Of a stretch of DNA of 36,570 nucleotides, positions 1 through 36,570 are shown one piece after another. A model generated the notes under the pieces. The model was not told where the DNA came from. It searched no databases and saw only the letters and a program-made list of their open reading frames with translations. The stretch is taken from the NCBI RefSeq assembly GCF_024345475.1, contig NZ_JAGQBE010000021.1, positions 1-36,570 of the forward strand, read 5' to 3'. The translations under genes were made by a program, and so were the position numbers. Position 1 is the first letter of the stretch; each line of letters begins with the position of its first letter. The DNA is from Cyanobium sp. T1B-Tous. Its GTDB lineage: Bacteria > Cyanobacteriota > Cyanobacteriia > PCC-6307 > Cyanobiaceae.

Positions 1-1715
1 TGGTGCTCCAGCCCCAGGGCCAGGGTGTCAACATCTCCCGCCGGATCAACGGCGAAAACGAACGCAACCGCCTGCGGGCCCTCGGGGTGTTGATCAAGCC
101 CCCTGGGGCGGGCCTGCTGATTCGCACCGAGGCCGAGGGCGTCAGCGAAGAGCTGCTGATCGACGATCTCGAAACCCTGCTGCGCCAGTGGGAGGCCATT
201 CAGACCGCGGCTGAGAGTGCCAGTCCGCCGGTGCTGCTCAACCGCGATGAAGACTTTGTGCATCGCGTCCTGCGCGATCTCTACAGCCCTGAGCTGGTCC
301 GCGTGGTGGTCGACACCCCTGAAGCGGTGGCCCGGGCCAACGCCTTCCTCGGCTCCGACCACACTTCGGTGTTGGTGGAGGCCCACGTCGAATCGGCGGA
401 GATTCTGGAGCACTTCAAGGTCAACGCAGCCATCCGGGATGCCCTCAAGCCGCGGGTGGATCTGCCTTCCGGTGGCTACGTGATCATTGAGCCCACCGAG
501 GCGCTCACCGTCATCGACGTCAACTCGGGCTCGTTCACCCGCTCGTCCAATTCCCGCGAGACGGTGCTCTGGACCAACTGTGAAGCGGCCGTGGAGATCG
601 CCCGCCAGCTCAAGCTGCGCAATATCGGTGGCGTGGTGATCATCGACTTCATCGATATGGAGTCGCGGCGCGATCAGCTGCAGGTGCTGGAGCATTTCAC
701 CCAGGCCGTCCGCGATGACGCAGCCCGGCCCCAGATCGCCCAGCTCACGGAACTGGGCCTGGTGGAGCTCACCCGCAAGCGCCAGGGTCAGAACATCTAT
801 GAGCTGTTTGGTCGCGCCTGCCCCAGCTGTGGTGGTCTGGGCCATGTGGCGGTCTTGCCCGGCAAGGACACCCTCCAGCCTCTCGCCACCCTCACCGGTC
901 TGGTGCGCTCGGCGGCGTCGGCCCGGGCTGAGGTGCTGAGCCCCGCCACCGCGGAGGGTGGCTCTGGCCGCCGGCGTCGTGGTGGCCGAGGCGGCCGCGG
1001 CGGCAGTGATCTGGCGGAGACGCCCACATTTGCCGACAGCATCGATACTCCCGTGGCCTTCGAGGCCCCTCGCAGCAGTGGCAGTGCCAGCACGGAGCCG
1101 GCCCCCCGCCGCTTCGATCACGAGCTGGTGGCCGTGCCGATGGATGACGACCAGGAACTGGTGTTTGGTTGGATGGGTCTCAATCCGGCCCTGCTGCTGG
1201 AAGAACCCCCCAGCGGCGACAACGTGGTGGTCCGGGTGGTGCGTCCAGGCATGGATGCCGAGGAGGTGCTGGAGGATGCCCGTCAGCAGCTCGCCGCCTC
1301 CGGCTCCCGTCGCCGCCGTGGCCGGGGGGGCCGGGGTTCCGGATCGGCCGAGGGCCAAGCCGTTGATGCCGAGGCCCCGATGCCCGCGAGGGAGGTGCCC
1401 GCACCGGTCGAGATCACCCCGCTGCCCGAACCGGGCGAGCCGGAAACGGTGGTCACGGTGTCAGTGCCCACCACCGTCAGCATTGCCCCTCCTGAGGTGG
1501 AGCTGCCGGCCCGGCGTGGGCGCACCCGCAGCTCGGCAGGGTCCTCCGGCGCCAAGACGGGGGCTGCCAAAACCGCCTCCGGGAAAACCGCTTCCGCCAA
1601 AACCACCGCAGACAACACCCCAGCTCCGGTGACACCCGTCGCCCTTGCGGAACCCGAACTGGATGAAGCCGGCGAACCTCGCCGCCGCCGCCGCCGCTCT
1701 TCGGCCTCCAGCTGA
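1..1715 (+). CDS. rne: Ribonuclease E/G, 3' part (5' end outside window)
   Basis: This is an endoribonuclease that processes rRNA and mRNA and seeds the RNA degradosome. The window opens inside the gene: the S1 RNA-binding domain and the real start lie upstream, and the GTG at 3-5 is an internal Val codon. Visible parts are the RNase H-like and DNase I-like catalytic core, with IDVNSG (codons near 505-530) and IIDFIDM (near 640-660). These carry the two Mg-binding aspartates known in E. coli RNase E. The Zn-link CPSC lies near 820. After about position 940 the protein becomes a low-complexity Arg/Gly-, then Pro/Glu/Ala- and Lys/Thr-rich tail. It ends in six arginines followed by SSA, the nonapeptide reported to bind PNPase in cyanobacterial RNase E. 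The gene is followed directly by rnhB. Identity is firm; only the N-terminus is missing. Confidence 0.95.
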   Translation, partial: VLQPQGQGVNISRRINGENERNRLRALGVLIKPPGAGLLIRTEAEGVSEELLIDDLETLLRQWEAIQTAAESASPPVLLNRDEDFVHRVLRDLYSPELVRVVVDTPEAVARANAFLGSDHTSVLVEAHVESAEILEHFKVNAAIRDALKPRVDLPSGGYVIIEPTEALTVIDVNSGSFTRSSNSRETVLWTNCEAAVEIARQLKLRNIGGVVIIDFIDMESRRDQLQVLEHFTQAVRDDAARPQIAQLTELGLVELTRKRQGQNIYELFGRACPSCGGLGHVAVLPGKDTLQPLATLTGLVRSAASARAEVLSPATAEGGSGRRRRGGRGGRGGSDLAETPTFADSIDTPVAFEAPRSSGSASTEPAPRRFDHELVAVPMDDDQELVFGWMGLNPALLLEEPPSGDNVVVRVVRPGMDAEEVLEDARQQLAASGSRRRRGRGGRGSGSAEGQAVDAEAPMPAREVPAPVEITPLPEPGEPETVVTVSVPTTVSIAPPEVELPARRGRTRSSAGSSGAKTGAAKTASGKTASAKTTADNTPAPVTPVALAEPELDEAGEPRRRRRRSSASS

Positions 1716-1718
1716 TTG

Positions 1719-2351
1719 GTGTCGCCGGATCCCTGGCAGGGCCGGGATCCGGCCGTGTGTGCCGGGGTGGATGAGGTGGGCCGGGGGTGTCTGTTCGGTC
1801 CGGTGTTTGCCGGCGCGGTCGTGTTGCCTGCCACGGCCCTGGATCCCCTGCGTCAGCTCGGTCTCACGGACAGCAAAAAGCTCACCGCTCGCCGTCGGGC
1901 GGCGCTGGTTCCGGTGATTGAGCAGCTGGCATCGGCCTGGGCCCTGGGCCAGGCGGCGGCTTCGGAGATCGATCGCCACGGCATCCGGCTGGCCACTGAG
2001 CGGGCCATGCACCGCGCCCTGCAGAAGCTGCCGTGCCAGCCCGAGCTGGTGTTGGTGGATGGGGTGCTGCCGCTGCGGGGCTGGGATGGCGAGCAGGTGA
2101 CCCTGGTGCGCGGCGACAGCCACTGCCTGGCGATCGCGGCCGCCAGTGTGCTGGCCAAACAGGCGCGAGACGGGCTGATCACGGCCCTGGCTGCGCGCTA
2201 TCCGGGCTATGGCCTCGAGCGCCATGCCGGTTATGGCACGGCCCAGCATCGTGCGGCCCTGGAGGCCTGGGGGCCCACGCCCCTGCATCGCCGCAGTTTT
2301 CTGGGTCGGCTGAGGCTCAGTGCTCCTGACACCAGGTTTGAAAGTCGCTGA
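1719..2351 (+). CDS. rnhB: Ribonuclease HII
   Basis: RNase HII cleaves the RNA strand of RNA-DNA hybrids and incises at single ribonucleotides in DNA, in the cytoplasm. The protein is about 210 aa, normal for the family. Motifs in order are GVDEVGRG near residue 11 (catalytic Asp-Glu pair), DSKKL, a LVLVDG strand with the third Asp, and [16 protein letters not shown]. The C-terminal HAGYGT segment also fits. The rne stop TGA (1713-1715) is followed immediately by TTG and then GTG in this frame. I take GTG at 1719, but TTG at 1716 is equally possible. The absence of a gap suggests cotranscription and translational coupling with rne. Its last 35 bp overlap the 3' end of the convergent DUF1997 gene. 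Confidence 0.93.
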
Positions 2352-2829
2352 GCAGCTGCTGGCCCACCCGACCCTTGATCCCCAGCAGGATGCCGGCCAA
2401 AAGCGAGCGGCCCGTGGCCTCCAGCACCTTGGCCGGGATCAGCTTCAGCAGGGGCGGCTGGCTCACCTCCACCGCCAGGGTGGCTTCCCCCTCCAGCCCG
2501 CTGGGTCCCGCCGCCAGCCAGGAGCCCAGGGTGAGCTGGAAGTCGTCCACCAGCCCGAGCCCCTCCAGTTCGCAGTCGGTGGCTTCCAGCACCAGGCGTC
2601 CTGGCTCGAGGCTGGTGCGCAGGTCCACCACCGGCTGAATCTGCAGCTGGAACACCTGCAGATGGGTCACGGAGTAGCGGTAACGCCCCTGGCCCAGGGC
2701 CTCGAGCTGGCTCGGGTCGAGCAGGGCTTTGACCACCCGATCCTGATCGTCCAGGTAGGCGGCCAACCGTTCGGGTTGGTGGCTCACCTCAAGTTGCAGT
2801 TGCTGACTGGCGCTGAAGGCCAGGGGCAT
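2317..2829 (-). CDS. DUF1997 family protein
   Basis: The predicted product is 170 aa with no signal peptide or membrane segment. I recognise it as the DUF1997 family found in cyanobacteria and chloroplasts, a single beta-rich domain whose function is not established. Visible features are alternating beta-strand patterns (for example [16 protein letters not shown] near residue 11 and [11 protein letters not shown] near 60), a [19 protein letters not shown] stretch in the second half, and a C-terminal helix ending in WCQEH. The fold may resemble a START/SRPBCC-like lipid-binding domain, but that is inference. The start chosen is the ATG at 2829, beyond which no family-like sequence continues. 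It is divergent from pheA (69 bp apart) and overlaps the 3' end of rnhB by 35 bp tail to tail. Confidence 0.8.
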
Positions 2830-2852
2830 GGCCTGTGGGCCGGCGCGGCATG

Positions 2853-2858
2853 ATCCTA
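2853..2858 (-). promoter_or_regulatory. Candidate -10 element (TAGGAT) for the DUF1997 gene
   Basis: On the minus strand TAGGAT lies 23 nt before the ATG at 2829, which would give a leader of about 17 nt. No convincing -35 hexamer is visible. The same hexamer occurs at a similar distance upstream of the LON-domain gene. This is pattern-based only. Confidence 0.3.
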
Positions 2859-2898
2859 TCGGCCCCCTCGGGCGACTCCCCTTCAGTTTCTGGAAGCG

Positions 2899-3726
2899 AT
2901 GCGTTTTGCCTTTCTCGGCCCGGTCGGCACCTACGGCGAGCAGGCAACCCGGCACCTGGCCGAGCTGGAGGGCATCGCCCACCCGGAGCTGGTGCCCCAG
3001 CTCGGCATTCGCGCCGTGGTGCAGGCCCTGGCCCAGGGACGCTGTGATGCCGCGGTGGTGCCGGTGGAAAACTCCGTTGAGGGAGGCGTCACCGCCTGCC
3101 TCGATGCCCTTTGGGAGCATCCCGATCTCACCGTGGCGCGGGCCCTGGTGTTGCCGATCCGCCATGCCCTGCTGGGCAGCGGGCCGATCGAGGCCGTGAG
3201 TGAGGTGCTCTCCCATCCCCAGGCCCTGGCCCAGTGCAGCCAATGGCTCTCTGAACACCTGCCCCAGGCGCTACAGCTGCCCACCAGTTCCACGGCCGAT
3301 GCGGCCCGGATGGTGGCCGGTAGCCGGTTTCGGGCTGCGATCGCATCCCGGCAGGCGGGGGTGGAACACGGCCTGCAGGAGCTGGCCTACCCGATCAATG
3401 ACGTCGCCGGAAATTGCACCCGGTTTCTGCTGTTGCGCCGGGGGCCCCGCTCTCCCCATGGGCCCATGGCCAGCGTGGCCTTCTCGCTCCATTCCAACCA
3501 GCCCGGGGCCCTGCTCGAGGCGCTGGGCTGCTTTGCCCAGCGCGGGCTCAACATGAGCCGCATCGAGTCGCGGCCATCCAAGCGGGAGATGGGCGAGTAC
3601 ATCTTCTTCGTGGATCTGGAGCTGCCTGAGGGGTCAGCGCCCCTCGAAGCGGCCCTGGCCCAGTTGGAGCCCCTTTGCGAGCACCTGGCCCTGTTTGGGG
3701 CCTATCCGCTCACCAACCTGACCTAG
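2899..3726 (+). CDS. pheA: Prephenate dehydratase
   Basis: This enzyme converts prephenate to phenylpyruvate, the committed step of phenylalanine synthesis in the cytoplasm. The protein is 275 aa and monofunctional, with no chorismate mutase domain, as is usual in cyanobacteria. The N-terminal catalytic domain (about residues 1-180) opens with FLGPVGTYGEQA and includes VPVENSVEGGV near 54-64. It closes with the TRF motif at 174-176, whose Thr is catalytic in the family. The C-terminal ACT domain (about 190-270) carries GALLEAL near 203 and ESRP at 223-226, the phenylalanine-binding motifs, so allosteric feedback by Phe is expected. It is divergent from the DUF1997 gene and ends 7 bp from the stop of the convergent methyltransferase gene. 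Confidence 0.95.
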   Translation: MRFAFLGPVGTYGEQATRHLAELEGIAHPELVPQLGIRAVVQALAQGRCDAAVVPVENSVEGGVTACLDALWEHPDLTVARALVLPIRHALLGSGPIEAVSEVLSHPQALAQCSQWLSEHLPQALQLPTSSTADAARMVAGSRFRAAIASRQAGVEHGLQELAYPINDVAGNCTRFLLLRRGPRSPHGPMASVAFSLHSNQPGALLEALGCFAQRGLNMSRIESRPSKREMGEYIFFVDLELPEGSAPLEAALAQLEPLCEHLALFGAYPLTNLT

Positions 3727-3733
3727 GCCAGCG

Positions 3734-4717
3734 TCAGGCGGATTCAGGCTTGCGGCCGCGAAACACACCGAACTGCATCAGGCCGGTGGCGAAGGCCCAG
3801 TGCATCAGCAGGATCGTGGGGGTTTCGCGTAGGCCCTGCAGCACGGCTCCGGGCCCGAGGCCGAGAATGGCCCAGGGCCGGCGCACCCCTTCGCCGATCG
3901 AGTCGATCCAGGAGGGCAGGGTGGCCCGGGTCCAGTCGCCTGTCTCGATGGCCAGGCCGGAACCGTAGGCGCTGTGTTCGAGGTGCCGCTGCAGCCCCCG
4001 GATGCTGGCGAATTCGGGGTGGGCCCACTGCTCCAGCAGCTGCCGCATCACCCAGCCCTCCCGGCGCGTCATGGCGCCATCGGCCGGATCGCGACGGTTC
4101 CAGTCGGCCACGGTCAGCCGGCCGCCAGGCTTGAGCACCCGCAGCAGCTCATCGGCATAGCGCTGCTTGTCGGGCATGTGGGGGCAGGCCTCCACGCTCC
4201 AGACGGCGTCGACGCTGGCGTCGGCCACCTCCAGGGCAAGGGCGTCCATCACGGCGAAGCGGCAGCTCAGGCCTGCTGGGGTGAGGGCTGTCGCCCGGGC
4301 GATCTGGGCGGGACTGATGCTGATCCCCAGCACCTGGAAGCCGTAGTCGCGGGCCAGGATGCGGGCGCTGCCGCCGATGCCGCAGCCCACATCGAGCACG
4401 GTGGAGCCGGGGGGGAGCTGGTCGAGGCCGCTCCAGCGCACCAGCTCATGCACGAACGTTGCCTTGGCCGCGCGGAAATCCTGGTGGCGGGGCCGTCCCA
4501 ACCCGCGATCGCGGTAGTAGCCCAGATGGATGTGGTCGCCCCAGAGGCGTTCGAGTAGCTGGTCGTTGGTCCAGCGGTCGTAGGCCTGCGCGACGCTGTC
4601 GGCGGATTGGTAGCGCCGCCGCCGCTTCAACCACAACCCGGTGCCCAGACCGATCGCGGCACAGGCCAGGGCCCCGGCCCCAAGGGTGGCGGCCAGGGGC
4701 CAGCTAAGGAGCGTCAT
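3734..4717 (-). CDS. 2-methyl-6-phytyl/solanesyl-benzoquinol (MPBQ/MSBQ-type) methyltransferase
   Basis: This is an SAM-dependent methyltransferase of 327 aa. It closely resembles the Synechocystis sll0418-type enzyme that methylates the aromatic ring of 2-methyl-6-phytyl-benzoquinol in tocopherol synthesis, a step also tied to plastoquinone chemistry in plants. An N-terminal hydrophobic anchor (about residues 7-30) is followed by a basic KRRRR stop-transfer and the YQSADSVAQAYDRW segment typical of this group. SAM motif I, VLDVGCGIGG, is at 107-116, and the VWSVEACPHMPDK and LRVLKPGGRL segments follow. The C-terminal half keeps the TILLMHWAFATGLMQFGVF tail of the family. It lies 20 bp downstream of the LON-domain gene on the same strand, so cotranscription is likely. 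Family assignment is strong; exact substrate (phytyl versus solanesyl) is inferred. Confidence 0.85.
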   Translation of the reverse strand: MTLLSWPLAATLGAGALACAAIGLGTGLWLKRRRRYQSADSVAQAYDRWTNDQLLERLWGDHIHLGYYRDRGLGRPRHQDFRAAKATFVHELVRWSGLDQLPPGSTVLDVGCGIGGSARILARDYGFQVLGISISPAQIARATALTPAGLSCRFAVMDALALEVADASVDAVWSVEACPHMPDKQRYADELLRVLKPGGRLTVADWNRRDPADGAMTRREGWVMRQLLEQWAHPEFASIRGLQRHLEHSAYGSGLAIETGDWTRATLPSWIDSIGEGVRRPWAILGLGPGAVLQGLRETPTILLMHWAFATGLMQFGVFRGRKPESA

Positions 4718-4737
4718 GGGCCGGGGACGGGAAGGCG

Positions 4738-5385
4738 TTACTGGGGTTGGAAGGTGTCTTTGAGCACGGTGCGGGCTGCCAGCTGCCGGCGGGTCTGATC
4801 CAGCAGCTCATATTCCTGCCGCAGGCGCTCGCTGGTGTCGGTGATCTCAAGCAGGGCTTGCTGGTGGTCAGCCACGGGCCCGCCCAAGTGGGCGCCGATC
4901 CAGAACGACAGTTCGCGGGGCAAGTCGGGCAGATCGCTGGGCAGGCTGGCCGGCTTGCCAATCAGTTTGCCGGTGAGTTCCACCACGTCCCGCAGGGCCT
5001 GGCCAACGTCGCTGGCCAGAACTTCGAGCTCCTCATGGCTGGCTTCGGGTTCATCTTCTATCCAGCTCACCAGACCCACCCGGAAGGGGGCTTCGCGCAC
5101 GATCTCGAGCACGCGAAAGCGCTGTTGACCCATGGTCACGATGTTGCTGCGGTCGTCGTCCTGGGTTTGGCAGTGAAGGATTTCGGCGCAGCAGCCCACC
5201 GAGGCCATCGCCTGGGTTTGGGGATCCCACCGCACCACTCCGAAGCGCTGGTCGCCGGCCATCACCGTCCGCAGCAGCATCCTGTAGCGGGGCTCAAAGA
5301 TGTGCAGCGGTAGCACTTCCTGGGGGAAGAGCACCACGTCCGGCAGGGGGAAAAGGGGCAGCTCCCGTACGGCCAACTCACCCAT
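4738..5385 (-). CDS. LON N-terminal (substrate-binding) domain protein
   Basis: The protein is 215 aa and consists of the N-terminal domain of Lon protease without the AAA+ or protease domains. The opening LPLFPLPDVVLFPQEVLPLHIFEPRY segment (near residues 9-34) is the family signature. A beta-rich core follows, containing GCCAEILHC (near 64-72), and then a helical C-terminal half ending in a possible coiled coil (about 175-205, Gln/Glu/Leu-rich). Such proteins are common in cyanobacteria and are presumed to bind proteins or act as adaptors; no reaction is known. It is the first gene of a likely two-gene unit with the downstream methyltransferase. The ATG at 5385 fits the family N-terminus. 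The rpsJ terminator lies directly upstream, so the gene needs its own promoter. Confidence 0.85.
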   Translation of the reverse strand: MGELAVRELPLFPLPDVVLFPQEVLPLHIFEPRYRMLLRTVMAGDQRFGVVRWDPQTQAMASVGCCAEILHCQTQDDDRSNIVTMGQQRFRVLEIVREAPFRVGLVSWIEDEPEASHEELEVLASDVGQALRDVVELTGKLIGKPASLPSDLPDLPRELSFWIGAHLGGPVADHQQALLEITDTSERLRQEYELLDQTRRQLAARTVLKDTFQPQ

Positions 5386-5409
5386 GGCTAGTTCAGGAGA
5401 AGCAGCGTC

Positions 5410-5415
5410 ATCCTA
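5410..5415 (-). promoter_or_regulatory. Candidate -10 element (TAGGAT) for the LON-methyltransferase pair
   Basis: On the minus strand TAGGAT sits 24 nt before the ATG at 5385. It follows the T-run of the rpsJ terminator, so a -35 region would fall inside the terminator hairpin. The element is weakly supported but fits the need for a promoter after the terminator. Confidence 0.35.
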
Positions 5416-5416
5416 G

Positions 5417-5455
5417 AAAAATTGCCCCTGACACGCGCAGGCGTGACCGGGGCAA
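5417..5455 (-). terminator. Rho-independent terminator of the str/rpsJ operon
   Basis: The arms TTGCCCC (5422-5428) and GGGGCAA (5449-5455) pair perfectly. Inside them CACGC (5432-5436) pairs with GCGTG (5441-5445) around a GCAG loop. On the minus strand the hairpin is followed by TTTTT (5421-5417). It lies about 40 bp after the rpsJ stop, so it ends the rpsL-rpsG-fusA-tuf-rpsJ transcript. Confidence 0.85.
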
Positions 5456-5494
5456 AAGGGGACGTCTCGCGATGTCTGCGCTTTGGAGCGCCGA

Positions 5495-5815
5495 TCAGAG
5501 CTTGACTTCGATGTCCACACCACTGGGCAGATCCAGCTTCATCAGGGCATCGATCGTCTTGGCCGAGGGGCTGTAGATATCGATGATGCGGCGATGGGTG
5601 CGGGTTTCGAAATGCTCACGGGAATCTTTGTCCACGTGGGGCGAGCGCAGCACGCAATAGATCTTGCGCTTGGTGGGGAGGGGGATCGGACCGATCGCCG
5701 TTGCGGCGGTGTGATCGGCGGTTTCAATGATTTTTTCGCAGGAGAGATCCAGCATGCGGCGGTCGAACGCCTTCAGGCGGATGCGGATCTTCTGCTGGGC
5801 GATGGCGGTGGACAT
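5495..5815 (-). CDS. rpsJ: 30S ribosomal protein S10
   Basis: S10 is a small-subunit head protein and, in bacteria, also a partner of NusB in antitermination. The product is 106 aa, the usual length. It opens [17 protein letters not shown] and keeps the [27 protein letters not shown] loop and the RRIIDIY strand of the family. The start is the ATG at 5815 (MSTAIAQ); an in-frame extension to 5929 reads through non-conserved sequence and is rejected. It is the last gene of the str-type operon after tuf, with a 129-bp spacer that contains a hairpin, and it is followed by a strong terminator. Confidence 0.96.
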
Positions 5816-5903
5816 GTCAGAACGGGCGTCGGGAAGCCCCAGGGCGGGACACCCGGGTGGCTGATGGAGCTGGGTTGTCGAGGTGCGAGTCGATAAGAGC
5901 CGA

Positions 5904-5927
5904 GGGGTGGGCCCGAGGACCCACCCC
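5904..5927 (-). other. Hairpin between tuf and rpsJ
   Basis: GGGGTGGG (5904-5911) pairs perfectly with CCCACCCC (5920-5927) around an 8-nt loop, starting 17 nt after the tuf stop. On the minus strand it is followed by TCGGCTCTTATC, without a clean U-run. It may be a partial terminator or an mRNA-processing/stability element that sets the tuf:rpsJ ratio; the role is inferred. Confidence 0.5.
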
Positions 5928-5944
5928 AAGACGCTACCTCAGGC

Positions 5945-7174
5945 TCAGGCGATGATCTTGGAGACCACGCCGGCACCGATGGTGCGACCGCCTTCGCGAA
6001 TGGCGAAGCGCATGCCCTGCTCGATGGCCACCGGGCAGATCAGCTCGCCGGTCATCTTGATGCGGTCACCGGGCATCACCATTTCCACGTTCGCACCGTC
6101 GTCGGAGGTGAAGGCCGTGATCTGGCCCGTCACGTCGGTCGTACGGATGTAGAACTGCGGGCGGTAGCCAGCAAAGAAGGGGGTGTGGCGGCCGCCTTCT
6201 TCCTTCTTGAGCACGTACACCTCACCCTCAAACTTGGTGTGGGGGGTGATGGAGCCGGGCTTGACCAGCACCATGCCGCGCTCGATGTCCTCCTTCTGGA
6301 TACCGCGCAGCAGGAGTCCGCAGTTGTCGCCAGCCAGGCCCTCTTCGAGCAGCTTGCGGAACATCTCGACGCCGGTGACCGTGGTTTCGCGGGTGTCCTT
6401 GATGCCCACGATCTGCACGGTTTCGCCCACCTTCACCTTGCCGCGTTCGATCCGGCCGGTGGCCACGGTGCCGCGACCGGTGATCGAGAACACGTCTTCG
6501 ACGGCCATCAGGAAGGGCTTGTCGACTTCGCGCTCAGGCTCAGGAATCGACTCGTCGACGGCGTCCATCAGGTCGAGGATCTTGTCAACCCACTCATTGG
6601 CACCGCGCTCGGCCTTGTTGCCAGCTTGGATAAATTCGAGGGCCTTCAGGGCCGAGCCAGCCACCACGGGGATGTCATCGCCGGGGAAGTCGTAGCTGCT
6701 GAGCAGCTCACGCATTTCCAGTTCGACGAGTTCGAGGATTTCCTCGTCGTCGACCATGTCCTTCTTGTTCAGGAACACCACCAGGGCAGGCACGCCCACC
6801 TGCTTGGCCAGCAGGATGTGCTCCTTGGTCTGGGCCATGGGGCCGTCGGTAGCGGCCACCACCAGGATGGCGCCGTCCATCTGGGCGGCACCGGTGATCA
6901 TGTTCTTCACGTAGTCCGCGTGACCGGGGCAGTCCACGTGGGCGTAGTGGCGCTTCTCGGTCTCGTACTCAACGTGGGCGGTGTTGATGGTGATGCCCCG
7001 CTCTTTCTCTTCAGGAGCACCATCGATTTCGTCGTAGGCCTGGGCTTTCGCCATGCCCTGGGACGCCAGCACGTTGGTGATGGCAGCCGTCAGGGTGGTT
7101 TTGCCGTGGTCAACGTGGCCAATGGTGCCGATGTTGACGTGGGGTTTGTTCCTTTCGAACTTCTCGCGTGCCAT
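5945..7174 (-). CDS. tuf: Elongation factor Tu
   Basis: EF-Tu is a GTPase that delivers aminoacyl-tRNA to the ribosomal A site. The 409-aa length is the cyanobacterial/plastid form. G motifs are GHVDHGKT (near residue 19), the switch I RGITIN segment, DCPGH (near 80), NKKD (near 135) and GSAL (near 172). Domains II and III follow, with [11 protein letters not shown] and the C-terminal [13 protein letters not shown] ending. It is 39 bp downstream of fusA in the same operon and is followed by a GC-rich hairpin before rpsJ. The start ATG at 7174 ([12 protein letters not shown]) is the family start. Confidence 0.98.
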
Positions 7175-7213
7175 GAGTAGAAAGAATCGGGGGGTTGGAG
7201 GGTTAAGGAAAGA

Positions 7214-9289
7214 TCAGGAATTGCCCTGATTCTTGGAGATGATGGCCTCAGCCACATTGCGAGGAACTTCCTCGTAATGGCTGAACTCCATCGAGAAGAT
7301 ACCCCGACCCTGGGTCATGGATCGGAGCTGGGTGGCGTAGCCGAACATCTCGGCCAGGGGCACTTTCGTCTGGACTTTGGACTGACCATTGTCAATGGAC
7401 TGTCCTTCGACCTGGCCACGACGGGATGAGAGGTCGCCGATGACCGATCCGAGGAAATCCTCGGGGATCTCGACTTCCACCTTCATCATTGGCTCAAGAA
7501 GCACGGGATTGCACTTCTTGACGGCGTCTTTGAAGGCCATGGATCCGGCGATCTTAAACGCCATCTCCGAAGAGTCGACGTCGTGATAGGAGCCGTCGAC
7601 CATGGTCGCCCTGACGTCGATCATGGGGAAGCCCGCAATCACGCCGGATTGGCAGGTCTCCTTCATGCCGGCTTCGGCGGGGCCGATGTACTCCTTGGGA
7701 ACGATGCCGCCAACGATCTTGTTGACGAACTCGAACCCTGAACCCGGCTCGCCGGGCTCCATCTCGATCACCACGTGGCCGTACTGGCCTTTGCCGCCGG
7801 TTTGGCGGGCAAATTTGCCTTCGCCCTTGGAGCTGGTGCGAATGGTTTCGCGATACGACACCTGGGGGGCGCCGATGTTGGCTTCCACCTTGAATTCGCG
7901 CAGCATCCGGTCCACCAGGATTTCCAGGTGGAGTTCGCCCATACCGGCGATCACCGTCTGGCTGGTTTCCGGATCCGTGGAGACCCGGAAGGTGGGATCC
8001 TCTTCCGAGAGGGACTGGAGAGCCTTGGAGAGCTTCTCCATGTCGCCCTTGGTCTTCGGTTCGACAGCCACCGAGATGACGGGCTCAGGGATGTAGAGCG
8101 ATTCGAGAATGATCGGGTCGGAGTCGACGCAGAGGGTATCGCCCGTTGTCGTGTCCTTCAGACCCAGGACCGCACCCAGGTCGCCGGCGCGCAGCTCGTC
8201 CACTTCCTCCCGGTCGTCGGCCTTGAGCAGGATCAGACGGGAGATCCGTTCCTTCTTGTCCTTGGTGGAGTTCAGGACGTAGCTGCCCTTGTTGAGCACC
8301 CCGGAGTACATGCGCACAAAGGTGAGCTTGCCGTAGGGGTCGGCCATCACTTTGAAGGCCAGGGCGCTGAAGGGAGCGCTGTCGTCGCAGGGGCGGTTCG
8401 ACTCGGTGCCATCGGGCAACAGGCCGGTGATCGGTGGCACGTCGACAGGAGCAGGCAGGTAGTCGACGACCGCGTCGAGCACCAGCTGCACACCTTTGTT
8501 CTTGAAGGCGGAGCCGCAGACCATCGGCACCATGCCGTGGTGGATCGTGGCTTTACGGATGCCCTTGATCAGTTGCTCTTCGGTGAGTTCGCCGTTTTCC
8601 AGGAAGGGATCGATCAGATCTTCGTCGGATTCGGCAACCGATTCCATCAGTTTGAGGCGCCATTTCGCGGCCTCTTCCTTCATGTCGTCGGGAATTTCCC
8701 CTTCGATGATGTCGGTGCCGAGATCGTTCGTGTAGATGATCGCCTTGTTGCGCACCAGATCGATGATCCCCTTCAACTCGCCTTCGGCGCCGATCGGCAG
8801 TTGGATCGGGGCGGCATTGGCCTTGAGGCGATCTTTGATCTGCTCGTAGACCTTGAGGAAGTTGGCACCGGTCCGGTCCATCTTGTTGACGAACACGATC
8901 CGGGGCACGTTGTAGCGATCAGCCTGGCGCCAGACCGTTTCGGACTGGGGCTGAACGCCACCAACGGCACAGAACACGGCCACCACGCCGTCGAGCACTC
9001 GCATCGAGCGCTCCACTTCGATCGTGAAATCGACGTGCCCAGGGGTGTCGATGATGTTGATCCGATTGTCCTTCCAGCTGGTGGAGATGGCAGCGGCGGT
9101 GATGGTGATGCCGCGTTCACGCTCCTGTTCCATCCAGTCGGTGACGGCGGCGCCATCGTGGACTTCGCCCATCTTGTGCACCACACCCGAATAGAACAGA
9201 ATCCGTTCGGTCGTGGTGGTTTTGCCCGCATCAATGTGAGCGGCGATACCGATATTTCTGACGCGTTCCAGTGGAAAGGCGCGGGCCAC
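7214..9289 (-). CDS. fusA: Elongation factor G
   Basis: EF-G is the ribosomal translocase and, with RRF, a ribosome-recycling GTPase. The protein is 691 aa, full length. G motifs in the N-terminal domain are AHIDAGKTT (near residues 17-25), RGITITAAA (switch I), DTPGHVDF (near 82) and NKMDR (near 136). Domain II and the RNA-mimicking domains III-V follow, with [13 protein letters not shown] and RGQVEGQ segments. The start ATG at 9289 gives [18 protein letters not shown], which matches the family. It is the third gene of the str operon. The 100-bp spacer from rpsG is long for this operon and holds a perfect 10-bp hairpin. Confidence 0.98.
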
Positions 9290-9350
9290 GGGGGAGGTCT
9301 CCGAGAGGTCTACAAAACGAGGGCGTCACTCTACAGACTGGGTCTGCAGG

Positions 9351-9376
9351 GGCTGAAGTCGCCCTGGACTTCAGCC
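9351..9376 (-). other. Perfect 10-bp hairpin in the rpsG-fusA spacer
   Basis: GGCTGAAGTC (9351-9360) and GACTTCAGCC (9367-9376) are exact inverse complements around a 6-nt loop. The stem starts 13 nt after the rpsG stop and lies about 60 nt before the fusA start. No U-run follows on the minus strand, so it is not a standard terminator. A role in mRNA processing, 3'-end protection or control of fusA translation is inferred. Confidence 0.6.
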
Positions 9377-9389
9377 GCTGGCTGGTGAA

Positions 9390-9860
9390 TCAGTAGCGGT
9401 AGTGGGCGAAAGCCTTGTTGGCTTCGGCCATCTTGTGGGTCTCTTCCCGCTTGCGGACGGCACTGCCGGCCTCGTTGGCCGCATCCATCAGTTCGCCGGC
9501 CAGTTTCTGGGCCATGCTGCGGCCGTTGCGGGCCCGGGAGAAGTTGACCAGCCAGCGCAGCGCCATGGCGGTGCCGCGCTCCTGGCGCACTTCCATGGGC
9601 ACCTGATAGGTGGCACCGCCGACACGGCGGGCGCGCACTTCCACCAGGGGGGTGGCGTTGCGAACTGCCGTTTCGAACAGCTCCAGCGGGTCGGAGCCCG
9701 TGCGCTCATTGATCAGCGAGAAGGCATCCGACAGGATCCGCTGGGCTGTGGATTTTTTGCCGTGCTTCATCAGCCGGGCCACGATCATCGAGGCGAGACG
9801 GCTGTTGAACTGGGGGTCGGGAAGCACGGGGCGCTTCTCGGCGGCATTGCGGCGAGACAT
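9390..9860 (-). CDS. rpsG: 30S ribosomal protein S7
   Basis: S7 is the primary assembly protein of the 30S head and contacts the E-site tRNA. The product is 156 aa, standard length. It opens [10 protein letters not shown] and contains [14 protein letters not shown] (near residues 30-43), the [19 protein letters not shown] segment, the [12 protein letters not shown] helix, and the C-terminal [20 protein letters not shown] tail. It is 68 bp downstream of rpsL. In E. coli, S7 represses its operon by binding the rpsL-rpsG spacer; I see no obvious copy of that structure here, so autoregulation is uncertain. Confidence 0.97.
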
Positions 9861-9928
9861 GGTCGACCGGAGCGGGAAGGACGAAGGGAAAAAGTGAGGG
9901 ATTCAGCAGGCTCGAAGGCCCCGCTCAA

Positions 9929-10303
9929 TCAGCTCTTGGGCGTCTTGGCGCCGTATTTGGAGCGGGACTGACGACGATCCTTGACGCCGGCGGTGTCCAG
10001 GGTGCCCCGAATGATGTGGTAGCGGACCCCAGGCAGGTCCTTGACCCGACCACCGCGGATCAGCACCACCGAGTGTTCCTGGAGGTTATGGCCGATGCCG
10101 GGGATGTAGGCGGTGACCTCAAAGCCCGAGGTGAGCCGCACCCGCGCCACCTTGCGGAGCGCCGAGTTCGGCTTCTTCGGGGTGGAGGTGTACACACGCG
10201 TGCACACGCCCCTGCGTTCGGGACAGGCGCGCAGGGCGGGCGACTTCGTCTTACGGGAAAGACTCTGACGCTCAGTACGGATGAGCTGCTGGATGGTGGG
10301 CAT
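9929..10303 (-). CDS. rpsL: 30S ribosomal protein S12
   Basis: S12 lies at the decoding centre of the 30S subunit and affects accuracy and streptomycin response. The product is 124 aa. It opens [13 protein letters not shown] and keeps [15 protein letters not shown] (near residues 41-55), which contains the lysine classically linked to streptomycin sensitivity. [10 protein letters not shown] (near 87-96) carries the aspartate that is methylthiolated in many bacteria. It is the first gene of the rpsL-rpsG-fusA-tuf-rpsJ operon. The leader between the upstream Fe-S carrier-like gene and its ATG is only 65 bp and contains a 16-bp perfect palindrome. Confidence 0.98.
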
Positions 10304-10332
10304 CGAGGACCGGGATCTGGTCGGAGAACACT

Positions 10333-10348
10333 GGTCGGACGTCCGACC
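10333..10348. repeat. 16-bp perfect palindrome in the rpsL leader
   Basis: GGTCGGAC is followed directly by GTCCGACC, a perfect dyad centred 37 bp upstream of the rpsL ATG. The left half is part of a direct repeat CTGGTCGGA at 10317-10325 and 10331-10339. If the candidate -10 at 10366-10371 is used, the palindrome lies about 12 nt into the transcript. It could be a DNA operator or an RNA regulatory element; which is unknown. Confidence 0.6.
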
Positions 10349-10365
10349 GATTTCGACAATCCGTC

Positions 10366-10371
10366 ACCTTA
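10366..10371 (-). promoter_or_regulatory. Candidate -10 element (TAAGGT) for the str operon
   Basis: On the minus strand TAAGGT lies 63 nt before the rpsL ATG. It includes the TAA stop codon of the upstream Fe-S carrier-like gene (10369-10371). This is a weak match to TATAAT and no clear -35 is visible. A strong ribosomal operon would be expected to have its own promoter, and this is the best candidate in the gap. Confidence 0.3.
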
Positions 10372-10725
10372 CTGGGTCGCCTGACGCCCCCCAGCGATGC
10401 GCCGGAAGGCCGTGCCGCAGGCGCAGCTCACGACCCCGTCGCCGGGCCGCACCAGAAAGCCGCCGCCACTGATGTCACCGCGGAAATCCAGGCTCAATCC
10501 GGTCAGCAACTCCAGCTGTTCGGCGGGGGCATACAAGGTGATGCCATCCGCTCGGGCGATTGGCGTACCGGCCAGATGCCCCGGCCTGAGCCGAATGGCC
10601 CAGCGTTCACAGCTGCCGTCCAGCAGGTCGAGATGCATCATCCCGGGCGTGCCCGCCACGGCGGCCTGTCGCCCCAGCTCGGCCGCTGCGGCTGCGGTGA
10701 GGCGCAGGCTGTGGCCCTTGGGCAT
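10369..10725 (-). CDS. Divergent A-type iron-sulfur carrier-like protein (HesB/IscA domain)
   Basis: The product is 118 aa. It resembles the Fe-S biogenesis domain of IscA/SufA/HesB: an N-terminal LRLTAAAAAELGRQA helix, beta strands, then ISGGGFLVRPGDG and a C-terminal CACGTAF. Cys39, Cys101 and Cys103 fall at the positions of the three cluster-binding cysteines of IscA (35, 99, 101 in E. coli). The first cysteine sits in GSCERW rather than the usual GCSG, so the protein is divergent. In the family the job is to accept or carry Fe-S clusters; the specific client here is unknown. The ATG at 10725 is the only start that fits the domain. It follows the glycosidase-like gene by 44 bp and precedes rpsL by 65 bp on the same strand. 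Confidence 0.72.
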   Translation of the reverse strand: MPKGHSLRLTAAAAAELGRQAAVAGTPGMMHLDLLDGSCERWAIRLRPGHLAGTPIARADGITLYAPAEQLELLTGLSLDFRGDISGGGFLVRPGDGVVSCACGTAFRRIAGGRQATQ

Positions 10726-10769
10726 GGCGAGCTGAGGGAGTGGGTCGGCAGTCCACTTTGGCAGCCCTC

Positions 10770-12617
10770 TCAGGGCACCAGTCCCACGCCGTTGTGCACG
10801 GAGCCGGCCACGCCCCGACCCTTCACCTGCAGGGAGCCGCCGAGCACCAGTCCGGTGGAGCTGCCGCCGTCCAGGTTCAGGGCATCGCTGAGCCCGAGCT
10901 GTTGCAGCAGCAGGGCCGTTTCCCCGAGGGACGGGCCGCTGTCCTGGGTGCCCTCCAGGGTGATCAGCCACACCTGGCGGTCATCGCGGGCCAGCACGGT
11001 GCGGGGAGCCCCCTGGCTGAGGAAGGAGGCGCTGAAGTTTTCCGCCGCTCCGTTGAGCACGATCCGCCCCTCCTGCAGCAACAGGGGCCCACCGCCAATC
11101 ACGTGGGCGGCCAGGCCAAGGTCGTTGCTCGGCCGGCTGTCGAGCTGCAGCCGGTCGCCGGGTTCCCAAGGCAACGCCATGCCGCCCCGCCCCACCAGCA
11201 ACTGGTCATCGCCCCGCAGGGGCACCCCGGCCTCCAGCGCGTCCGAACTGAGGCGTTGGCTCACCAGGCCCGCCCGCAGGAGCAGGCCCGTTTCCGACCC
11301 GCTCAGGGCCCTGTAGGCGGGGCCCCAGTCGGCGGTGTAACGGCTGATGCCCCGCTGCACATAACCGCTGTTGAGGGCGCTGAGCGGCAGTCGCTGCCCA
11401 TCGGGGCCCGTGACCGACTCCACCAGTTGCAGGCGGCCGAACCGGGGCAGGCTGCGCTCGCTCCAGGCCGCCACGCCCCGGTTGAGAATGGGCCCGGATA
11501 GCCAGCGGCCGTTGGCTTTCAGGGCACCCAGGGGCAGGCGCCGCACCCGGTTGAAGAAGCCACCGTTGATGGCCACCCAGGCCTGCTGTTGGTTGGCGAG
11601 CTGCACCAGCGAACTGAGCCCTTCCATCCCCCCCGGCCTGGCCAGGGGTCTGAGCTGCAGGGAGGCGGTGCGGGGGTCCACCCGTACGGCGTTGATTCGC
11701 ACCCCCTGACGGACCAGGCGGTCCCATTGGATCTCCCTGCCGAGCAGGGCCTGCACGCGCGGATCGATCGGGATGGGCCCGCCGTCGCTGGGCGGAGGGC
11801 CTTCCGCCGGCCACTCGATCACCAGCCGCGGGGGAGCGCCCAGGCTGAACGCCCGCGTCAGCTTCCCCGTTGCTGGTTGGAGTCGCAGCCTGCCGCGGGT
11901 CTGCAGGCCCCCAAGGCCCAGGGCCTTGAGTTGGGTCTGTTGGTCGTCGCGGCTGCTGAGATCCAGCACCAGCCCCCCGCTCTCGCCCTCCACCAGGGCA
12001 GGGCCGCTGAGGTCGAGCACGACGCGCCGCAGGTTGCCGGGGGTGGCGCTGCGAACCTGCAGCAGCTCGGGCCGGCCCAGGCTGAGGCTGAGCTGGCTGC
12101 CCTCCTGGCGCAGGGTCAAGCCGAGGTTTCGGAACAGCCCGGCCACCTCGATGGCCACCTCGTCCTCGAGGCTCCGCTGCGCAGCTGCCGGAACTTTGAG
12201 TCCCTGGCCAAACCATTCGAGGTCGAGGGAGCCGTCGCTCAGGCTGCGGCTGGTGACACCGAGCTGGTTTTCGAGGACCTCGAGGGGGATCCAGAGTTGC
12301 TGGGGGGCTTCGCCGGTACGCCCAACCCACAGCCAGCGGGCTTTCTGGACCCGGCCGTTGATGCTGAGGCTGCTCCCCTGGCGCTCCAGGCCCGCTGGCG
12401 CTTGACCGGTTGGCTTTTGGCCCCTTGGTTGTTGGGTGGGGGTTGGGCTTGGCGTTGACGAGGGCGCAGGCGGCGGCGGCGGTGGCTGTGGCGGTGGTGG
12501 CACAGCCAGGGCCAGGGCCGTTGCCGGCAGCAGCAGGGTCAGCAGGCAGGGGGTCAGCAGCAGGCTGGGCCGGAGGGAACCTGCAGTAGCCATCGCCAGC
12601 CCAGCCGACAGCGCCAA
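10770..12617 (-). CDS. Secreted phosphodiester glycosidase (NAGPA/DUF2233) family protein
   Basis: The predicted product is 615 aa. A signal peptide is visible (hydrophobic LLLTPCLLTLLLPATALALA, about residues 19-38), then a Pro-rich linker (40-63). Residues 85-270 are beta-rich, with repeats such as VVLDLSGPALVEGESGG that look AMIN-like (tentative). Residues 305-615 form the NAGPA domain: AINGGFFN at 349-356, an HVIGGGPLL segment, and the LNLDGGSSTGL motif near the C-terminus. The family includes the human uncovering enzyme and bacterial cell-surface glycan enzymes. An envelope or exopolysaccharide substrate outside the cytoplasmic membrane is inferred, not shown. Two starts are possible, 12617 or the ATG at 12593 (MATAG); both keep the signal peptide. 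It is divergent from gltB across 151 bp. Confidence 0.8.
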   Translation of the reverse strand: MALSAGLAMATAGSLRPSLLLTPCLLTLLLPATALALAVPPPPQPPPPPPAPSSTPSPTPTQQPRGQKPTGQAPAGLERQGSSLSINGRVQKARWLWVGRTGEAPQQLWIPLEVLENQLGVTSRSLSDGSLDLEWFGQGLKVPAAAQRSLEDEVAIEVAGLFRNLGLTLRQEGSQLSLSLGRPELLQVRSATPGNLRRVVLDLSGPALVEGESGGLVLDLSSRDDQQTQLKALGLGGLQTRGRLRLQPATGKLTRAFSLGAPPRLVIEWPAEGPPPSDGGPIPIDPRVQALLGREIQWDRLVRQGVRINAVRVDPRTASLQLRPLARPGGMEGLSSLVQLANQQQAWVAINGGFFNRVRRLPLGALKANGRWLSGPILNRGVAAWSERSLPRFGRLQLVESVTGPDGQRLPLSALNSGYVQRGISRYTADWGPAYRALSGSETGLLLRAGLVSQRLSSDALEAGVPLRGDDQLLVGRGGMALPWEPGDRLQLDSRPSNDLGLAAHVIGGGPLLLQEGRIVLNGAAENFSASFLSQGAPRTVLARDDRQVWLITLEGTQDSGPSLGETALLLQQLGLSDALNLDGGSSTGLVLGGSLQVKGRGVAGSVHNGVGLVP

Positions 12618-12669
12618 ACGCTAGCCGTGTGTGGCTGGCGTGGTGCCGGGGTTTGGGGGTGTGAATCCC

Positions 12670-12675
12670 TAGGAT
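12670..12675 (+). promoter_or_regulatory. Candidate -10 element (TAGGAT) for gltB
   Basis: TAGGAT lies 93 nt before the gltB ATG. It would put the transcription start near 12682, at the foot of the leader hairpin. No clear -35 is seen, and no NtcA-type GTA-N8-TAC site was found by eye in 12618-12768. Confidence 0.35.
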
Positions 12676-12677
12676 CG

Positions 12678-12728
12678 GACGTTCTGTTGGTGCGGCCCCC
12701 TGCGGGGGTTCTGCAGCAGCAGAACGTC
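12678..12728 (+). promoter_or_regulatory. Long hairpin in the gltB leader
   Basis: GACGTTCTGTTG (12678-12689) pairs with CAGCAGAACGTC (12717-12728) over 12 bp with one G-U pair. An inner stem CCCCC (12696-12700) / GGGGG (12704-12708) closes a 3-nt loop. The structure lies between two divergent genes, so it cannot be an ordinary gene-end terminator. It fits a folded 5' leader or a large operator. It lacks the conserved core of the glnA/glutamine riboswitch as I know it. Confidence 0.5.
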
Positions 12729-12730
12729 TG

Positions 12731-12751
12731 GATCAACTGTCAGATCAACTG
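12731..12751 (+). repeat. Tandem 9-bp direct repeat before gltB
   Basis: GATCAACTG occurs at 12731-12739 and 12743-12751 (12-bp period), between the leader hairpin and the gltB start codon. Possible roles are a protein- or RNA-binding site; none is established. Confidence 0.45.
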
Positions 12752-12768
12752 CCGGACCTTCTCGGGTT

Positions 12769-15700
12769 ATGCCTCAATCCCCTCGCCCCGTTTGGCCCCA
12801 TTGCGACAGCCCCGCTCCGGCGGCGGTGGCGGGCGAGAAGGACGCCTGTGGTGTGGGCTTTCTGGCCAGCCTCAAGGGGGTGTCGAGCCACTGGGTGCTG
12901 CAACAGGCCCTGCGCGGCCTCGACTGCATGGAGCATCGCGGTGGCTGCGGCGGCGACGGTGACTCGGGTGATGGCGCCGGGGTGCTGTGTGGCATCCCCT
13001 GGAGCTATCTGGACGCGGTGTGGCCCGAAGCGGCAGCCGCCCAGGGCAGCTCCCGCGGCCTGGGCATGGTGTTTCTGCCGGCCGATGCCAGCAAGCGCGA
13101 CCAGGCCAAGGCCTTCTGCGCCGAAGAGGCCACCAAGCTGGGGCTGCGGAGTCTGGGTTGGCGCGCCGTCCCGCTGAACCCTGCAGTGCTGGGTCCCCTC
13201 GCCCTGGGTACTGCCCCCGCCATTGAGCAGTGGCTGGTGGCGGGTGATCTGGCCGGAGATGCCCTCGAATCCCTGCTGTTCCGTCTGCGGCGCCGCTGCG
13301 GCGACCGGGCGCGTGAAGCCTGGGGCCCCGGCCCTGGCGATCTCTATTTCGCCTCCCTGAGCAGCCGCACCGTTGTGTACAAGGGCATGGTGCGCTCGGA
13401 GGTGCTCTCTGCCTTCTATGGCGATCTGCGGGACGAGCGCTTTGCCGTGAGCTTTGCGGTGTACCACCGCCGTTTCAGCACCAACACCCTGCCCCGCTGG
13501 CCCCTGGCCCAGCCCATGCGGCTGCTGGGTCACAACGGTGAGATCAACACCCTGCTGGGCAACCTCAACTGGGCCCGGGCTTCCGAGGCCAATCTCGATG
13601 CGGTGTGGGGGGAGGCTGCCGCCGAGCTCAAGCCGGTGGTGAATGCCGCCTTCAGTGATTCGGCCAACCTCGACGCCACCCTGGAGCTGCTGGTGCGCAG
13701 TGGCCGGCCCATCACCGAGAGCCTGCTCACCCTGGTGCCCGAGGCCTTCCGCGACCAGCCCGAGCTGGTGGGCAAGCCCGAGATCCAGGCCTTCTACGAG
13801 TATTCCGCCTGCACCCAGGAGCCCTGGGATGGTCCGGCCCTGCTGGTGTTCGCCGATGGCCGCAGCGTTGGGGCCACCCTGGATCGCAATGGCCTGCGCC
13901 CGGCCCGCTACTGCATCACCAGCGACGGCTATGTGGTGATGGGCAGCGAAACCGGCGTGGTGGAGCTCGAGGAGAGCCGCATCATTGAGAAGGGTCGTCT
14001 GGGGCCTGGCCAGATGCTGGCGGTGGACCTGGAGCAGGGCCGCCTGCTGCGCAACTGGGACGTGAAGCAGGAGGTGGCCGCCCGCCACCCCTATGGCGCC
14101 TGGTTGGCCGAACATCGCCGCAACCTGGACCCCCAGCCCTGGACCCAGGAGCGCCAGCTGGGTGATCTGGAGCTGCTGCAGCAGCAGACGGCTTTTGGCT
14201 TCACGGCTGAAGACTTCGACCTGGTGATCGAGGACATGGCGGGTGCGGCCAAGGAGCCCACCTACTGCATGGGCGACGACATTCCCCTGGCGGTGCTTTC
14301 CGATAAACCGCACCTGCTCTACGACTACTTCAAGCAGCGCTTCGCCCAGGTCACCAACCCGCCGATCGACCCGCTGCGGGAAAAGCTGGTGATGAGCCTG
14401 GAGATGCACCTGGGCAAGCGGGGGTCTCCCTTGAAGCCCGAGGCGGCTTCGGCGGCGGTGCTGCACCTGGCCAGCCCGATCCTCAACGAGGCGGAGCTGG
14501 CGGCGGTGGCCCAGCAGGGCCTACCCACGATCACGCTCTCCACCCTGATGGCCATCACCGATGGGCCTGGGGGCCTGGCGGCTGCCGTGGAGCGTCTCAA
14601 GGCCGAGGCCGAGGCGGCGGTGCGCGCCGGCACCCAGATCCTGGTACTCAGTGATCGCGGCGGCCCCAGCGGCGGCATCGCGGCCACCACCACCACCATT
14701 CCGCCGCTGCTGGCGGTGGGTGCGGTGCACCACCACCTGCTCAACCTGGGGCTGCGGCTGCAGGCTTCCCTGGTGGTGGACACCGCCCAGTGCTGGAGCA
14801 CCCATCATCTGGCCTGCCTGATTGGCTATGGAGCCAGCGCCGTGTGCCCCTGGCTCACCTGGGAAACCACCCGCCATTGGCTGGCCCACCCCCGGGTGCA
14901 GAAGCTGATTGAAACCGGCAAGTTGCCTGCTCTCACGCCCGATCAGGTCCAGGCCAACGTGCGCAAGGCCCTGGAAGACGGCCTGCGCAAGATCCTCTCC
15001 AAGATCGGCATTTCGCTGCTGGCCAGCTACCACGGTGCCCAGATCTTCGAGGCCATCGGCCTGGGTGCCGACCTGATCGAGCTGGCGTTCAAGGGCACCA
15101 CCAGTCGGGTGGCCGGCCTGAGCCTGGCTGAACTGGCCAGCGAAACCCTCAGCTTCCATGCCAAGGCCTTCCCCGAGCTGAACCGCACCAAGCTCGAGTT
15201 CATGGGCTTCGTGCAGTACCGCACCGGCGGCGAGTACCACCTCAACAGCCCGGAGATGGCCAAGGCCCTGCACGCAGCGGTCAAGGCGGGCCCTGGCTAC
15301 GACCACTTCTCCACCTACAAGACCCTGCTGGAAAACCGGCCGGTCACGGCCCTGCGCGACCTGCTGGAGCTCAAGCCAGCCGCCACGGCCCTGCCGTTGG
15401 ATCAGGTGGAGAGTGTGGAGAGCATCTGCAGCCGTTTTTGCACCGGTGGCATGAGCCTCGGCGCCCTCTCGCGGGAGGCCCATGAGGTGCTGGCCATCGC
15501 CATGAACCGCATCGGCGGCAAGAGCAACAGCGGCGAGGGCGGTGAGGATCCGGCCCGCTTCGGGGTGCTCAGCGATGTGGACGGCGATGGCCACTCCCCG
15601 ACCCTGCCCAGCCTGAATGGTCTTCGCAACGGGGACACCGCCTGCTCGGCGATCAAGCAGATCGCCTCGGGCCGTTTCGGGGTGACCCCCGAATATCTGC

Positions 15701-17367
15701 GCAGCGGCCGGCAGCTGGAGATCAAGGTGGCCCAGGGGGCCAAGCCCGGTGAGGGCGGCCAGCTGCCTGGCCCCAAGGTGGATCCCTACATCGCCTGGCT
15801 GCGCAACAGCAAGGCTGGCGTGGCGCTGATTTCGCCGCCACCCCACCACGACATCTATTCGATTGAGGATCTGGCCCAGCTGATCCACGACCTCCACCAG
15901 GTGCATCCCGCCGCCAAGGTGAGCGTGAAACTGGTGGCTGAGATCGGCATCGGCACCATTGCCGCCGGTGTGGCCAAGGCCAACGCCGATGTGATTCAGA
16001 TCTCCGGCCACGACGGTGGCACCGGCGCCTCACCGCTGAGCTCGATCAAGCACGCCGGCAGCCCCTGGGAGTTGGGCCTCACCGAGGTGCACCGCTCGCT
16101 CCTGGAGAACGGCCTGCGGGATCGGGTGTTGCTGCGGGCCGACGGCGGCCTCAAGACCGGCTGGGATGTGGTCATCGCCGCCCTGCTCGGTGCCGAGGAA
16201 TACGGCTTTGGCTCGGTGGCGATGATCGCCGAGGGCTGCATCATGGCCCGGGTTTGCCACACCAATAACTGCCCGGTGGGCGTGGCCACCCAAAAGGAGA
16301 ATCTGCGCAAGCGCTTCCCCGGGGTGCCCGAGCACGTGGTGAATTTCTTCCTGTTCGTGGCCCAGGAGGTGCGCCAGCTGCTCAGCGTGCTGGGTGTGGC
16401 GCGTCTGGAGGATCTGATCGGCCGCAGTGAGTTACTCCAGCCGCGGGCTGTGGCCCTGGCCAAAACCCAGGCCTTGGATCTCTCCTGCCTGATCGATCCG
16501 ATTCCGGCCGCGGCCGATCGCCGCTGGCTGCAGCACGAGGCCGAGGCCCATGGCAATGGTCCAATCCTGGAAGATCAGCTGCTGGCTGATGCTGAGGTGA
16601 TGGCCGCGATCGAGGGCCACGGCCGGGTGCGCCGCACCCTGGCGATCGTCAACACCGACCGCAGTGTGGGCGCCCGTCTCTCCGGCGAGATCGCAGCGCG
16701 CCACGGCAACAAGGGCTTCCAGGGCCAGCTCGACCTCACCCTGGAGGGCGCGGCCGGCCAGAGCTTTGGGGCCTTCGTGCTCCAAGGCATGAATGTGCGC
16801 CTGGTGGGTGAAGCCAACGACTACGTGGGCAAGGGCCTCAATGGGGGGCGCCTCACCGTGGTCCCCCCTGCCGGCGGCAATGACCCCGGCAGCCAGGTGA
16901 TCCTCGGCAACACCTGTCTTTACGGCGCCACCGGCGGTGAGCTGTTTGCCCTGGGCCGGGCCGGGGAGCGCTTCGGCGTGCGCAACAGCGGCGCCCGCAC
17001 CGTGGTGGAGGGTGCCGGCGACCACTGCTGCGAGTACATGACCGGCGGCGTGGTGGTGGTGCTGGGCAGCACCGGCCGCAACGTGGCCGCCGGCATGACC
17101 GGTGGCGTGGCCTTCATTCTCGATGAGAGCGGGGGGCTGCGGGAGCGGGTGAATCCGGAGATCGTGGCCATTTGCGAGCTCACCACCTCTGAGCAGGAGG
17201 CCCTGCTCAAGCCCCTGTTGCAGGCCCATCTCGACGCCACCGGCAGCGCCAAGGCCGCCGCGATCCTGGCCGACTGGAGCACCTGGAAGGCCCAGTTCAA
17301 GCTGCTGGTGCCCCCCAGCGAGAAGGCCACCGTGGGTCTGGCCGAGCGGGAGGCGGTGGTGGCTTGA
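12769..17367 (+). CDS. gltB: Ferredoxin-dependent glutamate synthase (Fd-GOGAT)
   Basis: This enzyme makes two glutamates from glutamine and 2-oxoglutarate using reduced ferredoxin, completing the GS-GOGAT cycle. The protein is 1532 aa. A short propeptide precedes Cys27 in KDACGVGF, the N-terminal nucleophile of the glutaminase domain. The amidotransferase domain runs to about residue 430, then the central domain, and then the FMN-binding synthase domain with SGEGGEDPARFG and HDGGTGASP. The 3Fe-4S cysteines C1157, C1163 and C1168 follow the CX5CX4C spacing. The C-terminal beta-helix of Gly-rich repeats (GXXGG, about 1280-1450) is typical. No gltD-like NADPH subunit is adjacent, and the context is photosynthetic, so the ferredoxin type (glsF) is favoured. 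It converges on lipA with a 22-bp gap. Confidence 0.95.
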   Translation: MPQSPRPVWPHCDSPAPAAVAGEKDACGVGFLASLKGVSSHWVLQQALRGLDCMEHRGGCGGDGDSGDGAGVLCGIPWSYLDAVWPEAAAAQGSSRGLGMVFLPADASKRDQAKAFCAEEATKLGLRSLGWRAVPLNPAVLGPLALGTAPAIEQWLVAGDLAGDALESLLFRLRRRCGDRAREAWGPGPGDLYFASLSSRTVVYKGMVRSEVLSAFYGDLRDERFAVSFAVYHRRFSTNTLPRWPLAQPMRLLGHNGEINTLLGNLNWARASEANLDAVWGEAAAELKPVVNAAFSDSANLDATLELLVRSGRPITESLLTLVPEAFRDQPELVGKPEIQAFYEYSACTQEPWDGPALLVFADGRSVGATLDRNGLRPARYCITSDGYVVMGSETGVVELEESRIIEKGRLGPGQMLAVDLEQGRLLRNWDVKQEVAARHPYGAWLAEHRRNLDPQPWTQERQLGDLELLQQQTAFGFTAEDFDLVIEDMAGAAKEPTYCMGDDIPLAVLSDKPHLLYDYFKQRFAQVTNPPIDPLREKLVMSLEMHLGKRGSPLKPEAASAAVLHLASPILNEAELAAVAQQGLPTITLSTLMAITDGPGGLAAAVERLKAEAEAAVRAGTQILVLSDRGGPSGGIAATTTTIPPLLAVGAVHHHLLNLGLRLQASLVVDTAQCWSTHHLACLIGYGASAVCPWLTWETTRHWLAHPRVQKLIETGKLPALTPDQVQANVRKALEDGLRKILSKIGISLLASYHGAQIFEAIGLGADLIELAFKGTTSRVAGLSLAELASETLSFHAKAFPELNRTKLEFMGFVQYRTGGEYHLNSPEMAKALHAAVKAGPGYDHFSTYKTLLENRPVTALRDLLELKPAATALPLDQVESVESICSRFCTGGMSLGALSREAHEVLAIAMNRIGGKSNSGEGGEDPARFGVLSDVDGDGHSPTLPSLNGLRNGDTACSAIKQIASGRFGVTPEYLRSGRQLEIKVAQGAKPGEGGQLPGPKVDPYIAWLRNSKAGVALISPPPHHDIYSIEDLAQLIHDLHQVHPAAKVSVKLVAEIGIGTIAAGVAKANADVIQISGHDGGTGASPLSSIKHAGSPWELGLTEVHRSLLENGLRDRVLLRADGGLKTGWDVVIAALLGAEEYGFGSVAMIAEGCIMARVCHTNNCPVGVATQKENLRKRFPGVPEHVVNFFLFVAQEVRQLLSVLGVARLEDLIGRSELLQPRAVALAKTQALDLSCLIDPIPAAADRRWLQHEAEAHGNGPILEDQLLADAEVMAAIEGHGRVRRTLAIVNTDRSVGARLSGEIAARHGNKGFQGQLDLTLEGAAGQSFGAFVLQGMNVRLVGEANDYVGKGLNGGRLTVVPPAGGNDPGSQVILGNTCLYGATGGELFALGRAGERFGVRNSGARTVVEGAGDHCCEYMTGGVVVVLGSTGRNVAAGMTGGVAFILDESGGLRERVNPEIVAICELTTSEQEALLKPLLQAHLDATGSAKAAAILADWSTWKAQFKLLVPPSEKATVGLAEREAVVA

Positions 17368-17389
17368 GCACCACCCCTGCAGCAGCGGC

Positions 17390-18343
17390 TTAGCGGGGAT
17401 GCTCCCGCATCAGCCGCTGCACTTCGCCGGCGTGGTAGCTGCTGCGGGTGAGCGGGCTGCTCACCACCTGCAGGAAGCCCAGTTCCGTTTCGCCATGGGT
17501 CCGGAACGCCTCAAATTGCTCCGGGGTCACGAAGCGATCCACCGGCAGGTGCTTGGGGCCCGGCGAGAGATATTGGCCGATGGTGACGATGTCCACCTGG
17601 TGGCGCCGGAGATCGGCCATCACCTCGAGCACCTCCCCGTCGCGTTCACCCAGACCGGTCATCAGGCCTGATTTGGTGTAGGTGCGCGGCCAGCCCTCGC
17701 GCACCCGCTGCAGCAGCTCCAGCGAGCGCTGGTACACCCCTTGGGGCCGGGCCTTCTTGTAGAGCCGAGGCACCGTTTCGATGTTGTGGTTGAGCACGTC
17801 GGGCGCCGCCGCCATCACCGTCGCCAAGGCCTGCCAATCGCCGCAGAAATCGGGGATCAGCAGCTCGATCGTGGTGAGAGGAGAGCGCTGGCGCACCTCG
17901 GAGATGCAGGCCACAAACTGGCGGGCGCCGCCATCGGCCAGGTCGTCGCGGTTCACCGACGTGATCACCACGTGGCTCAGGCCCAGCCGCGCCACGGCTT
18001 CCCCGAGTCGTTGGGGTTCCGTGGCGTCGAGCTCCCGCACGCTCTTGTCGAAGTCGATGTCGCAGTAGGGGCAGGCGCGGGTGCAGCCCGGCCCCATGAT
18101 CAAAAAGGTGGCGGTGCCGCCGGCGAAGCACTCACCGATGTTGGGGCAGCTGGCTTCCTGGCAGACGGTGTTGAGCTTGAGATCCTGCAGCAGGTCGGCC
18201 ACCTCGCCGATCCGCTCCCGCTGGGGGGCCTTGACGCGCAGCCAGTCGGGTTTGAGCAAGGGGCCGGGAGAAAGGCAGTTGGGAACTTTAGAAACCGATC
18301 GGGATCCCAGCCCCAGGATCGCGGTCTGGGTGGCGGCGGCCAT
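17390..18343 (-). CDS. lipA: Lipoyl synthase
   Basis: This radical SAM enzyme inserts two sulfurs into octanoyl groups bound to lipoyl domains or GcvH. As drawn it is 317 aa. The auxiliary 4Fe-4S cysteines are C61, C66 and C72 ([12 protein letters not shown]), and the radical SAM cluster is C87, C91 and C94 (CTRACPYC). The TSVNRDDL and [13 protein letters not shown] segments, including the Ser that ligates the auxiliary cluster, are present. Family proteins normally begin close to [10 protein letters not shown], which is residue 31 here. The ATG at 18343 leaves only 18 bp to the divergent tRNA-Pro gene. A later start, such as the TTG at 18259, is plausible, with a TAAAGT -10-like element at 18285-18290 (minus strand) placed correctly for it. 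Identity is certain; the N-terminus is not. Confidence 0.93.
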
Positions 18344-18361
18344 CCCCTAAAGTCGCCCCAT

Positions 18362-18435
18362 CGGGATGTAGCGCAGCTTGGTAGCGCACTTCGTTCGGGA
18401 CGAAGGGGCCGCAGGTTCGAATCCTGTCATCCCGA
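18362..18435 (+). tRNA. tRNA-Pro (anticodon CGG)
   Basis: The 74-nt cloverleaf has acceptor CGGGATG/CATCCCG, D-stem GCGC/GCGC, anticodon stem CTTCG/CGAAG with loop TTCGGGA (anticodon CGG, reading CCG), and T-arm with TTCGAAT. The discriminator is A and CCA is not encoded. A TTTTT run (18436-18440) directly follows and can end transcription. Confidence 0.95.
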
Positions 18436-18459
18436 TTTTTCTTTGACTCAGCCCCTGAT

Positions 18460-20277
18460 TCAGCTGAGCTCGGCCCCCGGGTATCCCCGCGGGGTCACCA
18501 TGCGCCCGTCCTGGGCATAGCTGGTGCTGTTGCCCACCAGCACCAGGGTGAGCATGTCCACCTGCTCCACCGGCAGCTCTCCGAGGCTGTGCAGGCTTAC
18601 GGCCTCGTCGGCCCGGCCCAGTTGGCGGGCGATGGCCACGGGGGTCTCCGCCGGCCGGCCCTCCAACAGCAGCTCTTGGGCCCTGGCCAGTTGCCAGTCC
18701 CGTCCCTGGGAGCGGGGGTTGTAGAGCGCCACCACGAAATCGCCTGCGGCAGCGGCCTGCAGCCGGCGCTCGATCACGGCCCAGGGGGTCAGGCGGTCGC
18801 TGAGGCTGATGGTGCAGAAGTCGTGCATCAACGGGGCCCCAGCGCGGGCCGCGGCCAGTTGCAGGGCCGAGATTCCCGGATGCACGACGAAGCTGGGGCG
18901 GCCATCCGCGGCTTGGGCCAGCCACAGTTCCAGGGCCAGCCCGGCCATGGCGTAGATCCCGCTGTCGCCTGAAGACACCAGGGCCACGTTCAGCCCCTGG
19001 CTGGCCAGCTCCAGGGCCAGGGCGCAGCGGGCCCGCTCTTCGGTGAGCTGGCCATCCCAGCGCAACTGATCGGGTCGCCGCAGGGGTTCGAGCAGGTCGA
19101 GGTAGAGCCCATAGCCCACCCACACGGTGGCTTCGGCCAGTGCTCGCCGGGCATCGCCCGTGAGGAGATCCAGGCTGCCTGGCCCACTGCCCACCAGGTG
19201 CAGCTGGCCGCGCTGGGGAGCCCATTGGCTCTCCGCCAGGGCGATGGCCAGGGTGGCGGCTCCCTGCTCACCGCTGCCGGCGCGCTCGATGCGTTTGGTC
19301 TGGAGGAGCTGTGCTTCGGGGCCGGCAGCCAACAGGGCCGCGGCTTCCGCCACGCTGGCGGTGCCCATCTCCTGGGCCACGGCCGTGGAGGGATTGGGCA
19401 CGGGCACCGCGGCCAGGCGTGGTGCGTCAAACCAGCGCATGGGCCAGTGCCGCTGCGCGGCCAGGGCCAGCAGGGCCGGTTCATCGGCCTTGCGGTCGAT
19501 GCTGGCCAGCCCGGCCACCGCTTCGGGGGCCAGTTGGAGGTCGGCCAGGGTTTGATCGACCAGCCGCTCCAGCAGGCTGAGGCTGGTGTGGCGTTCACAA
19601 CCCAGCCCCAACCAGAGGCTGGGGGGGTGCCAGCGGCAGCCATCCCCGCTGTGGATGTCCACCACCATGGCTGGAGTTGCCGTGGCGTTCGCTGGGGCAG
19701 CTTGCAGACCAGCAGCGGCGGGCAGATCCAGCCAGCGCCGACTGCCGTGGCGTGCCTCCACCAGGAGCGGTGCGCTGTCCCGGGCCGCCGCCTGCATCAG
19801 ACCACTCCAATCGCCCTGGCCGCGCTGCCAGCCCCAGGCCTGGCCAAAACTGTCGAGGTTCAGGCGGCCCATGGCGGCCGTGGCTCCAGTCAGCACGGCC
19901 TGGCCGCCGAGGCTGGCCGCGATCCGTTGACTGAGCTGTTCCGCGCCGGCGGCGTGCCCCCCCAGCAGCGGGATGGCAAACCGGCCCTCAGGGTCCACGA
20001 CCACCACGGCCGGGTCCCTGTCCTTGCCGCTGAGCAGCGGGGCAATCAACCGGGTGACCAGCCCGCAGGCCCCAACCACCACAAAGGCGCTGGCGGACGA
20101 CCATTCGCGCAGCAGGCAATCCCGCGGGGCCGGTTGGTCGTGCGCTCCCACGTGGCGATCGAGCAAGCCGGCCTGCTGGAGCCGTGTCAGCACCGCCGTG
20201 CTCGCCGAGCTGAAGCCCAGCCCCCAGATACCAGCCCGGGGACCTGCGGCAGGAGGAGTTGGAGGGAGTTGACTCAC
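18460..20277 (-). CDS. cobJ: CbiG-CobJ fusion: cobalt-precorrin-5A hydrolase / precorrin-3B C17-methyltransferase
   Basis: This is a two-enzyme cobalamin biosynthesis protein of 605 aa. The N-terminal part is CbiG-like: an N-terminal core at about residues 65-140 (VVVGACGLVTRL, IPLLGGHAAGAEQL) and a C-terminal core at about 222-345 (LGLGCERHTS, SIDRKADEPALLALA). CbiG opens the ring lactone of cobalt-precorrin-5A and releases acetaldehyde. Residues 357-600 are a CobJ/CbiH SAM methyltransferase (HLVGSGPGSLDLLT, VSSGDSGIYAMAG, ALYNPRS), which performs ring contraction with C17 methylation. The fusion is common in cyanobacteria. The start is GTG at 20277, supported by its 4-bp GTGA overlap with the upstream lipoprotein gene's stop. 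The picocyanobacterial clade makes pseudocobalamin by this route. Confidence 0.9.
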   Translation of the reverse strand: MSQLPPTPPAAGPRAGIWGLGFSSASTAVLTRLQQAGLLDRHVGAHDQPAPRDCLLREWSSASAFVVVGACGLVTRLIAPLLSGKDRDPAVVVVDPEGRFAIPLLGGHAAGAEQLSQRIAASLGGQAVLTGATAAMGRLNLDSFGQAWGWQRGQGDWSGLMQAAARDSAPLLVEARHGSRRWLDLPAAAGLQAAPANATATPAMVVDIHSGDGCRWHPPSLWLGLGCERHTSLSLLERLVDQTLADLQLAPEAVAGLASIDRKADEPALLALAAQRHWPMRWFDAPRLAAVPVPNPSTAVAQEMGTASVAEAAALLAAGPEAQLLQTKRIERAGSGEQGAATLAIALAESQWAPQRGQLHLVGSGPGSLDLLTGDARRALAEATVWVGYGLYLDLLEPLRRPDQLRWDGQLTEERARCALALELASQGLNVALVSSGDSGIYAMAGLALELWLAQAADGRPSFVVHPGISALQLAAARAGAPLMHDFCTISLSDRLTPWAVIERRLQAAAAGDFVVALYNPRSQGRDWQLARAQELLLEGRPAETPVAIARQLGRADEAVSLHSLGELPVEQVDMLTLVLVGNSTSYAQDGRMVTPRGYPGAELS

Positions 20278-21725
20278 GCGCCCAGCTTCTGGCGCAGCCC
20301 GGCCAGGGGGCCGCTGGGGCGGGGCTTCAGCAACGAGCCGTCAGGATTCACCTGGTTTCGAGCAGATCCCACCACACTGCTTGACGGCACGATCCGGTCG
20401 GGATTGGCCGTTGGGGCAGCCGGGACGGTCGCCGCCCGAGGGGGAGCGGGGCTGGTGTCTTCCGGGGTGGGGCTGGGCTCGAGAGGGGAGCTGGGCTCGG
20501 TAAGGGGCGCCCCAGCCGGTTCGAGGTCCGTTACGACAGCCTCTTCGCGGTTCTGGTCGAGGTCTTCTTCGATTGGGGCCGCGGCCGGGGGCGGCAGGAC
20601 TTCAGGTGTTGGCTCCGGCGTGGGCTCCGGAGCCGCTGGCGGTTCGGGTCGGGGCTCTGCTTCCACGGGTGGTGCCACGGCTGGGGCCACTGGGGGGACC
20701 TGCGGGGGGGCCGTGGGTTCGGTGGGGGGGGTGGGCGCAGCTGGGGCCTCTGGCGGGGCTGTGCCCAGGAGTTGGGCGAGGTCGCTGGCCGTGAGGCGGC
20801 CCTGCTGCCAGATCGGCCCTGGGGCGCTGGGGTCGAGCACCAGCTCTGTTACCAGGCTGTTGAAGGGAGGGTTCAGCGCGTCGCCGCGGCCATCCACCAG
20901 CTCCAGCAACAGGCTGTTGCTGCCCCTCTCCCAGCCCTTGAGCCAGAGGGGGGCGTTCTGATCCACCAGAAAGCTGTCGCCGTTCACGGTCACCCGCAGA
21001 CGCCAGCTGCCGTCGTTGTCCCGCAGCCCCTGCAGCGGGGTATCGAGCAGGAGCCAATCGAGCAGCACCGGTTCCCGGGTGGCCGGGGACGCGGGGCTCA
21101 CCACCAGCAGCTGGGGAGTGCCGGGCTGGGGAATGGCGAGGGGGTTGGCCGCAACCCGGTGCACCCGGATCTGGGCCGCGGCGCCTGGGCTTTTCACCGC
21201 TTCTCCCCAGGGACGGGCCGCATAGGCGGTGATCCTGTGGCTGCCTGGACTCAGGGCGGGCAGCTCCACCTTGAGGCCGGTGACGGGCAGGGGGGGCTGG
21301 TCGTCGACCAGCACCACCACATGCGGTCCGAGGCCCAGGGGACCGGCGTCCACCAGCGGCCAGTCCCGCACCTGCAGTTGCAGGGTCACGGGGCCGCCCG
21401 GAAGCACGGCCCCATCCCGCGGCGCCAGGATCGACACCTGGGGGTTGTGATCGGCCAGGGAGGCCTGAAGTTGTTGCACGGCAGCGGGTGGGGCCACTTC
21501 CTGCAAGCGGCCCGCTGGCCCTTCGGCCCTGAGGGGAACCTCAGCCCCAGGTTGGGCTCGGGGTGGGGAGAGCCGATCGCAGCCGGCCGGGAGCACCAGC
21601 ACGGCGACCAGGGCCAGGTGCAGCAGACCCAGGCGCAGCAGGGACGCGACTCCACTGCGCCAGTGGCCGAGGCGCCCGAGGCCGTCGCCGGGAAGGGCTC
21701 GATGGGTTGCGCTGCCTGCGCCCAC
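20274..21725 (-). CDS. Putative lipoprotein of unknown function with Pro-rich C-terminal region
   Basis: The product is 483 aa and I do not recognise the family. A hydrophobic segment (about residues 28-47) ends in LPAGC with Cys49, a lipobox, so export and lipid anchoring are likely. Residues 95-190 and 205-300 look like two beta-rich, Ig-like units (for example PVTLQLQVRDW and LRVTVNGDSFLVD). Residues 323-450 are a Pro/Ala/Glu-rich low-complexity spacer, and the last 40 residues are more ordinary (LLKPRPSGPLAGLRQKLG). The GTG at 21725 is the first start after an in-frame TAA, so it is the best choice. The stop overlaps the cbiG-cobJ start by 4 bp, implying coupling, but a functional link to cobalamin is not evident. 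Confidence 0.7.
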   Translation of the reverse strand: MGAGSATHRALPGDGLGRLGHWRSGVASLLRLGLLHLALVAVLVLPAGCDRLSPPRAQPGAEVPLRAEGPAGRLQEVAPPAAVQQLQASLADHNPQVSILAPRDGAVLPGGPVTLQLQVRDWPLVDAGPLGLGPHVVVLVDDQPPLPVTGLKVELPALSPGSHRITAYAARPWGEAVKSPGAAAQIRVHRVAANPLAIPQPGTPQLLVVSPASPATREPVLLDWLLLDTPLQGLRDNDGSWRLRVTVNGDSFLVDQNAPLWLKGWERGSNSLLLELVDGRGDALNPPFNSLVTELVLDPSAPGPIWQQGRLTASDLAQLLGTAPPEAPAAPTPPTEPTAPPQVPPVAPAVAPPVEAEPRPEPPAAPEPTPEPTPEVLPPPAAAPIEEDLDQNREEAVVTDLEPAGAPLTEPSSPLEPSPTPEDTSPAPPRAATVPAAPTANPDRIVPSSSVVGSARNQVNPDGSLLKPRPSGPLAGLRQKLGA

Positions 21726-21846
21726 GCTGGGTTACTCAGCTGTTTCTCAGGGCATTCTGCTGGCCAGGGCCACCCCGGGAATCCGAAGCCCTGCCGCCGC
21801 CAGCACGGAGCGCCCTGGCCAACAACATTGGCGCGTTAAGTAATAA

Positions 21847-21874
21847 CGAGATCGGCAAAAGATGCCCGATCTCG
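21847..21874. repeat. 9-bp inverted repeat upstream of psaA
   Basis: CGAGATCGG (21847-21855) and CCGATCTCG (21866-21874) are exact inverse complements separated by 10 bp. The dyad lies about 110-125 bp upstream of the likely psaA transcription start and about 120 bp upstream of the divergent lipoprotein gene. It looks like an operator for a dimeric regulator; a hairpin is the alternative. Confidence 0.55.
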
Positions 21875-21970
21875 ATGATTCTTTCTGTTCTGTAAAGCCC
21901 AGTGCTGGCCTGGGAAGCGCCGGGATTGAACCTTTGTAACTGCAGCCCAAAAGTCCTCGGAAACGGCCTC

Positions 21971-21976
21971 TATACT
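21971..21976 (+). promoter_or_regulatory. Candidate -10 element (TATACT) of the psaAB promoter
   Basis: TATACT matches five of six positions of TATAAT and is the best such site in the region. It predicts a transcript start near 21983 and a psaA leader of roughly 195 nt, comparable to the long leaders known for psaA in other cyanobacteria. The -35 area (CAAAAG, 21949) is weak, which suggests activator dependence. Confidence 0.5.
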
Positions 21977-22091
21977 TCCGCCAGCGGTCCCCTATCTGGG
22001 GCCCCAAGCTCCAGTTGTGGCAAGCGGTTTCACGGTTTCGTGGACTTCTTTCCCGCTGGTGCCCATGGGTGGTTCGGAAGCTTCGGCGTCC

Positions 22092-22127
22092 GGCCCCCAT
22101 GGGGCCCACTGGTAGGCCCTCCGGCCT
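22092..22127 (+). promoter_or_regulatory. Two adjacent hairpins in the psaA 5' leader
   Basis: GGCCCC/GGGGCC (22092-22097 and 22101-22106, 3-nt loop) and AGGCC/GGCCT (22114-22118 and 22123-22127, 4-nt loop) lie 50-90 nt before the psaA ATG. Neither is followed by a U-run. They may shape leader stability or translation of psaA. Confidence 0.4.
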
Positions 22128-22178
22128 GCCTCAGGGGTGGACCCACCACCTCGACCCCGTCCCTCGAGGAACGTCTCG

Positions 22179-24482
22179 ATGACCATCAGCCCACCAGAGC
22201 GTGGGGAAAAGGCGAAGGCCATGGTCGACCGGAACCCCGTTCCGGCCACCTTCGAACTGTTCGGCAAGCCCGGCCATTTCGATCGCAGCCTTGCCAAGGG
22301 TCCCAAAACCACCACCTGGGTTTGGAACCTCCACGCCAATGCTCACGACTTCGACAGCCACACGAGCGACCTCGAAGAGGTCTCTCGCAAGATCTTTTCG
22401 GCTCACTTCGGCCATCTGGCCGTCATCTTCATCTGGCTGAGCGGCGCCTTCTTCCATGGAGCGCGCTTCTCCAACTACACCGGTTGGTTGACCGACCCCC
22501 TGCACGTCAAGCCTTCGGCGCAGGTGGTTTGGCCGATTTTTGGCCAGGAAATTCTCAATGGCGATGTGGGTGCCGGCTTCCACGGCATTCAGATCACATC
22601 CGGTCTCTTCCACGTGTGGAGGGCCTGGGGCATCACCAACGAAACCCAGCTGCTGGCCCTGGCTATCGGCGCTCTGGTGATGGCCGGCCTGATGCTCAAT
22701 GCGGGCGTCTTCCACTACCACAAGGCAGCTCCCAAGCTTGAGTGGTTCCAGAACGTTGAGTCGATGCTCAACCACCATCTGGCCGGTCTGCTTGGCCTGG
22801 GCTCCCTGTCCTGGACAGGACACCTGCTGCATGTGTCCCTGCCCACCAACGCGCTGATGGAGGCCATCGACGCCGGCAAGCCGCTGGCGCTCAACGGCAA
22901 GACCATCGCCACCTACGCCGACATCCCCCTGCCCCACGAGTTCCTGAATCAGGACGTGATTGCCCAGCTGTTCCCCGGTTTCGGGGCGGGCATCTCAGCC
23001 TTCTTCACGGGCAATTGGGCGGCTTACAGCGATTTCCTCACCTTTAAGGGTGGGTTGAATCCCGTGACCGGCAGCCTCTGGATGACCGACATCGCCCATC
23101 ACCATCTGGCGATTGCGGTGCTGTTCATCGTGGCCGGCCACATGTACCGCACCAACTGGGGCATCGGCCACAGCATCAAGGAGATCCTCGAGGGCCAGAA
23201 GGGCGATCCCCTGCTGTTCCCCGCTCCCAACGGTCATGACGGACTCTTCGAGTTCATGACCACCAGCTGGCACGCCCAACTGGCTGTGAACCTGGCTCTG
23301 CTGGGCTCGCTGACCATCATCGTGGCCCAGCACATGTATGCGATGCCTCCGTATCCCTACATCGGCATCGACTACCCCACCCAGCTGTCGATCTTCACCC
23401 ATCACACCTGGATCGGTGGCTTCCTGATCGTTGGTGCCGGCGCCCACGCCGCCATCGCGATGATCCGCGACTACGACCCCGCCAAGCACGTGGATAACGT
23501 GCTCGACCGGGTGCTCAAGGCCCGCGATGCCCTGATCAGCCACCTCAACTGGGTGTGCATTTGGCTGGGCTTCCACAGCTTCGGCCTCTACATCCACAAC
23601 GACACCATGCGTGCCCTGGGTCGCCCCCAGGACATGTTCAGCGACTCCGCCATTGCCCTGAAGCCCGTCTTCGCGCAGTGGATCCAGGGACTTCACGCCG
23701 CCGCCGCCGGTAGCACCGCTCCCAACGCCCTTGCGGGTGTGAGTGAGGTGTTCAACGGCGCCGTGGTGGCCGTGGGTGGCAAGGTGGCCGCCGGTCCGAT
23801 CCCCCTGGGAACGGCCGACTTCATGGTCCACCACATCCACGCCTTCACGATCCACGTCACCGTGCTGATCCTGCTGAAGGGTGTGCTGTACGCGCGGAGC
23901 TCCCGCCTCGTCCCCGACAAGGCAAACCTGGGCTTCCGTTTCCCCTGCGACGGCCCCGGCCGTGGCGGCACCTGCCAGGTATCGGCTTGGGACCACGTGT
24001 TCCTTGGCCTGTTCTGGATGTACAACTCCCTGTCGATCGTTATCTTCCACTTCTCCTGGAAGATGCAGAGCGACGTGTGGGGCACCGTCAACGCTGACGG
24101 CAGCGTCCAGCACATCACCAACGGCAACTTCGCCCAAAGCGCCATCACCATCAATGGTTGGCTGCGGGACTTCCTCTGGGCCCAGGCCGCACAGGTGATC
24201 AACAGCTACGGCTCGAGCTCCAGTGCTTACGGTCTGATGTTCCTGGGAGCCCACTTCATCTGGGCCTTCAGCCTGATGTTCCTGTTCAGTGGCCGCGGCT
24301 ACTGGCAAGAGCTGATTGAGTCCATCGTCTGGGCTCACAACAAGCTGAGGGTTGCCCCCGCCATCCAGCCGCGGGCGCTCTCCATCACCCAGGGCCGTGC
24401 TGTCGGTGTCGCTCACTATCTGTTGGGCGGTATCGCAACAACCTGGGCATTTTTCCTGGCCCGCATCGTCGCGGTCGGCTGA
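22179..24482 (+). CDS. psaA: Photosystem I core protein PsaA (P700 apoprotein A1)
   Basis: PsaA forms one half of the PSI reaction-centre heterodimer in the thylakoid membrane and binds P700, antenna chlorophylls, phylloquinone and half of the FX cluster. The product is 767 aa with about 11 membrane helices. The start ATG at 22179 gives [13 protein letters not shown], the family start, with GAGGA about 8 nt upstream. The FX ligands are C590 and C599 in [12 protein letters not shown]. The sequence has features of picocyanobacterial PsaA, including a long lumenal or stromal loop near residues 228-245 ([14 protein letters not shown]) compared with beta-cyanobacterial forms as I remember them. 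psaB follows after 19 bp, so the two are cotranscribed. Confidence 0.98.
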
Positions 24483-24501
24483 CCTTTCCTGACCTTTCCC
24501 A

Positions 24502-26709
24502 ATGGCAACGAAATTTCCTTCGTTCAGCCAGGGTCTGGCACAGGACCCGACAACCCGCCGTATTTGGTACGGCATTGCCACGGCTCACGATTTCGAGAGC
24601 CACGACGGCATGACCGAGGAGCGGCTTTACCAAAAGCTGTTCTCCACCCACTTCGGTCACCTGGCCATCATTGGCCTCTGGGTTTCGGGCAACCTGTTCC
24701 ATATCGCCTGGCAGGGCAACTTTGAGCAGTGGGTCGCCGATCCGCTGCATGTCCGTCCCATCGCTCACGCGATCTGGGATCCCCACTTCGGCCAGGGCGC
24801 GATTGCCGCCTTCACCCAGGCGGGCGCCTCCTCTCCGGTGAACATCGCGTATTCGGGTCTGTACCACTGGTGGTACACGATCGGCATGCGCACCAACGCC
24901 GAGCTTTACCAGGGTTCCATCTTCATGATGATCCTGTCGGCCTGGGCCCTGTTCGCTGGCTGGCTCCACCTGCAGCCCAAGTTCCGGCCTTCCCTGGCCT
25001 GGTTCAAGAACGCTGAATCCCGGCTGAACCACCACCTAGCGGTGCTGTTCGGTTTCAGCTCGATCGCCTGGACCGGTCACCTGGTTCACGTGGCCATCCC
25101 TGAGGCCCGTGGTCAGCACGTGGGTTGGGACAACTTCCTCTCCGTGCTGCCGCACCCCGCCGGTCTGGCTCCGTTCTTCACCGGCAACTGGGGTGTCTAT
25201 GCCCAGAATCCCGACACTGTGTATCAACAGTTCGGTACGGCTGAAGGTTCCGGCACCGCGATCCTCACCTTCCTCGGCGGGTTCCACCCCCAGACGGAAG
25301 CCCTGTGGCTCACGGACATCGCCCACCACCACCTGGCCATCGGTTGCATCTTCGTGATCGCCGGCCACATGTACCGGACCAACTTCGGTATCGGCCACTC
25401 GATCCGCGAGATCCTCGAAGCCCACAACCCGCCCAAGGGCACCCCTGGTGACCTCGGCGCTGGCCACAAGGGTCTCTACGACACGATCAACAACTCCCTG
25501 CACTTCCAGCTCGGCCTGGCCCTGGCAGCTCTGGGTGTGGTCACCAGCCTGGTGGCCCAGCACATGTATGCGATGCCCTCCTACGCGTTCATCGCGAAGG
25601 ACTACACAACGCAGGCTGCGCTGTACACCCACCACCAGTACATCGCCATCTTCCTGATGTGCGGTGCGTTCGCCCACGGTGCGATCTTCTTCATCCGCGA
25701 CTACGACCCGGAAGCCAACAAGGACAACGTGTTGGCTCGGATGCTCGAGCACAAGGAAGCCCTGATCAGCCACCTGAGCTGGGTCTCCCTGTTCCTTGGT
25801 TTCCACACCCTGGGTCTCTACGTCCACAACGACGTGGTCGTGGCCTTCGGTACCCCCGAGAAGCAGATCCTGGTGGAGCCCGTCTTTGCCCAGTTCGTCC
25901 AAGCCGCTTCCGGCAAGGCGATGTATGGCATGGATGTGCTGCTCTCCAACTCCGCTAGCGCCGCTAGCACGACCAGTGCGGTCTATCTGCCCGGTTGGAT
26001 CGACGCCATCAACGGTGGCAACGACCTCTTCCTGCAGATCGGTCCTGGCGACTTCCTGGTGCACCACGCCATTGCGCTGGGTCTGCACACCACCACCCTG
26101 ATCCTGGTGAAGGGTGCCCTGGATGCCCGGGGTTCCAAGCTGATGCCCGACAAAAAGGACTTCGGCTATTCCTTCCCCTGCGACGGCCCCGGCCGTGGCG
26201 GCACCTGCGACATCAGCGCCTGGGACGCCTTCTATCTGAGCGTCTTCTGGGCCCTGAACACCGTGGGCTGGGTCACCTTCTACTGGCACTGGAAGCACCT
26301 CGCCATCTGGCAGGGCAACGTGGCCCAGTTCAACGAATCCAGCACCTATCTGATGGGCTGGTTCCGCGACTACCTGTGGCTCAACTCCTCCCAGCTGATC
26401 AACGGCTACAACCCGTTTGGCAGCAACAACCTGGCCGTCTGGTCCTGGATGTTCCTGTTCGGTCACCTGGTGTGGGCCACCGGCTTCATGTTCCTGATCT
26501 CCTGGCGTGGCTACTGGCAGGAACTGATCGAGACCATCGTTTGGGCCCATCAGCGCACTCCGCTCGCCAACCTGGTGGGCTGGCGCGATAAGCCCGTCGC
26601 TCTCTCGATCGTTCAGGCTCGCGTGGTGGGCCTCGCCCACTTCACGATCGGCTACATCCTCACGTACGCCGCCTTCCTGATCGCCTCCACCTCGGGCAAG
26701 TTCGGCTGA
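24502..26709 (+). CDS. psaB: Photosystem I core protein PsaB (P700 apoprotein A2)
   Basis: PsaB is the partner of PsaA in the PSI core, contributing the other half of P700, the electron-transfer chain and FX. The product is 735 aa, starting [20 protein letters not shown] as in the family. FX ligands are C560 and C569, again in [12 protein letters not shown]. The His-rich chlorophyll-binding helices (for example [10 protein letters not shown] and AQHMYAMP) and the C-terminal [13 protein letters not shown] helix are present. A Ser/Ala/Thr-rich stretch near residues 489-500 lies in a loop. It is cotranscribed with psaA and ends 36 bp before a strong terminator. Confidence 0.98.
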
Positions 26710-26745
26710 TCCTTCAGCCCTTGCCCTCTCCTTGAGGGACGACCC

Positions 26746-26772
26746 AACCCCGGCGTAAGCCGGGGTTTTTTA
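26746..26772 (+). terminator. Rho-independent terminator of psaAB
   Basis: CCCCGGC (26748-26754) and GCCGGGG (26759-26765) pair around a GTAA tetraloop, and TTTTTT (26766-26771) follows. A-T pairs extend the stem. It lies 36 bp after the psaB stop. Confidence 0.93.
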
Positions 26773-26822
26773 TTGGCCGCTTCTGCCCATCGACACCGAG
26801 ATGGGCCTAGGGCCGCCCTCCC

Positions 26823-27158
26823 CTAACGGCTGCTGGCCGCTGGGTAATTCCGTTCCACATACGCCTGCTCTTCGCAGCGCAGTTCGTTGCCATCGGTTTG
26901 GGCCCGTTCGCCGTGGAGGCAGGCCACGGTGGATTGGTGCCCTTCACTCCAGCCACGCCGAAGGGCCACCGCGGCAGCTTGCGCGGCGGCGCGCTGGGCC
27001 TGCTTCTGGGCTGCACTGGGCACTGGGCCCTGGGGCGCGGAGGTCACGGCCTTGGGTTTGGAGACTTCCCTGCCGCAGGCCGTGAGCAACAAGGCTGCGC
27101 ACAACAAGCTTGCCGCCAGCTTGTTGGGGTGAGGGTTGTCACGGCTGGAAGGGGACAT
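26823..27158 (-). CDS. Small putative lipoprotein of unknown function
   Basis: The product is 111 aa. Residues 13-28 are hydrophobic (KLAASLLCAALLLTAC) and end in LTAC with Cys28, a good lipobox, so it is likely exported and lipid-anchored. The mature part has an Ala/Gln-rich helix (AAQKQAQRAAAQAAAVALRR) followed by a short Cys-containing segment with C79 and C94, which could form a disulfide. I do not recognise a family or function. It lies between the psaAB and psaL terminators, facing psaAB, so it is probably a single-gene unit. The ATG at 27158 keeps the whole signal sequence. An AAGGAG sequence on the minus strand lies about 25 nt upstream, too far to be an ordinary ribosome binding site. 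Confidence 0.65.
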   Translation of the reverse strand: MSPSSRDNPHPNKLAASLLCAALLLTACGREVSKPKAVTSAPQGPVPSAAQKQAQRAAAQAAAVALRRGWSEGHQSTVACLHGERAQTDGNELRCEEQAYVERNYPAASSR

Positions 27159-27240
27159 GGCGCCCTGTTTCGTCTCCTTCCATTGTTGGGCCCGATTGGA
27201 GCCGTGTCACAGGGCGGCACCAGGCCAGCGTCGGCCCATG

Positions 27241-27267
27241 AAAAAAGCCCCGCCTGAGCGGGGCTTT
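27241..27267 (-). terminator. Rho-independent terminator of psaI-psaL
   Basis: AAAGCCCCGC (27244-27253) and GCGGGGCTTT (27258-27267) form a perfect 10-bp stem with a CTGA loop. On the minus strand TTTTTT follows. It lies 24 bp after the psaL stop. Confidence 0.93.
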
Positions 27268-27291
27268 GCGTACCGGGGGTGGCAGCTGAGT

Positions 27292-27783
27292 TCAGCTGAC
27301 GCTCCAGACTCCACCAGCGATGTTGACCAGGGGAGACACAATCGCCGTTCCTGCGAGGAACCAGGCAAAGGCCGCGCCGCCGCAGCCTCCGAGCCAGAAG
27401 CCACTGGCAAATTCAGCCCAGCCAGCCTTGGTGAACAGATCCGCAGGCGGATTGTCGATGGTGGCGTCAGAGGGCTGAATGTTCGGGCCGTTGCCAGCGG
27501 TGCCGTAGATCGACAGGCAGACGGTCAGGATCGACACCAGGCCGATGGTGGCCAGGAGGCCAGCGGTGCTGGCGTACTCGGTGAGCCGCAGGGGGCCGCA
27601 GATGGTGAACGGTCCGTAGAGGAAGAAGCCATGGGCCATGCCCACTTCCAGCCCGCGCCGATTGGGCGAAAGGGACGGACGGTAGGCCGGCAGGGCATTC
27701 AGAAAAGCCCGGCTGAAATAGCTGCTGTTGACGGGGGTGGCCAGATTGCCGACGCAGGGGTCGGCCACGGGGGTCACGGTCAT
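27292..27783 (-). CDS. psaL: Photosystem I subunit XI (PsaL)
   Basis: PsaL is a thylakoid membrane subunit that holds PSI monomers together in trimers in cyanobacteria. The product is 163 aa with the start [21 protein letters not shown], which matches the family; an in-frame extension up to 27816 is not conserved. Landmarks are the [27 protein letters not shown]-terminal region (chlorophyll-ligating Glu and His), followed by a first helix near [29 protein letters not shown] second C-terminal helix pair is present at [22 protein letters not shown]. It lies 49 nt downstream of psaI in the same operon and is followed by a strong terminator. Confidence 0.96.
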
Positions 27784-27832
27784 GGTGGCGGGGAAGGATG
27801 CGGTGAGGAAGGGCAATGGCTCCGTGAGGAGC

Positions 27833-27949
27833 TCAATCGCGCGCTTCGATCACGTTGAAGAGCAGGGCCATGGCCACGGCTGGGCCGAGGATTCCCACCA
27901 GGGGTACAAACACTGAGGGCAACCAGGCGGCAGCGAATTCTCCAGTCAT
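27833..27949 (-). CDS. psaI: Photosystem I subunit VIII (PsaI)
   Basis: PsaI is a single-span PSI subunit that binds beside PsaL and helps organise it. The product is 38 aa: a short N-terminus [12 protein letters not shown], one hydrophobic helix (about residues 11-32) and a NVIEARD tail. This size and the [19 protein letters not shown] helix fit PsaI. It is the first gene of the psaI-psaL unit, an arrangement known in cyanobacteria. The in-frame upstream extension on this strand is not conserved and overlaps the divergent gene at 28040. Confidence 0.92.
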
Positions 27950-27975
27950 GGCGCGGGCCAATAGCAACCTTCGGT

Positions 27976-27981
27976 ACTGTA
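27976..27981 (-). promoter_or_regulatory. Candidate -10 element (TACAGT) of psaI-psaL
   Basis: On the minus strand TACAGT lies 27 nt before the psaI ATG, predicting a leader of about 20 nt. It is preceded by CT, giving CTTACAGT, which partly resembles an HLR1 half-site (RpaB target). No second half-site is clear. Confidence 0.35.
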
Positions 27982-28039
27982 AGGAGCTGCCCCAAGACAG
28001 CCCCAATGGCCTTCCTGGGGCGACATAAAAGTTCAATCC

Positions 28040-28516
28040 ATGCACCCCTCCCTGCTGGCCGGTTCGGCGGCCGTTCTGGTTGCCCTGTATTGGGTTTTGG
28101 CCCGTCGTCGCCCCTCCCTGACCGCGACCATCGACACCCAGGCCATCGCAGCCTTGAACCGCGCCCAGATCGCCCTGATGGCTCCAGCGCAGGCGGCCAG
28201 TGAGCCTTCGCTCCAGCCGGTGCCGTGTCTGGATGGGATGGTGCCGCTGCCCGCCACCGCCCGGGAGCGTGCTGCCTTTCGGCACCGCTTAGCCGAGCAG
28301 TTGGCGGGAGACAGCGCCCAGCGACTGGCGGCTATGGAGGCGGCCCGGCGCTGGGGAACCCGCCAGAGCCTGCCCCTGCTCTATCGGGGCCTGCGGGATG
28401 TGGATCCGGCGGTGGTGTTGGCTGCAGCCCAGGCCATGGAGCGCTTCCGGGGACGCAGCAGCACTCGGCCTGCGCTCCCTCAGGCGTTGCCGCGCAACGT
28501 GGCGCGCACCCGGTAG
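28040..28516 (+). CDS. Small membrane-anchored HEAT-repeat-like protein, function unknown
   Basis: The product is 158 aa. One hydrophobic segment near the N-terminus (about residues 5-21) is followed by ARRR, so it probably has a single membrane anchor with a cytoplasmic or stromal domain. The C-terminal half is Ala/Leu-rich and helical, with RLAAMEAARRWGTRQSLPLLYRGLRDVDPAVVLAAAQAMERF resembling one or two HEAT-like repeats. I do not recognise a named family; a PBS-lyase/HEAT-like scaffold is possible. It is divergent from psaI (90 bp apart). Its last 37 bp overlap the 3' end of the convergent glycosyltransferase gene. An ATAAAAGT sequence just upstream could be its -10, leaving a very short leader. 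Confidence 0.6.
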   Translation: MHPSLLAGSAAVLVALYWVLARRRPSLTATIDTQAIAALNRAQIALMAPAQAASEPSLQPVPCLDGMVPLPATARERAAFRHRLAEQLAGDSAQRLAAMEAARRWGTRQSLPLLYRGLRDVDPAVVLAAAQAMERFRGRSSTRPALPQALPRNVARTR

Positions 28517-29442
28517 ATCGGCCGCCCCTGACTTTCGTGGTAGGTGCGCATCTGCAGCTCCGCCAGCAGGCCAAAACAGAACAGCTGGACCCCCGTCAGA
28601 AAACTGAGCAGGGCCATCAGCAGCAGGGGCCGATCGCCGATGTCACTGCCCAGTAGCAGTTTTTCACCGACGAGCCAGAGGCCGACCATCAGGCCCAGGC
28701 CCATGGCCGCCAGCCCCCCGAGCCCGAACACGTGCATCGGCCGGGTGAGAAAGCGCTTCATGAACCACACGGTGAGCAGGTCCATCAGCACCCGGAAGGT
28801 GCGATCCAGGCCGTATTTGCTCTGGCCAAACCGTCGGGGGTGGTGATTCACCTTCACTTCGCTGATGCGCGCCCCTTCGATGAAGGCCAGGGCTGGCAGG
28901 AAGCGGTGGAGTTCGCCGTAGAGGTTCAGGTCACTCACCACCTCACGGCGGTAGGCCTTGAGGGAACAGCCGTAGTCGTGCAGCCGAACGCCGGTGACCC
29001 GGGCGATCAGCCGATTGGCGATCCGGCTCGGCAGGAGGCGTTGCACAGCGGCATCCTGGCGCTGGTGACGCCAGCCACTCACCAGGTCGTAGCCCTGATT
29101 GAGTTCGGCCAACAGCAGGGGTATGTCGGCCGGATCGTTCTGCAGGTCGCCATCGAGGGTCACGATCACGGCCCCGCGGCTGGCATCGAACCCCGCCGCC
29201 ATGGCAGCGCTCTGGCCGTAGTTGCGCCGTAGGAGCACTGCCACCAGTTCCGGCACCGTGGCCGCCAGTGCGCTGAGCACCTTGGCGGTGCCGTCTTTGG
29301 AGCCGTCATCCACCAGCACCAGCTCGAAGGGCAGATCGAGCACCCGCACGGCGGCCAGCAGTTGGTCCACCAGCTGGGGCAGGCTCTCCTCCTCGTTGTA
29401 GAGGGGCACCACCACGGAGAGTTCCGGCACGGGCTGGCTCAT
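28480..29442 (-). CDS. Membrane-anchored family 2 glycosyltransferase (GtrB/DPM1-like)
   Basis: The product is 320 aa. The N-terminal GT-A domain begins ELSVVVPLYNEEESLPQLV, contains VLVDDGSKDGT (DDGS near residue 45) and the metal-binding DGD near 97-99 (VTLDGDLQNDP). It also has the YGCSLKAYRREV motif of polyprenyl-phosphate glycosyltransferases. The C-terminus has two membrane helices (about 232-252 and 265-290), the DPM/GtrB layout. Such enzymes load a sugar onto a polyprenyl phosphate lipid for cell-surface glycan building; the donor sugar is unknown. ATG codons at 29448 and 29442 are both possible; 29442 has an AGG at a better distance and fits the candidate -10. It follows the NlpC/P60 gene on the same strand. 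Confidence 0.82.
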   Translation of the reverse strand: MSQPVPELSVVVPLYNEEESLPQLVDQLLAAVRVLDLPFELVLVDDGSKDGTAKVLSALAATVPELVAVLLRRNYGQSAAMAAGFDASRGAVIVTLDGDLQNDPADIPLLLAELNQGYDLVSGWRHQRQDAAVQRLLPSRIANRLIARVTGVRLHDYGCSLKAYRREVVSDLNLYGELHRFLPALAFIEGARISEVKVNHHPRRFGQSKYGLDRTFRVLMDLLTVWFMKRFLTRPMHVFGLGGLAAMGLGLMVGLWLVGEKLLLGSDIGDRPLLLMALLSFLTGVQLFCFGLLAELQMRTYHESQGRPIYRVRATLRGNA

Positions 29443-29464
29443 CTCCATCCTGTTTCTGGCCGCG

Positions 29465-29470
29465 ACCCTA
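29465..29470 (-). promoter_or_regulatory. Candidate -10 element (TAGGGT) for the glycosyltransferase gene
   Basis: On the minus strand TAGGGT starts with the TAG stop codon of the NlpC/P60 gene (29468-29470) and lies 22 nt before the ATG at 29442. It predicts a leader of about 16 nt. It is a weak consensus match. Confidence 0.3.
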
Positions 29471-30175
29471 AGCGGGCAGCGGGCTGCCGTCATGGCTGTG
29501 CATCACCCGTCCGGCGCCGCGCAGTTCGAGCCGGTAGTGGCGGGCCACCGGATCGGGATTGTGGGGCGCGAGGGTGTCAAGGCCAATGCCGTTGCGGCCG
29601 TGGGCGCTGCCGGAGCTGTGCAGGTAGCTTCCCGCCCCCAGGTGCAAGCCCACATGGGTGCAGCGCCGGGCGGACCCGAAGAAGATCAGGTCTCCGGGGG
29701 CCAGCAGCTGGGTCTGGCCCGGTTGCACCGCCACAGATTGGCAGAAACGCTCCTGCAGGTAGGCATCGCGGGGAATCCAGATGCCGGCGCTGGCAAAGGC
29801 CCGCTGGATGAGGCCCGAGCAGTCGTAATCGGGCCCCAGGCTGCCGCCCCACAGATAGGTGTTGGGGAGCTGCCGGGCTGCGTTGGCAAACGCCAGCACC
29901 TGGGGCAGCCGCCGGGCGATGGCACTGCGCGGCAGGCATGGCGCATGGGGCCGGTCACTGGCCACCGCCCGTCCCAGCAGCGCGGCCGGATCCATCCAGC
30001 CGGGGTAGCCATCCTCCAGAAGCCGCACCCGCAGCCGTTGGCCGGGGGTGGGTGCGCGCTCGGGGGACAAGATTTCCAGGTGTCGGCCAGCCCAGGCCTG
30101 GGTGGCGAGTCCTGGACCCTGGGGCTGGCTGTGCAGGTTGATCGGCCCGCTGAGGCGCCAGATCGTGCCGGCCAT
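29468..30175 (-). CDS. NlpC/P60 cysteine peptidase with N-terminal SH3-like domain
   Basis: The product is 235 aa from the ATG at 30175. An N-terminal SH3-like domain (residues 4-75: WRLSGPINLHSQPQ, TQAWAGRHLEIL) precedes a C40-family peptidase domain. The catalytic residues are Cys119 in DYDCSGLIQ, His174 in THVGLHLG, and a third polar residue His186, exactly 12 after His174. This matches the Anabaena/Nostoc gamma-D-glutamyl-diamino acid endopeptidases, whose third residue is also His. No signal peptide is visible, so muropeptide recycling in the cytoplasm is one reading. An upstream GTG at 30244 is an alternative start and would add 23 residues. It is divergent from the serine hydrolase gene. 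Confidence 0.85.
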   Translation of the reverse strand: MAGTIWRLSGPINLHSQPQGPGLATQAWAGRHLEILSPERAPTPGQRLRVRLLEDGYPGWMDPAALLGRAVASDRPHAPCLPRSAIARRLPQVLAFANAARQLPNTYLWGGSLGPDYDCSGLIQRAFASAGIWIPRDAYLQERFCQSVAVQPGQTQLLAPGDLIFFGSARRCTHVGLHLGAGSYLHSSGSAHGRNGIGLDTLAPHNPDPVARHYRLELRGAGRVMHSHDGSPLPA

Positions 30176-30232
30176 CAGCCATTCGGGGGCCGCTGCAGTG
30201 CCGCGGGCCAGGTGGAGCGGGTCGATGGTGCC

Positions 30233-30238
30233 TAATGT
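30233..30238 (+). promoter_or_regulatory. Candidate -10 element (TAATGT) for the serine hydrolase gene
   Basis: TAATGT contains the first in-frame ATG of the gene (30235), so using it as a promoter would force the start to the next ATG at 30262, leaving a leader of about 17 nt. This is weak evidence on its own. Confidence 0.3.
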
Positions 30239-30261
30239 CCCCACAACGTTTGCCGGCGGTG

Positions 30262-31233
30262 ATGGCGTTCTACAGCCCAGATCCGGCCATGGGCCAGATC
30301 CTGGCCGACCTGGTGCGTGCCCTGGAGCTGGAGGGGCGCCCTGGACTGGCCCAGCAGCTTTCGATCACCTGGCTGCGTTACGACCAGTCCCTGGTCGGCC
30401 GTGCTGCCGATCTGGCCCCGGAGCAGTTCTGGGCGCTGCCGGTGCAGGGGGCGAGCTGGGCCGGCGACCGGCCGCGCTACCCCGCCAGCGTGGTGAAGTT
30501 GGTGTATCTGGTGGCGGCGGAGGCCTGGCGTCAGGCCGATCTGCTGGAGGAGACACCAGAGCTGCGGCGCGCCCTGGCCGACATGATCCGCGATTCCAGC
30601 AACGATGCCACGGGGCTGGTGCTGGATCTGCTGAGCGGCACCACCAGCGGCCCGGCCCTGCCTCCGCAGCGGATGGCTCCATGGGTGGAGCAGCGTCAAG
30701 TGGTGAACCGCTGGCTGGCGGGCCTTGATTGGCCGGAGCTCGAGGGCTGCAATGCCTGTCAGAAAACCTGGGGGGATGGCCCCTATGGCCGCGAACGGGA
30801 GTTTTATGGCGCCCAGCTGGAGAATCGCAACCGCCTCAGCACCGACGCCGTCGCCCGTCTGCTGCAGGGGGTGATGGCGTCGGCCCTGGTGTCACCGCCG
30901 GCCGGTGCACGCATGCGAGCTCTGCTGGCCCGCAGTCTGGATCCGGCCCAACGGGCTGCCGATCCTGAGAACCAGGTGGATGGGTTCATCGGCGCCGGGC
31001 TCACGCCCGGCAGCCGGCTCTGGAGCAAGGCTGGCTGGATGAGCCAGGCGCGCCACGATGCGGCCTACGTGGAGGCGCCCGGCGAGAACACGTCCCCAGG
31101 GGCATCGCCGTTCCTGTTGGTGGTCTTCAGCGAAGGGCAGGCCTGCGCCCGGGATACCCAGCTGTTGCCCGAGTTGGCAGCCCGTTTGGCCGCGGTCTGC
31201 GGCCATCCCCCAACCGAGGGGGGAAGGGGGTGA
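30262..31233 (+). CDS. Serine hydrolase of the beta-lactamase/penicillin-recognising fold
   Basis: The product is 323 aa from the ATG at 30262; an ATG at 30235 would add 9 residues with poorer codon-position GC. Three active-site motifs of the fold are visible: SVVK (Ser76, Lys79), SSN (112-114) in DSSNDAT, and KAG (256-258) in WSKAGWMSQARHD. The class A ExxLN motif is not evident, so a D,D-peptidase or esterase-like role is more likely than antibiotic resistance. No signal peptide is seen. It is divergent from the NlpC/P60 peptidase gene; both point to cell-wall turnover, but no substrate can be named. It ends 23 bp before tRNA-Ser on the other strand. Confidence 0.78.
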   Translation: MAFYSPDPAMGQILADLVRALELEGRPGLAQQLSITWLRYDQSLVGRAADLAPEQFWALPVQGASWAGDRPRYPASVVKLVYLVAAEAWRQADLLEETPELRRALADMIRDSSNDATGLVLDLLSGTTSGPALPPQRMAPWVEQRQVVNRWLAGLDWPELEGCNACQKTWGDGPYGREREFYGAQLENRNRLSTDAVARLLQGVMASALVSPPAGARMRALLARSLDPAQRAADPENQVDGFIGAGLTPGSRLWSKAGWMSQARHDAAYVEAPGENTSPGASPFLLVVFSEGQACARDTQLLPELAARLAAVCGHPPTEGGRG

Positions 31234-31256
31234 ACCCTCCTTCAACCTGTTTCAAA

Positions 31257-31345
31257 CGGAGAGGGAGGGATTCGAACCCTCGACAGATGTTGCCACCTGT
31301 AACTCCTTAGCAGGGAGCCGCTTTCAACCACTCAGCCACCTCTCC
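31257..31345 (-). tRNA. tRNA-Ser (anticodon GCT)
   Basis: The 89-nt class II tRNA has acceptor GGAGAGG/CCTCTCC, anticodon loop CTGCTAA (anticodon GCT, reading AGC/AGU), and a long variable arm (ACAGGTGGCAACATCTGT) as expected for Ser. The T-arm has GGTTCGAATCC. The discriminator is G and CCA is not encoded. Confidence 0.96.
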
Positions 31346-31364
31346 AGGGGGCCCGACGAGCTTA

Positions 31365-32600
31365 TCAGTGAGCCCCGTCGTTGGGGCCATCCCAGGCCGC
31401 TTGGGCCGCGGTGAGTCGCGGCAGCCGGTGCTTGAAGCCGCAGAGGATTTCCCAGGGGATGGTCTGGCAGCGGTCGCTCCAGTCCGAGGGGGTGATCTGT
31501 TGGTCGCCGTCCCGGCCCAGCAAGGTCACCACCGAGCCCACATCCAGGCCCGGGCAGTCGGTCACATCCAGCACCAGCTGGTCCATGGTGATGGCCCCCA
31601 CCTGGGGCAGGCGCTGGCCCTGGAACAGCACCTCGAGCTGGTTGGACAGCTGGCGGGGCACGCCATCGGCGTAGCCGATGCCCACCACCGCCAGGCGGCT
31701 GGGGCGGGAGGTGTGGAACCGGTGGCCGTAGCTCACCCCCACCCCGGCGCCCACGTCCCGGATCAGGCTGACCCGGGCATGCAGGGCCATGGCCGCCTCC
31801 AGGGGGATGGCGCCAGCCAGGTGGGCTGCCGGGCTGTGGCCGTAGAGGGCGAGCCCAACCCGCACCAGGTCGTAGTGGAGCCCGGCGCTGCGCAGGGTGC
31901 CGGCGGAGTTGGCCAGGTGCCGACTGCCGGCCTCCAGGCCCTGGTCCTGCAGGGCGCTCAGCACCGTGTCGAAACGCTGCTGCTGCTGTTGGGTGAGGCC
32001 GTCGTCCTCGAGGGGGGCGGCATCGGCGCTCGCCAGATGGGAGTACACCCCCCTGAGTTCAACGGCCTCCAGCTCGGCCAGGGCCGCCACCAGCCTGGGT
32101 CCCTCCTGCCAGTCGGCCCCCAGTCGTGCCATGCCGGTATCGAGTTTCAGCTGCAGGGCCATCGACCGGCCCTGGCCGCTGGCGAGGTTCTGGCAGAGCA
32201 GGGCTTCCCGCATGCCGCTGATGGTGGGCATCAGTTCCCAGTGGAGGCAACAGCGCAGTTCTTCCACCTGGCTGAGGCTGCCCAGCACCAGAATCGGCGC
32301 CTGGATCCCGGCCCGGCGCAGCTCGATGCCTTCGGCCAGGGTGGCGACCCCGCACTCGCTGGCCCCGCCGGCCAGGGCGGCCCGGGCCACCGGCACCGAG
32401 CCGTGGCCGTAGCCATCGGCTTTGACCACGGCCATCAGGCTGGTGCGGGAGCCGACGCAGCGTTTGAGGTTGCGGGCATTGGCGGTGATCGCCGCGGTGT
32501 CCACCTCCACCCAGGCCCGTTGGCGAGCCATCTCGGCTTCGGCGGCCGCACCGTTCCAGCTGGCCTGGGTGGCTTTGGTGGCCTGGGTCACGGATCCCAC
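31365..32600 (-). CDS. alr: Alanine racemase
   Basis: This is a PLP enzyme that makes D-alanine for peptidoglycan. The product is 411 aa. The PLP lysine lies in VVKADGYGHG (near residues 58-67). Catalytic Tyr of the second domain is in VGIGYADG, and the substrate-binding GAITMDQ segment follows. The C-terminal beta domain ends near DWSDRCQTIPWEILCGFKHRLPR. The first 23 residues are Ala/Thr-rich and GC3-rich, so they look coding, but the conserved part starts at MARQRAWVEVD (ATG 32531). GTG at 32600 and 32591 are also open. It is divergent from the HNH gene and follows tRNA-Ser by 19 bp. It shares the cell-wall theme of the preceding genes. Confidence 0.93.
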   Translation of the reverse strand: MGSVTQATKATQASWNGAAAEAEMARQRAWVEVDTAAITANARNLKRCVGSRTSLMAVVKADGYGHGSVPVARAALAGGASECGVATLAEGIELRRAGIQAPILVLGSLSQVEELRCCLHWELMPTISGMREALLCQNLASGQGRSMALQLKLDTGMARLGADWQEGPRLVAALAELEAVELRGVYSHLASADAAPLEDDGLTQQQQQRFDTVLSALQDQGLEAGSRHLANSAGTLRSAGLHYDLVRVGLALYGHSPAAHLAGAIPLEAAMALHARVSLIRDVGAGVGVSYGHRFHTSRPSRLAVVGIGYADGVPRQLSNQLEVLFQGQRLPQVGAITMDQLVLDVTDCPGLDVGSVVTLLGRDGDQQITPSDWSDRCQTIPWEILCGFKHRLPRLTAAQAAWDGPNDGAH

Positions 32601-32613
32601 CGAAGATTGCGCC

Positions 32614-32619
32614 TAGCAT
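32614..32619 (+). promoter_or_regulatory. Candidate -10 element (TAGCAT) for the HNH gene
   Basis: TAGCAT overlaps the upstream in-frame ATG at 32618 and would give a leader of about 16 nt to the ATG at 32642. It supports the shorter start. No -35 is clear. Confidence 0.3.
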
Positions 32620-32641
32620 GCCGCCCAACACGGGTGCTGGC

Positions 32642-33142
32642 ATGGGCCACGTTCTCGTTCTGAATGCGTCCTACGAGCCCCTCAACATCACCACCTGGCG
32701 CCGTGCCGTGGTGATGGTGCTGAAGGGAAAGGCGGAGGGGCTTGAACACGATCCGGCCCGCAGGATTCGCGACGATACCTGGCTGCCCACGGTGATACGG
32801 CTGCGTCATTACGTGCGGGTGCCTTACAAGCAATTGCCGCTTACCCGCCGCAACCTCTTCCATCGCGATGGCCACCGCTGCCAGTACTGCGGCACCAGCA
32901 GCGACCAGCTTTCCGTGGATCACGTGGTGCCCCGCAGCCGGGGTGGCCTCGATACCTGGGAGAACGTCACCACCGCCTGCCTGCCTTGCAATGTGCGCAA
33001 GGGCAACCGCACGCCCCGGGAGGCGGGCATGCCCCTGGTCAGGCAGCCCCATCGCCCCCTCAGCAGCCTCAACTTCGAGGCCAGTCGCCACATCTCTGCT
33101 GGCTTGCATGGCGAGTGGGCCAAGTATGTGATCGGCACCTGA
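32642..33142 (+). CDS. HNH endonuclease family protein
   Basis: The product is 166 aa from the ATG at 32642, which begins MGHVLVLNASYEPLN, the usual start of this cyanobacterial family; the ATG at 32618 adds 8 residues. The HNH core spans about residues 75-122. A zinc pair CxxC is at 80-83 (CQYC), the catalytic DH is at 93-94 (SVDHVVPRSRGG), Asn108 lies in TWENVTTAC, and a second CxxC is at 113-116. This is the complete motif, so nuclease activity is plausible. It stands alone without a methylase, toxin or transposon partner. The function in cyanobacteria is not established; proposals include DNA repair or RNA cleavage. It converges on prfA with a 5-bp gap. Confidence 0.85.
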   Translation: MGHVLVLNASYEPLNITTWRRAVVMVLKGKAEGLEHDPARRIRDDTWLPTVIRLRHYVRVPYKQLPLTRRNLFHRDGHRCQYCGTSSDQLSVDHVVPRSRGGLDTWENVTTACLPCNVRKGNRTPREAGMPLVRQPHRPLSSLNFEASRHISAGLHGEWAKYVIGT

Positions 33143-33147
33143 GCCGT

Positions 33148-34245
33148 TCAGCTGGCCACCTGCTCGGCCAGTTCCTCCAGTTGGCGGCTCTGGTCCGCGG
33201 CGATGCAGGCCCCGATCAGGTCGTGCAACTGGCCGTTGAGCACGGGTTCCAGGGAAAAGTTGCGGCCCAGGCGGTGGTCGGTGGTGCGGTTGTCTTTGTA
33301 GTTGTACGTGCGGATCTTTTCGCTGCGGTCGCCGCTCCCCACCTGGGCCAACCGGGCCGAACGCTCCTGGGCATTGGCTTCGGCGAGTTGGCGCTCGTAG
33401 AGCTTGGCCCGCAGGATCTCGAAGGCCCTTTCGCGGTTTTGCAGCTGGGAGCGCTCCTGGGTGCAGAACACCCGGATGCCGGTGGGTTTGTGCAGCAGGT
33501 CCACCGCCGTTTCCACCTTGTTGACGTTCTGACCGCCCGCCCCGCCGGAGCGGGCGGTGCTGATTTCAATGTCGGTGGGGTCGATCTGCACCTCCACGGG
33601 GTCGGCTTCCGGCATCACGGCCACGGTGGCGGTGGAGGTGTGCACCCGGCCCTGGGATTCGGTGGCGGGTACCCGTTGCACCCGGTGCACGCCGGCCTCG
33701 AATTTCAGCTGGCTGAAAACCCCGTCCCCCTGAATCGCCAGGATCAGTTCCTTGTATCCCCCCAGCTCCGCTTCGGAGGCGCTCACCGGCTCCACCCGCC
33801 AGCCCACGCTCTGGGCATACCGCTCATACATCCGGGCCAGATCCCCGGCCCAGATGGCCGCTTCATCCCCCCCAGCACCGGCCCGAATCTCCAGCATCAC
33901 GCTGCGCTCGTCGCGGGGATCGCGCGGCAGCAGGGCCAGGGTGAGCCGGTCGCGCAGGGTGGTGATGGCGGCGGCCAGGCTGGCGAGCTCGTCGGTGGCG
34001 AGCTCTTCCATGGCAGGGTCGCCCCGGTGCTCCTTCAGCAGGGCGCGGGCCTCTTGCTCTTCCAGTTCGAGTTTCTGGAGTTGCTGGTGGTCCTGCACCA
34101 GGGGCTCCAGGCGGGAGCGCTCCCGGGCGATGGCCTGCAGCTGGCTGGGGTTGGAGGCCACGGCGGGATCGGCCAGCTGCCGTTCGAGTGTCTCGAAGGT
34201 GCGGCGGGCCGTTTCCAGACGCTCATGCAGCAGGGAGGGGTCCAT
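33148..34245 (-). CDS. prfA: Peptide chain release factor 1
   Basis: RF1 ends translation at UAA and UAG codons. The product is 365 aa from the ATG at 34245 ([11 protein letters not shown]). The stop-codon recognition motif PAT at 193-195 marks RF1 (RF2 would have SPF). The GGQ catalytic motif is at 237-239, whose Gln is the methylation target of PrmC. The N-terminal coiled-coil domain (about 1-105) is Glu/Gln/Leu-rich. It follows rpmE by 107 bp, with a hairpin between that may partly separate the two transcripts. An upstream in-frame ATG at 34287 is less conserved. Confidence 0.96.
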
Positions 34246-34285
34246 CAGCGGGGCGGAGCGGGGGCTGGAGGGCTCCAGACAAGAC

Positions 34286-34312
34286 AAAGCCGGATGCCCG
34301 AAAGCACCCGGC
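34286..34312 (-). terminator. Possible weak terminator or attenuator between rpmE and prfA
   Basis: GCCGGATGC (34289-34297) and GCACCCGGC (34304-34312) form a 9-bp stem with one G-U pair on the minus strand and a 6-nt loop. It is followed by TTTGTCTTGTC, an imperfect U-run. It could reduce read-through from the ribosomal protein genes into prfA. Confidence 0.45.
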
Positions 34313-34352
34313 CAGGGGATTGGGGTTCAATCGCGATCAGGCCAGGCCGAGC

Positions 34353-34661
34353 TCAGGCTTCGGTGGCTGCAGGAGTGGCTTCTGAGGCGGCTTCATCGGC
34401 CGGTGCCTCGCTCTTGGCGGCCTTTTTGGCGCCTGAGCTGGAGCTGGCTTCGGCCCCGCCCATGCCGTACTTGCGCATGAAGCGGTCCACCCGCCCCTCG
34501 GTGTCGAGGATCTTCTGGGTCCCGGTGTAGAAGGGATGGTTGCCACTCCACACGTCGACGTGGATCTCGGGCGAGGTGGAGCCGGTGGTCATCACCACCT
34601 CTCCGTTGCAGATCACCTTGGCATCGGGGTACCAGGTGGGATGGATGTCGGCCTTGGGCAT
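34353..34661 (-). CDS. rpmE: 50S ribosomal protein L31 with an extended tail
   Basis: L31 bridges the two ribosomal subunits. The product is 102 aa; the L31 core (about residues 1-68: MPKADIHPTWYPDAKVICNGE, SPEIHVDVWSGNHPFYTGTQK) is followed by a 34-residue tail rich in Ala, Ser, Lys and Glu. The core keeps only one cysteine (Cys18), so it is the zinc-free C-minus type. The tail is low complexity and longer than in most bacteria, but similar Ala-rich tails occur in picocyanobacteria as I recall. It is 32 bp downstream of rpsI, in the same operon. Confidence 0.95.
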   Translation of the reverse strand: MPKADIHPTWYPDAKVICNGEVVMTTGSTSPEIHVDVWSGNHPFYTGTQKILDTEGRVDRFMRKYGMGGAEASSSSGAKKAAKSEAPADEAASEATPAATEA

Positions 34662-34693
34662 GGCAGGAAGGAGCTGATGGCGAAGAAAAGAAA

Positions 34694-35095
34694 TCAGCGC
34701 TTGGAGAACTGAGGAGCCTTACGGGCTTTCTTCAGGCCGTACTTGCGGCGCTCCTTGGCGCGGGGGTCGCGGCTGAGGTGACCTTCAGTCTTGAGGGGCT
34801 TGCGGTTGTCGGGGGACAGGTCGCACAGGGCCCGGGCTGCGCCCTGCTTGATGGCATCGGCCTGGCCGGTCAGGCCCCCACCGCGCACGTTGACCAACAG
34901 GTCGTACTCGGCCGCCAAGCCGAGGGTTTGCAGCGGGGCTTTCACCGCCGCCAGGTAGACGGGGTTGTAGTTGAGGTAGTTGTCGCCGGGGCGACCGTTG
35001 ATCGTGACGGTGCCGTTGCCGGGAACCACGCGCACGCGGGCGACGGCGGTCTTACGACGACCCGTACCCCAGTAGACGACTTTGTTGGTGCTCAT
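34694..35095 (-). CDS. rpsI: 30S ribosomal protein S9
   Basis: S9 has a C-terminal tail that reaches the P-site tRNA. The product is 133 aa. It opens [18 protein letters not shown], contains [14 protein letters not shown] and [15 protein letters not shown], and ends in the conserved basic tail [12 protein letters not shown] with the last Lys-Arg. Its ATG overlaps the rplM stop in an ATGA sequence (35092-35095), so translation is coupled to rplM. Confidence 0.97.
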
Positions 35096-35544
35096 TGGGC
35101 TGCGGTGGCGGGATCGAGGGCGAGAACCTGGGGCTGTTGGGCGGCATGGGGATGCTCGGTGCCCTTGTAGACCTTCAACTTGCGGAACAGCTGACGGCCC
35201 AGGGCGTTGTGGGGAAGCATGCCCTTGATGGCCTTCTCCACGATCCGCTCGGGGATCCGAGCCTGGAGGTGCTCGAAGGTTTCGGTTTTCATGCCACCGG
35301 GCCGGCCGGAATGGCGGCGGTAGATCTTCTGAGTGGGCTTGTTTCCGCTCACCTTCACCTTGTCGGCGTTGATGACGATCACAAAATCGCCGGTGTCGAG
35401 GTGGGGGGTGTAGCAGGGCTTGTTTTTGCCGCGCAGCACCTGGGCCACTTCGCTTGCCAGGCGACCGAGGGTCTGATTCTCAGCGTCCACCAGATACCAC
35501 TGGCGGTCAAGGGAATCAATCGAGGGCAGGGGGGTCTTGTTCAT
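35092..35544 (-). CDS. rplM: 50S ribosomal protein L13
   Basis: L13 is an early 50S assembly protein. The product is 150 aa, opening [19 protein letters not shown] and containing [30 protein letters not shown] and [21 protein letters not shown], all family landmarks. It is the first of the rplM-rpsI pair and follows truA. Its leader contains several short dyads that could form a regulatory structure, as L13 leaders do in other bacteria. Confidence 0.97.
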
Positions 35545-35547
35545 GTC

Positions 35548-35610
35548 GCCTGATCAGGCACCGGCAGGCCGGAAGTTGGGGCAGGACAGCTGGTCGTTGG
35601 AAACCCAACG
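35548..35610 (-). promoter_or_regulatory. Structured leader of rplM-rpsI
   Basis: Three dyads lie in the 82-bp truA-rplM spacer. They are GCCTGATCAGGC (35548-35559), CCGG/CCGG around a 4-nt loop (35561-35572), and CGTTGG/CCAACG around AAAC (35595-35610). The first covers the AGG that would serve as the ribosome binding site of rplM. An L13-type autoregulatory leader is possible but unproven. Confidence 0.4.
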
Positions 35611-35626
35611 CCCGGTTTCAGTGACC

Positions 35627-36547
35627 TTACCGCCTGGCCTGCGCGCCCCCGGATGGCAGCGGCGCGGGTTGGGCGGACTGGACGGCTGAAGCAGGCTGGA
35701 GATCCGGTGAATCGGAGGTCTCGAGCTGAAACCGCGGTTGGCAATCATACCAGGCGGGTCTGGGGAACACCTCTGTGGGATAGCCCACCCGCAACAGGCA
35801 CAGGCCCTGGGGCGGCGCGGCCTCCTTCACCTCCACCCTGCGGCACTCCCGCCAGCGGCGTTCGAAGGCCTCGCCGCTGAGCCTGCCCTCGCCCACCGCC
35901 ACCAGCTGGCCCATCACGAGGCGCACCATGCCGTAGAGGAAGCCGCTGGCCTGCAGCTCCACCGTGATCAGATCACCCTGGCGCTCCAGCCGCACCTCCT
36001 GCAGGGTCGTGCGTCCATGGGCTCGGCGGCTGCCGGCCCGCTGGAAGGCCGAGAAATCGTGCTCCCCCAGCATGGCTTGGAGGGCCTGGCCCATGGCCTG
36101 GTCGTCGAGCCGTTGCTGGTAACGCTGCCAGCTCCAGGGGGCGAGGAACAGGTTGGGAGTGCGGGCGTTGAGGATCGTGTAGCGGTAGCGCCGGTAGGTG
36201 GCGCTGAAGCAGGCGTGCCAGGTGTCGGGCACCGCTGCGGCTGCCCGGATGCGAATCGAGGCGGGCAGCCGCCCGTTCAGGGCCTTGGCCCAGCGCTCCG
36301 GCGGGATGGGCCCGGCGCTGTCGAAGTGCACCACCTGGGCCGCGGCGTGCACCCCGGTGTCGGTGCGGCCCGCTGCCATGGTGCGAGCGGGTCCATGGGG
36401 CTCCAGGCCGGCGATCGCCCCTTCCAGGGTCTCCTGCACGCTGGGGGCATTGCGCTGGCGTTGCCAGCCGCAGAAGGCACTGCCGTCGTACTGGAGGCAG
36501 AGGGCGATCCGGCGCAGGGAACGGTTGGGGGGAAGGGCGGAGTCCAT
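35627..36547 (-). CDS. truA: tRNA pseudouridine(38-40) synthase
   Basis: TruA makes pseudouridine at positions 38-40 in the anticodon arm of tRNAs. The product is 306 aa. The N-terminal [16 protein letters not shown] (near residues 17-31) and catalytic Asp63 in [10 protein letters not shown] are present. The second domain has the YRYTILN, HDFSAFQ and [15 protein letters not shown] motifs. A 30-40-residue Pro/Ala/Gln-rich C-terminal tail extends beyond the family core. The ATG at 36547 overlaps a TAA stop of an upstream frame (TAATG), and only 23 bp remain in the window, so the neighbour upstream cannot be identified; rplQ is the usual one. Confidence 0.94.
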
Positions 36548-36570
36548 TAAAAAACCGCGGTGGATGGTCT

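Follow-up and report, generated by a model that had tools for sequence, protein, structure and literature searches.

A 5'-proximal hairpin with covarying pairs in the gltB leader of Cyanobium and its possible role in message stability

In Escherichia coli, the ompA mRNA carries a stabilizing stem-loop at its 5' terminus. Passages of PMC3997798 explain stabilization by 5' structures through the need of RppH and RNase E for single-stranded 5' ends, and papA appears through the references given there among the E. coli cases. For cyanobacteria, GS/GOGAT is presented in parts of PMC6316151 as the main route of nitrogen assimilation, and glutamate synthase genes are named in passages of PMC2864571 among the reported targets of glnA RNAs. 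Among the titles and abstract openings listed from open-licence literature, none describes a leader hairpin before picocyanobacterial gltB or glsF. Here we describe a candidate leader of this kind in Cyanobium.

The gltB locus and its 5'-proximal hairpin

The stretch that we analysed, hereafter the window, comprises 36,570 nucleotides of Cyanobium sp. T1B-Tous (contig NZ_JAGQBE010000021.1), in a draft genome of 2.71 Mb. Its features around the start of gltB are as follows.

12769 to 17367, plus strand: gltB (glsF), ferredoxin-type glutamate synthase of 1532 aa, ATG at 12769, with Pfam domains GATase_2, Glu_syn_central, Glu_synthase and GXGXG
10770 to 12617, minus strand: gene of 615 aa with a phosphodiester glycosidase (NAGPA) domain, from its frame and Pfam, divergent from gltB and starting at 12617
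12665 to 12676, plus strand: extended -10-like region ATCCCTAGGATC, hexamer TAGGAT at 12670-12675, recurring before gltB in Cyanobium/Synechococcus relatives
12681, plus strand: predicted transcription start, G12681 within about 2 nt either way, from the hexamer and a 5-nt spacer
12681 to 12725, plus strand: 5'-proximal hairpin of the gltB mRNA, -30.3 kcal/mol, with paired probabilities near 1 at most bases of the stem

The 1532-aa gltB frame is the longest of those listed for the window, and its message is very long (4.6 kb). Among the best 80 of the 575 GltB loci found, the nearest named relative is Cyanobium sp. FACHB-13342, followed by Vulcanococcus limneticus (GltB 99% and 88% identical, respectively, each over about 300 residues). 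The -10-like TAGGAT, the hairpin and a doubled 12-nt unit all lie between the divergent frame and gltB.

The anatomy of the hairpin is fairly secure. Its arms, 12678-12700 and 12706-12728, are 78% complementary, and RNA folding predicts an outer stem of 14 pairs (12676 to 12730), a 1x1 mismatch and, inside, a GC stem-loop with a 2-nt bulge; the main hairpin and the gltB start codon are 43 nt apart. Its stability exceeds what composition would give, since the 141-nt hairpin region has a folding z of -2.59 (1 of 200 shuffles at least as stable) and, of 24,352 segments of 45 nt taken at every third position on both strands, 9 are as stable as 12681-12725. These values bear out the folded leader that the initial annotation had proposed before gltB. 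Its statement that the hairpin sits between divergent genes and is no gene-end terminator also holds, with frames starting at 12617 (minus) and 12769 (plus) and no terminator-like site with a T-run found at the hairpin. An intrinsic terminator was set aside because the GC hairpin has no T-run behind it, and a dispersed repeat hairpin because searches of the window's genome, both by sequence and by covariance model, returned this single match and no further copies.

G[T/C]TCT stands five bases past the hexamer in all ten hairpin-bearing leaders of the genus. From this, together with the TAGGAT hexamer and the 5-nt spacer, we infer a +1 at G12681, so that the hairpin would start with the very first base of the gltB mRNA. 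When starts from -4 to +3 of 12681 were folded, the first base of the RNA was paired in each case. The hairpin had been placed at the predicted mRNA 5' end before, and a predicted start near 12681, not downstream of 12728, agrees with that placement. A consensus scan called no sigma-70-type promoter at the gltB start region, missing TAGGAT because there is no -35 partner.

The pattern YYTAG[GA]ATY occurs up to 260 nt upstream of gltB in 45 of 89 loci (95 minus six duplicates or near-duplicates, L005, L007, L017, L020, L022 and L025; L054 is counted among the 45 despite its short upstream stretch). A -10 motif stricter than this pattern, which served for the leader folding sets, was present in 31 of 49 GC-rich gltB upstream regions, compared with a shuffled mean of 0.10 (largest 2), and in 5 of 38 AT-rich ones, 33 being without it. 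ATCCCTAGGATC had seemed palindromic and deeply conserved and was considered as a special gltB operator. A second exact copy in the window's genome, however, lies 23 nt before a frame that we take from its protein sequence to be pheT (copy at L101:1501-1512; loci L130-L159), and 15 of the 27 pheT loci retained (30 pheT/rpmG loci minus three near-duplicates, L138, L146 and L153) have TAGGATC before the gene. We therefore regard it as a common -10 form, which does not mark a gltB regulon. The gene divergent to pheT, presumably rpmG from its protein sequence, has its own recognizable -10-like element.

Despite the central role of GS/GOGAT, the strict NtcA site GTA-N8-TAC was seen neither at gltB in the window nor in the relatives scanned (0 of 64 gltB loci, L002-L065, duplicates included, up to 260 nt upstream and over shorter stretches in some). 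This confirms the absence of an NtcA site noted initially, and an NtcA-regulated promoter was rejected on this ground. Looser GT-N10-AC matches occur in some other gltB loci, none of them in the window's genus.

Covariation of the core helix and additions in the window

A gltB match was found in 15 of the 16 genomes of the genus that were searched. The core helix is kept in ten of these 15 loci, with compensatory and G-U changes, and is absent from five.

12689 to 12717, plus strand: covarying hairpin core, 12 aligned pairs, from the alignment of ten genus leaders

This alignment holds all genus leaders with the hairpin, L005 and L007 included; a nine-leader alignment leaves out L007, L118 (genome G100) is in neither, and the L120 stretch holds no leader. 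In the ten leaders, core pairs were formed in 90.6% of cells (80.8% in shuffles) and the covariation score was 0.330 (0.145 in shuffles), and neither value was reached by any of 500 shuffles. Two-sided changes occur at 4 core pairs, a number reached in 12 of the 500, and one core pair is seen as U-A, U-G, C-G and G-C. Slid registers of the same alignment pair in 31 to 54%. G-U accounts for 19 of 106 paired cells, a frequency that favours RNA over a DNA palindrome. Covariation is likewise present in the nine-leader alignment, so that its expected occurrence in homologous leaders was borne out.

In addition, we built a covariance model from nine of the ten leaders, which match it by construction. 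Matches were found in 13 of 201 family genomes: gltB leaders of ten genus genomes (weak in G002), one further gltB leader (G100) and weak ones elsewhere. Among the frames listed, no GltB-like frame lies behind the weak matches in G078 and G165 or the second matches in G002 and G100. Within the genus, L011 and L012 gave weak matches (45 and 38 bits) with the core absent, and L014-L016 are short and have no leader match. The G100 leader stands at G100:C373, assigned to genus g59, with a matching hairpin and a GltB 86% identical to that of the window over 200 residues; in the two genus mates of G100, GltB identity is 75%. The close match of G100 possibly reflects misassignment or transfer.

The fold itself seems to matter, since close relatives retain the hairpin while the letters of its stem change, and the core looks like a maintained RNA fold as judged from the aligned leaders. 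Structure kept while stem sequence varies is a trait of 5'-terminal stabilizing stem-loops, found here in 10 of the 15 genus loci. The apical loop is variable among the aligned leaders. Within the genus, sequence conservation extends to the 5' GYTCT and to much of the leader's 3' half, so that not everything is shape, and a pure shape model leaves these parts unexplained. A GATC/GATC pairing from the alignment fold was set aside because it uses bases 5' of the predicted start.

Outside the core, the window carries the following elements.

12681 to 12688, plus strand: 5' arm of the outer stem, GUUCUGUU, pairing with 12718-12725
12718 to 12725, plus strand: 3' arm of the outer stem, AGCAGAAC, found in no aligned leader other than those of the window and L003 (= L017)
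12731 to 12754, plus strand: direct repeat, two copies of a 12-nt unit, GATCAACTGTCA / GATCAACTGCCG
12751 to 12767, plus strand: small start-proximal hairpin GCCGGACCTTCTCGGGT, 5 pairs, all lettered cells paired in nine leaders, weak

The outer eight pairs, flush with the predicted +1, depend on the 3' arm of the window and L003; in the other genus relatives about five bases at the 5' end are unpaired or weakly paired. The direct repeats reported initially are indeed there, GATCAACTG occurring twice (12731-12739 and 12743-12751) inside the 12-nt unit. This unit has three copies in L003 and at most one clear copy in other genus leaders, and Tandem Repeats Finder at score 30 gave no report at the repeats. 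Because the window has two clear copies and its nearest relative three, with the distal copies resembling a tandem duplication, we rejected the repeats as a functional element: they look like a local tandem duplication rather than a conserved element. The outer eight pairs and the repeat units together look like lineage additions on an older core. In the small hairpin, the nine leaders contain a single two-sided change, in L013.

Folding of gltB leaders beyond the genus

To extend the comparison, we computed the folding of 44 picocyanobacterial gltB leaders at set offsets from the predicted start. These are the 45 motif-bearing loci (the 44 loci without motif being dropped) minus L055, which contains unknown bases. 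The stretch from +1 to +50 folds better than shuffles, with a mean z of -1.31 (p 2e-6), and the mean remains -1.13 for the 31 leaders outside the genus. At 19 other offsets the mean z ranged from -0.57 to +0.36; at three of these (-150, +175 and +250) the mean was small (-0.50, +0.36 and -0.57) although p fell below 0.01, in one case towards less structure. With similar leaders grouped, the 18 groups gave a mean z of -1.01 (p 0.0013; 14 negative), and groups with Prochlorococcus-labelled leaders (L035, L043, L044/L045, L054 and L056) fell between -0.84 and +0.53. In 39 of the 44 leaders, the minimum-energy fold has its first paired base between +1 and +8. Most leaders of other genera have no match to the genus hairpin model, the z-scores of many single leaders are modest, and G010, G012 and G013 have predicted leaders of only about 29 nt.

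The antisense strand has a nearly equal excess (mean z -1.11), so that the +1 to +50 test cannot separate RNA from DNA. At the same position, the leaders of two control genes gave +0.32 (rpmG, 26 leaders) and +0.27 (pheT, 15 leaders). Elsewhere the rpmG set reached -0.69 at -50 and, in conserved coding DNA, -1.43 at +100, values which indicate that related sequences can mimic folding signals. In a sister Cyanobium/Aphanothece group (L037, L039, L040, L041, L042 and L047), gltB is preceded by a different leader, about 130 to 150 nt long, in which several hairpins are predicted and sequence is conserved; this is a separate candidate structured leader.

Possible roles of the leader and comparison with known systems

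Taken together, a fold that is kept, a stem sequence free to change and a placement at the 5' end fit a stabilizing 5' stem. Our tentatively preferred reading is that the 5'-proximal hairpin works by shape, presumably without a ligand, and delays 5'-end-dependent decay of the 4.6-kb gltB message. The mRNA would start near 12681, directly at the stable hairpin, and its paired 5' end would be a poor substrate for a decay route in which RppH removes pyrophosphate and RNase E follows, so that the message would live longer. Lineages would tend to keep a hairpin at this position and rebuild its sequence, and the lineage of the window may have gained an additional 3' arm that brought the stem level with the 5' end. 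According to passages of PMC2897979, no gene of Prochlorococcus MED4 is longer than glsF, which serves there as the figure example of 5' to 3' decay. For Prochlorococcus SS120, parts of PMC5451487 report that glsF expression and protein content agree after azaserine, which makes control at the mRNA level plausible and is not specific to decay.

Several observations count against this decay model. According to passages of PMC3997798, only some 10% of E. coli mRNAs are affected when RppH is lost. The evidence for 5'-to-3' decay comes from Prochlorococcus, whose labelled groups showed the z values given above, and 33 of 38 AT-rich upstream regions are without the strict motif. Moreover, the strong stem flush with +1 is confined to the window and L003, the core is missing in 5 of 15 genus loci, and the consensus scan called no sigma-70-type promoter. 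If true, a 5' hairpin maintained for its shape would offer a simple means of post-transcriptional control over a very long message, and cyanobacterial engineering could use it as a stabilizing part. It is unlikely, in our estimate, that picocyanobacterial gltB mRNAs share a family-wide 5' hairpin, selected in position while its sequence turns over, as a regulated element coupling the output of glutamate synthase to nitrogen or carbon state via mRNA decay and replacing NtcA control.

The foremost alternative, to which we give a real if minor chance, is that the leader is an uncharacterized cis-regulatory RNA controlling gltB by sensing nitrogen state via a protein or metabolite. The covarying helix, the strong model matches, all at gltB leaders, and the sequence-conserved 3' part would suit such an element, and regulatory RNAs of glutamate synthase genes are described elsewhere in passages of PMC2864571 and PMC8632094. 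However, the variable apical loop and the five genus loci without the core argue against a metabolite-binding switch, and no Rfam family reached its gathering score in 20 gltB loci.

Neutral structure, with GC-rich leaders folding in any case and covariation mirroring relatedness, is rather unlikely. The modest single-leader z-scores, the ten sequences available, the 12 of 500 shuffles that reach the two-sided pair count and the ability of related sequences to exceed all shuffles are consistent with it. Set against these are the paired cells and covariation score that no shuffle reached, the poor pairing of slid registers and a folding peak at +1 to +50 that the two control genes lack.

We regard it as improbable that the region tunes the start of translation, whether as a standby site for ribosomes or in concert with the mini-hairpin near the start codon: there is one two-sided change in 12751-12767 and, by eye, no Shine-Dalgarno-like sequence before the gltB start, but the main hairpin lies 43 nt from the start codon and some predicted leaders measure about 29 nt. 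That the inverted repeat acts at the DNA level, serving the promoter as operator or pause element, is very improbable; both strands fold and the repeat abuts the -10-like element, whereas the G-U cells and arms without operator-like sequence conservation speak against it.

We take GGAAGUAGG to be the core motif of the glutamine riboswitch RF01739. The loose likeness to glnA-type RNAs suggested at first was not upheld: membership by a covariance score above gathering together with the core motif was found on neither count, since RF01739 was not among the matches at the gltB leader even at E 10 and GGAAGTAGG has no match in the window. The leader is thus no recognizable glnA riboswitch. A divergent one is favoured by the outer arms CGTTCT/AGAACG and by the naming of glutamate synthase as a glnA RNA target in parts of PMC2864571, but it is largely refuted as well: besides the missing match and motif, the outer stem occurs in only 2 of the 10 aligned leaders, and the genome has an RF01739 match elsewhere.

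That match (37.1 bits; G000:C35:26490-26553, L102:691-754) includes GGAAGTAGG and lies about 40 nt before a 37-aa frame, MTITTAKQLVRQAEEARRAARQNGYAVLALRKQSLID, followed by a hairpin that is terminator-like by eye and a further frame, which presumably encodes a class II fructose-bisphosphate aldolase, as it resembles one. RF01739 matches occur in 3 of the 16 genus genomes, 2 of them above the cut-off. The window also contains a psaA RNA (RF01752, 112.9 bits) at 21969-22182, where it overlaps the beginning of the listed frame 22137-24482.

Compared with described systems, the gltB hairpin shares with the glnA RNA (type 1 glutamine riboswitch, RF01739) an association with cyanobacterial nitrogen genes including glutamate synthase, as given in passages of PMC2864571, but has neither the family match nor the core motif. 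Like the gltD motif riboswitch candidate (SRC-18-1), described in parts of PMC8632094 and compared here by its description, it is a structured RNA before a glutamate synthase gene; the gene is a different one, and no Rfam family matched at gltB. The psaA RNA is likewise a structured cyanobacterial leader, with a different gene and family. Unlike the 5'-terminal stabilizing stem-loops of E. coli mRNAs, the gltB hairpin belongs to a cyanobacterium, and we infer both its role and the start site, the latter from sequence. If transcription begins near 12681, the stem would sit at the very 5' end of the mRNA or a few bases from it, and the likeness to these stem-loops would be that of a stable hairpin at or near the 5' end, acting by shape.
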